From assembly GCA_947503285.1 (NCBI GenBank), contig CANNDD010000004.1, positions 62,001-126,000 of the forward strand: a stretch of DNA of 64,000 nt. The letters run 5' to 3'. Source of the DNA: an uncultured Croceitalea sp. (GTDB taxonomy: Bacteria; Bacteroidota; Bacteroidia; Flavobacteriales; Flavobacteriaceae). The position numbers and the translations under genes are program-made. The notes under the pieces were generated by a model. The model was not told the origin of the DNA and did no database searches. It worked only from the letters and a program-made list of their open reading frames with translations. Positions 1-64,000 of this stretch are shown in pieces. Within the stretch, counting starts at the first letter, position 1, and the number at the start of each line of letters is the position of its first letter.

Positions 1-757
1 CAGAAGCTTCATCGGTTAAAATGTCTCCAAACAAATTTTCGGTAATCAAGACATCATAATCGCTTGGCCATTGTACCAATCGCATTGCCACGGCATCTAC
101 GAACTCATACGAAACCTCAACCTCTGGATATTCTTTCTCCATGGCCTGAACAGTTTCGCGCCATAAACGGGAAGATTCCAAAACATTGGCTTTATCGACA
201 CAACATAGTTTTTTGCCTCGGGCCATGGCTGCTTCAAATCCTTTTTTGGCCAATCGCTGTATTTCAAAGCGTTGATAACTCATGGTATCGAAAGCCGTAT
301 TTCCATCATCTTTTCTTCCGCGCTCCCCAAAATACACACCACTGGTCAGTTCACGGAAAAAAACCAAATCAGTTCCTTCTATACGCTCTCTTTTTAAGGG
401 CGACTTATCAATTAATGATGGAAAAGTAAATGTCGGGCGTACGTTGGCAAAAAGCCCCAATTTTTGCCTCATTTTTAACAATCCCTGTTCTGGACGCACT
501 TTGGCTGAAGGGTCATTGTCAAAACGAGGATGCCCAATGGCACCGAACAAAACAGCATCCGCAGCTTCACAGACGGCATGGGTCTCATCAGGATAGGGCT
601 CACCCACGGCATCAATGGCCGCAGCCCCAGTGAGTGCTGGTGTCCATGTGATTTCATGTCCGAATTTGTTGGCAACGGCGTCTGTAACTTTTACGGCTTG
701 GTCTATCACTTCAGGTCCAATTCCGTCTCCTGCCAATAAGGCGATATTCATTTTCAT
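1..757 (-). CDS. leuB: 3-isopropylmalate dehydrogenase, C-terminal part outside window
   Basis: Catalyses NAD-dependent oxidative decarboxylation of 3-isopropylmalate in leucine synthesis, in the cytoplasm. Reading the minus strand from ATG at 757 gives MKMNIALLAGDGIGPEV, the classic N-terminus of isocitrate/isopropylmalate dehydrogenases. It continues without a stop to the window edge through the LFGAIGHPRFD stretch and a VDKANVLESS substrate/NAD motif, and ends near the ITENLFGDILTDE metal-binding region. About 252 residues of an expected ~350-370 are present. A second in-frame ATG lies at 751, so the exact start could be six bases later. It is the last visible gene of the leuC-leuD-leuA-leuB order and is separated from leuA by the broken IVP-type gene. 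Confidence 0.95.
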   Translation of the reverse strand, partial: MKMNIALLAGDGIGPEVIDQAVKVTDAVANKFGHEITWTPALTGAAAIDAVGEPYPDETHAVCEAADAVLFGAIGHPRFDNDPSAKVRPEQGLLKMRQKLGLFANVRPTFTFPSLIDKSPLKRERIEGTDLVFFRELTSGVYFGERGRKDDGNTAFDTMSYQRFEIQRLAKKGFEAAMARGKKLCCVDKANVLESSRLWRETVQAMEKEYPEVEVSYEFVDAVAMRLVQWPSDYDVLITENLFGDILTDEAS

Positions 758-781
758 ATTTTACTTGCTTTACGCTTAAAA

Positions 782-1202
782 CGCCTTACGCAATGCGCTT
801 TTCGTCTTTTGCTTTTTGTTAAATCTTGTTTATTAAATTATTTATACTTCGTCTTACTTTATTGACCTTATCTAAAATAGTTTTAAACGAGTCGTTGTCA
901 ACATACCCTAGAATCCTTTGTTAAAATCGTAAAATACTCTAATTCGCTAGCAGAACCTTGAGAAATAATTAGAAAACGTCGGAACTCCGCATCAGATTCT
1001 CGACCACATCCTTCAACAATATTAGAAGGAATAGAATAAGCTGCTCTTCTCATCTGCGAAGTCATTCCATATAACTCTTCTTTTGGAAAATCTTTGGTAA
1101 TGCGATAGATTTCTAAAGTAATTTTATGTCCTAATTCCCAAACCTTATATTTTTTAAAATCTCTCATTTAAACTAAGACAAAACGCGAATAGCGTTAAGC
1201 CG
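782..1202. mobile_element. IVP-type intervening element with imperfect inverted-repeat arms
   Basis: The IVP pseudogene is bracketed by two arms, 782-808 and 1174-1202. The reverse complement of the right arm (starting CGGCTTAACGC) aligns with the left arm (CGCCTTACGC), matching at about 24 of 30 aligned positions with three single-base gaps. On an mRNA crossing leuA and leuB the arms could pair and present the IVP gene in the loop, as stems bracket intervening sequences in 23S rRNA. That this is one inserted unit is inferred from the arms and from its position inside an otherwise compact operon. No transposase or target duplication was identified. Confidence 0.5.
819..1167 (-). pseudogene. 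frameshifted four-helix-bundle (23S rRNA IVP family) protein
   Basis: The start at 1167 gives MRDFKKYKVWELGHKITLEIY, followed by MTSQMRRAAYSIPSNIVEG, the signature of the four-helix-bundle family first described from intervening sequences in 23S rRNA. The reading frame stops at 898 after 89 residues (…TKDSRVC). In the next frame the expected C-terminal helix follows at once (GYVDNDSF, then KVNKVRRSINNLINK) and ends at TAA 819-821. Removing one A of the pair at 912-913 (plus strand) restores KDLGYVDNDSF, so a single-base insertion broke the gene, or the base is a sequencing error. The intact protein would be about 115 residues. Function of such free-standing copies is unknown. Confidence 0.85.
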
Positions 1203-1218
1203 ATTTGCGAATGGCGAA

Positions 1219-2733
1219 TTATATTATGTTGAGCATCTTTTCAGTAGCTTTTATGGCAGACACCGTTTGGTCTGAATCTAAACCTGTTGTCATAAAATCT
1301 TGTTTTTTACCCTTCCATGTTATCATAGTTTCACAGAGGGCGTCAGAATTACTTCCTGGGGGAATACGAACTGCATAATCGATTAAGGTTGGAAGTTTAA
1401 TTTCAATCCTATTGTATACTTTGTGCAAGGCATTCATAAAAGCATCAAACTGGCCATCGCCTTGGGCGTTTTCTTCAAAGATCTTTCCGTCAACTTCTAT
1501 CGAAAGCGTAGTTGAGGGTTGTAGGCCTTTTGCATGGGTCAATACATAAGATTTGATAAAAACTTTTTGTTGAAAAGCCGAACTGTCAAGTACGTCAGAA
1601 ATAATATAAGGCAAGTCTTCTTTGGTAACCTTTTCTTTTTTATCACCAAGTTCTATGATTCGCGCCGTAACTGTTTTAAGCTCATCATCATTTAAGGTTA
1701 GGCCCAACTCTTGTAAATTCTTTTGAATATTTGCTTTACCGGACATTTTACCCAAGGCATATTTACGTTTTCTACCGAAACGTTCCGGCATTAAGTCACT
1801 AAAGTAAAGATTGTTCTTACTGTCTCCATCTGCATGAATGCCAGCAGTTTGTGTGAAAACATTATCACCTACAATTGGTTTGTTCGCAGGAATTCCAAAG
1901 CCTGTAAATGCCGATACCAACTTGCTGACCTTATACAGTGAAGATTCATTTACCGCCGTTTTTGCTTGAGGTAAAAAATCATTTATGACGGCAATGGTGC
2001 TTGCCAATGGCGCATTGCCAGCGCGTTCTCCCATTCCATTAACGGTTAAGTGCAAACCATGGCAACCCGCTTTAACCGCTTCCATGACATTGGCCACACC
2101 TAAATCATAGTCATTATGACCATGAAAATCAAAATGACTATTTGGATACTGTTTTATAATCTTTTCTAAATACTCAAAAGTTTCGGTATGGGTTAAAATT
2201 CCAAGAGTATCGGGCAACAATATTCTCTTGATAGGCTGTGTTACCAGAAAATCTAAAAATCTAAAAACGTAATCTTGTGAGTTTCGCATACCATTACTCC
2301 AATCTTCTAGGTATACGTTGGTTTCAATGCCAGATTCTTTTGCTAAATGGATTACCTTTTCTATTTCGGAAAAGTGTTGTTCAGGTGTCTTTTTTAACTG
2401 ATGGGTCAAATGATTCAAAGAACCTTTGGTCAATAGGTTTTGAACTTTTGCACCGGCCTTTTTCATCCATTCAATGGAAGTGCCTCCATCTACGAAGGTC
2501 AACACTTCAACTTTGTCGGCACAGTGATTTTCCGCTGCCCATGCCGTAATATTCCTTACCGCATTAAACTCTCCTTCAGAAACCCGGGCAGAAGCAACTT
2601 CTATACGGTCAACTTTAAGCTCGCCAAGTAACAATTTAGCAAGGGTAAGTTTTTCTGAAGCGGTAAAAGATACTCCTGAGGTTTGTTCACCATCCCTAAG
2701 GGTAGTGTCCATGATTTCAATGGTTCTCGCCAT
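1219..2733 (-). CDS. leuA: 2-isopropylmalate synthase
   Basis: Condenses acetyl-CoA with 2-oxoisovalerate, the first committed step of leucine synthesis. The 504-residue protein begins MARTIEIMDTTLRDGEQTSG, the DRE-TIM metallolyase signature holding the metal Asp and catalytic Arg (9-20). It has metal ligands in HGHND (204-208), then GMGERAGN (233-240), and a C-terminal regulatory (LeuA dimer) domain from about 360. It lies nine bases downstream of leuD and clearly belongs to the same transcript. Sequences of this length and type in Bacteroidetes leucine operons act as isopropylmalate synthase. The related citramalate synthase cannot be excluded by sequence alone, but the leuCDB neighbours favour leucine synthesis. 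Confidence 0.9.
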   Translation of the reverse strand: MARTIEIMDTTLRDGEQTSGVSFTASEKLTLAKLLLGELKVDRIEVASARVSEGEFNAVRNITAWAAENHCADKVEVLTFVDGGTSIEWMKKAGAKVQNLLTKGSLNHLTHQLKKTPEQHFSEIEKVIHLAKESGIETNVYLEDWSNGMRNSQDYVFRFLDFLVTQPIKRILLPDTLGILTHTETFEYLEKIIKQYPNSHFDFHGHNDYDLGVANVMEAVKAGCHGLHLTVNGMGERAGNAPLASTIAVINDFLPQAKTAVNESSLYKVSKLVSAFTGFGIPANKPIVGDNVFTQTAGIHADGDSKNNLYFSDLMPERFGRKRKYALGKMSGKANIQKNLQELGLTLNDDELKTVTARIIELGDKKEKVTKEDLPYIISDVLDSSAFQQKVFIKSYVLTHAKGLQPSTTLSIEVDGKIFEENAQGDGQFDAFMNALHKVYNRIEIKLPTLIDYAVRIPPGSNSDALCETMITWKGKKQDFMTTGLDSDQTVSAIKATEKMLNII

Positions 2734-2741
2734 TATTCGTG

Positions 2742-3338
2742 TTAAAAAGGTCTTGTTTCGGCAAAGGTTTGAATGTCTTCTTTAAGATTCAATAGGTAAT
2801 CAATATCATCAAATCCGTTAGATAGGTTACCTTTTTTATATTCATTGATACCAAAAGTCTCCAGTTCTCCAGTTGCTAAAATGGTAATGGTCTGTTCTGA
2901 TAAATTCACTTCAAATTCCGTTTTTGAATCTGCTTCGATAGCTTTAAAAATCTTATCCAGAAATTCAGGGCTAATTTGAACAGGAAGTACACCAATGTTC
3001 AAACAATTATTACGGAAAATATCAGCAAAAAAGCTAGAAACCACACAGCGAAACCCATAGTCATAAACTGCCCATGCAGCATGTTCCCTAGAGGAACCCG
3101 AACCAAAGTTTTTTCCTCCTACTAAAATTTTGCCACTGTAAATGGGGTTGTTCAATACAAAATGCTCTTTGGGTGTATTATCTGGATTGTACCTCCAATC
3201 CCTAAAAAGGTTATCGCCAAAACCTTTACGCTCCGTAGCCTTTAAGAAACGTGCGGGAATAATTTGGTCGGTATCCACATTTTCTATAGGAAGTGGAACT
3301 GCGGTGCTTTTTAATATGTTGAATTTATCGTATGCCAT
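2742..3338 (-). CDS. leuD: 3-isopropylmalate dehydratase small subunit
   Basis: Small (swivel) subunit of isopropylmalate isomerase, working with LeuC to interconvert 2- and 3-isopropylmalate. The ATG at 3338 gives MAYDKFNILKSTAVPLPIEN followed by NVDTDQIIPARFLK and the GSGSSREHAAWA substrate-binding motif. The length of 198 residues is the family norm. The frame is open 72 bases further upstream, but that extension (rich in Q, T, N, K) has no family counterpart, so 3338 was chosen. It lies 75 bases downstream of leuC and nine bases upstream of leuA, in one operon. Confidence 0.95.
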   Translation of the reverse strand: MAYDKFNILKSTAVPLPIENVDTDQIIPARFLKATERKGFGDNLFRDWRYNPDNTPKEHFVLNNPIYSGKILVGGKNFGSGSSREHAAWAVYDYGFRCVVSSFFADIFRNNCLNIGVLPVQISPEFLDKIFKAIEADSKTEFEVNLSEQTITILATGELETFGINEYKKGNLSNGFDDIDYLLNLKEDIQTFAETRPF

Positions 3339-3413
3339 TTTTTTGCGTTGTTTGTTACTAGTTGTTTGTTGTCGGTTTATGGTGGATAATATGGTTTTTA
3401 AAACTGTCAACCA

Positions 3414-4826
3414 TTAACCAACAACCATTTCCTCCATTAATTCTCTTGGGTCGGTCACCTTACCAGTAACTGCGGCAGCCGCAGCAACCAATGGACTGGC
3501 CAATAACGTTCTTGCCCCAGGCCCTTGGCGACCTTCAAAGTTTCTATTCGATGTGCTTACAGCATATTTGCCAGCAGGAATTTTATCATCGTTCATGGCC
3601 AAACAGGCAGAGCAACCTGGTTCACGAAGTTGGAAACCAGCCTCATGCAAAATATCCAAGATCCCTTCTTCTTTAATAGCATCTTCTACTTTATGGGAAC
3701 CTGGGACCAGCCAAGCCGTGACATTATCCGCTTTTTTCCTCCCTTTTACAATAGACGCAAATGCCCTAAAATCTTCAATACGTCCATTGGTACAACTTCC
3801 CAAAAAGACAAAATCAATGGGTTTTCCCTTGATGTCGTCACCTTCATTAAAATCCATATACGCCAATGACTTTCTATACGTGGCAACACCTCCTTCCATA
3901 GTTTCCGCCGTCGGAATTCCATTGCTGATTCCCGTACCCATGCCTGGATTGGTACCATAGGTAATCATCGGTTCAATATCGGCAGCATCAAAAGTCAATT
4001 CTTTGTCGAACTCTGCATTGTCTTCTGAATAAAGGGTTTGCCAGTAGTCCATGGCCTTGTTCCAAGCTTCACCCTTTGGGGTGAATTCCCTTCCTTTGAT
4101 ATATTCAAAGGTTTTCTCGTCAGGCGCAATCATACCGCCACGTGCGCCCATTTCAATACTTAGGTTGCAGACGGTCATACGACCTTCCATACTCATGTTT
4201 CTGAAAACTTCACCCGCATATTCCACAAAATAACCTGTGGCTCCAGAAGTAGTCAACTTTGAAATGATATAAAGCGCAACATCTTTTGGGGTAACCCCAA
4301 AACTAAGTTCCCCATTAATGTTGATACGCATACTTTTGGGTTTTGGTTGCATGATGCACTGTGTTGCCAATACCATCTCAACTTCAGAAGTACCAATACC
4401 AAAGGCTATAGCACCAAAAGCACCATGGGTGGAGGTATGCGAATCACCACATACTATGGTTGCACCAGGTAACGTAATGCCATTTTCTGGACCGATTACA
4501 TGAACGATACCGTTTTTTTCATGGCCTAGGCCCCAATAGGGAATACCATGTTCAGTCGCATTTTTTTCAAGGGCTTCAAGCTGATTTGCCGATAGCGGAT
4601 CGGCTACTGGTAAATGTTGGTTAATAGTGGGGGTGTTATGATCTGCAGTTGCGAAAGTCCGTTCTGGATATAAAACAGGAATACTTCTATTCTTTAAACC
4701 CAAAAATGCAACCGGACTGGTTACCTCATGAACCAAATGACGGTCAATAAAGAACACATCCGGACCATTATTTATTTTTTTTACTACGTGGGCATCCCAG
4801 ACCTTATCAAAGAGTGTATTGCTCAT
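3414..4826 (-). CDS. leuC: 3-isopropylmalate dehydratase large subunit
   Basis: Catalytic subunit of isopropylmalate isomerase, an aconitase-family enzyme with a [4Fe-4S] cluster. The 470-residue protein shows [29 protein letters not shown] with the first cluster Cys, and [11 protein letters not shown] with the other two Cys ligands. The length matches the family (~465-470). It is the first gene of the visible leucine operon and is read away from the DUF2911 gene. The 289-base upstream region presumably holds the operon promoter, but no box fitting TTG-N19-23-TAnnTTTG was found on that strand. Confidence 0.96.
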
Positions 4827-5115
4827 GTTATCAACGTTTCAATTTTGACTTGCTAATGTAAAAATTGTGGTTGTAATGACAGGTGTTCGTACCAAAGTAA
4901 ATTACGACGTTCAAGGACATTCCGAACCCAATAACGCCATTGTTTTCTATGGGAATGTATGGACTTTACATACTTTAAATGGCGATTTCATTGGTTGATC
5001 ACAATCATTTTAACAGTTTTAAACCCCATTTAACAAAATCGTAGGTTATTGCGGTCGGTACTATGGTTATTTTTAGGGACAACCATAAATTCAGTTTTCA
5101 ATAAAAAACAAACCC
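4827..5115. other. divergent intergenic region between leuC and DUF2911 gene
   Basis: A stretch of 289 bases separates two divergent genes and should hold both promoters. No consensus Bacteroidetes promoter, riboswitch or hairpin was recognised. A 40-codon ORF (plus strand 4876-4998, ATG to TGA) is open here, but it has no recognisable family and no support beyond being open, so it is not called as a gene. Confidence 0.6.
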
Positions 5116-6225
5116 ATGAAAAAATTTTACCCAAAACTCGCATCATTATTTTTAATAATGGTCTTAGGTTTTACTACAAACGGTATTAGTCAGTTAGATC
5201 TACCTCGGGGTAGTCAAATGGCGACCGTGTCACAGCGAATAGGTATCACTGATGTAGAAATCGTATACTCTAGACCTAGTGTCAACGACAGGGAAATATG
5301 GGGTGCCCTGGTACCGTATGGAATGAATAACTTTGGATTTGGTACAGCGAAGGAATCGCCATGGAGGGCAGGGGCCAATGAAAATACCATTTTCAGAACG
5401 ACCCATGATATTGAAATAGGAGGTGAGAAATTGCCGGCTGGGACCTATGGACTTCATATGGTGGTCAACGAAAACAATACGGCTAAAGTCATTTTTTCAA
5501 AGAACCATGGGGCGTGGGGAAGCTATTTCTATGAACCATCGGAAGATGTACTTTCAGTAGACATTTCAACTACTGAAATTCCACATGTTGAGCAGTTAAG
5601 ATATGAATTCAACGAAGTAGGCGCTAGTTCCGCAATGGCATCATTGAATTGGGAAAAAAAACAGTTTCCCTTTAAAATAGAGGTTCCGGTGACTGATATT
5701 GTTCTGACGGATATCCGTTCCAAAATGCAAAATCAAGAAGGATTCAACCGTCAAACTTGGGAACAAGCTGCCAATTATGCTTTGAACAATGGAGGGGATT
5801 TAGATGAAGCTATGGGCTGGATTGATGCCGCTATTTCGGGTCAATTCTTTAGCCAAAAGACCTTTAACAACATGGCTTTAAAAGCACAGATTTTAATGAA
5901 GCAGGGCAAAATGGATGAAGCGACCACCGTTATGGATGAAGCAATGCCCCTGGGTACGGTTTTTGACGTACATGGCTATGGTAGGCAGCTAATTAACGCC
6001 GGACAAAAAGAGAAGGCTTTGGAAGTATTTCAATGGAATGCCAAAACCCATAAAAACCAATGGCCGGTAGATTATGGTTTGGCTAGGGGATATGCTGCGG
6101 TTGGCAACTATAAAGCAGCTATAAAACATATCAAAAAAGCTCAAAATAGAGCACCAGATGCTCAGAACCAAAATGCTATTGCCGCTAATTTAGCGAAATT
6201 AGAAGAAGGCACTGATATCAACTGA
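5116..6225 (+). CDS. DUF2911 domain protein with C-terminal TPR repeats
   Basis: Secreted or envelope protein of 369 residues. An N-terminal signal peptide (MKKFYPKLASLFLIMVLGFT, cleavage expected near NGISQ) is followed by a DUF2911 domain (about 30-190), with VSQRIGITDVEIVYSRPSVN, GANENTIF and LPAGTYGLHM, as in many Bacteroidetes proteins. Residues about 215-365 form helical TPR-like repeats (MALKAQILMKQGKMDEA, YGLARGYAAVGNYKAA). The domain has no known enzymatic role, and binding to partners through the TPR part is only inferred. It stands alone, facing away from leuC and converging with recG across a bidirectional terminator. Confidence 0.85.
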   Translation: MKKFYPKLASLFLIMVLGFTTNGISQLDLPRGSQMATVSQRIGITDVEIVYSRPSVNDREIWGALVPYGMNNFGFGTAKESPWRAGANENTIFRTTHDIEIGGEKLPAGTYGLHMVVNENNTAKVIFSKNHGAWGSYFYEPSEDVLSVDISTTEIPHVEQLRYEFNEVGASSAMASLNWEKKQFPFKIEVPVTDIVLTDIRSKMQNQEGFNRQTWEQAANYALNNGGDLDEAMGWIDAAISGQFFSQKTFNNMALKAQILMKQGKMDEATTVMDEAMPLGTVFDVHGYGRQLINAGQKEKALEVFQWNAKTHKNQWPVDYGLARGYAAVGNYKAAIKHIKKAQNRAPDAQNQNAIAANLAKLEEGTDIN

Positions 6226-6245
6226 TCAGGGTTGTAGCAAGACTA

Positions 6246-6275
6246 AAAATGCCCAGTGATTGTGCCGGGCATTTT
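6246..6275. terminator. bidirectional hairpin between DUF2911 gene and recG
   Basis: AAAATGCCC (6246-6254) pairs perfectly with GGGCATTTT (6267-6275) around a 12-base loop, with A and T tracts on the two sides. It sits between two convergent genes and overlaps the recG stop codon, as expected for a shared Rho-independent terminator. Confidence 0.75.
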
Positions 6276-8817
6276 AACTAATATACCCCCAAATAGCTTT
6301 ATCCTTGACCAGATTGGCATATGCTTTTCGAATACTCAAATGTTCGGATTTTTCCATTTTAGGGTCCACTTTCAACAATTGTATGGCATAATACCGTGCG
6401 GATTTTAGAATCTGGTTATCCTTTACAATATCTGCAATCTTAAGGTTCAATAGGCCGCTTTGTTGGGTACCCATTAAATCGCCAGGTCCGCGAAGTTTTA
6501 AATCTACTTCGGCGATTTCAAAACCATCATTGGTGCGAACCATGGTTTCCAATCGGGTTTTACTGTCGTTTGACAATTTGTACCCTGTCATCAATATACA
6601 GAAACTTTGTTCTGCCCCACGACCTACGCGGCCCCGTAATTGATGCAGTTGTGATAGTCCGAAACGTTCTGCACTTTCTATAATCATCACAGAGGCGTTA
6701 GGTACGTTAACACCAACTTCTATGACCGTAGTGGCCACCATGATTTGGGTTTCCCCACGAACAAAACGCTCCATTTCATAGTCCTTATCCTGTGGTTTCA
6801 TTTGGCCGTGTACGATGGAGATTTGATAATCGGGTAGGGGAAATTCACGGGCAATACTTTCATAACCGTCCATTAGGTCTTTGTAGTCCAAAGCTTCAGA
6901 CTCTTGAATTAATGGATATACCACATAAACTTGACGTCCTTTTTTAATCTCATCCTTAATAAACCGAAATACCTTCAACCGATTGGCATCATACCGATGT
7001 ACTGTTTTAATGGGTTTTCTCCCTGGAGGAAGTTCATCAATCACCGAAATATCTAAATCGCCGTATAAACTCATAGCCAACGTTCGTGGAATCGGGGTTG
7101 CCGTCATTACCAGTATGTGTGGGGGAATAGGAGCCCCTCCAACCTCCCCCAAGGGGAGGCTTTTTAATTCGTGCTCTATTTTTTTCAGGACTGAATCGAT
7201 GGTCCCAATAACCTCTTCATTTTTAAATCGAATAATTTTATATCCAAATTCATTTAACATGAGGGTGCGCAAGGCATCAGCTTCTTTTTGACTGGAACTT
7301 TCATGATAGCCACCATCAATTTCAACGATTAGTTTTTTCGAAAGACAAGCGAAGTCAACAATAAACATATCGATGATGTGCTGTCTTCTAAACTTTACTC
7401 CGAGCTGTTTGGTTTTTAATTGTTCCCAAAGGGTTTGTTCTGCTTGGGTAGTCTTATTTTTACGTTCTTGTTGTAATTCTTTTAAGAGTTTATAAGTTGA
7501 TGGTCTTGCCGTTTGATATTTATGATGAATTTCATTCACCCTCCCTTTGGGAGGGGAAAGGGGTGGGCTGCCTTTTCTCCATAACTTGGAGCGCTGTGCC
7601 ACTCCAAAGCGATGCTGCTCATCGATTACTGCCAAGCCTAGGTTCTTGAACTGTACCTTATCCTCCAAAACGGCATGGGTACCCACTAAAATATGGAGTG
7701 TTCCGTTTTCTAGTTGTTCATGGATTGGTTTACGGGCAGATTTTTTCACGGAACCCGTAAGTAATTCAATCGAAATATCCATGTCTTTCAAAAGTTCCTT
7801 TAAGCTGGTATAGTGCTGATTGGCCAAGATTTCGGTTGGTGCCATCAAACATGCTTGAAAACCATTATCTATGGCCAATAGCATACACATTAATGCCACA
7901 ATGGTCTTGCCAGAACCTACATCACCTTGCAGTAATCGATTCATCTGGGCACTGCTCCCTAAATCGTTTCGAATTTCTTTCATTACCCGTTTTTGGGCCC
8001 TTGTCAGTTCAAAGGGGAGGTGATTTTGAAAAAAAGCATTGAATTTTTCACCTACTTGATCAAAAGGCAGCCCTTTGATTTTATGCTTACGGATGGCTTT
8101 TTTGTTCAAAAGTTGCAATTGCACAAAAAAGAGTTCTTCAAACTTCAGCCGAAACTGTGCTTTGGCCAATAGTTCTTGACTTTTTGGAAAATGGATATTT
8201 AGAAGCGCATCAGCCTTTGATACCAGTTTAAGATTTGAGATAAGGTTTTCTGAAAGCGTTTCATCAAAATTTGCCTTGGTTTCCATAAAGAGCTGTTGGA
8301 TCAATTTTGATACGACCCTATTGGTAATGCCCGAGTTGCTCAATTTTTCTGTGGAGGGGTAAATGGGCTGCATGCTCACTTTCAATCCGGCCTGATGTTG
8401 TTGTAGCAACTCCATTTCGGGATGTGGCATCGAAAAAGTGCTGCCATAGCGGTTGATGCGTCCAAAAATGACATAAGGTTCGTTTAATTTCAAGTTTTCA
8501 CGAATCCATTTCTGACTTCTGAACCAAACGAGCTCTAGTTGCCCCGTATCATCAATAAAAGTGGCGACCAAGCGTTTGCCACGCTTTTGTTCAACCGTTT
8601 TCAAGTGAATGATCTTGCCCAGTATTTGAACATCGGCACCACTATCTTTCAATTGATCGATCTTGTAATATTGGGTTTTATCCAAATACCGATTGGGGTA
8701 TAGCTGTAATAAATCACCATAGGTTTCTATTCCAAGTTCAGTTTTAAGGATTTCAGCACGGTTCGGACCTACTCCTTTAAGATAGACTATAGGTGTCTGT
8801 AGAAAATTGGGATTCAT
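6274..8817 (-). CDS. recG: ATP-dependent DNA helicase RecG with in-frame DUF559 insert
   Basis: RecG remodels stalled forks and branched DNA. The protein has the wedge/OB domain (about 60-160), Walker A in GDVGSGKT (about residue 300), motif II DEQH (399-402), motif III TATPIPRT (572-579), motif VI QLRGRVGRG and the C-terminal TRG region. It is 847 residues, roughly 145 longer than usual. The excess lies in one block, residues 417-562, between motifs II and III, which reads as a DUF559 nuclease-like domain. Without it the flanks join as in ordinary RecG (…SKLWRK then PPHILVMTATP) and the total becomes about 701. The frame is open throughout, so a full-length chimaera should be made. Whether helicase activity survives is unknown. 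Confidence 0.93.
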   Translation of the reverse strand: MNPNFLQTPIVYLKGVGPNRAEILKTELGIETYGDLLQLYPNRYLDKTQYYKIDQLKDSGADVQILGKIIHLKTVEQKRGKRLVATFIDDTGQLELVWFRSQKWIRENLKLNEPYVIFGRINRYGSTFSMPHPEMELLQQHQAGLKVSMQPIYPSTEKLSNSGITNRVVSKLIQQLFMETKANFDETLSENLISNLKLVSKADALLNIHFPKSQELLAKAQFRLKFEELFFVQLQLLNKKAIRKHKIKGLPFDQVGEKFNAFFQNHLPFELTRAQKRVMKEIRNDLGSSAQMNRLLQGDVGSGKTIVALMCMLLAIDNGFQACLMAPTEILANQHYTSLKELLKDMDISIELLTGSVKKSARKPIHEQLENGTLHILVGTHAVLEDKVQFKNLGLAVIDEQHRFGVAQRSKLWRKGSPPLSPPKGRVNEIHHKYQTARPSTYKLLKELQQERKNKTTQAEQTLWEQLKTKQLGVKFRRQHIIDMFIVDFACLSKKLIVEIDGGYHESSSQKEADALRTLMLNEFGYKIIRFKNEEVIGTIDSVLKKIEHELKSLPLGEVGGAPIPPHILVMTATPIPRTLAMSLYGDLDISVIDELPPGRKPIKTVHRYDANRLKVFRFIKDEIKKGRQVYVVYPLIQESEALDYKDLMDGYESIAREFPLPDYQISIVHGQMKPQDKDYEMERFVRGETQIMVATTVIEVGVNVPNASVMIIESAERFGLSQLHQLRGRVGRGAEQSFCILMTGYKLSNDSKTRLETMVRTNDGFEIAEVDLKLRGPGDLMGTQQSGLLNLKIADIVKDNQILKSARYYAIQLLKVDPKMEKSEHLSIRKAYANLVKDKAIWGYIS
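7143..7159. repeat. GC-rich hairpin at one end of the DUF559 insert
   Basis: CCTCCCC (7143-7149) and GGGGAGG (7153-7159) form a perfect seven-base stem with loop CAA. It lies at the 3' end (recG sense) of the insert and is similar to the hairpin at the other end. Confidence 0.75.
7539..7555. repeat. GC-rich hairpin at the other end of the DUF559 insert
   Basis: CCCTCCC (7539-7545) and GGGAGGG (7549-7555) form a perfect seven-base stem with loop TTT. Continuing outwards (GGAAAGGGGTGGGC), this end is also broadly complementary to the other arm (GAGCCCCTCC at 7131-7140), so both local and long-range pairing are possible. Confidence 0.75.
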
Positions 8818-8863
8818 CAGACTAAAATATGTAATTTGGATTGACTTTTACTACTTTGCTTCT

Positions 8864-10948
8864 ATGAGGTTGATTCAGTTTGTATTTCTTGTTTTTTCTA
8901 CTTTTCCATTTTTTGCTCAACAGCAACGTACCTTAGACTTTACCAATATTGATGTCGAGGTCTTTCCCATGCCTACTACAAAGCAAATTATAGGGAGAGG
9001 AGTATATTCTTTTAATTTAAATCAGAATACCGATTCGGTTTTTATTGATGCCATAGCAATGAATTTCATTGATATAACCCTAGATGATAAAAGAATAGAA
9101 CATACGAATGATGGAAAAAGATTAGGGTTTAAAGCACCTGATGAATTAGGCGAACATAAGCTTTATCTGTCTTATAGTTGTTCGCCTAAGCAAACTGTCT
9201 ATTTCACGGGTTGGGATGATAAGATTAAAGGAAATGAACAAATTTGGACCCAAGGTCAAGGCAAATACACAAGTCATTGGTTGCCCAGTTTTGATGATAT
9301 GACCGAGAAAATCGAGTTTGATTTAAGTATTATGGCCGATGTCGGACATACCGTGATTGCCAACGGTCAATTAGTATCTGCTGATAGTAGTTCATCCCAA
9401 CTTAAGAAATGGAAGTTTGATATGCAAAAGCCCATGAGCAGTTATTTAGCGGCTTTTATTGTCGGAAATTTTGATAAGAAAGTAATTAAATCCTCCTCTG
9501 GGGTTCCTATTGAACTGTATTATGAACCCAAAGACAGTTTGAAAGTAGAACCTACGTACCGCTATACCAAAGAAATCTTTGATTTTTTGGAAGGGGAAAT
9601 CGGTTTTTCCTATCCATGGCAAAATTACAAACAAGTACCCGTACAGGATTTTTTGTATGCGGGAATGGAAAACACGGCTTGTACTATCTTTTCCAATCAA
9701 TATATAATTGATTCAACTGCTTTTGTAGATAAGAATTATGTCAACGTCAACGCCCATGAACTTGCCCATCAATGGTTTGGTAATTTGGTTACCGAGGCAA
9801 GTGGCGACCATCATTGGCTGCATGAGGGTTTTGCGACATATTATGCCTATCTCGCAGAAAAGGAGCTATTCGGTAGTGAACATTTTTATTGGAAGTTATT
9901 TGACCTTGCCAGAACTTTACGGGATAGGTCAGAGCGGGGAGAAGGCGAGGCTTTAGTTGACCCAAAGTCCGATAGCCTTACTTTTTATGAAAAAGGGGCT
10001 TGGGCATTGGTCATGCTTAGAGAAATGATCGGAGACCCACATTTTAGACTGGCAATACGTACTTATTTGACGAAATATCAATTTTCAAATGCCACCGTTG
10101 ATGATATTATAGTTGAGATGGAATCCGCTTCGGGCATACAACTAGATCAATACCGAAAAACATGGTTGGAATCCGAGACATTTCCGTGGGAACAGACGAT
10201 AACTTATTTGGGCTCTAAATCGAAATCCCTCAAACTATTCAATGACATGCAGGTCCAAAATACGGACACTACCACATTTAATGAAAAAAAACTAATGTCG
10301 CTATGGAGCGATGAAATGCCCAAAGCATTCAAGCGTAATTTTTTATTTGAGTATGGACTTCGAATTTCAGATTCCAACTTGGTTACGATTATTGAAGATG
10401 AAAGCCTCGCGATTCGGCAAGCAATCGCCCTTACGATTCCTGAAGTGGGCATTGGTTTAAAAACAGCTTTCGAGCAAATGCTTATGGATGCCAGTTATGT
10501 GACCCAAGAAAGCGTTCTTTTCAAACTCTGGAGCGCATTTCCTGCCGATAGAAAGACCTATTTAGACAAACTTAATGGGGTTATAGGCCTACCCAATAAG
10601 AACGTTCGCTTATTGTGGTTGACTTTAGCCTTTTTAACACCAGACTATAACCCAGGGGAAAAACGAAGTTATTATGATGAGTTGAATGGGTATACCGATC
10701 TCAGCGAACATTTTGAGGTGCGGCAATTGGCTTTTCAATATCTTTATCGTATTAATGCCTTCAATGATGCTTCACTGTTAAGCCTTGTAAGGGCTTCGAC
10801 GCATGATGTCTGGCAATTTAAAAAGTCTTCTAGAAATTTAATTCGACAAATGGGCGAAAGTAGCGACTATAAAACACGACTGTTAGATATATCCGATTCT
10901 ATAACCATGAAGCAAAAAGATGCTTTGCTAAAACTATTGACACCATGA
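8864..10948 (+). CDS. secreted M1 family metallo-aminopeptidase
   Basis: Zinc aminopeptidase of the gluzincin M1 family, probably periplasmic, releasing N-terminal residues from peptides. ATG 8864 starts a signal peptide (MRLIQFVFLVFSTFPFFAQQ). The frame is open 57 bases further upstream to 8807, but that would overlap the recG start and spoil the signal peptide. Family motifs are the exopeptidase GMEN (267-270), zinc site HELAH (298-302) and the second Glu ligand in WLHEGF (E321). The length of 694 residues includes a helical C-terminal part. The stop overlaps the start of the patatin gene (ATGA, 10945-10948), so the two are translationally coupled. Confidence 0.93.
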   Translation: MRLIQFVFLVFSTFPFFAQQQRTLDFTNIDVEVFPMPTTKQIIGRGVYSFNLNQNTDSVFIDAIAMNFIDITLDDKRIEHTNDGKRLGFKAPDELGEHKLYLSYSCSPKQTVYFTGWDDKIKGNEQIWTQGQGKYTSHWLPSFDDMTEKIEFDLSIMADVGHTVIANGQLVSADSSSSQLKKWKFDMQKPMSSYLAAFIVGNFDKKVIKSSSGVPIELYYEPKDSLKVEPTYRYTKEIFDFLEGEIGFSYPWQNYKQVPVQDFLYAGMENTACTIFSNQYIIDSTAFVDKNYVNVNAHELAHQWFGNLVTEASGDHHWLHEGFATYYAYLAEKELFGSEHFYWKLFDLARTLRDRSERGEGEALVDPKSDSLTFYEKGAWALVMLREMIGDPHFRLAIRTYLTKYQFSNATVDDIIVEMESASGIQLDQYRKTWLESETFPWEQTITYLGSKSKSLKLFNDMQVQNTDTTTFNEKKLMSLWSDEMPKAFKRNFLFEYGLRISDSNLVTIIEDESLAIRQAIALTIPEVGIGLKTAFEQMLMDASYVTQESVLFKLWSAFPADRKTYLDKLNGVIGLPNKNVRLLWLTLAFLTPDYNPGEKRSYYDELNGYTDLSEHFEVRQLAFQYLYRINAFNDASLLSLVRASTHDVWQFKKSSRNLIRQMGESSDYKTRLLDISDSITMKQKDALLKLLTP

Positions 10949-11859
10949 GGGCGCTTGTGATTTCTGGAGGGGGCAGTAAAGGGGCTTTTGCTGGGGGTGT
11001 CGCCCAATTCCTTATTGAACAAGCTGGTCATAAGTACGATATTTTTATAGGCACCTCTACCGGAAGCCTGTTGATATCGCATTTGGCATTGAATAAGATT
11101 GATAAGATTCGGGATATTTATTCTTCGGTAAACCAAAGTAGTATTTTCAATAGTTGTCCATTTATGGTCAAGAAAAAACATGGTGTCGACATTATTTCAA
11201 TGAACCATTGGAAGATCATTAGAAATTTCATTAGGGGCAAACGAACATTCGGTGAAAGTGAGAACCTTCGTGATCTGATTTACGAAAGTATCACCCGTGA
11301 CGAGTTTGAAACGCTGAAAAACGGCCCGATTGATATTGTAGTAACGGTGTCGAACCTTTCCCTTAATCATGTGGAATACAAATCCATCAATGAGTGTACT
11401 TATGAAGAGTTCTGTGATTGGATATGGATCTCATCGAACTATACCCCATTTATGAGCTTGGCCAAAAAGAATGGTTGCGAATATGCCGATGGGGGATTAG
11501 GAAGTCTGGTGCCCATAGAAGAGGCCATACATCGGGGCGCAACGGAAGTGGATGTTGTGGTTTTGCGTACCGAGGTCACCTATTACAACCGAATGCCATC
11601 ACGAAATCCTTTTGAATTGCTGACCAATATGTTCAGTTTTGTTTTAGACCGCATTGAAAATCAAAACATCAGAATCGGTAAATTGGCCGCCACGCAGCAC
11701 GATGCCATAATCAACTTATATTATACGCCAGTGGTATTGACGACCAATTCATTGATATTCGATAAAGAAAAAATGACATTATGGTGGAAAAAGGGGTATT
11801 TGTACGCTAAAAACAAAAACGTGGAAAGCATGCCTATTGAACCGGAACTTCAGGAGTAG
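10945..11859 (+). CDS. patatin-like phospholipase family protein
   Basis: Predicted acyl hydrolase using a Ser-Asp dyad. The 304-residue protein starts MRALVISGGGSKGAFAGG, which contains the oxyanion-hole glycine loop. The nucleophile elbow is GTSTG (Ser38) and the catalytic Asp is in ADGGLG (D182). No signal peptide or membrane segment is visible, so it is probably cytoplasmic. The ATG overlaps the stop of the aminopeptidase gene by four bases, indicating one transcript, though a shared function is not evident. Natural substrate is unknown. Confidence 0.9.
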   Translation: MRALVISGGGSKGAFAGGVAQFLIEQAGHKYDIFIGTSTGSLLISHLALNKIDKIRDIYSSVNQSSIFNSCPFMVKKKHGVDIISMNHWKIIRNFIRGKRTFGESENLRDLIYESITRDEFETLKNGPIDIVVTVSNLSLNHVEYKSINECTYEEFCDWIWISSNYTPFMSLAKKNGCEYADGGLGSLVPIEEAIHRGATEVDVVVLRTEVTYYNRMPSRNPFELLTNMFSFVLDRIENQNIRIGKLAATQHDAIINLYYTPVVLTTNSLIFDKEKMTLWWKKGYLYAKNKNVESMPIEPELQE

Positions 11860-11865
11860 TAAATG

Positions 11866-11933
11866 CAAACTCAAGCTCAAGAGTCAAATTCAAGCTCAAG
11901 CTCAAGAGTCAAATACAAACTCAAACCCAAGAG
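11866..11933. repeat. short tandem repeat of CTCAAG-type hexamers
   Basis: The region is built from CAAACTCAAG and CTCAAG units. A 20-base string beginning CTCAAGCTCAAGAG occurs identically at 11870-11889 and 11895-11914 (period 25). It fills the gap between two convergent genes. A related array in opposite orientation lies at 62854-62910. No ORF is supported here. Confidence 0.8.
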
Positions 11934-12000
11934 TAAAGTTATAATTAAAAAACATCCGGTTTTTATACGTAAGAACGTTGGAAGTAGGAGTAGGGGTTTG

Positions 12001-12519
12001 TTACCATAAATCCCCAATCTCTTTTTTGACAAAAGATAGTGCTGTATTTGATGGCGATTGTTTGTCTATGGTTTGATTTAAGATATCTTCCCTTAGTTTA
12101 TCAGCGGAATCGGTTTCACTCATCGCTGCAGATCGAATAATCTGTATGGTAGCACTTTTGGCTGCTTTTATGATATTCCAACATTCATCCGTCATATATA
12201 TCTGTTGCGATAGGTTATGATCGAATTCATTCTCTACTTGTTTGATAAGCAGGTTCTCATATTTTGATTTATCCTGACCTTGCGGCGCAACACGAACGAC
12301 CAAATTATTAATTGAAATACGTTCTAAAAATAAAGCCATTCGTTCATAGGCCTGCAACCTGATTGGCAAGGTTTCTTTTTGGGAATCCTTATGTAACAAA
12401 AAGCGTCTTCGACCTTCTTCGTTTCTGGTATGTAACCTAAAAAAGTAGAAAGCGATAGCACCGGTAACTATAGAAGGTAATAAATAGGCAAACAATTGAA
12501 AAATTTGATCTCCGCTCAT
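12001..12519 (-). CDS. uncharacterised protein with N-terminal membrane anchor
   Basis: 172 residues. One transmembrane segment is evident near the N-terminus (LFAYLLPSIVTGAIAFYFF, about 8-26), followed by a basic stretch (HTRNEEGRRRF) and a mostly helical cytoplasmic domain containing LPIRLQAYERMALFLERI. The conserved-looking ERM/LERI core resembles a hypothetical family common in Flavobacteriia, but no function is known. It is 60 bases downstream of the coiled-coil protein gene and probably the last gene of the minus-strand set starting near 16760. Confidence 0.7.
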   Translation of the reverse strand: MSGDQIFQLFAYLLPSIVTGAIAFYFFRLHTRNEEGRRRFLLHKDSQKETLPIRLQAYERMALFLERISINNLVVRVAPQGQDKSKYENLLIKQVENEFDHNLSQQIYMTDECWNIIKAAKSATIQIIRSAAMSETDSADKLREDILNQTIDKQSPSNTALSFVKKEIGDLW

Positions 12520-12578
12520 CGTGTGTTTTGGTTTGGTGAATTTAGAACGTAGTTTTTTTTCGAAAAGTATGTTATCGA

Positions 12579-13346
12579 TTATTTGAATTCCTTTTTCACC
12601 ATTTCGTAAAATTCTCCATGGTCGGGTCCGATCTTTATATTGATTCCCTCTTTGAAATTACCATCCTTAACCACTGTATTTATTTTTTCAGGTTGTAGGC
12701 CATCCGTTTTAATAAGTTCATTGACGATAGCCGATGTTTGATTCAAAGTAATTTCAAACTCTCCAGTAATATTAAGGCCTTCTACGGTTATGGCCCTATT
12801 GGGGTATGTTTTGATGACTTCTGCTATTTTGGCGGTCCACGCAATCCCCGTTTCTGAAAGTTTTGATTCAGAATCGGAACCGAAAAGTTCTGCCAAGCTG
12901 TTTGAGATGACAACAACACCATTGCTAACACCCATTTTGGCCTCAGCACCCAAACTTTGTCTAATTTGGGTAAAAGTGGCTATCGCCAGGGAATCGTTTT
13001 TTGAGAACGTGTCGGTAATGACTTTTAATTGGTCTTCTTTCTTTTTTAAGCTGGTCAATGCGCTATTGACCGACGCGGTATTTTGTTTTGAAATCTTTGA
13101 GAAACTGGTCAGGTTTTGCAAGAGCGTCGCATTGGCATCCTTAAGGTCAAGATTCTCTTTGGCCAAAACTTCCGCTCTGGAATTTGAAGCGTTGATTTGA
13201 CGATTGGCCACTGATACCGAATCGTTCAATGCCGAAATAGTAGTTTCCAATTCGCTGATTTTGGCAATTAACTCGCTCTTTTTTTGTGCATGTAGCGAAA
13301 AAGCCATAAAAACCAATACAATAAGAAAAGTAGAAATTTTTGTCAT
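12579..13346 (-). CDS. secreted coiled-coil protein with OmpA-like C-terminal part
   Basis: 255 residues with a signal peptide (MTKISTFLIVLVFMAFSLHA, then QKK). Residues about 22-120 form a coiled coil rich in E, K, S and N (ISELETTISALNDSVSVANR). The C-terminal half (VVVISNSLAELFGSDSESKLSETG, later KTYPNRAITVEG) resembles a degenerate OmpA/MotB peptidoglycan-binding domain, and the usual NxxLSxxRA motif is not clear. It may act at the cell wall; this is an inference. It lies six bases downstream of the FMN enzyme gene. Confidence 0.7.
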   Translation of the reverse strand: MTKISTFLIVLVFMAFSLHAQKKSELIAKISELETTISALNDSVSVANRQINASNSRAEVLAKENLDLKDANATLLQNLTSFSKISKQNTASVNSALTSLKKKEDQLKVITDTFSKNDSLAIATFTQIRQSLGAEAKMGVSNGVVVISNSLAELFGSDSESKLSETGIAWTAKIAEVIKTYPNRAITVEGLNITGEFEITLNQTSAIVNELIKTDGLQPEKINTVVKDGNFKEGINIKIGPDHGEFYEMVKKEFK

Positions 13347-13352
13347 AGTTCA

Positions 13353-14912
13353 TTAATTGGGTTTACCACCTAAATAGATACAGTCGTGTAGTTCTTTCAT
13401 CGATTCAAAAGCAACTGGCGTCTTTTCATAGCCGTAAACGGTCTTTAAATCGCTGCTAAGGTAATCATCATCTACGTTAACTTGAATATCATTCATGGTA
13501 AATTGACAGGGATGTTGATAACCTGCGGCGTGGGTTACCTCAAGAAACTCTTTTTGAAAGGTTTTGAAATATTGCGCCAAACGATTTGATTTTAAGGAAA
13601 CATCAATACCGGCCTGTAGCCATTTACTTTGTGTAGCCACGCCCGCCGGACATCGATTCGTATGGCAAACCTGTGCTTGAATACAACCGATGCTCATCAT
13701 CGCCTCACGGGCTACATTAATGCAATCTACCCCCATTGCGAAAGCCATCGCGGCTTTTGCCGGAAAACCGAGTTTACCACTGCCAATAAAAACAACCCTA
13801 CCGCAAAGACCTTTATCTTGAAATAACTTGTAGATAGTTGCAAAGCCATAGACCCATGGTAGGGACACATGATCGGCAAAACTTGGGGGAGCGGCACCTG
13901 TACCACCCTCACCACCATCAATGGTGATGAAATCAGGGCCCTTACCCGTTTTCTTCATTAAATCGGTCAATTCATCCCATTGGTCCAATTTGCCGATTGC
14001 AGCTTTTATACCAACTGGAAGTCCTGTTTCGTTCGCAATACGTTCAATCAGTTGCAACAACTCAGGTATGGAATCAAACGCTTTATGTGTAGCAGGTGAA
14101 AGCACGTCTTTTCCAATCTCGACGCCTCTGATTTCCGCAATTTCCCTTGATATCTTCGATCCTGGTAAAACACCGCCCTTACCAGGTTTGGCGCCTTGCG
14201 AAAGCTTTATTTCAATAGCCTTTATACATGGATTTTCATCGACCAATATTTTCATCTTTTCAATTGAAAAGTTCCCATCTTTAGATCTTACCCCAAAATA
14301 ACCCGTACCAAAGTGAAAGACCACATCGCCCCCTTTTTTGTGATAAGGTGAAAGTCCGCCTTCTCCGGTATTATGATATGCCCCAGCCTTTGCAACCCCT
14401 TTGTTCATTGCTTCTACTGCCGCGGCTGACAGTGAACCAAAGCTCATCGCAGAAACATTGATTACGGAAGCAGGTCGAAAAGGTTTCTTTCGTTTATTAT
14501 AGGCTCCAATAACCTTTGCGCAAGCCAGAAAATAGGGATCTTCGAAGTTTGGATGCCCCTCTGATACCTGATATCCTATCATGGCATTTTTTACGAAAAT
14601 ATGCTGATGGGCATAAATATCACGGTCCGTACCAAAGCCTTCGTAATTATTTTCCTTCTTTGCCGATGCATATATCCAACCCCGTTCTATACGGTTGAAA
14701 GGGAGTTCTTCGCGATTGTTCGCAACAAAATATTGCCGCATTTCCGGACCAATACTTTCCAACCAGTAACGAAGGTGACCCACCACGGGGAAGTTATGGT
14801 TTATCGTATGTGACCGTTGCAAAAAAACATCCCTAATCGCTATGAGAAGTATGAAGGTTACGATCCATAGCCACCAAGGTACATTGCCTAGAAAATCAGT
14901 GAAATTTTCCAT
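13353..14912 (-). CDS. FMN-binding glutamate synthase family protein
   Basis: 519 residues. An N-terminal membrane segment (PWWLWIVTFILLIAIRDVF, about 11-30) precedes a TIM-barrel domain of the glutamate synthase central/FMN type: VSAMSFGSLSAAAVEAMNKG, YHNTGEGGLSPYH, IKLSQGAKPGKGG, TIDGGEGGTGAAP, and a Cys-containing region CIQAQVCHTNRCPAGVATQ that fits the 3Fe-4S site. These stand-alone proteins lack the amidotransferase and structural domains of GltB, so the true reaction and electron donor are unsettled. It is probably co-transcribed with the M20 gene upstream (19-base gap). Confidence 0.88.
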   Translation of the reverse strand: MENFTDFLGNVPWWLWIVTFILLIAIRDVFLQRSHTINHNFPVVGHLRYWLESIGPEMRQYFVANNREELPFNRIERGWIYASAKKENNYEGFGTDRDIYAHQHIFVKNAMIGYQVSEGHPNFEDPYFLACAKVIGAYNKRKKPFRPASVINVSAMSFGSLSAAAVEAMNKGVAKAGAYHNTGEGGLSPYHKKGGDVVFHFGTGYFGVRSKDGNFSIEKMKILVDENPCIKAIEIKLSQGAKPGKGGVLPGSKISREIAEIRGVEIGKDVLSPATHKAFDSIPELLQLIERIANETGLPVGIKAAIGKLDQWDELTDLMKKTGKGPDFITIDGGEGGTGAAPPSFADHVSLPWVYGFATIYKLFQDKGLCGRVVFIGSGKLGFPAKAAMAFAMGVDCINVAREAMMSIGCIQAQVCHTNRCPAGVATQSKWLQAGIDVSLKSNRLAQYFKTFQKEFLEVTHAAGYQHPCQFTMNDIQVNVDDDYLSSDLKTVYGYEKTPVAFESMKELHDCIYLGGKPN

Positions 14913-14931
14913 GTAGGTAATTCAATCTCAG

Positions 14932-16212
14932 CTATTGTCCATTACTTAGGTAATCCAATGTCAATTCGGTCATTGCTTTAACCCCCAACTGCATTCCGGC
15001 ATCATCAATAAGAAAATCAGGGGTATGATGTGGAAATGACTCGGTATTACCAGGTGTCATACCACCCAGAAAGAAAAAGAAACCGGGCACATCGCGTTGA
15101 AAATAAGAAAAGTCCTCAGCACCGGTAATGGCCTTTGCCGTAACAACATTAGTTTCGCCAGCTACCCTTTGCAAAGTGGGTAGCATCCGTGTGACTAAAG
15201 CAGGGTCATTATAAGTGATATCGGTGGCATCCTTTATTTCACAGGTTGCCGAACCTCCATAAGCCTTTGCAATGGTCTCGACCATTTCAACCATTCTTCT
15301 GTTGAGCTTATCTTTCATATCATAGTCCAAGGTGCGTATGGTACCTATCATTTCAGCACTTTCGGGTATAATGTTGAATCGCACGCCGCTCTTTATCTTA
15401 CCAACTGTAATCACCGCAGCTTCGTTGGTTAATTCCGTTTCACGACTGATAATGGTCTGTAAGCCATCAATAATTTTCGCACTGATCAAAATTGGGTCAA
15501 CTCCCGACCAAGGTTGTGAGCCATGACTTTGTTTCCCCTTTACCTTGATGGTAAAACTCTGTGCCGCGGCCATGGTGCCCCCTGACTTGTAGCGAATCAT
15601 CCCTACTGGGGTTTGTGAATTGATATGCAACCCGAAAATGGCATCAACATCGGGGCTCTTCAATACCCCTTCTTTGACCATCAATAACGCACCACCCTCT
15701 TCACCTGGTGGCGGACCTTCCTCAGCAGGTTGAAAAATGAACTTCACCGTACCATTGATCTTATCTTTATTCTTAGAGAGTACTTCGGCAACCCCCATAA
15801 GAATAGCGGTATGGGTATCATGTCCGCATGCGTGCATGACGCCAACCTTTTCCCCTAAAAACTCAGAGGTCACCGTTGACTTGAACGGTAAATCGTTTCT
15901 TTCAGTTACCGGTAATGCATCGATATCGGCGCGAAGGGCGACTACTTTGCCAGCTTTGTCCCCCTTTAAGACTCCAACGACACCTGTATGGGCAACACCC
16001 GTCTGTACTTCAATGCCTAGGGATTTGAGATGCTTTGCAATTTTCTCGGCGGTCTTGAATTCACGATTACCCAATTCAGGATTCTGATGGATATCATGCC
16101 GCCATTCAATGACCTTATCCTCTATTGCTGCATAATCTTTCTCAAGGTTCGGACCTTGGGCAAATAGCCCTGTGGTAAACAGACCTAGCGCTAATACTAC
16201 TACATATTTCAT
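14932..16212 (-). CDS. M20 family amidohydrolase (secreted)
   Basis: 426 residues with a signal peptide (MKYVVVLALGLFTTGLFAQ). Di-metal amidohydrolase/aminoacylase of the IAA-amino acid hydrolase and hippurate hydrolase group, removing acyl groups from N-acyl amino acids. Motifs are DIHQNPELGNREFKTA, metal ligands in HACGHDTHTAIL, the general base in PAEEGPP, and GAEDFSYF near the C-terminus. The lid domain spans about 215-330. The signal peptide implies a periplasmic site. It is preceded by the DsrE gene (11-base gap). Confidence 0.92.
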   Translation of the reverse strand: MKYVVVLALGLFTTGLFAQGPNLEKDYAAIEDKVIEWRHDIHQNPELGNREFKTAEKIAKHLKSLGIEVQTGVAHTGVVGVLKGDKAGKVVALRADIDALPVTERNDLPFKSTVTSEFLGEKVGVMHACGHDTHTAILMGVAEVLSKNKDKINGTVKFIFQPAEEGPPPGEEGGALLMVKEGVLKSPDVDAIFGLHINSQTPVGMIRYKSGGTMAAAQSFTIKVKGKQSHGSQPWSGVDPILISAKIIDGLQTIISRETELTNEAAVITVGKIKSGVRFNIIPESAEMIGTIRTLDYDMKDKLNRRMVEMVETIAKAYGGSATCEIKDATDITYNDPALVTRMLPTLQRVAGETNVVTAKAITGAEDFSYFQRDVPGFFFFLGGMTPGNTESFPHHTPDFLIDDAGMQLGVKAMTELTLDYLSNGQ

Positions 16213-16223
16213 AAGCTTTGGAT

Positions 16224-16760
16224 TTAAAATTTTATAAGACGATAACCGTCATTTTGAAGTTGGATCAAGGCTGTCATTGCAGATAGGGATAGTTGCACCC
16301 CTGGTATGGTTTCTTCAATAGGAAAATTTCTGGAAATTGAAGATTGTCCACAGAAAATGAATTCGACCCCGGCATCCATTAATTGGACTATCATTTCGGA
16401 ATTCGGATTTGCGACCCCGTACCTGTTTTTATAGGCTTCATTTGTACTAATATCTTTTGATGCTTTGTTATGTACCACTAAAGCCACTTTCATATTTTCT
16501 TTTGCGACCCCGTTCTGTGCGTGCATATTTAAAAAACGTGCGGCGGTCTCAATGCTCGCATTACGCTGGCCCAACTCTTCAGGGGTGTTCATAATATCAA
16601 AGACCACTTTGAATTCGGTATCTTCCTGTATTTGGTAATCAGTATTTTCAATTGTCCAAACCTTTCCAAAATCCTTGATAATAGGTCCGGTTTTTTTTTC
16701 TTGACCAAAGAGCATGGTGGAAATACCGGCGACTAAAATGAATGGTAGAAATCTTAACAT
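16224..16760 (-). CDS. DsrE family protein, exported
   Basis: 178 residues with a signal peptide (MLRFLPFILVAGISTMLFGQ). The body fits the DsrE/DsrF-like fold: KVVFDIMNTPEELGQRN, VALVVHNKASK, and FIFCGQSS with a single Cys at the place where sulfur-relay members keep the active Cys. Envelope members of this family are of unknown function, and sulfur transfer is only inferred. It appears to be the first gene of a five-gene minus-strand group ending at 12001. Confidence 0.8.
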   Translation of the reverse strand: MLRFLPFILVAGISTMLFGQEKKTGPIIKDFGKVWTIENTDYQIQEDTEFKVVFDIMNTPEELGQRNASIETAARFLNMHAQNGVAKENMKVALVVHNKASKDISTNEAYKNRYGVANPNSEMIVQLMDAGVEFIFCGQSSISRNFPIEETIPGVQLSLSAMTALIQLQNDGYRLIKF

Positions 16761-16886
16761 AAGGGATAAATATATTCAAAATCCGAAGAAATACAATTCA
16801 CTGTTTAAAAGTATTTGCCGCTTCGTTTTATCCATAGCATTAGATTAGCTACTTTCACATTTAGAGGAGTTCTAAAGTAAGTTTCG

Positions 16887-19211
16887 ATGTCGTACATAGA
16901 TGAGCTTAATGAGGCCCAAAGGGCCCCTGTTTTGCATAAAGATGGCCCCCTGATGGTCATTGCGGGAGCCGGTTCGGGTAAAACAAGGGTACTTACCTAT
17001 CGTATTGCCCACTTAATGGACCAAGGTGTTGATTCCTTTAATATTTTGGCATTGACCTTTACCAATAAAGCGGCACGTGAAATGAAAAAGCGAATTGCCG
17101 ATATCGTTGGTAATTCAGAGGCTAAAAACCTTTGGATGGGTACCTTTCATTCTGTTTTTGCCAAATTACTGCGCTTTGATGGGGATAAGTTAGGGTACCC
17201 GAGCAACTTTACAATTTACGATACGCAAGATTCACAACGTCTTATCGCTTCCATTATCAAAGAAATGGGATTGGACAAGGATATCTATAAATACAAACAA
17301 ATCCAAAATCGAATATCTTCATATAAGAATAGTCTTATAACGGTGAAGGCCTACTTTCAGAACCCAGAGTTGATGGAGGCTGATGCTATGGCTAAGCGTC
17401 CGAGGTTAGGGGAAATCTATCAGAATTACGTAGATCGCTGTTTTAAGGCTGGTGCTATGGATTTTGATGATTTATTATTGCGTACCAATGAATTATTGAC
17501 CCGTTTCCCTGAGGTTTTGATGAAGTATCAGAATCGTTTTCGGTACATTTTGGTCGATGAGTACCAAGATACCAACCACTCCCAATATCTCATCGTAAAG
17601 GCTTTGGCAGACCGCTATCAAAATATTTGCGTGGTAGGTGATGATGCCCAAAGTATTTACTCTTTTCGTGGTGCCAATATTAGTAACATCCTCAATTTTC
17701 AACGTGACTATGATGATGTGGCGATGTATCGATTAGAACAGAATTATCGTTCTACCAAGAATATCGTTAATGCCGCTAACTCTATCATTGCCAATAATAA
17801 GAATCAACTGGAGAAAGAGGTTTGGACAGCCAATGATGATGGTGATTTGATAAAGATACACCGCAGCGAAACCGATGCGGAAGAGGGAAGGTATGTAGCT
17901 TCCTCCATATTTGAAAATCGAATGCAGCATCAAATGTCGAACGGTGCATTTGCGGTACTGTATCGAACCAACTCACAATCCCGTGCCATTGAGGATGCGT
18001 TACGTAAACGTGATATTCCCTATCGCATCTATGGCGGGTTATCATTTTATCAACGAAAAGAGATAAAAGATGTTTTGGCCTATTTACGATTGGTCATCAA
18101 CCCCAAAGATGAGGAAGCCCTGAAAAGGGTCATCAATTTTCCGACAAGGGGAATTGGCCAGACCTCGGTTGATAAATTGACCGTTGCCGCTAATCATTAC
18201 GGTCGCTCCATTTTTGAGGTAATGGATAACCTATCAAAAATCGACTTGAAGATTAATGCTGGAACAAAGCGAAAACTTGAGGATTTTGTTACTATGATCA
18301 AGAGTTTTCAAATCATGAATGAAGGCTCAGATGCCTTCACCCTAGCCGAACATGTTGCCAAAAAAACCGGACTGTTACTGGAATTCAAAAAGGATGGGAC
18401 TCCTGAGGGTATCGGTAAGATGGAAAATATCGAGGAATTGCTCAATGGGATAAAAGACTTTGTTGAAGGGCAGAAAGAATTGGCGGATGCCACCGGTAGT
18501 TTAACCGAGTTTTTAGAAGATGTAGCCTTGGCTACCGATTTGGATAAGGATACCGGTGATGATGATAGGGTCGCGCTGATGACCATACATTTGGCGAAGG
18601 GATTGGAGTTTCCGTATGTCTATATTGTCGGCATGGAAGAAGACCTTTTTCCCTCGGCAATGAGTATGAACACCAGAAGTGAATTAGAGGAGGAGCGAAG
18701 GTTGTTCTATGTGGCCTTGACCAGGGCAGAAAAGCAGGCCTATCTAACGTATACCCAAAACCGCTATCGTTGGGGAAAATTGATTGATGCCGAACCTAGT
18801 CGTTTTCTTGAGGAAATAGCAGAACAGTATGTTGAAAACCTGACACCGGTGAACGACGGATACCGATATAAATCAATGCTTGATGCCAATATTTTCGGTG
18901 ATGTCGATAAATCAAAACTACGGCAAATAAAACCTAAAAATGGAACGCCACCAGCAGTTGGCACCCCTAATGAAACCCAGTTGCGAAAGCTCCGAAAATT
19001 AAAACCCACATTGTCCAATCCTTCAAAAAACACCAATACTGTTGATTCAAATTTAACCGAAGGCGTTTTGGTCAACCATACCCGATTCGGAAAAGGAACG
19101 GTTTTGAAGATCGAGGGTGCCGGTAATGATAAGAAAGCTGAAATTCGTTTTGAGCGCGGTGACGTAAAGAAATTGTTATTGCGTTTCGCCAAACTAGAGG
19201 TACTAACATAA
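16887..19211 (+). CDS. ATP-dependent helicase, UvrD/PcrA type
   Basis: Superfamily 1A 3'-5' DNA helicase for nucleotide excision and recombination control. Motifs are Q-motif LNEAQRAP (8-15), Walker A GAGSGKT (27-33), Ia LALTFTNKAAREM, motif II DEYQD (224-228), III GDDAQSIYSFRGA, IV EQNYRS, V MTIHLAKGLEF and VI FYVALTRAE. At 774 residues it matches PcrA/UvrD. The C-terminal GVLVNHTRFGKGTV stretch is the Tudor-like RNA-polymerase-binding domain found in PcrA. The start at 16887 places the Q-motif at the usual distance. The YciO/Sua5 gene follows after 33 bases. Confidence 0.95.
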   Translation: MSYIDELNEAQRAPVLHKDGPLMVIAGAGSGKTRVLTYRIAHLMDQGVDSFNILALTFTNKAAREMKKRIADIVGNSEAKNLWMGTFHSVFAKLLRFDGDKLGYPSNFTIYDTQDSQRLIASIIKEMGLDKDIYKYKQIQNRISSYKNSLITVKAYFQNPELMEADAMAKRPRLGEIYQNYVDRCFKAGAMDFDDLLLRTNELLTRFPEVLMKYQNRFRYILVDEYQDTNHSQYLIVKALADRYQNICVVGDDAQSIYSFRGANISNILNFQRDYDDVAMYRLEQNYRSTKNIVNAANSIIANNKNQLEKEVWTANDDGDLIKIHRSETDAEEGRYVASSIFENRMQHQMSNGAFAVLYRTNSQSRAIEDALRKRDIPYRIYGGLSFYQRKEIKDVLAYLRLVINPKDEEALKRVINFPTRGIGQTSVDKLTVAANHYGRSIFEVMDNLSKIDLKINAGTKRKLEDFVTMIKSFQIMNEGSDAFTLAEHVAKKTGLLLEFKKDGTPEGIGKMENIEELLNGIKDFVEGQKELADATGSLTEFLEDVALATDLDKDTGDDDRVALMTIHLAKGLEFPYVYIVGMEEDLFPSAMSMNTRSELEEERRLFYVALTRAEKQAYLTYTQNRYRWGKLIDAEPSRFLEEIAEQYVENLTPVNDGYRYKSMLDANIFGDVDKSKLRQIKPKNGTPPAVGTPNETQLRKLRKLKPTLSNPSKNTNTVDSNLTEGVLVNHTRFGKGTVLKIEGAGNDKKAEIRFERGDVKKLLLRFAKLEVLT

Positions 19212-19244
19212 AATAGCAAAGCATTTGCTTGGCACAATTTAGAT

Positions 19245-19868
19245 ATGGCCGAATTCATCAGAATATATGAGGATAATCCGAATCAAGCACAAATTGACAA
19301 GGTCGTCAAAGTGCTTCGTAATGGAGGACTGATCATTTATCCTACGGATACGGTTTATGGTTTGGGTTGTGATATTACCAATTCAAAGGCCTTGGAAAAA
19401 ATAGCCCGTATAAAAGGAATCAAGTTAGCCAAGGCCAACTGGTCATTCATTTGTTATGATTTGAGCAATTTATCAGACTATGTCCGCCAAATCGATACGA
19501 GTACTTTTAAAATTTTAAAGCGTTCACTTCCTGGGCCTTATACCTTTATTTTGCCTGGTAACACGAATTTACCGAAAGACTTTAAAAAAAGGAAGACCGT
19601 TGGTATTCGCGTTCCAGATAATACCATTGCCAGAATGTTGGTCAAAACATTGGGAAATCCTATCGTATCTACCTCAATTCGTGATGATGATGATGTTTTG
19701 GAGTATACCACCGATCCTGAATTGATTTTTGAAAAATGGCAGAATTTGGTCGATGTGGTCGTTGATGGGGGTTATGGGGATAATGTTGCCTCAACGATAA
19801 TTGATCTATCTAATTTCGAGCCAGAAATCATTCGTGAAGGAAAGGGAACTACGGACATTCTATGGTAG
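19245..19868 (+). CDS. L-threonylcarbamoyladenylate synthase / YciO family protein
   Basis: 207 residues of the Sua5/YrdC/YciO fold. These proteins make threonylcarbamoyl-AMP for the t6A modification of tRNAs reading ANN codons. Seen are GLIIYPTDTVYGLGCD, a KxR-type region SLPGPYTFILPG, RVPDN and PIVSTSIR. The order and length agree with the YciO branch, whose in vivo role is less certain than that of TsaC/Sua5. It follows the helicase gene in the same direction and ends at a strong terminator. Confidence 0.88.
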   Translation: MAEFIRIYEDNPNQAQIDKVVKVLRNGGLIIYPTDTVYGLGCDITNSKALEKIARIKGIKLAKANWSFICYDLSNLSDYVRQIDTSTFKILKRSLPGPYTFILPGNTNLPKDFKKRKTVGIRVPDNTIARMLVKTLGNPIVSTSIRDDDDVLEYTTDPELIFEKWQNLVDVVVDGGYGDNVASTIIDLSNFEPEIIREGKGTTDILW

Positions 19869-19985
19869 TGGTAAAGATGGCCATAGTAAACTACCTCGGG
19901 GGAAGCCTGCTAGGCATTTATAGGAAACAAACGTTTAATTTTGAGGCAAGCCTCGGAGTATTATGCCCTTTGGCGGTGCCAATGA

Positions 19986-20011
19986 AAAAAGCGGCTCGAA
20001 GGCCGCTTTTT
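19986..20011. terminator. bidirectional Rho-independent terminator
   Basis: GCGGCT and GGCCGC (19991-20006) form a six-pair stem (one G-T pair) with a CGAA tetraloop, with an A-tract on the left and a T-tract on the right. It lies between the convergent YciO-type gene and OmpA-family gene and serves both. Confidence 0.85.
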
Positions 20012-20032
20012 CCAATTGATTTAACAATAGAC

Positions 20033-20884
20033 TTATTTGTTGATCGCTGGATCCTTCATTCCTTCTTCGATCATGCTATAGAATTGATCGATTTTTGGTA
20101 GCACAACGATACGGGTCCTTCTGTTTTTAGACTTATCGGTTGCAGACACCGGTATGAATTCCGCCCTACCGGCAGCTGTCATCCTTTTTGGATCTACACC
20201 ATAATCGTTCTGTAATATCCTAACGATTGAAGTTGCCCTTTTCGCGCTAAGGTCCCAGTTATCCAATAAGACACCTTTTCGGTAAGGAACATCATCGGTA
20301 TGGCCTTCAACCATAAATTCGAAATCAGGCTTGTTGTTGACCACCTTGGCTACTTTACCCAAAACTTCTTTGGCAGCAGCGGTAACATTGTAACTTCCAC
20401 TTCTAAACAATAACTTATCAGAGATGGAGACAAATACCACACCTTTCTCTACACTGACCTCGATATCATCATCGTCAAGGTTGCCTAGAACACCCTTTAA
20501 ACTTTGAACCAATGAAAGGTTTACAGAGTCCCTTCGGGTAACGGCATCTTGCAGTCTTCGAATCGTCAAATCCTTCTCTTGAATACTTTCCAAAGATTTT
20601 TCAAGGTTTTCAGCACCCTTGGCACTTAATTCAGTCAAGTTGCCCATATTATCAATAAGCACTTGGTTATTCGCTTTTAAAAACTTCACCTGATCCCTAA
20701 GTGATTGGGCTTCTGAGGTCGCCGTGGATTTTTCTTCTAAACACTCGTTCAATTTAACTGTGGCCGAGTTCAATAAATCTTGTGCTTCTTTATGCTTTGC
20801 CTCAAGTTCGGCATATTTCTTTTGAGATACACATGAGGTTAACAATACTGCAACACCTAAGGTTCCTAAAATTAATTTCTTCAT
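20033..20884 (-). CDS. OmpA family lipoprotein with coiled coil
   Basis: Outer-membrane-to-peptidoglycan linker, 283 residues. The ATG at 20884 gives MKKLILGTLGVAVLLTSC, a lipoprotein signal with lipobox LTSC. The frame is open 42 bases further upstream, but that would spoil the signal. Residues 20-135 are a long coiled coil. The C-terminal OmpA/MotB domain shows FRSGSYNVTAAAKEVLGKVA, VEGHTDDVPYR and NWDLSAKRATSIVR, with the Asp and Arg that bind diaminopimelate. The leader is AT-rich without a Shine-Dalgarno site, as usual in this phylum. Confidence 0.92.
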   Translation of the reverse strand: MKKLILGTLGVAVLLTSCVSQKKYAELEAKHKEAQDLLNSATVKLNECLEEKSTATSEAQSLRDQVKFLKANNQVLIDNMGNLTELSAKGAENLEKSLESIQEKDLTIRRLQDAVTRRDSVNLSLVQSLKGVLGNLDDDDIEVSVEKGVVFVSISDKLLFRSGSYNVTAAAKEVLGKVAKVVNNKPDFEFMVEGHTDDVPYRKGVLLDNWDLSAKRATSIVRILQNDYGVDPKRMTAAGRAEFIPVSATDKSKNRRTRIVVLPKIDQFYSMIEEGMKDPAINK

Positions 20885-20930
20885 AAGTGGTTTTATTTTA
20901 TTATTTAATTTCGTTGTTTTTAACATTTGT

Positions 20931-20938
20931 CAAAATTA
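20931..20938 (-). promoter_or_regulatory. candidate -7 box for the OmpA-family gene
   Basis: On the minus strand the sequence reads TAATTTTG, an exact TAnnTTTG match, 47 bases upstream of the chosen start. No convincing TTG -33 box was found at the normal distance, so the call is tentative. Confidence 0.35.
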
Positions 20939-20971
20939 GGATAATTGGAAATCAGCAGGATTCTAACTTCG

Positions 20972-21973
20972 TTAATCTTTTACTAAAATGTTAAAATTCT
21001 TCACTTCATTTACGAAGTGAGACCACACAATGGATTTCGTGATATAGTATTTTGGCATAAATTTATTTTTTTCACGCTTTTCAAGTAGTTCAAAAAAGTG
21101 GATGTAAAAACTCAAATGTGCCCTTAAAATGGCAAAACTGTGCTTGACCCTCAATTGTGTCACAAAGCGTACTGCCGCCACTCCGTCAAGTAGTAGACGA
21201 ATAAAGACAAGGGGTAACGATTGGCGCAATGGTAGGTTCTTGGTAATGGAATACAAAGAATTCCTAAAATTCAAGAAGGTCTTGTTCGGATTGGAATTTT
21301 TCAAGGTAAAACCACCCAAATGGTACACTTTACTGTGGCCAATATAAAATACTTTTAATCCTTTGTTTTGTGCACGCCAACATAAATCAATTTCCTCTTG
21401 ATGGGCAAAATAATCGGCATCGAACCCATTTAATTTAGAAAAAACGGACTTTCTTACGAACATACATGCACCAGTTGCCCAGAAAACCTCAGTAATATCA
21501 TCGTACTGACCCGTATCTTTCTCAATTGCTTGAAATATTCTTCCCCTGCAAAAGGGATAGCCAAACTTATCAATAAAACCACCACCAGCACCGGCATACT
21601 CAAAATGGTCACGCTTTTTTAAATCCAATATCTTAGGTTGGGCAATGGCAACGTCTGCATTGTCTTTGAAGACCCTTAAAATGGGTTTTGTCCAATCGGG
21701 GGTAACTTCAACATCGGAATTGAGCAGGCAAAAAATATCAGCATCGATGGTCTTTAGACCTTCATTGTATCCACCTGCGAAACCAAGATTCTGTTTGTTT
21801 TGAACAATGACCACCTCTGGAAAGCGATCTTGAAGTATTTGTACCGAATCGTCAGTTGAGGCATTGTCAATAACGTAGACTTTTGCATCATCGGAGTTTC
21901 TCAATACTAAAGGAACATAATCTTTCAGTAATTGTGCCCCGTTCCAGTTCAATATGACAATCGCTAGTCTCAA
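20972..21973 (-). CDS. glycosyltransferase family 2 protein
   Basis: 333 residues, GT-A fold, probably cytoplasmic or membrane-peripheral, transferring a sugar (often rhamnose or a hexose) from a nucleotide sugar to a surface glycan. The N-terminus MRLAIVILNWNGAQLL, then VYVIDNASTDDSV, NLGFAGGYNEG, CLLNSDVEVTP (DxD-like metal site) and FFAHQEEIDLCWR-type acceptor motif (FAHQEEIDLCWR) are standard. A long helical C-terminal tail (about 240-333) may contact the membrane. It is separated by 12 bases from the upstream HsdR-N-like gene. Sugar specificity cannot be told. Confidence 0.9.
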   Translation of the reverse strand: MRLAIVILNWNGAQLLKDYVPLVLRNSDDAKVYVIDNASTDDSVQILQDRFPEVVIVQNKQNLGFAGGYNEGLKTIDADIFCLLNSDVEVTPDWTKPILRVFKDNADVAIAQPKILDLKKRDHFEYAGAGGGFIDKFGYPFCRGRIFQAIEKDTGQYDDITEVFWATGACMFVRKSVFSKLNGFDADYFAHQEEIDLCWRAQNKGLKVFYIGHSKVYHLGGFTLKNSNPNKTFLNFRNSLYSITKNLPLRQSLPLVFIRLLLDGVAAVRFVTQLRVKHSFAILRAHLSFYIHFFELLEKREKNKFMPKYYITKSIVWSHFVNEVKNFNILVKD

Positions 21974-21985
21974 AACGGATGCAAA

Positions 21986-22432
21986 TTAACGGTTAAAATC
22001 AGGAATTTCCTTGAGAAAATGATACTTTTCCGCTTTGGCGTCCATATGGCAATAATAGTGTGACATACCATTGGTTACCATTAGAAAACTTGATTTCACA
22101 TCTCGATTGTAGATTGCTATTTGGTCAAAAACATGTTGATGTATCGTAATATCAGGAGCCTTACATTCTACAAGGATCCGAACGCTTCCATCTGAATTAA
22201 AAACAATGATGTCATACCTTTTTCTCAATCCATTGATCCATAATTGTTTTTCAACATTGATGAGGCTTAACGGATAACCCTTGGTTTCATTTAAGAAACG
22301 AACAACGTGCTGTCGCACCCATTCTTCTGGTTGTAAGATGACGAACTTTTTACGTACAATATCAAAAATAGAGCTACTATTTTCGGTATTTTTAAACCGA
22401 AAACGATAGTGCGGAAAGTTGAGCTTCTGCAT
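21986..22432 (-). CDS. type I restriction HsdR N-terminal-like domain protein
   Basis: 148 residues. A PD-(D/E)XK nuclease-fold core is visible: KQLWINGLRKRYDIIVFN (acidic D), then ILVECKAPD (E-x-K) and HVFDQIAIYN. This is the HsdR N-terminal fold, but there is no helicase part and no hsdM or hsdS nearby. It is a stand-alone protein common in Bacteroidetes next to holA, not a restriction system remnant as far as can be seen. It diverges from holA with 26 bases between starts. Its role is unknown; DNA binding or cleavage is inferred from the fold. Confidence 0.85.
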   Translation of the reverse strand: MQKLNFPHYRFRFKNTENSSSIFDIVRKKFVILQPEEWVRQHVVRFLNETKGYPLSLINVEKQLWINGLRKRYDIIVFNSDGSVRILVECKAPDITIHQHVFDQIAIYNRDVKSSFLMVTNGMSHYYCHMDAKAEKYHFLKEIPDFNR

Positions 22433-22458
22433 AGCGCAAATTTGATGATTTTTTTTTA

Positions 22459-23460
22459 ATGGAGGAAGCCAAAAAAATTGTTACGGCTATTAATGGCGGG
22501 GCGTTGAAACCGATATACTTTTTGATGGGTGACGAACCCTATTACATCGACAAAATAGCGGATTATATTGCTGAAAATGTTTTAACGGAAGCAGAGCGGG
22601 GGTTTAATCAGATGACTATTTATGGTCGGGATACTTCTATCGATGAAGTAGTCTCGAATGCAAAAAGGTACCCCATGATGGCAGAATACCAAGTAGTTAT
22701 CGTGAAAGAGGCGCAACACCTTTCAAGAACAATAGAACAACTTGTGGGATATGCTGAAAACCCGCAGAAAACAACGGTCTTAGTGGTTTGTTATAAGTAC
22801 AAAAAGCTCGACAAGCGAAAGAAGCTTTACAAAGCCATTATGAAACATGGCCTATTGTTCGAGAGCAAAAAACTTTATGAAAATCAAGTAGCGGACTGGA
22901 TACGAAGGGTACTTTCAGGTAAGGGATATAAAATCACCCCTAAAGCGGCGGCCTTGCTTGTAGAGTTTTTAGGTACGGATTTAAGTAAAATAAACAACGA
23001 ACTTGAAAAGCTGTTCTTGGTTATTGACCGCCAAACTGAAATTACCCCGATACATATTGAAAAACATATCGGAATCAGTAAGGATTTCAATAATTTCGAA
23101 CTGAAAAAAGCAGTGGGGGAACACAATGTTGAAAAGGCGACCCGTATCATTACCTATTTTGGTCAAAACCCAAAAGACAACCCATTCGTCTTGACGATTA
23201 GTTTACTCTATAATTTCTTCACCCAATTATTGCGATACCATGGCCTTACCGATCGCTCATCGGGGCAGGTCGCCAAGGCGCTCGGGGTGAATCCATATTT
23301 TGTGAATGAATATCAGATTGCCTCAAAGAATTACCCAATGAAAAGGGTAAGCCAAATCATAACCAAACTCAGAAACCTTGATTTAAAGGGTAAGGGCGTC
23401 GGGTCTCAAAATATGTCACAGCACGACCTTTTGAAAGAACTACTTGCCGCGATCTTCTAA
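22459..23460 (+). CDS. holA: DNA polymerase III subunit delta
   Basis: Clamp-loader subunit that opens the sliding clamp. 333 residues with the usual features: KPIYFLMGDEPYYIDKIADYI at the start, MTIYGRDTSIDEVVSNAKRYPMM, VLVVCYKYKKLDKRKKLYK and the FGQNPKDNPFVLTISLLYNFF collar-domain region. The length is right for the family. Its stop directly abuts the stop of the convergent DoxX gene. Confidence 0.93.
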   Translation: MEEAKKIVTAINGGALKPIYFLMGDEPYYIDKIADYIAENVLTEAERGFNQMTIYGRDTSIDEVVSNAKRYPMMAEYQVVIVKEAQHLSRTIEQLVGYAENPQKTTVLVVCYKYKKLDKRKKLYKAIMKHGLLFESKKLYENQVADWIRRVLSGKGYKITPKAAALLVEFLGTDLSKINNELEKLFLVIDRQTEITPIHIEKHIGISKDFNNFELKKAVGEHNVEKATRIITYFGQNPKDNPFVLTISLLYNFFTQLLRYHGLTDRSSGQVAKALGVNPYFVNEYQIASKNYPMKRVSQIITKLRNLDLKGKGVGSQNMSQHDLLKELLAAIF

Positions 23461-23841
23461 TTATTTTTTGTCTATACTGTACTTACCTGGCCCGACTAGA
23501 AAGATCACTGCAAAGAATACCGCAAAAAGTACTGCCAATTCCTTTTTGGCGAAAGGGTCTGCGCCATGGGTAATAAAAGCAGCCACTAACATCGTTATTA
23601 ATGCCGGTACTGCGGCGATACGTGTTTTGAAACCAATAATGATTAGGATCGGTGCTACAAATTCTCCAATCACCGTCAAAAACAAAGAAGGGGCGGCTCC
23701 AATACCGATAGGGTTTGGAAACTCAAAGTTGCCGTTCAATAAATTTTGGAGCTTTGGCAGACCATGTACGAAAGCCATTATGGCAGATGGTACTATTCGT
23801 AACAAGGCGAGACCTAAATGTTGGATACCTGCTGTTTTCAT
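23461..23841 (-). CDS. DoxX family membrane protein
   Basis: 126 residues with four predicted membrane helices (LALLRIVPSAIMAFVHGLPK, LFLTVIGEFVAPILIIIGF, AVPALITMLVAAFITHG, VLFAVFFAVIFLVG). The fold matches DoxX/SURF4-like proteins, which have been linked to quinone or thiol redox homeostasis; the specific role here is unknown. ATG 23841 (MKTAGIQHLGLALLR) was preferred over the upstream start at 23862. It ends exactly where holA ends. A larger DoxX gene lies 1.1 kb upstream in the same direction. Confidence 0.82.
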   Translation of the reverse strand: MKTAGIQHLGLALLRIVPSAIMAFVHGLPKLQNLLNGNFEFPNPIGIGAAPSLFLTVIGEFVAPILIIIGFKTRIAAVPALITMLVAAFITHGADPFAKKELAVLFAVFFAVIFLVGPGKYSIDKK

Positions 23842-24061
23842 TCGGGGAATTTTATATCGCAAATGTATTCTTTTTCAGCAGAAATTGAAAAACTGTTGGT
23901 TTTTAGCAAAAAATCAAGTGATGAACGCAGTGATTGATTTGATGGTACAAACACATACAAGTCATGTTTCGAACTGAAATCAGGGCAACCTTTCGACTTG
24001 GGTTCCGTTCTTATCGATACCGCATGTTTCGGGCACAATATTAATAATCATGCAATTGATT

Positions 24062-24454
24062 TCATTGTATGTCTTTTTGTTTTCCGTTGGTATTGTCGAA
24101 CATCCCTTCATAAATAATGACTTCTGGTCGATATTTAAACCGTATCAATCGATTGGGCAGATCTTGAAGCTCAAATTCATCATTGTTTTTAACAAACTTA
24201 AAGGCCACACTATTTTGGGCGGTCATTTCATTTAAGGTAACCCCAAAAATTCCATCACCGTTTTCATCTGACATTGGTATGGTCACTTCCCAAGAAGGGT
24301 TTGTGAATTGACCTCTTAATCCTACATTTTGCACGTTTTGTTCTTGTCCCATATCCACTTTGAAAGTGACGGTTTTTTCATGTTCTTTCTGAACACAGCT
24401 TACTAAAAATAGAAACGTCACGATAGTTACTCCAATAATTGATTTTATTTTCAT
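24062..24454 (-). CDS. small lipoprotein with predicted carbohydrate-binding-like fold
   Basis: 130 residues. The signal ends in lipobox LVSC (about 17-20). The mature part TVTFKVDMGQ…NVGLRGQFTNPSWE then VAFKFVKNNDEFEL reads like a short immunoglobulin-like/CBM20-CBM48 domain as found in starch-binding and esterase-associated modules. Ligand is unknown. Its ATG overlaps the stop of the upstream gene (24451-24454), and it is the third gene of a DoxX-led group. Confidence 0.7.
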   Translation of the reverse strand: MKIKSIIGVTIVTFLFLVSCVQKEHEKTVTFKVDMGQEQNVQNVGLRGQFTNPSWEVTIPMSDENGDGIFGVTLNEMTAQNSVAFKFVKNNDEFELQDLPNRLIRFKYRPEVIIYEGMFDNTNGKQKDIQ

Positions 24455-24945
24455 GGTTGATGTTTTTTAAATGAGGATTTATTTCTTAAGAATATTCTAG
24501 AACTGCCAAGTACCTGCACTTCTTTGGCTATCATCAGTGTCTCGCTGGCAATTGTATAGGTTTTGATCAAAAAGGCCTTTACACCGTTATCCTTTCCTAT
24601 GGTCTTAGTGCGTATGGTAAGATTGCCATTGGATTGTTTATCGACTGAACTTATTTTTTCCTTTCCAAAGTAGGCTCCATTTTTACGGAGTTTTATGGCC
24701 TGTCGTGTGTTGGCTTTTGGTTCATTGGGATAGGTGTTCTCCATAATAAGTTTATTGCCTTGAATCGTAATTTTCAATTCTTTTGAAATATCAACTTCTT
24801 TTCCATCGCTATAATTGACATACATTAAGGTGCCTTTCCAACGGGTATTGTCCAAAAAGATTAAATCTTCAATGTTCAAGGTTGTTTGCTGCGCATTTAC
24901 AAGGTTGATTGTTAATAAGGCAATAATCAAAATACCATACCTCAT
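24451..24945 (-). CDS. secreted hypothetical protein
   Basis: 164 residues with a signal peptide (MRYGILIIALLTINLVNAQ). The body is beta-rich (TRWKGTLMYVNYSDGKEV, KLIMENTYPNEPKAN, LTIRTKTIG), similar in style to lipocalin-like or DUF-type secreted proteins, but no family was recognised. It overlaps the DoxX gene upstream and the lipoprotein gene downstream by four bases each, so the three genes are translationally coupled. Confidence 0.7.
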   Translation of the reverse strand: MRYGILIIALLTINLVNAQQTTLNIEDLIFLDNTRWKGTLMYVNYSDGKEVDISKELKITIQGNKLIMENTYPNEPKANTRQAIKLRKNGAYFGKEKISSVDKQSNGNLTIRTKTIGKDNGVKAFLIKTYTIASETLMIAKEVQVLGSSRIFLRNKSSFKKHQP

Positions 24946-25433
24946 GATTTTAGAAATTTATTCGTTATGATATGATCTAAACCAAATCGACCGGAACCCA
25001 GATAAAGATTATAAATAGAGAGCCATAAAAAACCCATGGCAGGAAGCATGCCCCAAGTACTTTGACCCCATTTCTGCATGAATATCGCCACAAGCATGGT
25101 GCACATAATCAAGAAAGAGGCAATTCTGGTCTTTAGGCCAAACGCAAGAAAGAGGCCACCGACCGCTTCGCTGAAAGCACCCATCCAGGCAAAGAAAACA
25201 GGCATTAAGGCGAATATTCCCCCATATTCGGCAACATCTTTAGGAAACCAAGCCGATACTTCAAATAAATTGAGGTTTTGTCCATCAGGGGTCCATGGCA
25301 TACCGAACTTATCAGCTCCAAAACTCAAAGCCAATAACATACCTGCAATAAAGCGCATTATCGCAAAAATGAGATCCGCAAACCAATACTTTTGCAAAAT
25401 GGGTGTAACCAAAATTTTCAAAATGTTCTTCAT
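24942..25433 (-). CDS. DoxX family membrane protein (larger)
   Basis: 163 residues. ATG 25433 gives MKNILKILVTPILQKYWFAD; 45 extra upstream codable bases look spurious. Four membrane helices are visible, with LIFAIMRFIAGMLLALSFGADKFGMPW, a periplasmic stretch including DVAEYGGIFALMPVFFAWMG, then GLFLAFGLKTRIASFLIMCTM. The fold is the DoxX type. It heads a coupled three-gene set and sits downstream of a membrane-anchored AraC regulator in the same orientation, which may control it. Confidence 0.82.
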   Translation of the reverse strand: MKNILKILVTPILQKYWFADLIFAIMRFIAGMLLALSFGADKFGMPWTPDGQNLNLFEVSAWFPKDVAEYGGIFALMPVFFAWMGAFSEAVGGLFLAFGLKTRIASFLIMCTMLVAIFMQKWGQSTWGMLPAMGFLWLSIYNLYLGSGRFGLDHIITNKFLKS

Positions 25434-25549
25434 GATACTGTTTTTGTGATTGTTGAAACAAATGTCATGAAAGCCCATGCGTTGTGCGACCCAAATTGAT
25501 ATTCAAAGGGCTCAAATACGATTTGAGACGTCTTAGATTATCGGATTGA

Positions 25550-26725
25550 CTACGAAATTCCGGTCTTTAAATATTCTGTAGGGGAAGTGTTGGTCAATTT
25601 TTTGAAGACACGATTGAAAGTTGCCTTACTGTTAAATCCACATTCGAAAGCTATGCCCAGTAGTGATAGTTTTTGATGGACCTTATCATCAAGCTTTCGT
25701 TTGAATTCTTCAACGCGATATTTGTTGACAAAATCATTGAAGTTCATATCAAATCCCGAATTAATGGTTTCTGAAAGTTGTGCCCGGTTCATACGCGCCA
25801 TTTGGGCCAAATCGGCTAAATTCAAATCAGGGTTTAAATACGGTTTTTGATTTGACATAAGTGCCTTTAGGGAGGCAATATCGTCAGGCGATATGGACTT
25901 TTCAACATCATCTAAGTTCGGAATACTGGATCGGTTGGGCGTAAAGCTGAAATTCAGTTTTTGAAGTTTCGTAGTGTCCGTGAAAAAACCCATCACCCCT
26001 ACATAGATGATAATAAGGCCTGTATATAAGGTCATCCACCATTGTTGCATGTAATTCAACTCAATTACCAAGTTGCTCACGGTAGTTTGTGCGAAATCGT
26101 ATACAAACAACAGCGCATACAGCACTAAAAAGCTAAGGATCCAATTCAACTCCATTTTATAGGTATTGGAAAAAAATCCCTTGATTTTCTTTCTATAGAA
26201 ATAGAACAATTGAAACGTAAAGGCGAGGTACAAGAGGTTTTGAAAATAACCGAATATGGCATAAATCGGCAGTACAAAAGGTTCGTCCAGATTTATTTTC
26301 AAATATCCGTTTTGGGTTGTGTTGAATCCATCCAAAGAGGCGTCGTAAGTATATATTACGACCCGGTAAGCTATAATTAAAAACGCAGGTACAAAATGCA
26401 GCCAATCCTTCTTTTTAAATTTGAAGGATGTCATGGTAATGGACTTTACATAGAGGTATATCAAAGGTAAAAGGGCTACGGACATTGGAATCAACCAATA
26501 GTTCACCTTTGTATTTCTAAAAGTATCGTACCAGCCCATAAAACCAATGGTGTAACAGGTTTGCGAATAGCAGGTAATCAGTAATATCAAAAAAAGGAAT
26601 AAATCGGATATATTTCTTTTTTTCAAATACCTGTAGCACAACAATAGTGCAAAAATCAATCCTTGAATGGAAAGAAAGAGTAGGGGGGTGCTATGGATAT
26701 TAAAATCTGGAAACAATAGAAGCAT
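25550..26725 (-). CDS. AraC family regulator with N-terminal membrane domain
   Basis: 391 residues. Seven or eight hydrophobic helices occupy about 10-255 (LLFLSIQGLIFALLLCYRYL, LFLFLILLITCYSQTCYTIG and others). An AraC-type double helix-turn-helix follows at about 290-391 (DLNLADLAQMARMNRAQLSE; LSLLGIAFECGFNSKATFNR; FKKLTNTSPTEYL). This architecture is frequent in Bacteroidetes, and the membrane part is thought to sense a ligand or stress. The DoxX gene set lies 116 bases downstream on the same strand, making it the best candidate target. Confidence 0.88.
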   Translation of the reverse strand: MLLLFPDFNIHSTPLLFLSIQGLIFALLLCYRYLKKRNISDLFLFLILLITCYSQTCYTIGFMGWYDTFRNTKVNYWLIPMSVALLPLIYLYVKSITMTSFKFKKKDWLHFVPAFLIIAYRVVIYTYDASLDGFNTTQNGYLKINLDEPFVLPIYAIFGYFQNLLYLAFTFQLFYFYRKKIKGFFSNTYKMELNWILSFLVLYALLFVYDFAQTTVSNLVIELNYMQQWWMTLYTGLIIIYVGVMGFFTDTTKLQKLNFSFTPNRSSIPNLDDVEKSISPDDIASLKALMSNQKPYLNPDLNLADLAQMARMNRAQLSETINSGFDMNFNDFVNKYRVEEFKRKLDDKVHQKLSLLGIAFECGFNSKATFNRVFKKLTNTSPTEYLKTGIS

Positions 26726-26779
26726 GGTATTCTAAAGATTGTGTTGAAAATACAAACAATTTCAGAATTTCAAAGCTAG

Positions 26780-29191
26780 TTACCGTAGTTGGGGGTAATC
26801 ATTTGGTGCAACTTCGTGCATTATTTCATAGACTTTTTCAAAAATATCCTCTTCGTTGGGTTTTGAGAAGTAGTCCCCGTCAGTTGCATAGGCAGGCCTG
26901 TGCGATTTTGCGGTAAGTGTTTGCGGCTCGCTGTCGAGATACTTGTAAGCCCCTTGTTTATCGATAAGTTCGTGCAGAAGATACGCTGAACATCCGCCCG
27001 GTACATCTTCATCGATAATCAATAACCGATTGGTTTTCTGAATACTTTTGACGACATCGTGATTGATGTCAAACGGAAGTAAGGTCTGTGCATCTATGAC
27101 TTCTGCATCAATACCGACTTCTTGTAGCTCCTTAGCTACTTTTTGAACAATACGCAGTGTCGATCCGTAAGATAACAAGGTAATATCGTTACCGGTCTTT
27201 ACAGTTTCCACAACACCGATTGGAGTACAAAACTCCCCTAGATTAGCTGGTTTTGCTTCTTTGAGACGGTATCCATTCAGGCTTTCGATGATCAAGGCCG
27301 GCTCGTTACTTTTCATTAATGTATTGTAAAAACCAGCAGCTTGCGTCATGTTTCTGGGCGCCAGTATATAAAGACCCCTTAAAAAATGTATCAAACCGCC
27401 CATTTGAGAACCGGAATGCCAGATACCCTCTAAACGATGTCCACGAGTACGAATGATCATCGGTGCTATTTGTTTACCCACCGAACGATAACGTAGGGTA
27501 GCCAAATCATCACTCAATGTTTGTAGGCCATACATGATGTAATCCAAGTACTGAATTTCAGCTATGGGTCGTAAACCACGCAGTGCAAGCCCTATGCCTT
27601 GTCCAACTATCGTTGCTTCTCGAATACCTGTGTCGGCAATACGGTGAACCCCGTATTTTTCTTGAAGACCTTCCAAACCTTGGTTCACGTCACCAATATT
27701 ACCGGTATCTTCACCAAAAATCATCGCCTCAGGATACGTATCAAAAAGCCTGTCAAAATTGTCCCTCAAAATAATCCTACCGTCCACCAATTCGGGGTCT
27801 TCTGCGTAAACGGGAGCAATGGCCCCAATATTCGTGGCCTTGTTTTCCAATTCGCTGTACAATTGCGAGCTATATATGGGTTGGGTCTCTTTTATAAAAT
27901 TGTTCACCCAGTTTTGTAGATTCGTTTTTTCTTGACCCTGCTCACCGATAAGATACCGTAATGCCTGCCTACCGTGGGCGGCCAAATCACGTTTTATGGG
28001 CTCTTCGATGGCAATCAAATCATTGAGCACCTTGGTGATAAAAGCCCTATTTGGGCTTGAAGCCGCAGCTTTGGTCAAGATTTCGACAAGTTCTTTTTTA
28101 GCGGTTCGATGCGGTTCCAAAAACTCGGCCCAAGCCTGCTTTTTTGCATTCCGCACTTCTTGCTTACAAGACTTTTCCAGTTCTTTTAAGGATGCTTCGG
28201 TAGCAATATTATTTTCCAAGATCCACTCCCTGAAACGTTTGTTGCAATCATTCTCACGCTCCCATTCTAAACGCTCCGCACTTTTGTAACGTTCATGTGA
28301 GCCAGAGGTAGAGTGCCCTTGTGGTTGGGTTAGCTCCGTTACGTGTATGAGTACGGGAACATGCTCTTCGCGTGCAATGTCGGAAGCATTTTCATAAGCG
28401 TGGATCAATGCAGTATAGTCCCATCCTTTTACCTTTAAGATTTCATACCCGTCATTTTCGGCGTCACGCTTAAAGCCCTTCAGAATCTCTGAAATGTCGC
28501 TTTTAGTGGTGTGAAATTCGGCCGGAACGGAAATACCGTAATCATCGTCCCATACACTGATTACCATTGGCACCTGTAGTACCCCAGCCGCATTAAGTGT
28601 TTCAAAAAAATGTCCTTCACTGGTACTTGCATTGCCAATAGTGCCCCAGGCGACCTCATTTCCATTGTTTGAGAAATTGGTTTGGTCGATACCTTTTACA
28701 TTCCGATATACCTTTGATGCCTGTGCAAGACCCAGTAATCTGGGCATCTGACCGGCCGTACAAGAAATATCGGCACTACTGTTCTTTTGCTCGGTAAGAT
28801 TTTTCCAAGTACCATCATCATTCATGCTGTGCGTCACAAAATGCCCGCCCATCTGCCTACCGGCGCTCATGGGTTCTTTTGTGATATCGGTAGTAGCATA
28901 TAGACCGTGAAAAAATGCTATGGGGTCAAGATGGCCCGAAGCCATCATAAAAGTTTGATCTCTGTAATAGCCACTTCTAAAATCCCCATTTTGAAAGGCC
29001 CTGGCCATTGCCAATTGGGGTAGTTCCTTGCCATCACCAAAAATCCCAAATTTTGCCTTACCGGTCAAAACTTCACGACGCCCTAACAAACTGCACTCCC
29101 TACTGATAACGGCAACCCTATAATCATCTAAGATCTGGGACTGAAAATCGTCAAAGGAAATTTCACTGCTTGTTTTGGGATCTGACTTCAT
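26780..29191 (-). CDS. 2-oxoacid dehydrogenase E1, fused alpha and beta subunits
   Basis: 803 residues. Thiamine-diphosphate-dependent E1 component, most likely of the branched-chain 2-oxoacid dehydrogenase. The N-terminal half is the alpha subunit (GYYRDQTFMMASG, CTAGQMPRLLGLAQASK, ISVWDDDYGISVP). After a helical linker (about 330-470) comes the beta subunit (FGEDTGNIGDVNQGLEGLQ, EIQYLDYIMYGLQ, IRTRGHRLEG, LLSYGSTLRIV, LIIDEDVPGGCSAYL). Alpha-beta fusion is usual in this phylum. No E2 or E3 gene is adjacent, so they must be encoded elsewhere. Branched-chain specificity is inferred. Confidence 0.88.
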   Translation of the reverse strand: MKSDPKTSSEISFDDFQSQILDDYRVAVISRECSLLGRREVLTGKAKFGIFGDGKELPQLAMARAFQNGDFRSGYYRDQTFMMASGHLDPIAFFHGLYATTDITKEPMSAGRQMGGHFVTHSMNDDGTWKNLTEQKNSSADISCTAGQMPRLLGLAQASKVYRNVKGIDQTNFSNNGNEVAWGTIGNASTSEGHFFETLNAAGVLQVPMVISVWDDDYGISVPAEFHTTKSDISEILKGFKRDAENDGYEILKVKGWDYTALIHAYENASDIAREEHVPVLIHVTELTQPQGHSTSGSHERYKSAERLEWERENDCNKRFREWILENNIATEASLKELEKSCKQEVRNAKKQAWAEFLEPHRTAKKELVEILTKAAASSPNRAFITKVLNDLIAIEEPIKRDLAAHGRQALRYLIGEQGQEKTNLQNWVNNFIKETQPIYSSQLYSELENKATNIGAIAPVYAEDPELVDGRIILRDNFDRLFDTYPEAMIFGEDTGNIGDVNQGLEGLQEKYGVHRIADTGIREATIVGQGIGLALRGLRPIAEIQYLDYIMYGLQTLSDDLATLRYRSVGKQIAPMIIRTRGHRLEGIWHSGSQMGGLIHFLRGLYILAPRNMTQAAGFYNTLMKSNEPALIIESLNGYRLKEAKPANLGEFCTPIGVVETVKTGNDITLLSYGSTLRIVQKVAKELQEVGIDAEVIDAQTLLPFDINHDVVKSIQKTNRLLIIDEDVPGGCSAYLLHELIDKQGAYKYLDSEPQTLTAKSHRPAYATDGDYFSKPNEEDIFEKVYEIMHEVAPNDYPQLR

Positions 29192-29345
29192 ATGCTGACA
29201 AGTTTTTGCAAAAGTACTAAAAAGCGTCGATTACTACTAACGGCAAACCCTGCTTTTTATTCATGAAATCACAAAAAAAAGTTATATTAATGCATATTCT
29301 AAAAAATAAAGTGGAATTAAGGCCTGTATTTTATCGATTTCGTAA

Positions 29346-32201
29346 TTAGAACCATTTTCTGGTGAATAGCCCAATCAGGGTTTTCGGGCTTAAAGTGACC
29401 ACAAATCGAATACGTTCACCGTAATCATTAAAAGAGGGTTCAAAACCGTTGGTGGAATACATTGGAAAATAAAGCTCAAAGAAATCGGTGACCAAATTCA
29501 ATCGCACCCCAGAGTCATAAAAAAACCTTGCTTGTTCCCCTCTGTTTCGTATACCACCGATATCCCCATAAACCTCGATCCATTGCCAGATATTGATACT
29601 GGCATTTGCCGTCACGATCCAATCATTACCAAATCGTTCGTCAAATATTGATTTGAAACCTCCTTCTGCAAGAATGAACTGTTGACTTGTAATACCTGAA
29701 GCGGTTTGCGAACGGTTTAGGTAATTCAGATCAAATAAATAATCCGTTGGGCGGTCTAAGGCGAAACTAAAAAAATCGGATCCCGTATCATTGAACAAGA
29801 ACTTACCTGCATAGAACCTCAAATTCAGCTGACGATTGTTGTCAAACAGCCTTCTATTTTCCCATTCAAAAGATAGCTTTGAAAAATCCCTTGCCAATTG
29901 GGCATCCACCACCCACGATTTGAAATGGATGATGTTGTTGTCGATATCACCAAAACGCGCATTGAATACTGAAAAATCGGGCTCCGTATCTATTTGGTCC
30001 TTTATGCTTTCATCGATGGTTCGAAATACATTACGTAACCTGAACAATAAAAATTGTCGCCTATTGGCCATAAAATCCTCTGGGCGCCAGGTAAAGGAAA
30101 CCGAAGGCGTTATGGTCGTGAACCTTGAATTGATATCAAAAAAAGAGGTTCCACCACCAAGCGCATAGCTTACCGAATTCAATTTACCTTCATTAAAAAA
30201 ATAGCGAAATCTAAGTCCGGCACTACCCACAACCGCTTCTTCACGTGAAGAGTATTGCGGTTTTATATTAAAGAGAAAAGGGCGGTCTATAAAAGTCTTA
30301 TTGTTGATTGAAATACCGGCAGTAAGCCCATTATTTACATTGAATCGAAATTCAGGAACGTAGAAAATCTGATTGAAATAAGGATTCTCGATATCCTTAA
30401 AAAATCGAAGCTGCAATTTTTTATTGCTTGATAGAAATCCGTTAAGGCTCTTCCAATTATCCCTTTGGTTGACTTCAGGAACTTTCTTGTCGTAGTTTAA
30501 AACCAACCTATTCTCTCCTTTATCCGGAATGGTGAACGTACTTGAACTATCAATGCCCCTAAACCAATATTTGGAAATAACGGAATCTTTTTGAAGTCCG
30601 AAAAGAGAAATAGGGACTTTGGAACCAGTTTTATTTTTGATGGTAAACGTTATGGAACCGTCTGCCTTGGAAACTTCCTTGATTTTAAAATCGATGTTAT
30701 TCCTTAAACCCACGTATTCTTTAAAGAACCAATCGATGTCCTTATCCGTTTTGCCCTTTATCAACTCTTCCAAGTCGGCTGCTTTGACGTTGGGCACTAG
30801 TTTAAAGGTTTCATAAAAGCTTCTTATACCCTCGTTGATCTTCTCTGAACCAATGTATTCGCCTAAATATGACATGCCAAGACCGGCTTTATAACGATTG
30901 GCGATTTTTTGGTTCCATTTGGTCAAGGAATCATTAGGGGTCGAAAGGGCCTGATGATCATTTCTTCGCACTGAAACCATCTGTAGCAGGTAGTACTGCT
31001 CATTAAAATCCATTTGTGCCAAGTTATAGGCTCGAAAACCCCATAAACGGGATAATTTCCCTGCCCATTTTTGATTTGGATATTTTTCTGCTACATAAGA
31101 TATGAGCAAATAGTTGACGATGGCATCATTTACCCAACGTTCTTTCCGTTCATCAAGAAACAATGTTTCTTGTACAAAATGATTCAAGGCCGTTTTCAAC
31201 AACTTCATTTCAAATTGAAATTGCTCGCTATAAGGCCTGATAAAATTAGGAAGCTGGTTGATACCAAAGAGTGGATTTCGATTGTAGTCGTATTCAGAGA
31301 CCAATAGATTTTCATGGGGATATGCCCCAAGTCTATCCTTAATGAAATCGAGCACCCTGTTTATGGAGAGTCCTTGTGAAATACCGTCATATTTGGAAGC
31401 CTCTAAATCAGTGGTAACGGTCATGGCCTCGGTACGATGAGTCGTAAATCTCTTTTTTGGGGTTAAGATGACCTGCGCACTCTTCCTTTTACGGCCAGAA
31501 AGGCTGGCATGATTTCCTAAAGAAAAATCGGTTACGGAGATAGTTGTATAATTGGTAGCTAAATGAAGGTCTTTAGGAAATCGTAGTGAAATCTCGGTAT
31601 CCGTGACATCGGTGTTTAAGTCATTGAGGTTTTTATTGGAATATAACTTCCATGTCTTATCAAAAACAGCCGGAGTCAAATACCAATCCTTTAAATTATA
31701 CCCTCCCTTATAACCATGTCCATAGTCTGTGTAACGACTATTGGGTAGTTTAAGGGTATAGGTTAGATGTAATGTAACGGAATTACCCGGGGCAAGGGTT
31801 TTGGGCAAAAGGACCTCGATGATATCCGCTGCCCTAGATCGATTCCATTCCAAACCATTGTATTCGTTATCAACGATACTTACAATCTCGGTTCTTCCGC
31901 GATTTTTCTCTTTGGCCAGATGCAGGCTCTTATTGAATTCTTCACCGAATCTTTTTGCCAAAGCGGTCTTATTGCTTGAATAAGCATGGTTCCAGTCATT
32001 GAAGTAGATGGTATTAAGCCCTACTATACCATTATTCACATACACAAATTCCTGCTTTATTTCAACCGTGTTATTGGTTCCATTCAGCGTTGCTGAAATG
32101 GTGTTTTGATGCTGTCCGAACGTCTCATCAGGGGCAATAAACACTAATGCGCAAAGCATTAAAAAAATAAGCGGGTATTTATTTCTCAAGCGTATCGTCA
32201 A
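29346..32201 (-). CDS. M1-like peptidase domain, catalytically degenerate, with C-terminal beta-barrel
   Basis: 951 residues with an N-terminal signal (LIFLMLCALVFIAPDETFG). Residues about 30-520 look like the gluzincin M1 fold (VTTDLEASKYDGISQG; PHENLLVSEYDYN; a helical domain ending in FKLVPNVKAADLEELI). The HExxH zinc site is absent: the aligned helix reads NHFVQE (340-345), and the second-ligand WLNEG motif reads WVNDA (356-360). From about 620 to the end the sequence is alternating amphipathic strands ending in Trp-Phe, as in outer-membrane barrels. It probably sits in the outer membrane as a non-catalytic or binding protein. It starts immediately after the LOG gene stop. Confidence 0.7.
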   Translation of the reverse strand: MTIRLRNKYPLIFLMLCALVFIAPDETFGQHQNTISATLNGTNNTVEIKQEFVYVNNGIVGLNTIYFNDWNHAYSSNKTALAKRFGEEFNKSLHLAKEKNRGRTEIVSIVDNEYNGLEWNRSRAADIIEVLLPKTLAPGNSVTLHLTYTLKLPNSRYTDYGHGYKGGYNLKDWYLTPAVFDKTWKLYSNKNLNDLNTDVTDTEISLRFPKDLHLATNYTTISVTDFSLGNHASLSGRKRKSAQVILTPKKRFTTHRTEAMTVTTDLEASKYDGISQGLSINRVLDFIKDRLGAYPHENLLVSEYDYNRNPLFGINQLPNFIRPYSEQFQFEMKLLKTALNHFVQETLFLDERKERWVNDAIVNYLLISYVAEKYPNQKWAGKLSRLWGFRAYNLAQMDFNEQYYLLQMVSVRRNDHQALSTPNDSLTKWNQKIANRYKAGLGMSYLGEYIGSEKINEGIRSFYETFKLVPNVKAADLEELIKGKTDKDIDWFFKEYVGLRNNIDFKIKEVSKADGSITFTIKNKTGSKVPISLFGLQKDSVISKYWFRGIDSSSTFTIPDKGENRLVLNYDKKVPEVNQRDNWKSLNGFLSSNKKLQLRFFKDIENPYFNQIFYVPEFRFNVNNGLTAGISINNKTFIDRPFLFNIKPQYSSREEAVVGSAGLRFRYFFNEGKLNSVSYALGGGTSFFDINSRFTTITPSVSFTWRPEDFMANRRQFLLFRLRNVFRTIDESIKDQIDTEPDFSVFNARFGDIDNNIIHFKSWVVDAQLARDFSKLSFEWENRRLFDNNRQLNLRFYAGKFLFNDTGSDFFSFALDRPTDYLFDLNYLNRSQTASGITSQQFILAEGGFKSIFDERFGNDWIVTANASINIWQWIEVYGDIGGIRNRGEQARFFYDSGVRLNLVTDFFELYFPMYSTNGFEPSFNDYGERIRFVVTLSPKTLIGLFTRKWF

Positions 32202-32888
32202 TTAAAAATTTGGGCTCATGACATGACCTTTGTAGAAACTGTCAATAATTTCAACTACTTCATCTGCATTGTCAACTAGTTTGATCAGGTCAAGGTCTTT
32301 CGGACTGATATTTCCTGCTTCAAGCATGGTATTTTTAATCCAATCAAAAAGGCCTCCCCAAAAATCACTGCCTACCAAGATAATCGGGAAAGTACCGATT
32401 TTATTGGTTTGGATTAGGGTAATTGCCTCAAATAATTCATCTAACGTACCGAAACCACCGGGCATGACCACAAAGCCTTGTGAATACTTCACGAACATGA
32501 CCTTGCGAACAAAAAAATAATCGAAATCAAGACTTTTATCTGGGTCAATAAACGGATTGTCATGTTGCTCGAAAGGCAAATCGATATTCAGACCGACCGA
32601 AGTTCCCCCGGCTTTGTTGGCACCTTTATTACCTGCTTCCATAATACCGGGTCCTCCACCGGTGATGACCCCATAACCTGCCTTTGCGATCGCTTCGGCA
32701 ACTGCTACCGCGGTCTCGTAATAAGGTGCACCGGGTTTGGTTCTGGCAGAACCGAAAATGGAGACACATGGCCCTATTTCACTCATTCGTTCAAAACCGT
32801 TCACAAATTCACCCATGATCTTAAAAATGGCCCAGGAATCATTGGTTTTAATTTCGTTCCAACCTTTTGGGTGTTGTTCTTTCCTCAT
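32202..32888 (-). CDS. LOG family protein (TIGR00730, Rossmann fold)
   Basis: 228 residues. Members of this family are nucleoside 5'-monophosphate phosphoribohydrolases (cytokinin-activating LOG in plants, PpnN in bacteria). The hallmark PGGFGTLDELFE (PGGxGTxxE) and GGGPGIMEAGNKGA are present, together with SIFGSARTKPG at the N-terminus. Annotation as lysine decarboxylase would be the older, incorrect name. The stop codon directly touches the start of the barrel-protein gene (32201/32202). uvrA lies 10 bases upstream on the same strand. Confidence 0.9.
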   Translation of the reverse strand: MRKEQHPKGWNEIKTNDSWAIFKIMGEFVNGFERMSEIGPCVSIFGSARTKPGAPYYETAVAVAEAIAKAGYGVITGGGPGIMEAGNKGANKAGGTSVGLNIDLPFEQHDNPFIDPDKSLDFDYFFVRKVMFVKYSQGFVVMPGGFGTLDELFEAITLIQTNKIGTFPIILVGSDFWGGLFDWIKNTMLEAGNISPKDLDLIKLVDNADEVVEIIDSFYKGHVMSPNF

Positions 32889-32898
32889 ACAACTATGT

Positions 32899-35760
32899 TT
32901 AAACTACTTTGGTCATTTCTTTTTGACCTGCTTTCAGTTCTTTTTTCAAAAATTTCGCGGTATAACTTTTAGTGTCTTTGATAACCTGTTCCGGGGTTCC
33001 TTTCGCAACAATCATGCCACCGCCCCGGCCACCTTCATAACCGATATCGATGATATGGTCGACCATTTTGATTACATCCATATTGTGTTCTATGACCAAT
33101 ACCGTATTGCCCTTGTCGACCAATTGGTTCAATACGTCCATTAGAACGCGAATATCCTCAAAATGGAGCCCAGTGGTGGGTTCATCCAAAATATAAAAGG
33201 TATTACCAGTATCGCGCTTTGAAAGCTCAGTTGCCAACTTAACCCGTTGTGCCTCACCACCCGACAGTGTTGTTGATTGTTGCCCAAGCGAAATGTACCC
33301 GAGGCCTACATCTACTATCGTTTTCAGTTTACGATGGATTTTGGGAATGTTCTCAAAAAAATCTACGGCTTCATTCATGGTCATTTCCAAAACGTCTGCA
33401 ATCGATTTTCCCTTGTACCGTATTTCTAGGGTCTCCCTGTTAAAGCGTTTGCCATTGCAGGTTTCACATTCTACATATACATCAGGCAGAAAATTCATTT
33501 CTATAACCTTTAATCCGCCACCTTGGCAAGTCTCACAGCGCCCCCCCTGAACATTAAAACTGAACCTACCTGGCTTATAGCCCCTAATGGTTGCTTCAGT
33601 GGTTTTTGCGAACAGGGAGCGTATCTCACTAAAGACACCGGTATAAGTCGCCGGATTTGACCTTGGAGTCCTACCAATTGGGGATTGGTTGATGTCGATT
33701 ACCTTATCAATATGCTCGAGGCCCTTAATTTTTTTATATGGCATTGGTTTTTTGACCCCATTGAAATAATGGGTATTCATAATCGGATAAAGGGTCTCGT
33801 TTATCAAAGTTGATTTACCACTACCCGATACCCCGGTCACCCCAATCATCTTACCAAGCGGAAATTCGGCGGTAACATTTTTCAGGTTGTTTCCCGTACA
33901 ACCCGAGAGCACCAGTTTTTTACCTGTACCTTTTCTTCGGTTCTCAGGTACCTTTATTTGTTTTTCACCACTAATGTAATCTGCGGTCAGGGTGCTATGG
34001 TCTTGCAATTCTGACGGCGGACCTTCTGAAATGATCCTGCCACCGTGCTTGCCCGCCTTGGGGCCTATATCGATTACATGATCCGCTGCTTCGATCATAT
34101 CGCGATCATGTTCGACAACGATAACCGAATTGCCAATATCCCGAAGGGAGGCCAACGAGTGTATCAATCTTTCATTGTCACGTTGATGCAAACCGATACT
34201 TGGTTCATCGAGTATGTAAAGCACTCCCACAAGTTGTGAACCAATCTGAGTAGCCAATCGAATTCTTTGGGCTTCCCCTCCTGACAGTGATTTAGAACTT
34301 CTATTTAGGGAAAGGTAGTCCAATCCAACATCCAAGAGAAAACGGATCCTGGTTCGAATCTCTTTAACAATTTCCTCCGCTATTTTCTTTTGGTTGCCTT
34401 TTAATTTGGCATTAAGGTTATCAAAAAAATCAGCGAGTTCAGAAATGTCCATATGTGCCAAGTCGGCAATATTCTTTTCGCCTACTTTAAAGTATAGCGA
34501 TTCTTTGCGCAAACGGGAACCTTGACAGGTAGGGCAAGTAATTTTATCCATGTACTCTTTGGCCCAACGCTTTATGGAAGTCGAATTCGCTTCTTCGAAC
34601 TGGTTTTTGATGAAGTTGGAGATACCTTCATAGTCAATGCGGTATTCCCGTTTAACACCTAAGGTCTTTGAATCTACCGTAAAACTTTCTTTACCACCAT
34701 TGAGTATCACTTCAAGGCCTTCAGCAGGTATTTTATCAATGGTCGTTTCCAAATCGAACTTATAACGCTGTGCAATGGTCTCCAATTGTTTAAAGGCCCA
34801 TGACTTTTTATATTCCCCCAGAGGTGCTATGCCGCCCGTTTTTATTGATAATTTCCTATTGGGAAAGATTTTATCCTCATTGACCTCATATACATGTCCG
34901 AGTCCATTGCAATGTGGGCACATTCCTTTTGGTGAGTTGAATGAAAATGTATTGGGCTCGGGGGTAGGATAGGAGATGCCCGTACTCGGGCACATCAAAT
35001 CGCGACTGAAATAGCGGGGTACTTTTTCCCCTTCCTCCAAGACCATGAGTACATTGTTGCCACTGTACATTGCCGTATTGATGGTCTCTGACAATCTTTT
35101 ATCAAAATCTTCACCAATGGTCACCTTTAAACGATCAATGACAATCTCTATGTCATGTGTTTTATAGCGATCGACCTTCATTCCCTTGGTGATATCCACG
35201 ACATGGCCATCGACGCGTACTTTCACAAAGCCTTGCTTGCCTATTTGTTCGAACAACTCTCGATAATGCCCCTTACGCGATTTGATAATGGGTGCAAGAA
35301 TATTGATTTTTTTATCTTGATAGGCCTCGATGATCAAATCCCTGATTTGGTCATCACTATAGCTGACCATCTTTTCACCCGTATTGTAACTGTATGCATC
35401 ACCGGCCCTGGCGAAAAGCAATCTCAAAAAATCATAGACCTCGGTTATAGTGCCCACTGTAGATCTCGGGGATTTAGACGTGGTTTTTTGCTCTATGGCA
35501 ATAACCGGCGAAAGACCATCTATCTTATCCACATCTGGGCGTTCTAAACCGCCTAGAAACTGCCTGGCGTACGCCGAAAACGTTTCGATATAACGCCTTT
35601 GGCCTTCTGCATAGATAGTGTCAAAAGCAAGTGAAGATTTTCCGCTTCCAGATAGCCCCGTTATGACTACCAGCTTTTCACGTGGTATGGTTACATCAAT
35701 GTCCTTAAGGTTGTGCACGCGTGCCCCGCGTACTTCAATGTTTTCTTCGTAGTTAATCAT
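32899..35760 (-). CDS. uvrA: excinuclease ABC subunit A
   Basis: Damage-recognition ATPase of nucleotide excision repair. Two ABC modules are present: Walker [14 protein letters not shown] and signature [17 protein letters not shown] in the first, [13 protein letters not shown] and [17 protein letters not shown] in the second. Zinc-finger Cys pairs (CPHC, CPTC, CETC with CETC) are present. ATG 35760 ([20 protein letters not shown]) gives 953 residues, close to the family norm; an upstream ATG at 35784 would add eight residues and cannot be excluded. It probably leads a transcript with the LOG and barrel genes. Confidence 0.95.
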
Positions 35761-35867
35761 AGCCCAAGCTTCAAAAGTAATCATTTGGCACTTAAAAAAG
35801 AAGCCGGGCTTACTATGATTTTGTTAAGTAAACGCTTTCAATTATCTTGTCAAAAAACCACTACAAC

Positions 35868-36773
35868 ATGCAAAGAACGAGACCCTTTGGAATAAGGTTA
35901 ATTGCACTTTTCAAGATTATTATACTATTTTTTGGTGTGCAGGCAATTTCACAACGCAATGTCATTGTAGACGCCGACACCGGAAATGAGGTCGATGATT
36001 TTTATGCCTTGGCACGGATTTTATTGGAACCCTCCGTAAAGGTTACTGCGTTAAATGCAGCACATTGGCAGACCAGTCACTGGGCCATAGCAGAAACCAT
36101 GGAAAACAGCCATAGATTGAACCAACAGCTATTGGGTGAAATGAATATACAGCTGAAAACCAATCGTGGTGGGCTGGCAAGAATGTATGATTGGGGCGAC
36201 CGCGCAAGACATTCAGCGGCAGCATATGAAATTATTGAACAAGCCCAAGGATCTGGGCGTGTGACTATTTTAGTGCTAGGAGCACTGACCAATGTAGCTT
36301 CGGCCGTGTTTATTGAACCGAGCATTGCAGAAAAATTGGATGTTTATTGGTTAGGTACCGAAATGGAATTTGAGACCGGAATGCTCAAACGAAATGATTT
36401 TAACCCAATGATGGATCAGTTTGCCCTTGACTACCTATTGAATTCCAAAGTCAATATGCATATTATGCCGGTTAGTGTGGCCCTCGCTATGCAAGTTGAT
36501 TTTGATAAAATGAATACGAAAATCGGCAATCATTTTTTGGGGGGATTTTTGATGAAACGTTGGGAAGACCATTTGGATGGTTCAAGGCGAAATCGAATAC
36601 TTTGGGACCTCGCGTTGATTACGGCCTTTATAAAACCAAGCCTAGCAACCACAAAAGTAGTACATACCTCAAAAGACAGCGGTAATCGATCTATAACCTT
36701 TTATGATACGATTGATGCGGATGCGATATACGCCGATTTTTATGCTACGCTTTTGGCTTTTGAAAAGGAGTAG
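35868..36773 (+). CDS. secreted nucleoside hydrolase-like protein
   Basis: 301 residues from ATG 35868 (MQRTRPFGIRLIALFKIIIL, a signal peptide or anchor). The frame is open to a TTG at 35847, which is less likely. The calcium-binding, catalytic N-terminal motif DADTGNEVDDFYALARIL replaces the canonical DTDxGxDDAxA with small changes, and VLGALTNVASAVF and the late DLALITAFI fit inosine-uridine preferring hydrolases. Residue changes around the active site mean the substrate may differ from common nucleosides. Export suggests scavenging in the periplasm. It diverges from uvrA. Confidence 0.85.
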   Translation: MQRTRPFGIRLIALFKIIILFFGVQAISQRNVIVDADTGNEVDDFYALARILLEPSVKVTALNAAHWQTSHWAIAETMENSHRLNQQLLGEMNIQLKTNRGGLARMYDWGDRARHSAAAYEIIEQAQGSGRVTILVLGALTNVASAVFIEPSIAEKLDVYWLGTEMEFETGMLKRNDFNPMMDQFALDYLLNSKVNMHIMPVSVALAMQVDFDKMNTKIGNHFLGGFLMKRWEDHLDGSRRNRILWDLALITAFIKPSLATTKVVHTSKDSGNRSITFYDTIDADAIYADFYATLLAFEKE

Positions 36774-36783
36774 GGTATTTTTG
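36752..36783 (+). promoter_or_regulatory. promoter for the 36816 gene
   Basis: TTTG (36752-36755), a 20-base spacer and TATTTTTG (36776-36783) fit the Bacteroidetes sigma-A promoter TTTG-N19-23-TAnnTTTG exactly. It overlaps the end of the nucleoside hydrolase gene and predicts a transcript start near 36790 and a 25-base leader. Confidence 0.6.
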
Positions 36784-36815
36784 GTATTAAACTAGTTCAG
36801 TATAAAACACATCTT

Positions 36816-37340
36816 ATGAAATTATTGGGCATTGGCTCTCGAATCGACCACCCAGAATACGGAAAAGGGGTAGTCACGAATGTATCATCAAAGCACTATT
36901 GGGTTACTTTTTTAGAAAACGGGTTGGAGACCATTGATTTGGATAGCGAATTTGAAATTATCGAAGGGGTCGAAGATGAAGTGGATTCGGTGAGCTTTTT
37001 TGATATCGAAAGTTCTTTGGTCAAGATTTTGGAAAAATGGAGTGATACCCACGAAAAAGTAGCAATAGCAGATAAATGGCGAGGTGGTAAATTGGTTATG
37101 GAGCCCGGCGATACCACTGCAAACAAAGAAATGCCCATTACTACCTTTTTTCATAAAATTGTCATGGTTCGCGACAGAATACGCGTCATGGAGCAAAAAA
37201 TCAATAGCAGTAAAAATTTAGATGATCAAGAAAAGGTCGACCTTCAACAATACATTACCCGTATTTATGGTTCATTGACGAGTTTTAATGTCTTCTTTAA
37301 AAATAAAAGCGACCAATTTGTGGGGGAGAGAAGTAAATAA
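36816..37340 (+). CDS. uncharacterised protein with PcrA-like Tudor/KOW N-terminus
   Basis: 174 residues. The N-terminal segment (GIGSRIDHPEYGKGVVTNVSS, residues 5-25) resembles the Tudor-like C-terminal domain of PcrA/UvrD (compare VNHTRFGKGTV in the helicase at 16887), a module that binds RNA polymerase. The rest is helical and acidic, ending in a probable coiled segment (MVRDRIRVMEQKINSSKNLD). No function is established. A possible link to transcription is inferred from this similarity only. The methyltransferase frame overlaps its last 53 bases. Confidence 0.75.
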   Translation: MKLLGIGSRIDHPEYGKGVVTNVSSKHYWVTFLENGLETIDLDSEFEIIEGVEDEVDSVSFFDIESSLVKILEKWSDTHEKVAIADKWRGGKLVMEPGDTTANKEMPITTFFHKIVMVRDRIRVMEQKINSSKNLDDQEKVDLQQYITRIYGSLTSFNVFFKNKSDQFVGERSK

Positions 37341-38055
37341 AGCCACTACCAAAGCGAGGATACTCGCTGCCTATGAAAAAATAGCCGAACGTTATCACGA
37401 CTTAATCGATCATAAGCCACATAACGCTTATTACGATAGACCCAATACATTAAAATTGCTCGGCGAGGTTGAGGGAAAATCAATTCTCGATGCAGCATGC
37501 GGTCCTGGTAAGTATGCCGAAGCGCTTACGAACAAAGGGGCTGAAGTAATAGGCTTTGATTTAAGCCCCAAAATGGTGGCGTTTGCCCAAGAACGCAATC
37601 AAAATGCCGATGGTTTTTTTGTTCATGATTTGACCAATCCACTCGATATGTTGGAAGCTGAACGATTTGACCGGGTACTCTGTGCCTTGGCCTTGCATTA
37701 TATTGAAGATTGGAATCCGGTGGTTACTGAATTTCATAGGGTTTTAAAAAAAGAGGGGGAGGTGGTGATATCCATAGAACATCCTTTTTTTGAATACAAT
37801 TATTTTAAGTCAAAAAAGTATTTCGAAATTGAGGAAGTAAGCGCAATTTGGAGGGGATTCGGGGGACGTGTAACCGTGCCAAGTTACAGACGCCCGTTAC
37901 TCGAATGTTTAATGCCCTTTACTAAAAATGGTTTCTACATTGAAGAGTTGGTAGAACCCTTGCCAGTTAAGGAATTTGAGAAATATGACCCAAGACATTA
38001 TAAAGAATTGAACGAATTTCCAGCTTTTATGTGCTTAAAAGCTAGAAAAAAGTGA
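37288..38055 (+). CDS. class I SAM-dependent methyltransferase
   Basis: Up to 255 residues. The SAM-binding motif I is SILDAACGPGKYAEAL, followed by VIGFDLSPKMVAFAQ (motif II acidic residue) and FDRVLCALALHYIEDW (motif IV), all of the Methyltransf_11/UbiE-like type. ATG 37288 overlaps the upstream gene by 53 bases. A TTG at 37318 in the same frame would shorten the overlap and is an alternative start. Substrate is unknown; small-molecule targets are more likely than DNA given the fold. Confidence 0.85.
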   Translation: MSSLKIKATNLWGREVNKATTKARILAAYEKIAERYHDLIDHKPHNAYYDRPNTLKLLGEVEGKSILDAACGPGKYAEALTNKGAEVIGFDLSPKMVAFAQERNQNADGFFVHDLTNPLDMLEAERFDRVLCALALHYIEDWNPVVTEFHRVLKKEGEVVISIEHPFFEYNYFKSKKYFEIEEVSAIWRGFGGRVTVPSYRRPLLECLMPFTKNGFYIEELVEPLPVKEFEKYDPRHYKELNEFPAFMCLKARKK

Positions 38056-38116
38056 GGGATATAGCTTGTTGCCAGAAGGCTTTTTTTACAAAAATGACAA
38101 ATTACCGCTTTGGGAA

Positions 38117-38890
38117 CTAAACAGCCTCCTTTTTCTCACTAAGATACTTCCAATACCGTTTTGGCACGTGTTGCGTATGTAATTTTCTATTGATCCGTGA
38201 TTTAATATTGGTGCTTTTAAAATAGTTGTTCCAAAGTTCTTGATAGTCGTATTCCCCTTCGGTAAACGTTTGGCTTTTTCGCGAACGGTTAAAGTGGATT
38301 TCAGATAAATTCAATGAGATCAGCTCAACACGTTCCAAATTATAAAAAATCCCATATTTCCGTTTTACATCGTAGATCAACCACTGCTGGTCTGTATAAC
38401 GATTACGAAAATGCTTTGAAATTAAGGGCAACACGTCAAAATCAGGTTCTATATTGGCAAAATAGATGTCGTCTTTGGTCAATTGAAAGCGTACGAAAGC
38501 CTCCATACGATGTTTTTCGCGACCTACTTTTCGAGCCATTTGTGAAATATACAGCATGGTTTCATCAGAGAAATCAGATTGCTTCCCCTTATGGGCCATC
38601 AATTTTTTGATATATTCAAACAACATCATTTCAATACCTTCGGCTTCACTTAAAAAGGCAAAATAAATATTGGTAATGGCATTGTAACTTTTATTTCGAA
38701 CCCCATTCCAGACCCTTTTCGCCTTTTCAACATGGGTAAAGATGGTCTCATTTTCAGAGAATAGCCCATTCTGGGTTTGCCCGTTCTTTTGGATGTCCAT
38801 CACTTTTAGCTTTTCTTCAAAGGCTATGAATACTGCTGTGAGAAAGCCATTAAAGCTGCCATCGTAAATTAATGTTGTTGCATTTTTCAT
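38117..38890 (-). CDS. TIGR03915 family putative DNA repair protein
   Basis: 257 residues of the family described as a putative DNA metabolism/repair partner of a radical SAM protein. The hallmark start TLIYDGSFNGFLTAVFIAFEEK is present, along with RKVGREKHRMEAFVRFQLTKDD, YFANIEPDFDVLPLISKHF and a uracil-DNA-glycosylase-adjacent type C-terminus (HVPKRYWKYLSEK). No enzyme activity has been proved for this family. It is the last gene of a three-gene minus-strand set with the small ORF and the radical SAM gene, downstream of four palindromic operators. Confidence 0.85.
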   Translation of the reverse strand: MKNATTLIYDGSFNGFLTAVFIAFEEKLKVMDIQKNGQTQNGLFSENETIFTHVEKAKRVWNGVRNKSYNAITNIYFAFLSEAEGIEMMLFEYIKKLMAHKGKQSDFSDETMLYISQMARKVGREKHRMEAFVRFQLTKDDIYFANIEPDFDVLPLISKHFRNRYTDQQWLIYDVKRKYGIFYNLERVELISLNLSEIHFNRSRKSQTFTEGEYDYQELWNNYFKSTNIKSRINRKLHTQHVPKRYWKYLSEKKEAV

Positions 38891-38948
38891 ACTGCTTAAT
38901 TTTAATATGCTGTCATTTTTCTATGTAAAAGAAAACCAGGCTATTATC

Positions 38949-39116
38949 TTAGTCGAGAACTCCTTCAAAATGACACACATTATTTTTGATCATACTTTTT
39001 AATTGTACCAAAGACTTCTTAGTTCTACTTCTAAAACGGACGCAATCATACCCAAAATCTAAAATGGTCTTACGTTTACGCTCTAGATAACTTTGTTCTT
39101 GTGACGCTCTTTCCAT
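38949..39116 (-). CDS. small ORF, 55 residues, in DNA-repair operon
   Basis: ATG 39116 to TAA 38949-38951 encodes a basic 55-residue peptide beginning MERASQEQSYLERKRKTILD and containing DCVRFRSRTKKSLVQLK. The ATG lies two bases after the stop of the radical SAM gene, and the ORF fills most of what would otherwise be a 228-base gap in a compact operon. Its 10 Lys/Arg in the first 35 residues hint at nucleic-acid binding. No family was recognised, and coding is inferred from position and frame only. Confidence 0.5.
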   Translation of the reverse strand: MERASQEQSYLERKRKTILDFGYDCVRFRSRTKKSLVQLKSMIKNNVCHFEGVLD

Positions 39117-39118
39117 AA

Positions 39119-40381
39119 TTAGTTAAATAATGATAATTGTTGATGGTATTGATTTTTATACTTGCTTGTCGATGATTGTAAAATCATGCCTTTAATTTTA
39201 TTTGCATCCAAATCACGACTTTCCCAATTTCGCGAATCACATACCATGAAATATTTTGCACGGTTAAGGGCAACCCCGATTTTCTTTAGGTGCTCCCAAT
39301 TCAATTTTCGAAACTTACGTGCCTTTAAGATCCTTGTCACCGATTGTATTCCCAAACCAGGCACCCTTGCCAACATTCGCTTATCCGCCTTATTGATATC
39401 TATTGGAAAATAGTGCATGTTTCGCAAGGCCCATGAAAGTTTTGGGTCTACATCGATATCCAGATTCGGATGGTCATCATTGACAATTTCATTCACGGCA
39501 AATCCATAAAAGCGCAATAACCAATCGGTTTGGTACAAGCGATTTTCCCTGAGCATGGGCACTTGCGAACCAATGGAGGGCAAACGGCTATCTTCGGTTA
39601 CAGGCACATAGCCTGAATAATACACCCGTTTCATTTGATACTTTTTGTAATAGTACGTAGCCGAATACATGATGTCTTTATCACTTTCGCCCGTTGCCCC
39701 GATGATCATTTGGGTACTTTGCCCAGCTGGGGCATATTTGGGTGTACTTTTTATGAGTTTACGTTCATTTTTATAGCGTATCAACTCATTTTTTACTTTC
39801 AACATCGGCTTGGTAAAGTCTTCATGCTTTTTGTCTGGGGCCAATAATTGAAGACCGGATATGGTGGGGACTTCTATGTTGATCGACAAACGATCGGCAT
39901 ACAATCCGGCCTCATACATTAATTCATCACTACAGCCCGGAATGGATTTTAAGTGGATATATCCGTTGAACCGTTCTTCTTCACGTAGTTTTTTAGCTAC
40001 CGCAATCAGGCGTTCCATAGTATAATCAGGGCTTTTAAAGATTCCCGAACTCAAAAAAAGACCTTCAATATAATTGCGACGATAGAAATTAATGGTCAAG
40101 TCAACCACTTCCTGGATCTTAAAAGCCGCCCGTTTTACATCATTACTCTTACGTGTAACACAATAGGCGCAGTCAAAAATGCAATGATTGGTCATCAAGA
40201 CCTTTAATAACGAGACGCAACGGCCATCTTCAGTATAGCTATGGCAAATACCCATTCGAGAGGCGTTACCCAAACCCTTATTTTGGTTTTTACGGTCACT
40301 GCCACTACTGGCGCAGGAAACATCATACTTGGCAGCGTCAGCGAGAATATTGAGTTTTTCTTTTACACGTTCGAAATCCAT
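39119..40381 (-). CDS. putative DNA modification/repair radical SAM protein (TIGR03916)
   Basis: 420 residues. The [4Fe-4S]-SAM motif CIFDCAYC lies in NHCIFDCAYCVTRKSN, with VDLTINFYRRNYIEGLFLSSG and MIIGATGESDKDIM as in this SplB-like family. The C-terminus carries a helix-hairpin-helix DNA-binding segment (MLARVPGLGIQSVTRILKA). ATG 40381 (MDFERVKEKLNILADAAKYD) is preferred. The frame continues to a TTG at 40399, but that stretch is an operator (40385-40399). Paired with TIGR03915 in many bacteria, the two are thought to repair or modify DNA; the substrate is unknown. The operators place it under the S24 repressor. Confidence 0.9.
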   Translation of the reverse strand: MDFERVKEKLNILADAAKYDVSCASSGSDRKNQNKGLGNASRMGICHSYTEDGRCVSLLKVLMTNHCIFDCAYCVTRKSNDVKRAAFKIQEVVDLTINFYRRNYIEGLFLSSGIFKSPDYTMERLIAVAKKLREEERFNGYIHLKSIPGCSDELMYEAGLYADRLSINIEVPTISGLQLLAPDKKHEDFTKPMLKVKNELIRYKNERKLIKSTPKYAPAGQSTQMIIGATGESDKDIMYSATYYYKKYQMKRVYYSGYVPVTEDSRLPSIGSQVPMLRENRLYQTDWLLRFYGFAVNEIVNDDHPNLDIDVDPKLSWALRNMHYFPIDINKADKRMLARVPGLGIQSVTRILKARKFRKLNWEHLKKIGVALNRAKYFMVCDSRNWESRDLDANKIKGMILQSSTSKYKNQYHQQLSLFN

Positions 40382-40384
40382 ATT

Positions 40385-40463
40385 TTGGAAATAATCCAAT
40401 CAAAAATATGGAAATAATCCAAATAATGGAATTATTCCATAAATTATTTTGGAAATAATCCAA
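40385..40463. promoter_or_regulatory. array of four palindromic operators (TGGAAATAATCCA type)
   Basis: Four sites: TTGGAAATAATCCAA at 40385-40399; TGGAAATAATCCA at 40409-40421; the perfect palindrome TGGAATTATTCCA at 40427-40439; and TTGGAAATAATCCAA at 40449-40463. Centres are 23, 18 and 23 bases apart. They fill the divergent space between the radical SAM gene and the 40494 gene. The dyad form and the nearby LexA-like S24 regulator point to an SOS-type control region. Site 4 overlaps the -33 box of the rightward promoter, and site 1 lies just upstream of the leftward start codon. Binding itself is inferred. Confidence 0.8.
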
Positions 40464-40477
40464 ATTACCTATATTTG
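40448..40477 (+). promoter_or_regulatory. rightward promoter of the S24 regulator operon
   Basis: TTTG (40448-40451), an 18-base spacer and TATATTTG (40470-40477) fit the Bacteroidetes promoter consensus. Operator 4 covers the -33 box and part of the spacer, so a bound repressor would block this promoter and thereby its own synthesis. A leftward -7 box TATTTTTG (minus strand, 40401-40408) lies between operators 1 and 2, without a clear -33 partner. Confidence 0.6.
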
Positions 40478-40493
40478 AAACAGTTTACTTTAT

Positions 40494-41048
40494 ATGTCTA
40501 GTAATTTTTTTATAGGGATGTGGCTTAGTATTCTAATCTTTATTCTAGTCTCACTTTCTATCTGGGGTGTTTTCTACATTGAGAGTATAGATTCGAAAAT
40601 TGCCATATTTGGTATTGTAGCAGTAATTGTTGCTGCTTTTACTTCCGTTATGACTGTAAATATTAATAATAAGAAGGTCCGTGAAAGGGAATATGAACTT
40701 CATATATTAAAGGAAAAACAAAAGGTTTGTGAGCATTTTTATAATTCATTTTTCGAGATTTTCAAGAATATTAAGAACAACAGGAATGGGCTTTCCAAGA
40801 CAGCTATTGATGAAATGGCACTTTTTAAAAAGGGTTTAATGAATTGGGGAAGTGAAGAATTAATTAAAAAGTTTATCGATTATGAGAACTATAATGCTAT
40901 CCATGAAAAAAACTCCAAAGTATTTCTGAATAATGCTAATGTATTTCTCAAGGAAATGAGAAAAGAACTTGGTTTTAAAGATTCTAGAGATTTAAGTCTA
41001 ATGACTGTTTTATTGACTGCTGATGCAAGAATAGAACTTGGTCAGTAA
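40494..41048 (+). CDS. hypothetical membrane protein in S24 regulator operon
   Basis: 184 residues. Two N-terminal membrane helices (FFIGMWLSILIFILVSLSIWG and IAIFGIVAVIVAAFTSVMTV, about 5-54) are followed by a basic coiled segment (NNKKVREREYELHILKEKQK) and a helical cytoplasmic domain with NWGSEELIKKFIDYE. The coding sequence is noticeably richer in A and T than its neighbours, which may mean recent acquisition. No family was recognised. It lies between the operator array and the repressor gene, and thus probably shares the repressor's promoter. Confidence 0.7.
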   Translation: MSSNFFIGMWLSILIFILVSLSIWGVFYIESIDSKIAIFGIVAVIVAAFTSVMTVNINNKKVREREYELHILKEKQKVCEHFYNSFFEIFKNIKNNRNGLSKTAIDEMALFKKGLMNWGSEELIKKFIDYENYNAIHEKNSKVFLNNANVFLKEMRKELGFKDSRDLSLMTVLLTADARIELGQ

Positions 41049-41058
41049 AAATAACTGG

Positions 41059-41078
41059 ATTCCCGCCTTCGCGGGAAT
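41059..41078. repeat. palindromic repeat ATTCCC-N8-GGGAAT
   Basis: ATTCCCGC and GCGGGAAT form a perfect eight-base stem with loop CTTC, followed by GAC. The form ATTCCC-N8-GGGAAT equals the neisserial dRS3 repeat pattern and resembles small REP-type palindromes in many genomes. It sits between the membrane-protein gene and the repressor gene and could act as a weak attenuator or as an integration hot spot. Both roles are speculative. Confidence 0.75.
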
Positions 41079-41097
41079 GACAAAAAGATTTTGATAT

Positions 41098-41853
41098 ATG
41101 GAAAATGAATTGACCTTAAAGCGTTTTATAGAAATTCGAAGGGATTTGGGTTACACCCAAGTAGAGTTTGCCAAACTTCTTGGTATTTCGAATACCACTG
41201 CCGATATTGAACGAGGTCGCACGAAACTTTCGGGTAAGGTCGTTGCGGAGTTACTTCGTCAGTTTAAGATCAATCCAATCTGGTTGTTTGGTGAGAACGC
41301 TTCTAAATATCTCGAAACATCCCATACGAGCGTAATTCCGAAAGTGGTTACGGTCGACAGTTCAGACCAAGACAATATGGTATTGGTCAATGCTAAGGCC
41401 GCCGCTGGATACCCACAAAATATAGCAGACACCAGTTGGTATCAACAATTGCCGGCATTTGATATGCCCATACCAGAATTTAGAAATGCCACCTATCGTG
41501 GTTTTCAAGTAGAAGGTGATAGTATGTTACCCAATCTCCACCCGGGTGAATGGGTACTCGCAAGGGCCATAGAGCACATTGACCATGTAAGTGCAAATAA
41601 AATGTATGTTGTCGTCTTACAAGATTCCATAATGGTCAAGAAGATTGAAAAAAGACCCAATTCCAATAACATTACCCTGGTCTCGTTAAATGAGACCTAT
41701 CCCCCGTACGATATCAAACCTTTTCAGATTCAAGAAATATGGGAAGTGAGCAGTAAATTGACCTTTAATGTCGATGCCACTTCGGATCGAGGGTTGTTAC
41801 GACAACTGCAAGAGTCTATGGAAGAGCTAAAAAGACAAGTAGGGCAACGTTAG
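41098..41853 (+). CDS. LexA-like XRE/S24 transcriptional regulator
   Basis: 251 residues. The N-terminal helix-turn-helix of XRE type (ITEIRRDLG-like IEIRRDLGYTQVEFAKLLGISN, split here as residues 12-21 and 22-33) is followed by a linker and a LexA/CI-type self-cleaving domain. The cleavage dipeptide Ala103-Gly104 lies in KAAAGYPQ, the Ser in EGDSMLPN (S142) and the Lys in MVKKIE (K181). It is expected to dimerise on the palindromic operators at 40385-40463 and to autocleave when RecA filaments form. It is separate from canonical LexA, which has a winged-helix instead of XRE. Regulation of the radical SAM operon is inferred. Confidence 0.88.
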   Translation: MENELTLKRFIEIRRDLGYTQVEFAKLLGISNTTADIERGRTKLSGKVVAELLRQFKINPIWLFGENASKYLETSHTSVIPKVVTVDSSDQDNMVLVNAKAAAGYPQNIADTSWYQQLPAFDMPIPEFRNATYRGFQVEGDSMLPNLHPGEWVLARAIEHIDHVSANKMYVVVLQDSIMVKKIEKRPNSNNITLVSLNETYPPYDIKPFQIQEIWEVSSKLTFNVDATSDRGLLRQLQESMEELKRQVGQR

Positions 41854-41901
41854 CATTTAGGGTTTTCGATTATCTTTAGGTCGTTAACCAACCATACTAA
41901 T

Positions 41902-42975
41902 ATGAAACGACGTTATTTCGTTTTACTGTTTTTCTTAATTTTTCATGTCTTATCCGCCCAAGAAACCAAAGACACCCTAATCGTAGGGTATACCCCGGCG
42001 GCACCTTTTATTATTCAAGAAAATGAATTTTTAGAGGGTATTAATGTATGGCTTTGGAAAAGGGTTGCCGAAGATTTGGACCTGGATTATAAAATGGTTC
42101 AAATGGATTTTGCGAATATGTTGGATTCTTTGAAACTTGGGGCAATCGATGTCTCTATCAATCCCCTGACCATTACAGGGGAACGCAGTAAAACAATGGA
42201 GTTCACGCATTCTTTTTATGCCTCACATTCAACAATAGCAATCGCTGAGAAATCGTCTTTTCAAAAAGTAAAACAGTTTTTGGGCTCTTTTTTCCACATT
42301 AATTTTTTGAGGGGCTTTTTACTTTTGTTGGTGTTGCTGTTATTTTTTGGCAGTCTTGCGTGGCTCACGGAAAGAAAGGGAAATCCTGAGGAATTCAGAC
42401 CTGGATTAAAAGGGATTTGGGATGGTCTTTGGTGGTCGATAGTGACGCTAACGACTGTTGGCTATGGTGATAAGGCCCCTAAAACCCGTTCTGGTAAGGT
42501 GATAGCGTTCGGACTCATGCTCAGTGGGTTATTGTTCGTTTCGGGTTTAACGGCAAGTATTGCATCAAGTTTGACCGTGAACCAATTGGAGAGCAGCTCA
42601 GACGATGTGAATTCCTTCAAAAAAAAGCGGGTTGGTACGGTCAAAAGTTCGGAAGCCGACGCTTTTTTGAAAAGTCATTTCTTCAGGGATGTATCTTTGT
42701 ATAAAGGACTTGTGCCTGGTCTTCGAGATTTAAGTAAGCATAAAATTGACGCTTTCATCTATGATGAACCCATTTTACAATACCGTATTCGAAAAGATCC
42801 TTCATTACGTCAAGTGGAGCTTTTGCCCATGAAGTTTGACGTGCAATTTTATGCCTTCGGAATTAAAAAAGATTCCATGCTCTTAGAACAGGTTATCTCA
42901 CAACGTATTCTTGAAATTATGGAAACACAGGAATGGGGGATCGTACTGTCGGAATATGGTTTAACGGAATTATAG
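41902..42975 (+). CDS. GluR0-like ligand-gated channel with TVGYG filter
   Basis: 357 residues. After a signal peptide (MKRRYFVLLFFLIFHVLSAQ), a periplasmic binding lobe (about 25-120, IVGYTPAAPFI) is interrupted by a channel: helix 1 (134-154), pore loop WWSIVTLTTVGYGD (177-190), helix 2 (199-221). The second lobe resumes (KKKRVGTVKSSEADAFL). This is the prokaryotic ionotropic glutamate receptor arrangement, and TTVGYGD is the potassium selectivity filter, as in cyanobacterial GluR0. SGLTASIASSLTVNQL after helix 2 resembles the gate region. It should conduct potassium on binding an amino acid; ligand unknown. Confidence 0.9.
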   Translation: MKRRYFVLLFFLIFHVLSAQETKDTLIVGYTPAAPFIIQENEFLEGINVWLWKRVAEDLDLDYKMVQMDFANMLDSLKLGAIDVSINPLTITGERSKTMEFTHSFYASHSTIAIAEKSSFQKVKQFLGSFFHINFLRGFLLLLVLLLFFGSLAWLTERKGNPEEFRPGLKGIWDGLWWSIVTLTTVGYGDKAPKTRSGKVIAFGLMLSGLLFVSGLTASIASSLTVNQLESSSDDVNSFKKKRVGTVKSSEADAFLKSHFFRDVSLYKGLVPGLRDLSKHKIDAFIYDEPILQYRIRKDPSLRQVELLPMKFDVQFYAFGIKKDSMLLEQVISQRILEIMETQEWGIVLSEYGLTEL

Positions 42976-43482
42976 TTTTTTGCTGAACACCAAAAGAGGT
43001 TCTTTTTCTAAACTAGGCTGTACCATACTATGTTTTTTAAAGCCTAATTTGAGTAATAGCCCAATTGAGGCTACGTTCTGAACCGTAGTTATCGCCATGA
43101 TAGTTTTGGCCTTCAATGAGGTATGTGCATGTGAAAAGAGTATTTCAGATGCTTCTTTCACATATCCTTTTCTTTCAAATTCGGGGAGTATGGCAAATCC
43201 CAAATCCATATGATCTAAATACTCCCTTTTAAGAAAACCACATATTCCGATTGGCTTATCGTTATGGACAGAAGCTATTTTATAAAGGCCGAAACCATGG
43301 GTTTCATAATGGGCTATAATAGAATTTTGAAGGTATACTTTGGCATCGGCAACTGAATTGATTCCGCGATCTCCAATGAATTTAATCCACTTAGGGGTGT
43401 TCATCAATCCATATATGAAAAGTGCATCAGCCTGGGATAGTGGTGTGATTCGAATTCGGTTGTTCTGTAATTGAAGTTTCAA
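42970..43482 (-). CDS. GNAT family N-acetyltransferase
   Basis: 170 residues of the RimJ/RimL-like branch of GNAT acetyltransferases: LQNNRIRITPLSQADA at the start, GLYKIASVHNDKPIGICGFL, then LGFAILPEFERKGYVKEA, whose R/GxGxxxEA acetyl-CoA loop is recognisable, and VQNVASIGLLLKLGFKK. The substrate could be a protein N-terminus or a small amine. Its stop codon overlaps the end of the channel gene by six bases in convergent orientation. Confidence 0.87.
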   Translation of the reverse strand: MKLQLQNNRIRITPLSQADALFIYGLMNTPKWIKFIGDRGINSVADAKVYLQNSIIAHYETHGFGLYKIASVHNDKPIGICGFLKREYLDHMDLGFAILPEFERKGYVKEASEILFSHAHTSLKAKTIMAITTVQNVASIGLLLKLGFKKHSMVQPSLEKEPLLVFSKKL

Positions 43483-43560
43483 AAGTTGAATTGACTAGTT
43501 TACGTGGGTTCGACTTAAGAATTTTCCTTAATAAGGATAAAGATTAATAAATTCAATAGC

Positions 43561-43657
43561 TGTCACCTCGAGTACTTCGACTTCGCTCAGTATAAGCTAT
43601 AGTCGAAAGGCCCTTAAATCAGAATAGTATAGGGTCTCGACTGCGCTCGACCTGACA
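43561..43657. repeat. inverted REP-like repeat with TGTCA ends
   Basis: The left end TGTCACCTCGAG and the right end GCGCTCGACCTGACA are inverted, and the inside carries TCGACTTCGCTCAG and CTCGACTGCGCTCGACC, short palindromic TCGA-rich words. Such TCGAG/CGCTCGA units are dispersed in many flavobacterial genomes. It lies between the acetyltransferase gene and the membrane-anchored protein gene, both on the minus strand. No ORF is supported here. Confidence 0.65.
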
Positions 43658-43715
43658 ATAAAATGTAAACCATTGAAAATCAATATAAAAATTGAAATTT
43701 TATATCGAACTTACG

Positions 43716-44417
43716 TTAGTTATACCCCCGAACGTTTCCCATATCAAGCGAAATAGGGCCAAGGGAATGTGATTTTGGTAAAAAAGCCCCACTTTCACTA
43801 ACCATCCAGTCATCCCAACTAGCTTCCAATCCCCCGATTGGAATTATTTGAACCCACATTTTATAGCTGTTGGGAAATCCATTCGGATTCAATCGCCACA
43901 GATAACTATCCCCCGGAGTGCTACCTCCACTTTCATAGGTGACCAAAAGACCGTTAGTGCCATCCTCCAATGCTACCAAGCTTCTTTTCGTTCCCTTGTC
44001 AAAAACTTTGTAAGGTGCCACTAACCAAAAGGAATCATTATTAAAATAATCGCGTGCCTTTTCAATCAACTTTGTTTTTTGCGAGCCCATAATTTCAACA
44101 CCTTTTTGCTTAGCGGTGCCCTTGGAGTTATTGACTAAATCAAGATGCACGGTATAATCCTTCCAACTGACCTTAACGCTACCCAGTTTCTTATCCCAGA
44201 CATACTCGTTGGCACCACCTTGAAACGACCATTCCAAATAACGGGTATCTTCGTAGGCCTTGTAATTCAATGCGGTAAGCATTTTTCGAGCCAATTCATC
44301 TGCTTCTTGACCTTGTCTACCCTTAGGTAAGGGTTCGTTTTTTATCCAGGCAAATACGACTAGAAATACGAGCACAAGACCCAAGAATACGCCAAGGTAT
44401 TTTAAAAGCTTTTTCAT
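43716..44417 (-). CDS. conserved hypothetical envelope protein
   Basis: 233 residues. The N-terminal helix (LGVFLGLVLVFLVVFAWI, about 8-25) is a signal or anchor. The rest is a globular domain with WSFQGGANEYVWDKKLGSVK, NDSFWLVAPYKVFD and LWRLNPNGFPNSYKMWVQ, resembling a Bacteroidetes family of unknown role. The stretch PLPKGRQG (residues about 30-37) corresponds to a short DNA hairpin and looks like an insertion in the linker after the anchor. No functional assignment is possible. Confidence 0.75.
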   Translation of the reverse strand: MKKLLKYLGVFLGLVLVFLVVFAWIKNEPLPKGRQGQEADELARKMLTALNYKAYEDTRYLEWSFQGGANEYVWDKKLGSVKVSWKDYTVHLDLVNNSKGTAKQKGVEIMGSQKTKLIEKARDYFNNDSFWLVAPYKVFDKGTKRSLVALEDGTNGLLVTYESGGSTPGDSYLWRLNPNGFPNSYKMWVQIIPIGGLEASWDDWMVSESGAFLPKSHSLGPISLDMGNVRGYN

Positions 44418-44477
44418 CCAACTACGTTTTAGTGATTAATTGCAATTGACACTGTTCAACATTTCGAAATACCTGTT

Positions 44478-45395
44478 TCATCTGAAATACCTTTCTTTTA
44501 ACCTTTTTGCGAAATATTTAGCGGCTTCAGTATTCAAGCGAAACCAAAGCTCTGGCTCGAACAGTTCAAGCTCTGCCAGGACAATTTCCCCTGAATTATC
44601 CTCAAAAATATCCACTCGGGCATATAATGGTAGTTCTGGACAGGCCTTTATAACCTCTTCAGCAAAGGAAATCCCCCTTTGGTTTACCTTATATTCATGA
44701 ACGGCACCCCCGTAATCATCTTGAACCCTAAAATCACCTTTTTTGGCAGTTTTCAATACGGCATGGGTAAACCTGCCCTCAAAAAGCATCATGGAAACCT
44801 CACCTTTGGTTACGATATTCTTCTGAAATTCTTGGAGCATTAAGGCTTCTTTTGAAATCAAATCCTTAAAAGTTTGATTCAATTTTTCCCATTCAGAATA
44901 ATGAAATTTATAGGTGTGTCTTGCTCCGGCCGAAATACAGGGCTTCAACACAAAGGTGTCCGTATTAAAACCATGGGAATCCTTGGCCTTTTGAATCGCT
45001 TGCAACAGATTAAGGTCCTCTTTAGGTTCAATGTAAAGCGTATTGGGTATAGCAATCCCCTTCTTTTCTAAATCCCGTAAATAATGTTTGTCAATATTCC
45101 AATCAATAAGGTCTTTAGAATTTATGAAAGTGGTCTGTTTGGCGGTCTTTACAAACCAATTGGAAAATGCATCTAAATGGTCAAAATAATCCCAAGTGGT
45201 TCTGAACAAGGCAAATTTTGTTGTATTCCAGTCAAAATAAACATCGTTCCATGCCACACGATTCACCTTGAGACCGAGTTCGGTAAGAGCATCTAAGACC
45301 AATTTGTCCTCTAACATGACATTGGTATTATAGGTGTCGATTTTGGCCGGTGCGATATATTTCTGCTCCGTCAACAAAGTAATATCAAACCTCAT
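44478..45395 (-). CDS. ATP-grasp domain protein
   Basis: 305 residues. ATP-grasp ligases join a carboxyl group to an amine or thiol through acyl phosphate. Seen are TFVLKPCISAGARHTYKF (ATP-binding Lys and the flexible loop), LMLQEFQKNIVTKGEVSMM (adenine-contact region and acidic residue) and YARVDIFEDNSGEIVLAELE followed by PELWF, the two metal-binding positions. The N-terminal pre-ATP-grasp domain covers about 1-110. RimK-like peptide or glutathione-like ligases are nearest in style; substrates are not evident. It stands alone between the envelope protein gene and gamma-glutamyltransferase. Confidence 0.85.
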   Translation of the reverse strand: MRFDITLLTEQKYIAPAKIDTYNTNVMLEDKLVLDALTELGLKVNRVAWNDVYFDWNTTKFALFRTTWDYFDHLDAFSNWFVKTAKQTTFINSKDLIDWNIDKHYLRDLEKKGIAIPNTLYIEPKEDLNLLQAIQKAKDSHGFNTDTFVLKPCISAGARHTYKFHYSEWEKLNQTFKDLISKEALMLQEFQKNIVTKGEVSMMLFEGRFTHAVLKTAKKGDFRVQDDYGGAVHEYKVNQRGISFAEEVIKACPELPLYARVDIFEDNSGEIVLAELELFEPELWFRLNTEAAKYFAKRLKERYFR

Positions 45396-45500
45396 GCTCC
45401 ATTTTTGAAATGCAATTCACAAAAAAGTCCTTTTTTACGTTGGATTGGTGTATTTCAATAGATGTTGATCAATTTTGAACTTGACATTTGAACTTATATT

Positions 45501-47183
45501 TTAAAACCCAACCGCCTTGTCATCCCCACGTTTATCGGCACCACCTTCCAAACGTCCATCAGCAAGTACCTTTATGGCATCTACTTTACCAATAATTGGG
45601 GTTCTTCCTTCCAAAATTTGGTAGCCCTTGGCTTTAAGCCCGTCTTTTAATTCTGGAGAAAAACCTTCTTCTTCAAACATAATGACATCGGGCAGCCATT
45701 GATGATGAAAGCGAGGGGCGTTTACCGCCTCTTGCATACTTAAATTAAACTCATAGGCGTTTAAAATGGTCTGCGCTACTGCCGTAATGATGGTAGATCC
45801 GCCTGGTGTACCTACCACCAACCATAATTCACCATCCTTTTCGACAATCGTGGGTGTCATCGAACTTAGCATTCTTTTTTCAGCGGCTATGCTATTTGCT
45901 TCTGCACCAATTAACCCAAACATATTGGGTACCCCAGGTTTTGCACTAAAATCATCCATTTCATTATTAAAGAAGATACCCAGTTCTTCAGAATAAAGCT
46001 TGGAACCGTAACCTCCATTTAGAGTAGTGGTGGCCGAAATGGCATTACCTTCGGCATCAACTATGGAGTAATGGGTGGTTTCCATGCTTTCGATTATTTC
46101 AACTTCACCATGGGAAACATCAGCGGACGATGTTGCTTCCTCAAATGAAAAGTTTTCCATGCGCTGGGTCAAATAGTCTTTTGAAAGAAGGATATCAAGC
46201 GGAATATCCACAAAATCCGGATCGCCTAGAAAGTAGTTTCTATCCGCATAGGCCCTCCTGGCCGATTCGGTGAACAATTGAATTGTCTTTTCTGAATTAT
46301 GGCCGTAAGATGCCAAATCGTGGGGTTCCATCATCTTAAACATCTGATTCATGGTTACACCACCGCTACTTGGCGGACTCATAGAGATGATCTTTAAATC
46401 CTTATAGGTGAATATCACTGGATAACGCCATACGGCTTCATACTTACCCAAATCTTCCTTCGTAATGAATCCCCCATTTTCTTGGATAAAAGAAGCTATT
46501 TTTTCTGCAACGCTTCCTTTGTAAAAACCATCACGCCCTTCATTCATAATCTTGGTCAAGGTATTTGCCAGTTCTGGATATTTTATAGTATCGCCTTCGG
46601 CATATCCTTGGGCGAATTTGGTACTATCACCATTTACCGCAACGAAGCGTTCTTTATAACTATCCAATCTTTTCGCCTGTTTTTCGGTAACGACCACCCC
46701 CTTTTTGGCCAGGGCAATTACCGGTTCTAAAATTTCGACCAGTGATAAAGAACCATACTTTTTATGGACCTCAATGACACCTGCTACCGTGCCTGGTACA
46801 CCAACTGCGGTGGCACCAACCGTGCTCATGTTGGGTATTACATTGCCCAATGAATCTAAATACATATCGGCATGGGCCGTCAAAGGTGCTTTTTCGCGAT
46901 AATCCAATCCGCCTACGTCGCCATTTGCATTGCGATAGACCATAAAACCACCACCGCCTAAGTTACCGGCAAATGGATAGGCAACTGCCAGTGCCATCTC
47001 CGTAGCAACCATGGCATCAAAAGCGTTTCCTCCCTTCTGCATGATTTCAATCCCAATTCTTGAAGCTTCCTCGCGAGCGGAGACGACCATAGCCTTTTCA
47101 GCTATTTCACCGGTAGGTATTACCGGAGCCTTTCTACAATTGATTAATGGGATGACAATGAAAAGTAGTATTAGTTTTCGCAT
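45501..47183 (-). CDS. ggt: gamma-glutamyltransferase
   Basis: 560 residues. Exported N-terminal nucleophile hydrolase that cleaves gamma-glutamyl bonds of glutathione and related compounds. A signal sequence ends near LINCRKAP, perhaps a lipoprotein. Family motifs are GGNAFDAMVATEMALAV, NLGGGGFMVYR, the autoprocessing and nucleophile Thr in ETTHYSIVD, and TPGGSTIITAVAQ. Cleavage before Thr would give large and small subunits. Its start overlaps the end of the ACP phosphodiesterase gene by 13 bases, so the two are likely co-transcribed. The neighbouring ATP-grasp gene might be functionally related, but this is speculation. Confidence 0.92.
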   Translation of the reverse strand: MRKLILLFIVIPLINCRKAPVIPTGEIAEKAMVVSAREEASRIGIEIMQKGGNAFDAMVATEMALAVAYPFAGNLGGGGFMVYRNANGDVGGLDYREKAPLTAHADMYLDSLGNVIPNMSTVGATAVGVPGTVAGVIEVHKKYGSLSLVEILEPVIALAKKGVVVTEKQAKRLDSYKERFVAVNGDSTKFAQGYAEGDTIKYPELANTLTKIMNEGRDGFYKGSVAEKIASFIQENGGFITKEDLGKYEAVWRYPVIFTYKDLKIISMSPPSSGGVTMNQMFKMMEPHDLASYGHNSEKTIQLFTESARRAYADRNYFLGDPDFVDIPLDILLSKDYLTQRMENFSFEEATSSADVSHGEVEIIESMETTHYSIVDAEGNAISATTTLNGGYGSKLYSEELGIFFNNEMDDFSAKPGVPNMFGLIGAEANSIAAEKRMLSSMTPTIVEKDGELWLVVGTPGGSTIITAVAQTILNAYEFNLSMQEAVNAPRFHHQWLPDVIMFEEEGFSPELKDGLKAKGYQILEGRTPIIGKVDAIKVLADGRLEGGADKRGDDKAVGF

Positions 47184-47764
47184 AGTGAGTTAAATTTATG
47201 TCGTGAAAAGGTAATCAATTCTTCAAAAAAAGCGGTAAACTCCTTTTCAAAATCTGAATAGTGTGCTTCTAAATCTTGTATGGCCAAATTCATTTTCGAT
47301 TTATTCTTCGTTCTTCGGTTCATGCCTACCAATACTTGGGATATCCCCTTTAAATTCGAATAATTGTATAACCAATCATCGGCAAGCATAAAAGGCATCA
47401 TATTTTGGGTTTTTGAAGGCAATAGTTCATAATTCCTTTCCAATAAGTGGTAAAACACTTGAACATATTCCTTTAGGGGTACGTTCGAATATTCCTTCCA
47501 ATTTTTTGCTAAAAAATGATCATAAAAAATATCCACGATAACACGACTGTAATGGCCATAGTTCTTGTGAAGACGTTTGCTGCTTTTTTTAGGTATAGGA
47601 TGGGTATCCGTGTAAGTATCTATTTCACGATGTAGTAAAATACCTTTTTGAATGGTAAGCGGTAAGTGTTTGTATTTATTGCCACGAATATGATCTGCAA
47701 AAAAATTGCCCAAGGTAATTTCAGGATGATCAAATGATAGATATATGTGTGCCAAGAAATTCAC
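47171..47764 (-). CDS. acyl carrier protein phosphodiesterase
   Basis: 197 residues. AcpH-type hydrolase that removes the 4'-phosphopantetheine arm from acyl carrier protein, of HD-domain ancestry. MNFLAHIYLSFDHPEITLGNF, then GILLHREIDTYTDTHP and FYDHFLAKNW hold the His and Asp residues expected for metal binding. The length is usual. It precedes ggt on the same strand with a 13-base overlap and diverges from glmM. Confidence 0.87.
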   Translation of the reverse strand: MNFLAHIYLSFDHPEITLGNFFADHIRGNKYKHLPLTIQKGILLHREIDTYTDTHPIPKKSSKRLHKNYGHYSRVIVDIFYDHFLAKNWKEYSNVPLKEYVQVFYHLLERNYELLPSKTQNMMPFMLADDWLYNYSNLKGISQVLVGMNRRTKNKSKMNLAIQDLEAHYSDFEKEFTAFFEELITFSRHKFNSLCEN

Positions 47765-47809
47765 TGTTGGAATTTACGAATAAGGGACACGTAATAACAG
47801 TCATCAATC

Positions 47810-47817
47810 TATATTTG
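47810..47817 (+). promoter_or_regulatory. candidate -7 box of glmM
   Basis: TATATTTG fits TAnnTTTG exactly and ends 19 bases before the glmM start codon. No TTG -33 element was found at the normal spacing, so confidence is limited. Confidence 0.4.
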
Positions 47818-47836
47818 CAAAAACTTTATAAACACC

Positions 47837-49225
47837 ATGACATTAATAAAATCCATTTCAGGAATTAGGGGAACTATCGGAGGAAGCACAGGGGATAACC
47901 TTACCCCAATCGATGCGGTTAAATTCGCCGCTGCTTATGGAACCTGGTTAAAGCAATATGCACAGAAAGAAGAGCTGAAAGTAGTTATCGGTCGAGATGC
48001 CCGATTGTCTGGTGAGATGATACAAAATTTGGTGGTGTCCACTTTGGTGGGCTTGGGTATTGATGTTATTGATTTAGGGCTATCGACAACACCAACCGTA
48101 GAAATTGCCGTGCCTATTGAGGGTGCTGATGGTGGAATCATATTGACGGCAAGTCATAATCCGAAAGAATGGAACGCCTTAAAACTGTTAAATGAGAAAG
48201 GGGAGTTTTTAGATGCCGAACAAGGGGCCCTAATTTTAGGGTTGGCAGAAAAGGAAGCTTTTGATTTCGCCGAAGTGGATGATTTAGGAAGTATCGTCAG
48301 AAACGACGCATATATTGATATACATATTGATGAGGTCTTAAAATTACCATTGGTAGATGCCAACACGATTCGAGCTAAAAAATTCAAAGTGGTCGTTGAT
48401 GGTGTTAACAGTACGGGGGGTATTGCGATACCGAAGTTATTGAAAGAGCTGGGTGCGGAAGTAATTGAACTTTATTGTGATCCTACCGGGCACTTTCCCC
48501 ACAACCCTGAACCCTTAAAAGAACATCTTGGTGACATTTGTGGCTTGGTGGTCAAAGAAGGTGCTGATTTTGGTATCGTCGTGGATCCCGATGTGGATCG
48601 TTTGGCCTTCATCAGTAATGATGGGGAAATGTTCGGAGAAGAGTATACCCTCGTAGCCTGTGCTGATTATGTGCTGGGTAAGACCAAAGGGAATACCGTT
48701 TCCAACCTTTCTTCTTCCAGGGCACTTCGCGATATCACACAGCAGCATGGAGGCACCTATGAAGCTGCTGCTGTCGGTGAAGTCAATGTAGTCGCAAAAA
48801 TGAAAGCCACTGATGCCATCATTGGTGGTGAGGGCAATGGCGGTATTATTTACCCCGAAAGCCATTATGGCCGTGATTCTTTGGTAGGTACTGCCTTGTT
48901 TTTGATGTTACTGGCCGAAAAGGGAGGTACGGTTGCCGAATTGCGGGCAAGTTACCCAAGCTATTTCATGAGTAAAAATAAGATTCAATTGACCCCTGAA
49001 TTAGATGTAGACGGAATTTTAAATGCTATAGCCGAAAAATATAAGGATGAAGATGTTTCGACCATTGATGGTGTGAAAATTGATTTTCCCCAGAACTGGG
49101 TGCATCTACGTAAATCAAATACGGAACCAATCATACGCATTTACACAGAGGCAAAGAGTCAAAAGGAAGCGGATGGACTAGCGGAACGTATTATAGGTCA
49201 AATAAAAGAAATCGCAAACTTGTAA
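47837..49225 (+). CDS. glmM: phosphoglucosamine mutase
   Basis: 462 residues. Interconverts glucosamine 6- and 1-phosphate for UDP-GlcNAc and cell-wall synthesis. The phosphoserine loop is ILTASHNPKEWNALK (Ser106), the metal loop is DPDVDRLAF, the sugar loop GEGNGG, and the phosphate-binding site LRKSNTEPIIRIYTEA at the C-terminus. This is the Bacteroidetes type, somewhat longer than E. coli GlmM; a role as a general phosphohexose mutase cannot be excluded. It ends at a strong terminator shared with the MORN gene. Confidence 0.9.
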   Translation: MTLIKSISGIRGTIGGSTGDNLTPIDAVKFAAAYGTWLKQYAQKEELKVVIGRDARLSGEMIQNLVVSTLVGLGIDVIDLGLSTTPTVEIAVPIEGADGGIILTASHNPKEWNALKLLNEKGEFLDAEQGALILGLAEKEAFDFAEVDDLGSIVRNDAYIDIHIDEVLKLPLVDANTIRAKKFKVVVDGVNSTGGIAIPKLLKELGAEVIELYCDPTGHFPHNPEPLKEHLGDICGLVVKEGADFGIVVDPDVDRLAFISNDGEMFGEEYTLVACADYVLGKTKGNTVSNLSSSRALRDITQQHGGTYEAAAVGEVNVVAKMKATDAIIGGEGNGGIIYPESHYGRDSLVGTALFLMLLAEKGGTVAELRASYPSYFMSKNKIQLTPELDVDGILNAIAEKYKDEDVSTIDGVKIDFPQNWVHLRKSNTEPIIRIYTEAKSQKEADGLAERIIGQIKEIANL

Positions 49226-49229
49226 AGCA

Positions 49230-49263
49230 ACAAAGAAAGTGTCGCATACGCCACTTTCTTTGT
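49230..49263. terminator. bidirectional terminator, 12-bp stem
   Basis: ACAAAGAAAGTG (49230-49241) pairs perfectly with CACTTTCTTTGT (49252-49263) around a ten-base loop. It separates the convergent glmM and MORN-repeat genes and can serve both. Confidence 0.85.
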
Positions 49264-49285
49264 GCATTCGGTTTATGAATAAAGA

Positions 49286-49750
49286 TTATTTTCTGGCCAC
49301 CAATTCATTTGCGGCCCAAACTCCTTTTTGGGTAACCATACCGTTAGGATCAAATACCTTTCCCTTTCCGTTTTTTTGATTTCCTTTCCATTTACCGCTC
49401 CATTTCATGCCGTCGGCATCAATTTGGGAACCTATACCGTGACGTTGATGGTTTTTAAAAGCACCTTCATAACGATGACCATTTGACCAAACATAAGTGC
49501 CTTTTCCTGAAAGTTTGGCTCCAGAAAGCCCTCCTGAGTACGAAGCGCCATCAGGCCAAGTCACGTTTCCTTTGACATACTTACCGGCCCGCAGTTCAAC
49601 ATCCAATTGTACTCCTTCCAATTCAAGTTGGTACCATCCATCAGCGAATGATTTCAGTTGGGTATTGTACGGTATCGTATTGAAATCTTGTGCGTTAAGA
49701 CTAAAACCTACGGTTAAGAAAAATACGGTTGCGTAAAAAATCTTTTTCAT
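49286..49750 (-). CDS. secreted MORN-repeat protein
   Basis: 154 residues from ATG 49750 (MKKIFYATVFFLTVGFSLNA, a signal peptide). The longer frame to 49873 would put a hydrophilic tail in front of the signal and was rejected. The second half carries consecutive MORN-like units: GAKLSGKGTYVWSNGHRYEG, KNHQRHGIGSQIDADGM and KWSGKWKGNQKNGKGKVFDP. MORN repeats usually bind lipids or act in protein contacts. It is exported, so an envelope role is likely; none is defined. Confidence 0.85.
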   Translation of the reverse strand: MKKIFYATVFFLTVGFSLNAQDFNTIPYNTQLKSFADGWYQLELEGVQLDVELRAGKYVKGNVTWPDGASYSGGLSGAKLSGKGTYVWSNGHRYEGAFKNHQRHGIGSQIDADGMKWSGKWKGNQKNGKGKVFDPNGMVTQKGVWAANELVARK

Positions 49751-49818
49751 AGCATTTTTTTTGGGTATGTCGCATCTACCGATAGAATGCTTACAAAAAA
49801 GTGTAAAAAGATTTAAAA

Positions 49819-50676
49819 TTAGTATTCGATAAAGGAAAGAATGGAGTCTTTGACCAGTTTTTCCCTTTCCCAAACAATGAAATGCCTTTCATCTTGCAAG
49901 GTGATGGTTTTTAAGGTATCCACGTTGGTGAATTCATGTTCCATATAATCAACATTCTGATAAGGAACCAGATTGTCGACCGTGCCGTGTATGATCAGAA
50001 CCCTTTCAGAAAGTTGGTGGAGTTCGGGTTGTAGTTCAAACAAGTCTTTTTTAAGTGCCCAAAGCTCATCATTAGAAGGCCTTAATGCCCCCGGAACCAA
50101 ATATTTTAATGGAAAATAAAGCAAAGGCTTTCGCCATTTTTCCGGCTTCTCCGCTTCAGGGTCGAGCGCACCTGCCAGAATAACTAGGTTTTCATAGAAT
50201 TTCGGGTTCTCCAACGCCATTTTTACAATTAATGGCCCTCCATAAGAATGCCCTATCAAGGTGATGGGTTTTCCATTATCAAGTTGGGTCAATAGTTCGT
50301 TCAAAATTTTCGCTTGTGGTTCAAGCGATAAACTTCGACGAAAATTACTTTTACCAAAGCCAGGTCTATCTGGGGCAATAAGCCTATAATCATCCATTAG
50401 AATGGAGTCTGATAGGTAAGCCTTCCAGCCATCCCAACTTCCTGGGGACCCATGTATGAAGACCAAGTTCGGAGCATCTTTTTTGCCGGTTTCGAGGTAG
50501 TGGAGTTTTCGCTTCCCAATCAAGACGGTTGAATCGATGTACGCAACACCTTTCTCTTGAAAATAACGGGCAGTCTCTTTTTTAGAGGATCTTAAAGTCA
50601 AACAAGAATGGTTGAATGAAACATAGGCAATCAAAAAAAGGAAAATGAAATATCTTTTTTTTAAAACTTTCTTCAA
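49819..50676 (-). CDS. alpha/beta hydrolase
   Basis: 285 residues. A hydrophobic N-terminus (YFIFLFLIAYVSFNHSC) suggests a signal or lipoprotein anchor. The fold is canonical: oxyanion region FIHGSPGSWDGW, nucleophile elbow GHSYGG (Ser), acid in IIHGTVDNLVPY, and catalytic His in DERHFIVW. The family covers esterases, lipases and C-C hydrolases, so the substrate cannot be told. Close downstream of the formate-THF ligase gene (72-base gap) and on the same strand. Confidence 0.88.
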   Translation of the reverse strand: MKKVLKKRYFIFLFLIAYVSFNHSCLTLRSSKKETARYFQEKGVAYIDSTVLIGKRKLHYLETGKKDAPNLVFIHGSPGSWDGWKAYLSDSILMDDYRLIAPDRPGFGKSNFRRSLSLEPQAKILNELLTQLDNGKPITLIGHSYGGPLIVKMALENPKFYENLVILAGALDPEAEKPEKWRKPLLYFPLKYLVPGALRPSNDELWALKKDLFELQPELHQLSERVLIIHGTVDNLVPYQNVDYMEHEFTNVDTLKTITLQDERHFIVWEREKLVKDSILSFIEY

Positions 50677-50747
50677 GACCTTTTGGTTGAGTTGAGATTG
50701 TGAAAAATCGGTTTTTTAGTCGAAAAACTTACTGAAAATTACAACTT

Positions 50748-52421
50748 TTAAAAGAGTCCTGTAATATTTCCTTCAGAATCAACATCGATTTTTTCTGAAG
50801 AAGGATGCGCAGGTAACCCGGGCATTCGCATGATGCTTCCTGTTATAGGGATTAAGAAGCCCGCTCCCGCCGCAATTTCGATTTCCCGAACGGTAATTAT
50901 AAAATCTTTTGGTCGCCCCAATAATTTTGGATTATCAGAGAGTGATTTTTGTGTTTTGGCGATACATATCGCCAAGTGGTCCAATCCCAGATCTTCGATT
51001 TTCTTCAAGTCCCGCAGGGCTTGAGCAGCGTAATCAACATGACGTGCACCATAAATCTTCGTAGCGATGTGTGTTATCTTCTCTTTAACCGGGGTGTCCC
51101 ATTGATACATTGGTGTGAATTGCGTGGTACATTTCTCGGCTATTGCAATTACCTTTTTAGCCAAGTCCAAAGTTCCCTTGCCTCCTTTTTCCCAACCTTC
51201 AGCGAGCGCAACTTCGACACCGAGCTTTGCTGCGACTTTTCGTAGCAATGCTATTTCTTCATCACTATCGGACACAAACTTATTGATGGCGATTATTGGT
51301 GTGACATTGAATTGTTTTATGTTTTCAATGTGTTTCTCTAAATTGGGCATCCCCTTCAAGAGTGCTTCCGTATCTTTTTCTTTTAGTCGGTCTAGGGCGG
51401 CACCCCCATGGTATTTTAAGGCTCGTATCGTAGTGGTAAGCACTACTGCTTTTGGCGATAACCCTGCACTTTGACACTTGATGTCAAAGAACTTTTCAGC
51501 ACCCAGGTCAAATCCAAATCCGGCCTCGGTCACGACATAATCTGAAAAAGTCATGCCCATTCGGGTAGCAATGACTGAATTGGTTCCCTGGGCAATATTG
51601 GCAAAAGGTCCACCATGGATAATAGCTGGGTTTCCCTCTATGGTTTGAACTAAATTAGGTTGTAGGGCCTCTTTTAATAATGCCGTCATGGCCCCTTCAG
51701 CCTTTAAGTCACGAGCATAAATGGGCTTTTTGTCAAAAGTGTATCCAATAAAAATATTGCCCAATCTTTTCTTGAGATCCATTAGGTCCTCCGCCAAACA
51801 TAAAATAGCCATAATCTCAGAGGCGGCGGTAATGTCAAAACCTGTTTCCCTGGGTATACCTGAGCCTGTACCCCCCAAACCAACAATCGTATGTCTAAGC
51901 GAACGATCGTTCATATCGATAACACGTTTCCAAGAAATCGTTCTTGGGTCAAGATTCAGTGAAGTTGTTTTGCTCTGAATATTGTTATCTATTAAAGCGG
52001 CCAAAAGGTTATGCGCTTTTTCAATAGCGGAAAAATCACCGGTAAAATGAAGATTGATATCTTCCATAGGCAATACTTGCGAATATCCACCACCGGTCGC
52101 TCCCCCTTTGATTCCGAAAACCGGACCTAATGAAGGTTCCCGTAGCACGACAGTCGTCTTTTTGCCAAGTTGATTCAACCCTTCCGTCAATCCGATGGAC
52201 ATGGTCGTTTTTCCCTCACCAGCGGGAGTAGGGGATATCGCGGATACCAAGATTAAATTTGATTCGGCGACTTTTTCCTTATTGATCAATGATAATGGTA
52301 ATTTGGCCTTATACTTTCCATAAGGCTCTAAATCATCGTATTGAACACCAAATTTCCCAGCTATTTCCGCAATAGGTCTTAACGTTACTTTTCGAGCAAT
52401 TTCAAGGTCGGTCATTTTCAA
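50748..52421 (-). CDS. fhs: formate-tetrahydrofolate ligase
   Basis: 557 residues, the normal length. Makes 10-formyl-THF from formate, ATP and THF, feeding one-carbon metabolism. Motifs are the P-loop-like SPTPAGEGKTTMSIGL, EPSLGPVFGIKGGATGGG, HFTGDFSAIEKAHNLLAAL and the NPAIIHGGPFANIAQG region. It is read alone from an upstream region that is 32 bases long before the convergent acyltransferase gene stop. Bacteroidetes commonly have it. Confidence 0.95.
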   Translation of the reverse strand: MKMTDLEIARKVTLRPIAEIAGKFGVQYDDLEPYGKYKAKLPLSLINKEKVAESNLILVSAISPTPAGEGKTTMSIGLTEGLNQLGKKTTVVLREPSLGPVFGIKGGATGGGYSQVLPMEDINLHFTGDFSAIEKAHNLLAALIDNNIQSKTTSLNLDPRTISWKRVIDMNDRSLRHTIVGLGGTGSGIPRETGFDITAASEIMAILCLAEDLMDLKKRLGNIFIGYTFDKKPIYARDLKAEGAMTALLKEALQPNLVQTIEGNPAIIHGGPFANIAQGTNSVIATRMGMTFSDYVVTEAGFGFDLGAEKFFDIKCQSAGLSPKAVVLTTTIRALKYHGGAALDRLKEKDTEALLKGMPNLEKHIENIKQFNVTPIIAINKFVSDSDEEIALLRKVAAKLGVEVALAEGWEKGGKGTLDLAKKVIAIAEKCTTQFTPMYQWDTPVKEKITHIATKIYGARHVDYAAQALRDLKKIEDLGLDHLAICIAKTQKSLSDNPKLLGRPKDFIITVREIEIAAGAGFLIPITGSIMRMPGLPAHPSSEKIDVDSEGNITGLF

Positions 52422-52453
52422 TTAAATTGGCTAAGAAGATACAAAAAACCAAT

Positions 52454-53341
52454 TCAAACCGCATTTTGCTGTTTACCTCGATGCTTCCAACGTTTGTGGG
52501 TCCAAAAATAATATTCGGGGGCTTCGTATATGGCTTTTTCAGTCTCGGCCAGAAAAGCATCCGTTATTTCATAATTCGGTGCTGCACTAGGTGTTTCGGT
52601 GAGGCATTTGAAGGTAGCTTCATAGTACCCCCTTTTTAATTTCCTAACCTTAAGATAGAGCGGAATCAAATTGTACTTTTTACAAAGTTCTTCCCCTCCC
52701 ACATGCACGGGAACCGTTATGCCCATGAATTTTCGCCAATACTTGGTTCTGGAAACCATGGGCGATTGGTCGCTTAAAATACCTACTGTAAAGGTTTCTT
52801 TACCCTTCGACAGTCTTGAAATAATACGGGGGGCCTCATAAGTCCTGATAAGCGTGGTGCCGAACTTACCCCTGATATCACGAATTAGTTTATCGAAATA
52901 TTTATTTTGGATTTTTTGATAAATGCCATAGCCATGGGAATCCATTTGTGTGTTTATGGACAAGGCCCATTCCCAACTGGCATAATGCGATATCATGGTC
53001 ATACAGTTGTATCCATTTTGCTCCAATTCGTTTAAAACGGAAATGTTGGTTACCTGATAACGCCGTTGCATCTCTTCATTGGAAATACCAAGGGTTTTGA
53101 CCATTTCTAAAAACATATCGCACATATGGCGATAGAATTTTTTCCGGATCTTGAGAATTTCATCTTTTGATTTATCCGGAAAGACCAATTCCAAATTATT
53201 CCGTACTACTTTTTTACGATATCCGATGACTGTATAAATAAGATGGAACAGTACATCTGAAATCGTATAAATAATTTTGAATGGAAGTCTTGAGATTACC
53301 CAGAGTATGGGGTAAACCAGATAGAAAACTAACAATTGCAT
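52454..53341 (-). CDS. LpxL/HtrB-like lipid acyltransferase
   Basis: 295 residues. Membrane-associated lysophospholipid-acyltransferase-superfamily enzyme, probably adding a secondary acyl chain to lipid A. An N-terminal hydrophobic segment (LLVFYLVYPILWVISRLP) anchors it. The catalytic HX4E motif is HYASWE (119-124), and SKGKETFTVGILSDQSP is the second conserved block. Length and order agree with the family. It diverges from the rhomboid gene (53 bases between starts). Confidence 0.87.
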   Translation of the reverse strand: MQLLVFYLVYPILWVISRLPFKIIYTISDVLFHLIYTVIGYRKKVVRNNLELVFPDKSKDEILKIRKKFYRHMCDMFLEMVKTLGISNEEMQRRYQVTNISVLNELEQNGYNCMTMISHYASWEWALSINTQMDSHGYGIYQKIQNKYFDKLIRDIRGKFGTTLIRTYEAPRIISRLSKGKETFTVGILSDQSPMVSRTKYWRKFMGITVPVHVGGEELCKKYNLIPLYLKVRKLKRGYYEATFKCLTETPSAAPNYEITDAFLAETEKAIYEAPEYYFWTHKRWKHRGKQQNAV

Positions 53342-53394
53342 GTAAAAAACGTATGCGCAAATATAGCTATATTTGACGCCAAACTTAAGCTGCC

Positions 53395-54045
53395 ATGTAT
53401 AATTTGCATTTAGCTACAATAGCGATTATAGCCGCCAATGTATTGGTTTCACTTCGTGGTTTCAACGATCAAAATTTCTTTGAACGATATAAGTTCAGTA
53501 TCGGGGCCATTAAAGCCGGCCAACGGGAACGTATGTTTACGTCAGGTTTTTTACATGTTGACATATCGCATCTTTTTTTCAATATGTTCACGCTCTATTT
53601 TTTTGCGAATGTGGTCATTACTTGGTTCGGACCGACCAAATTTTTAATCATTTATTTTATCAGTCTTGTAGCGGGTAGTTTACTAGCTTTGTTTTTTCAT
53701 AAAGATGAACCTTACTATAGTGCAGTTGGGGCTAGCGGGGCGGTAACGGGTATATTGTATGCAGCCATTCTTTTAAAACCCGATATGCAATTGGGTATTT
53801 TGTTCATTCCGATTCCGTTACCAGCTTATGTTCTCGGTATTGGATATCTGTTGTATTCCATTTACGGAATGAAGAGCCGCTTGGGCAATATTGGACATAC
53901 CGCACATTTTGGCGGGGCCATTGGGGGCTATGTGATCACGTTACTCTTCAGACCGAGTCTTTTGGTTACGGATACGCTTATGGTGCTATTATTGGCACTT
54001 CCCATTGTTATTCTCTTCGTTTTAGCAAAAATGGGCAAAATTTAA
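53395..54045 (+). CDS. rhomboid family intramembrane serine protease
   Basis: 216 residues with six hydrophobic segments. The catalytic dyad is Ser114 in GASGAV and His171 in AHFGGAIGG. The oxyanion-stabilising HLFFNMFTLY stretch (59-68, with Asn63) and the GFLHVDISH loop before it are also recognisable. Rhomboids cut substrate membrane helices; targets are unknown here. The enzyme looks complete and active by motif. Confidence 0.9.
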   Translation: MYNLHLATIAIIAANVLVSLRGFNDQNFFERYKFSIGAIKAGQRERMFTSGFLHVDISHLFFNMFTLYFFANVVITWFGPTKFLIIYFISLVAGSLLALFFHKDEPYYSAVGASGAVTGILYAAILLKPDMQLGILFIPIPLPAYVLGIGYLLYSIYGMKSRLGNIGHTAHFGGAIGGYVITLLFRPSLLVTDTLMVLLLALPIVILFVLAKMGKI

Positions 54046-54192
54046 AGTAAAGTAGCGGGCGAATACACTTAAAGTAATTTTTGATTCGTTCAGATGCAGT
54101 TGGTTGTCGTTCGTCGAAATCTGGTTTTCATGCGGTAATAAGTTTAGAACTTGCACGTTAGATAGTGAACTTACAAACCGAACCTACTAGTT

Positions 54193-55830
54193 ATGTATAA
54201 GAAATTACCCCCGGTTCTTGTATTGGTGCTTTTTATTTTTTCATGTTCTGATACTACCACTGTTTTTGAGCAGGAAACCGATAACCTGCAACTAGAGACC
54301 AATAATGTCGTATTGGAAAACAGTCTTGTTTTTGATAAAAGTGGTGTTCTTGAAATCTATGGAGAAGACACTAATGGAGGGGAACAGGCAAGATTTGTCG
54401 ATGAACAGGCCGGTGATTACCCGTTGACGTTGGTTGCCCAAGTGCAACCCCCTTCGTACAGCGGTGGTGGGGAAAATCTAACCGCATCCCATGTGCACAT
54501 TGACGGTGACTATGCCTATGTTTCTTACAATACGGTAAATGAAATATATGCCGGTGGTATTGACATCATTTACGTAGGCGACCCCAATAGGCCTCGGGTC
54601 ACTTCACGTCTGTATTATACCAATGCTGACATCAGCTCATTACAATACGACAATGGTAACGTCTATGCCGTAGGTGGGGTGGATTCTGAAAAATCGGCAT
54701 TGGCGACGGCAAACTCATTTGTTGCCAAACTTCCCGTATTCAATGGCAGGTTTGATTTTAGTGGCGGAATCACTTATGGCTTTCAAGAGGGGTTTGTGGC
54801 CACGGATATCTCGGTTACGAATGAAAATGTGCTCATGACCAGTGGAAAAGACGGTTATGTGACTGCATTTGATAAAAATAGCTTAGAAATTATTACCGAG
54901 GCCCCTTATCAAGATTTACGATCGGTAGTCGCCAAAGAAGGGAGAACCATGGTATTGGATGCTAGTATTGGCGTATTGGTATTAGACGATAATCTAGAGG
55001 TGACCAACCAAATTGCCATCAACTCTGATTTTAGGGTAGCGGATAAGAGAACCCTTGATTTCTCTGGAAACCAAATTGTTGTGGCAGAAGGGGAAAGGGG
55101 TGCAGGTATATACAATGCGAATACTGGTGCGTTTCAAGAATACGTACCCATACTTATTAGGCCAGATGACGTTGCAGACACGAATATTGTTACCAATGCA
55201 ACTGCATTGAACGATGGGGCATTGTTAATGGCCAACGGGGGAGCGGGACTATGCCTCTCTGAGGATAATGGTTCTGTAGATTTGGTTGGTATCATAGAAT
55301 TGGACGGTTCCATCAACTATGTGGCATCAAAGGGAGATTATATTTTTGCTGCTTCAGGACGTGAAGGACTCCAAATCATAAAAATGAACAAGCCTTCTGA
55401 AGACTTAGAAGCAAGATGTGCAGATACCCCAGTTTATGAAGGAAGCGCCAACTTACGTGTTGGAGCATCACAGACCTTGGCCTATAGTGGATCAAAACGT
55501 TTTCGTCGGATTGAAGTGGAAGGTTCCTTACTATTATGTGGGACTTGGACGGTCAATAATAATGTCGATATTTTAGACAATGGTCTTTTTGAAATGCGCG
55601 GAACATTTATATGTGCCAGAAACAATAGAAGAAGAAATATCACTGTAGGTGAGAACGCTACTTTTAGGGTTGAGGGAGATTTGACCATATATGGCGACCT
55701 AATATTGGAAGAAGGGGCTACCATTGAGTTTATTGGCCCAGATTCTAGGGTCAATATTTTCGGAAGCGTCGACAAAGATACCAATGCCAACGTGCTTGGT
55801 GACTTTGAAGATATTCAAGGCAAATTCTGA
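54193..55830 (+). CDS. lipoprotein with beta-propeller-like (LVIVD-type) repeats
   Basis: 545 residues. The signal ends in IFSC (lipobox, about 16-19). The central region has repeated blade-like segments (HVHIDGDYAYVSYN, SSLQYDNGNVYAVGG, VATDISVTNENVLMTSG, TLDFSGNQIVVAEG, NYVASKGDYIFAASGREG), fitting the LVIVD beta-propeller style found on bacterial cell surfaces. From about 420 to the end a beta-rich tail follows (RFRRIEVEGSLLLCGTWTVN; ENATFRVEGDLTIYGDLILE), which looks like short beta-helix rungs. Function is unknown, perhaps surface adhesion or scaffolding. Confidence 0.7.
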   Translation: MYKKLPPVLVLVLFIFSCSDTTTVFEQETDNLQLETNNVVLENSLVFDKSGVLEIYGEDTNGGEQARFVDEQAGDYPLTLVAQVQPPSYSGGGENLTASHVHIDGDYAYVSYNTVNEIYAGGIDIIYVGDPNRPRVTSRLYYTNADISSLQYDNGNVYAVGGVDSEKSALATANSFVAKLPVFNGRFDFSGGITYGFQEGFVATDISVTNENVLMTSGKDGYVTAFDKNSLEIITEAPYQDLRSVVAKEGRTMVLDASIGVLVLDDNLEVTNQIAINSDFRVADKRTLDFSGNQIVVAEGERGAGIYNANTGAFQEYVPILIRPDDVADTNIVTNATALNDGALLMANGGAGLCLSEDNGSVDLVGIIELDGSINYVASKGDYIFAASGREGLQIIKMNKPSEDLEARCADTPVYEGSANLRVGASQTLAYSGSKRFRRIEVEGSLLLCGTWTVNNNVDILDNGLFEMRGTFICARNNRRRNITVGENATFRVEGDLTIYGDLILEEGATIEFIGPDSRVNIFGSVDKDTNANVLGDFEDIQGKF

Positions 55831-55846
55831 GATAGGCAAATTACCA

Positions 55847-55885
55847 AATAAAAGCCGCTATCCAGGTCAGGTAGCGGCTTTTATT
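55847..55885. terminator. bidirectional terminator, 14-bp stem
   Basis: AATAAAAGCCGCTA (55847-55860) pairs perfectly with TAGCGGCTTTTATT (55872-55885), with an 11-base loop. It lies between the convergent lipoprotein and thioredoxin genes. Confidence 0.9.
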
Positions 55886-55903
55886 GTTCATTGATATGGA
55901 TTC

Positions 55904-57019
55904 TTAATCAAGCAGTTCCGCAACCTTTTCTTCTAAGGCAGGGCCTCTTAGGTTTTTTGCGATGATAACCCCATTTTCATCCAATAAAAAAGCTGCGGGT
56001 ATCGCATTGATATTATACATTTTGGCAATGGGATCCTGAAAATATTGAAGGTTGCTGATATGGTTCCATTCTAATCCATCCGCTGCTATGGCCTGGGTCC
56101 AATCCTCCGCTTTACGATCTAGAGAAACCCCCACAATATTCAATCCCTTATCCTTGTATTTATTATAAACTGACACGATATTCGGGTTTTCCCTTCTACA
56201 GGGTTTACACCAGGCTGCCCAAAAGTCTACAAGGATAACTTTTCCCTTAACTTCATTTAAAGCCAAAACATCTCCGGTTGGGGTTGGACCCGAAAATTCC
56301 GGGGCAGGCGAACCTATAGCTGTAACCGACAACTCTTTAAGTTTCTTTTCGACACGCTTTCCCGTTTCGGTAGCCTTTATTTCAGGAGTCAAAATATCAA
56401 AAAGTTCTTTCAGTTCTTTCACCGAGAGTGCTTTGGTAGTTACCGTTTTATCAAGAATCAAAACAGAAATCAACGCATCTGGATTTTTCTTAATAAAATC
56501 CAACTCATAATTCTTAGCCTGTTCTTGTAGATCGAAATATTCTTCACGTAATGATTCTATGGCAGCCGTATCCTGTTTCATCCTAGCGTCTCTAAGATCA
56601 TCGCTAAATGATTTTGAAATCGATGCCATTTTTCGACCTTCATCCAAATATTCCATAAAGACGACATTTTGTGGGGTACCTTTGACCTTGGCAAAAGCCA
56701 AACTATCTTTTTGTGCCTCAAAAGAGATGTTTCCGTTCTCTACAATTAAAGGTGAATTACCTTCTTGTCCGTCTATCATTATATAATGCACACGGGGTTC
56801 ATCAACCTTCCCTTGAAATTGAAAAGTACCATTCGTTATGGCAGCAGTATCCACTTCTATCAGATTTCTGGCTAGGGAATCAGCGGTCTTAAGAAAGACT
56901 TTGGTTCCATTTTCAATCTCCCCCGTAAATTGTCCGTTTATTTCGAAACTTTCCGGTTTCGTATTACACTTTGCAAAAAGCAAAAGGGCAAACAGACCTA
57001 GAGCAATTTTTTTGAACAT
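55904..57019 (-). CDS. TlpA-type thioredoxin with DUF4369 domain
   Basis: 371 residues from the start at 57019 (MFKKIALGLFALLLFAKC, a signal, possibly a lipoprotein). The frame is open to 57073, but that tail precedes the signal. Residues about 25-130 fit DUF4369 (NGQFTGEIENGTKVFLKTAD, TFQFQGKVDEPRVHYIMIDG). A thioredoxin fold follows with active site WCKPC (in WAAWCKPCRRENP) and the cis-Pro loop NAIPAAFLLDENG. It should reduce disulfides of periplasmic proteins, as TlpA/ResA do for cytochrome c maturation or other clients. Confidence 0.9.
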   Translation of the reverse strand: MFKKIALGLFALLLFAKCNTKPESFEINGQFTGEIENGTKVFLKTADSLARNLIEVDTAAITNGTFQFQGKVDEPRVHYIMIDGQEGNSPLIVENGNISFEAQKDSLAFAKVKGTPQNVVFMEYLDEGRKMASISKSFSDDLRDARMKQDTAAIESLREEYFDLQEQAKNYELDFIKKNPDALISVLILDKTVTTKALSVKELKELFDILTPEIKATETGKRVEKKLKELSVTAIGSPAPEFSGPTPTGDVLALNEVKGKVILVDFWAAWCKPCRRENPNIVSVYNKYKDKGLNIVGVSLDRKAEDWTQAIAADGLEWNHISNLQYFQDPIAKMYNINAIPAAFLLDENGVIIAKNLRGPALEEKVAELLD

Positions 57020-57106
57020 AAAATATTTTTTTACAAAGTTACTTATATACAGGGCATAAAAAAAGTGCTCCATTGAAGCACTATGAATCTTTAAAAAGAT
57101 GATGCC

Positions 57107-57601
57107 TTAAAATTGATATCGAAGTCCTAAAGCAATATCAAACAGAAAGTCGTTGTCAAATCCATCAAATCCTAACAAGCCAATCTCAGGTCTAATATCC
57201 AATGAGATCAACAGGGGAATATCAAAATCATATTCAATACCTAGGTTACCTGCTACGAATACAAAAATACCATCGTTGTCCTCACCACTGGGGATGGGCT
57301 CAAAATCGACACTACCGACACCGCCACCAACACCATAATACCAGTTAAAACCGCCATCTAAATTGTGTACCCATTGGTAGACTCCGGCCAACTTAAAAGC
57401 GTTGAATTCACGACTGTTCCGTATTCCGAGATTGAATTCGGCCCTGTTGTAACGACCGATGGATTTTTGGTATGATATTTCTGCTCCAAAACCATCGCTA
57501 TCCCCCAAGCGGAGCCCAAGGGTGTGTTCTGAGATACTTTGGGCATTTACAAATACTGTTGTAAATACGAAAACACAGGTAAAAATTGTGGTAATCTTCA
57601 T
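57107..57601 (-). CDS. predicted outer-membrane beta-barrel protein
   Basis: 164 residues with a signal peptide (MKITTIFTCVFVFTTVFVNA). The mature part is alternating strands (FGAEISYQKSIG, AEFNLGIRNSREF, FNWYYGVGGGVGSVDF, FVFVAGNLGIEYDF) and ends in LGLRYQF with a C-terminal Phe, the barrel-assembly signal. It resembles small eight-strand barrels. Transport or structural function is unknown. Confidence 0.78.
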   Translation of the reverse strand: MKITTIFTCVFVFTTVFVNAQSISEHTLGLRLGDSDGFGAEISYQKSIGRYNRAEFNLGIRNSREFNAFKLAGVYQWVHNLDGGFNWYYGVGGGVGSVDFEPIPSGEDNDGIFVFVAGNLGIEYDFDIPLLISLDIRPEIGLLGFDGFDNDFLFDIALGLRYQF

Positions 57602-57604
57602 AAG

Positions 57605-57638
57605 TTGCTCTTTTAGTTGAAAATTAAGAATAGCTTTG
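57605..57638 (+). promoter_or_regulatory. candidate promoter of the FAD/Fe-S oxidoreductase gene
   Basis: TTG (57605-57607), a 23-base spacer and TAGCTTTG (57631-57638) fit the Bacteroidetes consensus at the upper end of allowed spacing. It predicts a leader of about 45 bases before the TTG start codon at 57691. Confidence 0.4.
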
Positions 57639-57690
57639 TTTCAGCTATGTTGAAATTAAACTTATTTTTCGGTCCAAAAATTGTTCCAAA

Positions 57691-60597
57691 TTGAAAAAAA
57701 AATTGTTTTCAAGCCTTTCACAAAGTTTAAATGGGGAATTGTTAAATGATGATTTGACAAAGGCCCTTTATGCCACCGATGCTTCTGTATACCGCAAGTT
57801 GCCTATGGCAGTTGCTTATCCTAAAAATATTGGGGATATCAAAACATTGATAGCATTCGCCACTGAAAATCAAATCGGTTTAATACCAAGAACTGCAGGA
57901 ACTTCTTTGGCCGGACAATGCGTTGGGGACGGTATTGTGGTCGACACCTCAAGGCATTTTACTGAAATTCTACATCTCGATAAAGAAAAAATGGAAGTAA
58001 CGGTGCAACCCGGGGTAGTGCGCGACGAGCTCAATCAGTTTTTAAGGCCGCATGGTTTGTTTTTTGGGCCGAATACCTCCACTTCGAACCGTTGCATGAT
58101 CGGTGGCATGGTGGGTAACAACTCTTCGGGTACGACTTCGATTCAATATGGGGTGACCCGAGACAAGACAATGACCTTAAAAACAGTTTTATCTGACGGA
58201 AACGAAGCGACTTTCAAGGCCTTGTCTAAAAAAGAATTTGAAGAAAAAACAAAGGAAACGGGGTTAGAGGGAACGATTTATGCCACATTATGGAACGAAC
58301 TATCAAACAAAGACACCCAACAAGAAATTGGGAAGGCGTTTCCGAAACCACAAATTCATAGGCGTAATACGGGTTACGCTGTCGATGAAGTGCTAAAGAG
58401 TTCAGTTTTTGGCGAAACCTATGAAGACTTCAATATGTGCAAGTTGCTCAGTGGCAGTGAGGGCACCTTGGCATTCACCACGGAGATTACCTTGGCATTA
58501 GACCCCTTACCTCCTAGATTTGCTGCTATGGTTGCTACACATTACCATACCCTTGAAGATTGTTTGAGTGATGTCGCCCCAGTAATGCAGCATAGCCTTC
58601 ATCTCTGCGAGATGATGGATAAGGTCATTTTGGATTGTACCAAAAATAACCGGCAACAACTTTCCAATCGATTTTTTGTAGAAGGTGATCCAGCTGCTAT
58701 CTTAATGTTGGAAGTAAAGGCGAATGACGAAGAAAAACTTAAAGATGAAGTCTCTAAACTACAACAGACAATTTCGAAATCAGGATTGAGCTATGCGAGC
58801 CCCGTGCTTTACGGTGACGACATTCAAAAAGCAATTGAGCTGAGAAAAGCGGGCTTGGGCCTTTTGGGCAATATGGTCGGGGATCGAAAGGCAGTGGCCT
58901 GTATCGAAGATACTGCTGTAGCCTTGGAGGATTTAAAGGATTTTATTGGAGAATTCACCCACATCATGAAAGGGTACAGGCAAAGTGCAGTGTATTATGC
59001 CCACGCTGGGGCAGGGGAACTGCATTTACGCCCGATACTGAACCTTAAAGAATCGAACGATGTGAAACTCTTTCGATCCATTACTACAGATGTTGCCAAA
59101 TTGACAAAAAAGTATAAAGGTAGTTTTAGCGGGGAGCATGGTGATGGAATTGTAAGGGCAGAGTTCATCCCCTTAATGATAGGGGAGCGCAATTACGAGT
59201 TGCTCAAACGTATTAAAAAGGCGTTCGACCCCCAAAATATCTTTAACCCGGGCAAGATTGTGGATGCTTTTCCCATGGATGAATCACTGCGATATGAAAT
59301 AGACCGTGAGGAGCCGAAGATTAGCACGTTATTGGATTTTTCAGATAGTGAGGGCATTTTAAAGGCAGCTGAAAAATGCAATGGAAGCGGGGATTGTCGT
59401 AAAACACATCAAATGCCTGGGGCTATGTGCCCCAGTTACCATGCGACCAAAAATGAAAAAGATACTACTCGGGCCAGGGCAAATGCGCTACGGGAGTTTT
59501 TGACCAATTCAGATAAGCCCAACCAATTTGATCATGAATCGCTAAAAACTGTTTTTGACCTGTGTTTGAGCTGTAAGGCCTGTGCCAGTGAATGTCCGAG
59601 TAATGTTGATATAGCAAGCTTAAAGGCTGAATTTCAGTACCAATACCAAGAAACGAATGGTTACTCTAATCGCAGTAAGTTGTTTGCGCATAATACCAAA
59701 ATAAATAAGTTGGCGAGTAAGGTAGCTGGCTTGACGAATACGGTCTATAAGTCGCCTTTGGGGAGTTTGCTCAAAAAAGTATCGGGAGTTGCCGCAGCAC
59801 GCAGTTTCCCAAAAGTATACGACTTTGATTTTGAATCCTATTTAAAGGCTTTGCAGAGTAAGTCAAACAGTAAGGGAAAAGTCATACTCTATATAGATGA
59901 GTTCACGAAGTATCTTGATGTCGGAGTTGGTAAAGATGCCATCTCCCTTTTAACCGGTTTGGGTTACGAGGTCGAACTATTCCATGCTGAAAGTGGACGT
60001 ACCTATTTATCGAAAGGTTTTTTAAGGGAAGCGAAACAATTGGCCGTCGATAATAGTCAAATATTAGGTGGCTACGCAGATAAAAACTTACCGGTTATTG
60101 GGCTGGAACCTTCAGCCATATTATCTTTTAGGGACGAATACAAAAGATTGCATGGTGATGTCGTATTGGCCAATAAAATAGCGGACAATTGCTTTTTGAT
60201 AGAGGAATTTCTTGCGCGCGAGATTGAAAAAGGCAAATTGGACAGTCGTTATTTCACCAAAGAGGTCAAACAAGTAAAAATTCATAACCACTGCCATCAA
60301 AAAGCCCTATCCAATCAAAAGGTGACTTTTGATATTTTGAATTTACCCGAAAACTATGAAGTGACCATAATTGCATCAGGATGCTGCGGTATGGCGGGTT
60401 CTTTTGGTTATGAAAAAGAACATTACGATGTGAGCATGCGAATTGGGGAACTAAAATTATTTCCAGCGGTTAGAAAAGCACCGGTAGATACGATAATTGC
60501 TGCAAATGGCACCAGTTGTCGTCATCAAATCATGGATGGCACCAAAAGAGCCGCACTGCACCCCGTCAGCATCTTAAAACAAGCATTAGTCCCCTAA
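57691..60597 (+). CDS. fused FAD-binding and Fe-S oxidoreductase (D-lactate/glycolate dehydrogenase type)
   Basis: 968 residues. An FAD-binding PCMH domain (LIPRTAGTSLAGQCVGDGIVV, CMIGGMVGNNSSG) and FAD-oxidase C domain lead to ferredoxin-like Cys clusters (CNGSGDC from 563; CLSCKACASECP from 625) and two CCG-type cysteine domains (HNHCHQKAL; ASGCCGMAGSFGYEKEH). This is the GlcD-GlcF/LldEFG-like fusion that oxidises 2-hydroxyacids and passes electrons to quinones. The start codon is TTG (MKKKLFSSLSQSLNGEL). Later ATGs would remove part of the first domain, so TTG is favoured. Confidence 0.9.
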   Translation: MKKKLFSSLSQSLNGELLNDDLTKALYATDASVYRKLPMAVAYPKNIGDIKTLIAFATENQIGLIPRTAGTSLAGQCVGDGIVVDTSRHFTEILHLDKEKMEVTVQPGVVRDELNQFLRPHGLFFGPNTSTSNRCMIGGMVGNNSSGTTSIQYGVTRDKTMTLKTVLSDGNEATFKALSKKEFEEKTKETGLEGTIYATLWNELSNKDTQQEIGKAFPKPQIHRRNTGYAVDEVLKSSVFGETYEDFNMCKLLSGSEGTLAFTTEITLALDPLPPRFAAMVATHYHTLEDCLSDVAPVMQHSLHLCEMMDKVILDCTKNNRQQLSNRFFVEGDPAAILMLEVKANDEEKLKDEVSKLQQTISKSGLSYASPVLYGDDIQKAIELRKAGLGLLGNMVGDRKAVACIEDTAVALEDLKDFIGEFTHIMKGYRQSAVYYAHAGAGELHLRPILNLKESNDVKLFRSITTDVAKLTKKYKGSFSGEHGDGIVRAEFIPLMIGERNYELLKRIKKAFDPQNIFNPGKIVDAFPMDESLRYEIDREEPKISTLLDFSDSEGILKAAEKCNGSGDCRKTHQMPGAMCPSYHATKNEKDTTRARANALREFLTNSDKPNQFDHESLKTVFDLCLSCKACASECPSNVDIASLKAEFQYQYQETNGYSNRSKLFAHNTKINKLASKVAGLTNTVYKSPLGSLLKKVSGVAAARSFPKVYDFDFESYLKALQSKSNSKGKVILYIDEFTKYLDVGVGKDAISLLTGLGYEVELFHAESGRTYLSKGFLREAKQLAVDNSQILGGYADKNLPVIGLEPSAILSFRDEYKRLHGDVVLANKIADNCFLIEEFLAREIEKGKLDSRYFTKEVKQVKIHNHCHQKALSNQKVTFDILNLPENYEVTIIASGCCGMAGSFGYEKEHYDVSMRIGELKLFPAVRKAPVDTIIAANGTSCRHQIMDGTKRAALHPVSILKQALVP

Positions 60598-61467
60598 ATC
60601 CGCTTTCATTTTTTCAGACGACGGAATAGGCTCGTTTTCCCTCGCGGACTGTTCGGATATCGAAGCGACAAGCTCATCCATATCCATATGCTTAACATCA
60701 TCATCCACATAAAAGGGTAGCAACTTGTCATGGTCGTAATGATAGATCTTCCAACGCTTAAAAGAGTATTCAAGTGCTGTAAGGTTTTCTACCCAATCCC
60801 CCGAATTCAAATATAGGGTCTTACCATGCCTGTTTTCATAAAGCTCTTTTTTGGGCTGGTGTATATGCCCACAAATAACGTAGTCGTAATGATTCTCGAT
60901 AGCCAGGTCAGTGGCCGTCTTTTCAAAATTATTGATATACTTTACAGCGCCTTTGACACTGGCCTTGATTTTTTTGGATAGTGAATATTTACCCTTTCCC
61001 AGTTTTTGAAGTACCCAATTGACCACACGATTCAGTAAAATCAACAAATCATAACCCTTGCTACCAAGTTTGGCCAGCCATTTGGCATTCTGGATGGACA
61101 CATCAAAAATATCACCGTGAAAAATCCATGCTTTTTTCCCGTCTAGGTTTAAAACTACTTTATTCGAGATTTGAATATTGTTCAAAGAAGTGCCGTCAAG
61201 CTTTCTGAGCATTTCGTCATGATTTCCGGTGATGTAATTCACCTTGGTGCCCTTGGCCGCCATTCCGATGATTTTCTTTACCACACGTAAATGTGAGGGC
61301 GGAAAATAACGCTTGTTGAATTGCCAGATATCAATGATATCCCCGTTGAGCACTAGGGTTTTAGGGTCAATACTGTTCAAATAAGCGAGCAATTCATCTG
61401 CATGACAACCATAGGTGCCCAAATGCACGTCTGAAATTACCGCTACCTCTACCTTACGCTTTTTCAA
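60586..61467 (-). CDS. UDP-2,3-diacylglucosamine diphosphatase-like metallophosphoesterase
   Basis: 293 residues. Calcineurin-like phosphoesterase with the full metal set: DVHLGTYG, LNGDIIDIW, ITGNHDEML, IFHGDIFD and VICGHIHQP. The arrangement and extra helical segment match LpxH-type enzymes of lipid A synthesis used by Bacteroidetes, but only the fold is certain. Its stop region overlaps the end of the oxidoreductase gene by 12 bases in convergent orientation. aroC starts in the opposite direction 188 bases away. Confidence 0.87.
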   Translation of the reverse strand: MKKRKVEVAVISDVHLGTYGCHADELLAYLNSIDPKTLVLNGDIIDIWQFNKRYFPPSHLRVVKKIIGMAAKGTKVNYITGNHDEMLRKLDGTSLNNIQISNKVVLNLDGKKAWIFHGDIFDVSIQNAKWLAKLGSKGYDLLILLNRVVNWVLQKLGKGKYSLSKKIKASVKGAVKYINNFEKTATDLAIENHYDYVICGHIHQPKKELYENRHGKTLYLNSGDWVENLTALEYSFKRWKIYHYDHDKLLPFYVDDDVKHMDMDELVASISEQSARENEPIPSSEKMKADLGD

Positions 61468-61627
61468 TACCGATTAGTTTTTTGCAAAGAACGAACGTAA
61501 TCATAAACCTACAATTAATTTGAGGTCAAGTATTTATAAGCATATCGTTAAGTTAATATTACCAAGAAATAGCAATGTTTAGAAATCCTTAAGTGCATAT
61601 ATCCTTTTCTAAAAAACAATTAACATT

Positions 61628-61635
61628 TACCTTTG
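61628..61635 (+). promoter_or_regulatory. -7 box of aroC
   Basis: TACCTTTG is an exact TAnnTTTG box ending 20 bases before the aroC start codon. The -33 region has only a weak match (TTTTC at 61605-61609). Confidence 0.5.
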
Positions 61636-61655
61636 AGGACTTTTAAAATAAGACT

Positions 61656-62720
61656 ATGGCTGGCAACACGTTCGGAACACTTTTCAAACTGACCACATTT
61701 GGTGAATCACATGGCAGGGCACTTGGTGGCGTTCTAGATGGTTGCCCTGCAGGGATAGCATTGGATCTCAAAGCCATTCAAGATGAGCTCAACCGACGGA
61801 AACCAGGGCAGTCGGCTATTGTGACACAACGAAAGGAACCGGATACCGTGGAAATTTATTCCGGGGTTTTTGAAGGAAAAACCACAGGAACCCCTATCGG
61901 GTTTGCCATTCACAATACCAATCAAAAATCAAAGGACTATTCACATATTAAAGATTCGTACCGACCCTCACATGCCGATTATGTATATGACAAAAAGTAC
62001 GGCTTTCGAGATTACCGGGGCGGCGGTCGCAGTTCAGCCCGTGAGACGGCTAGTAGGGTAGTGGCCGGGGCTATTGCCAAGCAATTTCTAAAAGGGGTAC
62101 AAATCAATGCATTTGTCTCACAAGTGGGTAGCTTAAAATTGGAAACGCCTTACCAAGAATTGGATTTTAAGGCGATTGAATCCAATGCCGTTCGATGTCC
62201 TGATACCGTTACGGCAGCTAAAATGGAGGAATACATCAAATCCATCAAAAAACAAGGTGATACCATTGGGGGTGTTATCAGTTGTGTGGTTCAAAATGTA
62301 CCGATTGGTCTTGGGGAGCCTGTTTTTGACAAACTGCATGCAGAACTTGGCAAGGCCATGCTTTCCATTAATGCCGTCAAAGGGTTTGAATACGGTAGCG
62401 GATTTGCCGGCGTTGAGATGAAGGGCAGCGAGCACAACGATCAGTACAACAGTGATGGCAGTACCCGTAGCAATTTAAGTGGAGGCATACAAGGCGGTAT
62501 CAGCAATGGCATGGATATTTATTTTAAAGTGGCTTTTAAACCTGTAGCAACGGTTTTACAAGCCTATGATACCATTGATAAAGAGGGAAACAAAGTGACA
62601 ACTCAAGGTAAGGGTAGGCACGATCCTTGTGTAGTACCTCGGGCAGTACCAATTGTGGAAGCAATGGCGGCCTTGGTTTTGGCCGATCATACCCTTTTGG
62701 CCAGAACAAATAAGGTTTGA
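61656..62720 (+). CDS. aroC: chorismate synthase
   Basis: 354 residues. FMN-dependent last step of the shikimate pathway, making chorismate for aromatic amino acids and menaquinone. Signature motifs are [38 protein letters not shown] and [20 protein letters not shown]. The length and order match the family. It begins after a TAnnTTTG promoter and ends before the repeat region at 62854. Confidence 0.96.
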
Positions 62721-62853
62721 TACAATATTTAGGGCATACCTCCAATTTCTTATTTTCCTAATTATATAAAAATCCCATTTCGTGAATTTTATGGAACAAG
62801 TATAAATGCAATACTTGGTCCATAATCTTTGAAGTTGTATTTGTTTTCGATTT

Positions 62854-62910
62854 TTGTATTTGAGTTTAAACTTGAATTTGAACTTGAGCTCGTACTTGAG
62901 TTTGAACTTC
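62854..62910. repeat. inverted-orientation CAAACTCAAG-type repeat
   Basis: Read on the minus strand, the sequence is a run of CTCAAG, TTCAAA and CAAACTCAAG words, the same style as the array at 11866-11933. It lies in the 227-base gap between aroC and the symporter gene. No ORF or tRNA was seen there. Confidence 0.65.
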
Positions 62911-62947
62911 TTACTTTAAATAGTATCTTACCTCGCAAATTTCTACT

Positions 62948-64000
62948 ATGCGTAAACTTGAACTTCATTGGAAAATCCTGATTGGGATGGTCCTGGGTAT
63001 TCTATTTGGATTTTTGATGACCGGGTTTGATTGGGGCGCTTCATTCGTTGGGGACTGGATACAGCCCTTAGGAACCATCTTCGTAAAGCTTTTGAAGCTC
63101 ATCGCCATACCGCTCATCATAGCCTCCTTGGTAAAAGGAATATCTGATTTGAAGGACATTTCGAAGTTTCGAAACATCGGTCTAAGAACCATAGGCATTT
63201 ACATCGTCACTACCGTAGTTGCGATTACCATCGGTTTGGTTTTGGTAAATATCGTACAACCTGGCAACGGTATTTCTGAAGAAACGGTCACTAAATTGAC
63301 CGATACGTATGCCGGTTCTGAAGGTGTTACCAAAAAAATGGATGAGGCCATGAAGCAAAAGGGTAGCGGACCACTTCAATTTTTGGTCGATATGGTTCCC
63401 GACAATGCCCTAAAGGCGATGAGTGATAACGGTTTGATGTTGCAAGTCATTTTCTTTACCATTTTTCTAGGTATTTCGATGTTATTGATTGGGGAAAAAA
63501 GGGCAAAACCCCTAAAAGATTTTTTTGACTCCCTAAATGACGTCGTGCTTAAAATGGTCGATTTGATCATGCTTTCGGCACCTTATGCCGTTTTTGCACT
63601 TTTGGCAGGTGTAGTCGTTTCATCGAGTGATCCAGATTTATTGCTTGCCTTACTTAAATATTCCGCTACAGTCGTGGTCGGGTTACTATTGATGATCGTA
63701 TTTTATGGCATCGTTGTGGGTACGGTGACCAAGAAAAATCCATTTTGGTTTTTAAAACAGATGAGTCCTGCGCAACTTCTGGCGTTTTCGACCAGTTCAA
63801 GTGCCGCCACCTTACCTGTGACCATGGAGCGTGTGGAAGAACACATAGGGGTTGATAAAGAAGTCTCCAGTTTTGTATTGCCCGTAGGGGCTACCATCAA
63901 TATGGATGGCACAAGCCTGTACCAAGGTGTGGCCGCAGTATTTATTTCGCAAGCTCTGGGATTTGACTTAACTTTAGGTGATCAGTTGACCATTGTCTTG
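62948..64000 (+). CDS. dicarboxylate/amino acid:cation symporter, C-terminus outside window
   Basis: 351 residues are present and open to the window edge. Glutamate/aspartate or C4-dicarboxylate symporter of the DAACS family (inner membrane, sodium- or proton-coupled). Eight or more hydrophobic helices begin MRKLELHWKILIGMVLGILF. The serine-rich re-entrant loop is AFSTSSSAATLPVTM, followed by the cation/substrate motif GATINMDGTSLYQG. The inserted extracellular loop (LTDTYAGSEGVTKKMDEA) is typical of this branch. Substrate (glutamate, aspartate or dicarboxylate) is unresolved. Confidence 0.93.
   Translation, partial: MRKLELHWKILIGMVLGILFGFLMTGFDWGASFVGDWIQPLGTIFVKLLKLIAIPLIIASLVKGISDLKDISKFRNIGLRTIGIYIVTTVVAITIGLVLVNIVQPGNGISEETVTKLTDTYAGSEGVTKKMDEAMKQKGSGPLQFLVDMVPDNALKAMSDNGLMLQVIFFTIFLGISMLLIGEKRAKPLKDFFDSLNDVVLKMVDLIMLSAPYAVFALLAGVVVSSSDPDLLLALLKYSATVVVGLLLMIVFYGIVVGTVTKKNPFWFLKQMSPAQLLAFSTSSSAATLPVTMERVEEHIGVDKEVSSFVLPVGATINMDGTSLYQGVAAVFISQALGFDLTLGDQLTIVL

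Follow-up and report, generated by a model that had tools for sequence, protein, structure and literature searches.

A predicted SOS control locus with GGA-N5-TCC operators beside a radical SAM repair operon in a flavobacterium

We analysed a 64,000-nt stretch of DNA (the window; coordinates below are positions in it) and conclude, with a probability of about 0.92, that it carries an SOS control locus, in which an S24 protein, a putative non-canonical LexA of GGA-N5-TCC type, silences two divergent units until DNA is damaged. This repressor very probably controls the adjoining repair operon. In the proposed circuit, whose host would be a Flagellimonas-like marine flavobacterium, an S24 dimer would bind four palindromes and silence one unit made of a radical SAM gene, a small ORF and a TIGR03915 gene, and a second unit made of a 184-aa ORF and the repressor's own gene, which would be autoregulated through the inserted ORF. 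When DNA is damaged, cleavage at Ala103-Gly104, catalysed by Ser142/Lys181, would be set off by RecA filaments; the two units would then be induced along with DinB-DnaE and a PA0069-family radical SAM protein, and the radical SAM/TIGR03915 pair would repair or process damaged DNA. Read from sequence here are the boxes and their overlap with a promoter, the catalytic residues, the conservation and the other genes with boxes, and binding and mitomycin C induction are carried over by analogy from a relative, Salegentibacter agarivorans, in which both were demonstrated (PMC8565304). The SOS system of this locus is already described for Bacteroidetes, and the window adds a further example.

Operator boxes and promoters in the divergent gap

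The divergent gap spans 112 bases, from the ATG of the radical SAM gene (40381, minus strand) to the next ATG on the plus strand (40494). The four near-identical palindromes that a preliminary description of the locus had placed here were recovered at matching positions: TGGAAATAATCCA at 40386-40398 (box 1), 40409-40421 (box 2) and 40450-40462 (box 4), and TGGAATTATTCCA at 40427-40439 (box 3), all located by sequence match and spaced by 23, 18 and 23 bases. The whole window contained eight GGA-N5-TCC sites, four of them in this gap. Because 200 simulated windows (first-order Markov) gave more sites on average (14.1) but never more than two within 112 bases, it is the clustering of these sites, and not their number, that is unusual. 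The longer pattern TGGA-N5-TCCA occurred four times in the window, against a mean of 1.36 and a maximum of 5 in the same simulations; across the genome, TGGA-W5-TCCA gave nine sites, four of them in the gap, against four for the reversed control pattern.

The placement of the boxes was likewise as described before. On the plus strand, a promoter-like TTG-N18-TATATTTG element (40449-40477; TTG at 40449, TATATTTG at 40470) reads towards the S24 gene, and its TTG, the -33 box, overlaps box 4; we take this pattern to be the Bacteroidota promoter consensus. Box 1 lies 4 bases upstream of the radical SAM ATG. For the radical SAM operon, sequence matching gave a possible -7 element, TATTTTTG (40401-40408, minus strand), with no TTG 16-22 bases upstream of it. 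Lambda OR likewise combines a CI-type N-terminal domain with several operators over divergent promoters; unlike it, the window would have an SOS regulator, fixed GGA-N5-TCC dyads and a chromosomal regulon. The operator spacing (22/23 and then 18-20 bases) was conserved in 32 of 43 loci, and in 28 of 43, window included, the box on the S24 side was overlaid by a TTG-type promoter. Such conserved spacing lets cooperative repressor binding be tested directly.

The S24 repressor and the inserted ORF

The S24 gene (41098-41853, plus strand) encodes a protein with an HTH_3 domain, whose matches to PF00717 (50.0 bits) and PF01381 (32.7 bits) were both above cut-off. It keeps Ala103-Gly104, Ser142 and Lys181, so that the XRE helix-turn-helix, cleavage site and catalytic residues reported earlier are all present. 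It was the sole PF00717 match in its own genome (E 0.001), and we found no additional S24 protein of UmuD type there. A canonical LexA was rejected, since a profile search of the same genome (E 0.001) gave no winged HTH of the LexA_DNA_bind family, PF01726.

In a tree of S24 proteins, the window protein fell inside a 32-row clade with support of 100/99, to which we refer as the GGA clade, and the smallest starred set comprised nine rows, all labelled G (GGA-boxed). The tree was built without the reference WP_075324850.1, and the program warned of long branches. Two labels, C for L171 and none for L168, arose because ORFs were called too long, and GGA boxes lie near both; L244 carries a single GGA box, and its label was assigned manually as none. 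Among S24 genes located elsewhere in 20 chosen genomes, GGA boxes accompanied all seven with 51-72% identity, and CTAA-N5-TTAG boxes all six of a Sphingobacteriaceae-type clade. As a matter of general knowledge, S24/XRE regulators vary in their signal, and the signal sensed by the protein could be oxidative or some further stress in place of DNA damage, with the repair genes as downstream targets. We consider this very unlikely, given that all 30 of the G-labelled rows retain the cleavage residues and that mitomycin C induction and motif binding are reported for such a protein in S. agarivorans (PMC8565304).

The preliminary description had set the operon opposite the S24 repressor. The S24 gene is indeed nearby on the plus strand, but a 184-aa ORF (40494-41048, plus strand) intervenes between it and the four-box promoter, so the S24 gene is not the divergent neighbour. 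The N-terminus of this ORF is hydrophobic by eye. No family of Pfam or NCBIfam matched it at E 0.01, and among 298 other genomes of the family two had close homologues, at other places. Matches in PADLOC (RTasSLATT, E 0.0028) and PHROGs (best E 0.0064, unknown function) were weak, and therefore no function was given to it. Downstream, 49 bases separate it from the S24 gene, with a hairpin at 41060-41081 whose sequence recurs at 9 places in the genome (0-2 mismatches). With this ORF in between, the operator promoter may no longer be coupled to the S24 gene. It is even conceivable that the boxes control only the radical SAM operon and the 184-aa ORF, with S24 expressed separately and autoregulation lost in this strain; the ORF and the repeated hairpin between promoter and gene would fit this, as would the lack of a phmmer match to the ORF around this locus in the 42 relatives sharing the arrangement. 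The boxed promoter is nevertheless intact and reads towards both of these closely spaced genes, and no TAnnTTTG element was seen by eye in 41040-41097, which makes separate expression improbable.

Boxes elsewhere in the genome and in relatives

GGA-W5-TCC was counted across the genome, giving 55 sites against 81 for the reversed control; 51 of the 55 were examined, and four were not located. Of those examined, 39 lay inside mechanically called ORFs of at least 100 aa, among them box 1, which counts as internal merely through an upstream TTG, and five single sites lay outside such ORFs. Among the 51, sites lay no more than 60 bases apart at three places only: the divergent gap, DinB-DnaE and a gene of the rSAM_PA0069 family, which we take to be COG1533. 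Palindromes scattered in coding regions had been named beforehand as an argument against operators; single sites are indeed scattered but close pairs are not, and we rejected the reading of the boxes as dispersed noise. Judged by its paired boxes, the regulon would comprise the Y-polymerase/DnaE and rSAM_PA0069 genes beside the repair operon, and the promoter regions with boxes that this genome yielded, three in all, form a compact set. A scan for boxes at repair genes, as had been proposed, found pairs before DinB-DnaE but no box at recA (3.8-kb locus); the 4.5-kb locus of a second DinB also had no GGA-W5-TCC.

These findings agree with a published SOS system. GGA-N5-TCC is the operator, tested by experiment, of the "non-canonical LexA" of Bacteroidetes, and SOS control was predicted for the COG1573-COG4277 operon (PMC8565304). 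The window genome resembles that system in the operator motif, in an HTH_3 plus S24 protein with Ala-Gly/Ser/Lys, in the lack of a canonical LexA, in boxed dinB-type, DNA polymerase III alpha and SplB-type radical SAM genes and a COG4277-type operon, and in recA, which has no box here and showed no induction in S. agarivorans; cleavage of the S. agarivorans repressor was likewise deduced from its residues (PMC8565304). It differs in that the S24 gene adjoins the radical SAM operon, with one four-box array and the inserted 184-aa ORF, and in having no separate UmuD-like protein that we could find. The earlier interpretation as an SOS-like, self-regulated repair locus is therefore supported overall as a prediction, by the published motif, the single PF00717 protein and the close pairs before DinB-DnaE and the PA0069-family gene, except that recA is unboxed and the S24 gene stands second to the 184-aa ORF.

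The divergent S24/box/radical SAM arrangement was present in 18 of 32 relatives carrying TIGR03916. At least two boxes within 400 bases of the radical SAM start were found in 18/18 relatives with a divergent S24 gene versus 2/14 without (Fisher p 4e-7, uncorrected for kinship). With 24 named loci added to these 18, 42 relatives share the arrangement, across genera such as Flagellimonas, Zobellia, Maribacter, Cellulophaga and Aequorivita; only two pairs among the 42 loci share at least 1.5 kb at 95% identity or more, both at about 96%. This conservation across several genera, the further boxes at DinB-DnaE and rSAM_PA0069, and the nature of the two flanking genes scanned with Pfam/NCBIfam (a methyltransferase and a channel-like protein) speak against a prophage CI-type repressor of a lysogenic remnant with phage operators. 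The PHROGs matches to phage repressors (best E 7.8e-24) and the phage origin proposed for the whole family (PMC8565304) would suit such a remnant, which we regard as extremely unlikely and disfavour.

A second SOS system, with CTAA-N5-TTAG operators, is known from other Bacteroidetes (PMC8565304). It shares with the window the same radical SAM-TIGR03915 operon with an upstream box, but its box is another one, the operon has no adjacent S24 gene in these loci, and the S24 proteins form a clade apart. Such boxes preceded the operon in 24 of 80 named loci, from other Bacteroidota. Two unrelated operator types in different lineages thus tie the uncharacterised TIGR03915/TIGR03916 pair to DNA damage, which supports its involvement in the damage response. 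Neither box type preceded the radical SAM gene in 28 of the 80 loci, and two Aquimarina loci (L154, L155) have their boxes close to the S24 gene, with none within 300 bases of the radical SAM start; SOS control of this operon is therefore not universal. New details are the conserved operator spacing, the CTAA-N5-TTAG boxes before the same operon and, tentatively, a DHH-like predicted fold for TIGR03915.

The repair operon

Both repair families assigned to the locus beforehand scored far above their NCBIfam cut-offs. The TIGR03916 radical SAM protein (39119-40381, minus strand; 420 aa from the ATG at 40381) reached 675.5 bits (cut-off 343.5), with PF04055 above cut-off and a C-terminal helix-hairpin-helix, PF12836, just below. 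Its CX3CX2C residues C67, C71 and C74 are invariant in 40/40. The predicted model (mean pLDDT 65.9) was poor around the cluster motif, and its fold matches to generic radical SAM proteins were set aside. The operon's last gene (38117-38890, minus strand) encodes the 257-aa TIGR03915/DUF4130 protein, with 266.2 bits (cut-off 112.25) and a PF13566 match. The two genes resemble the known TIGR03915/TIGR03916 (DUF4130/COG4277) pair in being adjacent and on the same strand, but a 55-aa ORF intervenes and the TIGR03915 protein had no UDG family match in Pfam and NCBIfam scans. Judged by titles and abstract openings, literature searches listed no experimental work on this pair.

The top Foldseek match of the TIGR03915 model was a PAP phosphatase (E 7.6e-4, TM 0.40, rmsd 7.4), presumably a DHH-type enzyme, followed by a DHH-domain protein, Cdc45 and RecJ, each with E above 0.001. 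A DHH-like fold is tentatively suggested by this model, and profile comparison gives no support: hhalign in local modes gave probabilities of 1.5-3.4% against 14 NrnA-type proteins and 0.1% against 16 RecJ-type proteins (unrelated controls, 0.2-0.4%), and a Pfam scan of 76 TIGR03915 members had no DHH among the best 25 of 41 families. A bolder joint reading, which we hold to be doubtful, is that a fixed-geometry multi-operator switch (22/23 and then 18-20 bases) keeps a radical SAM lesion-processing enzyme under the tightest SOS repression, that TIGR03915, as a DHH-family protein with degenerate catalysis and kinship to RecJ, NrnA or Cdc45, presents damaged DNA to it, and that in this strain the repressor's operon took up a membrane-protein gene, which became SOS-inducible.

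TIGR03915 was found behind the radical SAM gene in 31 of 32 family relatives, but not in L040. The small ORF between the two repair genes (38949-39116, minus strand, 55 aa) had relatives by phmmer at E 5e-12 (L060) and 1e-15 (L144), with further matches at 3e-07 to 4e-05 (L140, L145, L149, L150), and alignment revealed a core common to the short ORFs of some relatives.

Probable operators upstream of the radical SAM gene

The four near-identical palindromes reported in the preliminary description were confirmed: dyad GGA-N5-TCC boxes lie at 40386, 40409, 40427 and 40450, all inside the 112-base gap that precedes the TIGR03916 radical SAM gene (39119-40381, minus strand), a family that we take to correspond to COG4277. 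This gap holds four of the eight GGA-N5-TCC sites in the 64-kb window, a clustering unmatched in 200 Markov-simulated windows, which gave at most two sites per 112 bases. The window totals were not unusually high, either for GGA-N5-TCC (8 vs a simulated mean of 14.1) or for TGGA-N5-TCCA (4 vs 1.36 on average in the simulations, where up to 5 occurred). On the plus strand we found a promoter, TTG-N18-TATATTTG, whose TTG overlaps box 4, the one farthest from the radical SAM gene. On the minus side, box 1 stands 4 bases from the radical SAM ATG (40381), and TATTTTTG is present ahead of the gene, with no TTG found at the usual distance from it.

PMC8565304 describes Bacteroidetes S24 repressors that recognise either GGA-N5-TCC or CTAA-N5-TTAG. 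In gel shifts, the protein from Salegentibacter agarivorans bound GGA-N5-TCC, and mitomycin C induced its gene together with the tested predicted targets, but not recA. Among the predicted targets listed there are dinB, in many cases alongside a DNA polymerase III alpha gene, as well as SplB (COG1533) and the COG1573-COG4277 operon; several promoters carry at least two boxes. The system is already known, and the Croceitalea locus is a further case of it. The proposed SOS-like, self-regulated repair locus is a supported interpretation; the motif is the GGA-N5-TCC operator of that paper. In the portions of the literature examined, we found no description of the operator geometry or of the inserted 184-aa ORF reported below.

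Boxes elsewhere in the genome

The whole genome contains a single PF00717 match, one recA copy and no LexA_DNA_bind domain. GGA-W5-TCC occurs at 55 sites genome-wide (81 in the reversed control), of which 51 were located and examined. Thirty-nine of these 51 fall inside mechanical ORFs of at least 100 aa, including box 1 of the window, which is counted there because of an upstream TTG. Among the 51, pairs at most 60 bases apart occur at three places only: the radical SAM gap, the region ahead of a Y-family polymerase gene followed by a DnaE gene, and the region ahead of a PA0069-family radical SAM gene (478.7 bits, cut-off 360), the boxes being 19 bases apart in each of the last two. Five of the examined sites are single and outside ORFs, and the second DinB gene has no box. 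The suggested scan for operators at repair genes succeeded for the DinB-type polymerase/DnaE pair and failed for recA, whose 3.8-kb locus carries none.

Conservation and geometry of the boxes

TIGR03916 was found in 33 of 149 Flavobacteriaceae genomes, the present one included, and all 32 relatives were compared. A divergent S24 gene adjoins the radical SAM gene in 18 of them, and all 18 carry at least two boxes within 400 bases of the radical SAM start, vs two boxes in 2 of the 14 others (Fisher p 4e-7, ignoring kinship). Among 80 named loci, the best 80 of 583 found, a divergent S24 gene is present in 24; boxes lie within 300 bases of the radical SAM start in 22 of those, and farther off, near the S24 gene, in two Aquimarina loci. 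Another 24 of these best 80 carry a CTAA-N5-TTAG box 0-63 bases upstream of the called radical SAM start, four have one or two GGA boxes and no adjoining S24 gene, and 28 have neither box.

We also surveyed 20 genomes, hand-chosen from 56 named ones lacking adjacency, and obtained 28 S24 matches in 17 of them. All seven matches with 51-72% identity carry two or three GGA boxes and all six of a Sphingobacteriaceae-type clade carry CTAA boxes; the remaining 15 comprise one with a CTAA box, one with a single GGA box and 13 without. In a tree whose program warned of long branches, the window S24 protein falls in a 32-row clade (100/99) together with GGA-boxed proteins; two rows of this clade were mislabelled because of overlong ORFs, and the label "none" was assigned manually to one weakly boxed row outside it. 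L163, a flavobacterial S24-box-radical SAM locus from a MAG labelled Saccharospirillaceae (Pseudomonadota), nests among Flavobacteriaceae in the tree and is probably mis-binned.

Geometry was compared across the window and 42 relatives, a set of 43 loci without near-identical duplicates. Read from the S24 side, spacings of 22-23 and then 18-20 bases recur in 32 of them, one having an extra site 36 bases off before the pattern. Six further loci show two boxes separated by 40-42 bases, the pattern that loss of the middle box would leave, and in five the only spacing is 19, 22 or 23. A promoter overlaps the S24-side box in 28 of the 43. Because of this spacing, we infer that the repressor may bind its boxes cooperatively. 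In two loci, L140 and L144, the S24 ATG lies only 4 and 6 bases downstream of the -7 element, and the S24 mRNA would therefore be nearly leaderless.

The flanking genes

The minus-strand order is radical SAM gene, 55-aa ORF (38949-39116) and TIGR03915/DUF4130 gene (38117-38890), the radical SAM protein scoring 675.5 bits against TIGR03916 (cut-off 343.5) and its partner 266.2 bits against TIGR03915 (cut-off 112.25). The radical SAM CX3CX2C motif is kept in 40 of 40 sequences, and a helix-hairpin-helix match scores slightly under its cut-off. C23, C46 and C55 are likewise invariant in all 40, and could possibly form a second metal cluster. The AlphaFold2 model of TIGR03915 (mean pLDDT 83) best matched in the PDB a PAP phosphatase (E 7.6e-4, low TM-score), presumably DHH-type, followed by a DHH-domain protein, Cdc45 and RecJ (E > 0.001, low TM-scores). 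The predicted fold resembles DHH-type proteins; profile comparison with them gave no significant support for kinship. The N-terminal YDG[ST]-x-x-G recalls PDGD-x-x-G of NrnA-type proteins, a likeness that sequence profiles do not confirm. PMC3765255 predicts DUF4130 to be a mutagenesis-related enzyme and links it with SplB-like radical SAM proteins and UDGs. Judging from regulation and domains, the likeliest role of the pair would be lesion processing, with TIGR03915 as a DNA-handling partner. Short ORFs related to the 55-aa ORF occur in six loci (L060, L140, L144, L145, L149 and L150) and share a core around LE-R-IL-LGY-F-S-K-L; phmmer found none in other relatives that have a similar gap.

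On the plus strand, a 184-aa ORF (40494-41048) precedes the S24/HTH_3 regulator (41098-41853; Ala103-Gly104, Ser142, Lys181), so that the S24 gene is not the immediate divergent neighbour of the radical SAM gene that the preliminary description had taken it to be. The 184-aa ORF matched no named family and left no phmmer trace around the locus in the 42 relatives sharing the arrangement. Of 298 other Flavobacteriaceae genomes, 2, from two other genera, contain homologues (75% and 65% identity; loci L220 and L221), with no radical SAM, TIGR03915 or S24 match in the 13-kb surroundings of these homologues; four further genomes gave weak matches (E 6e-10 to 5e-4). The ORF appears to have been inserted without disrupting the boxed promoter. 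Its N-terminus is hydrophobic, and it has a weak RTasSLATT match (E 0.0028). Between it and the S24 gene, a hairpin, TTCCCGCCTTCGCGGGAATGAC (41060-41081), recurs at nine genome places with at most two mismatches (reversed control 0), and may be a REP-like repeat or a terminator. Beyond the S24 gene, 41902-42975 encodes a protein in which SBP_bac_3 extends across an Ion_trans_2 channel domain, an arrangement resembling that of prokaryotic ligand-gated ion channels.
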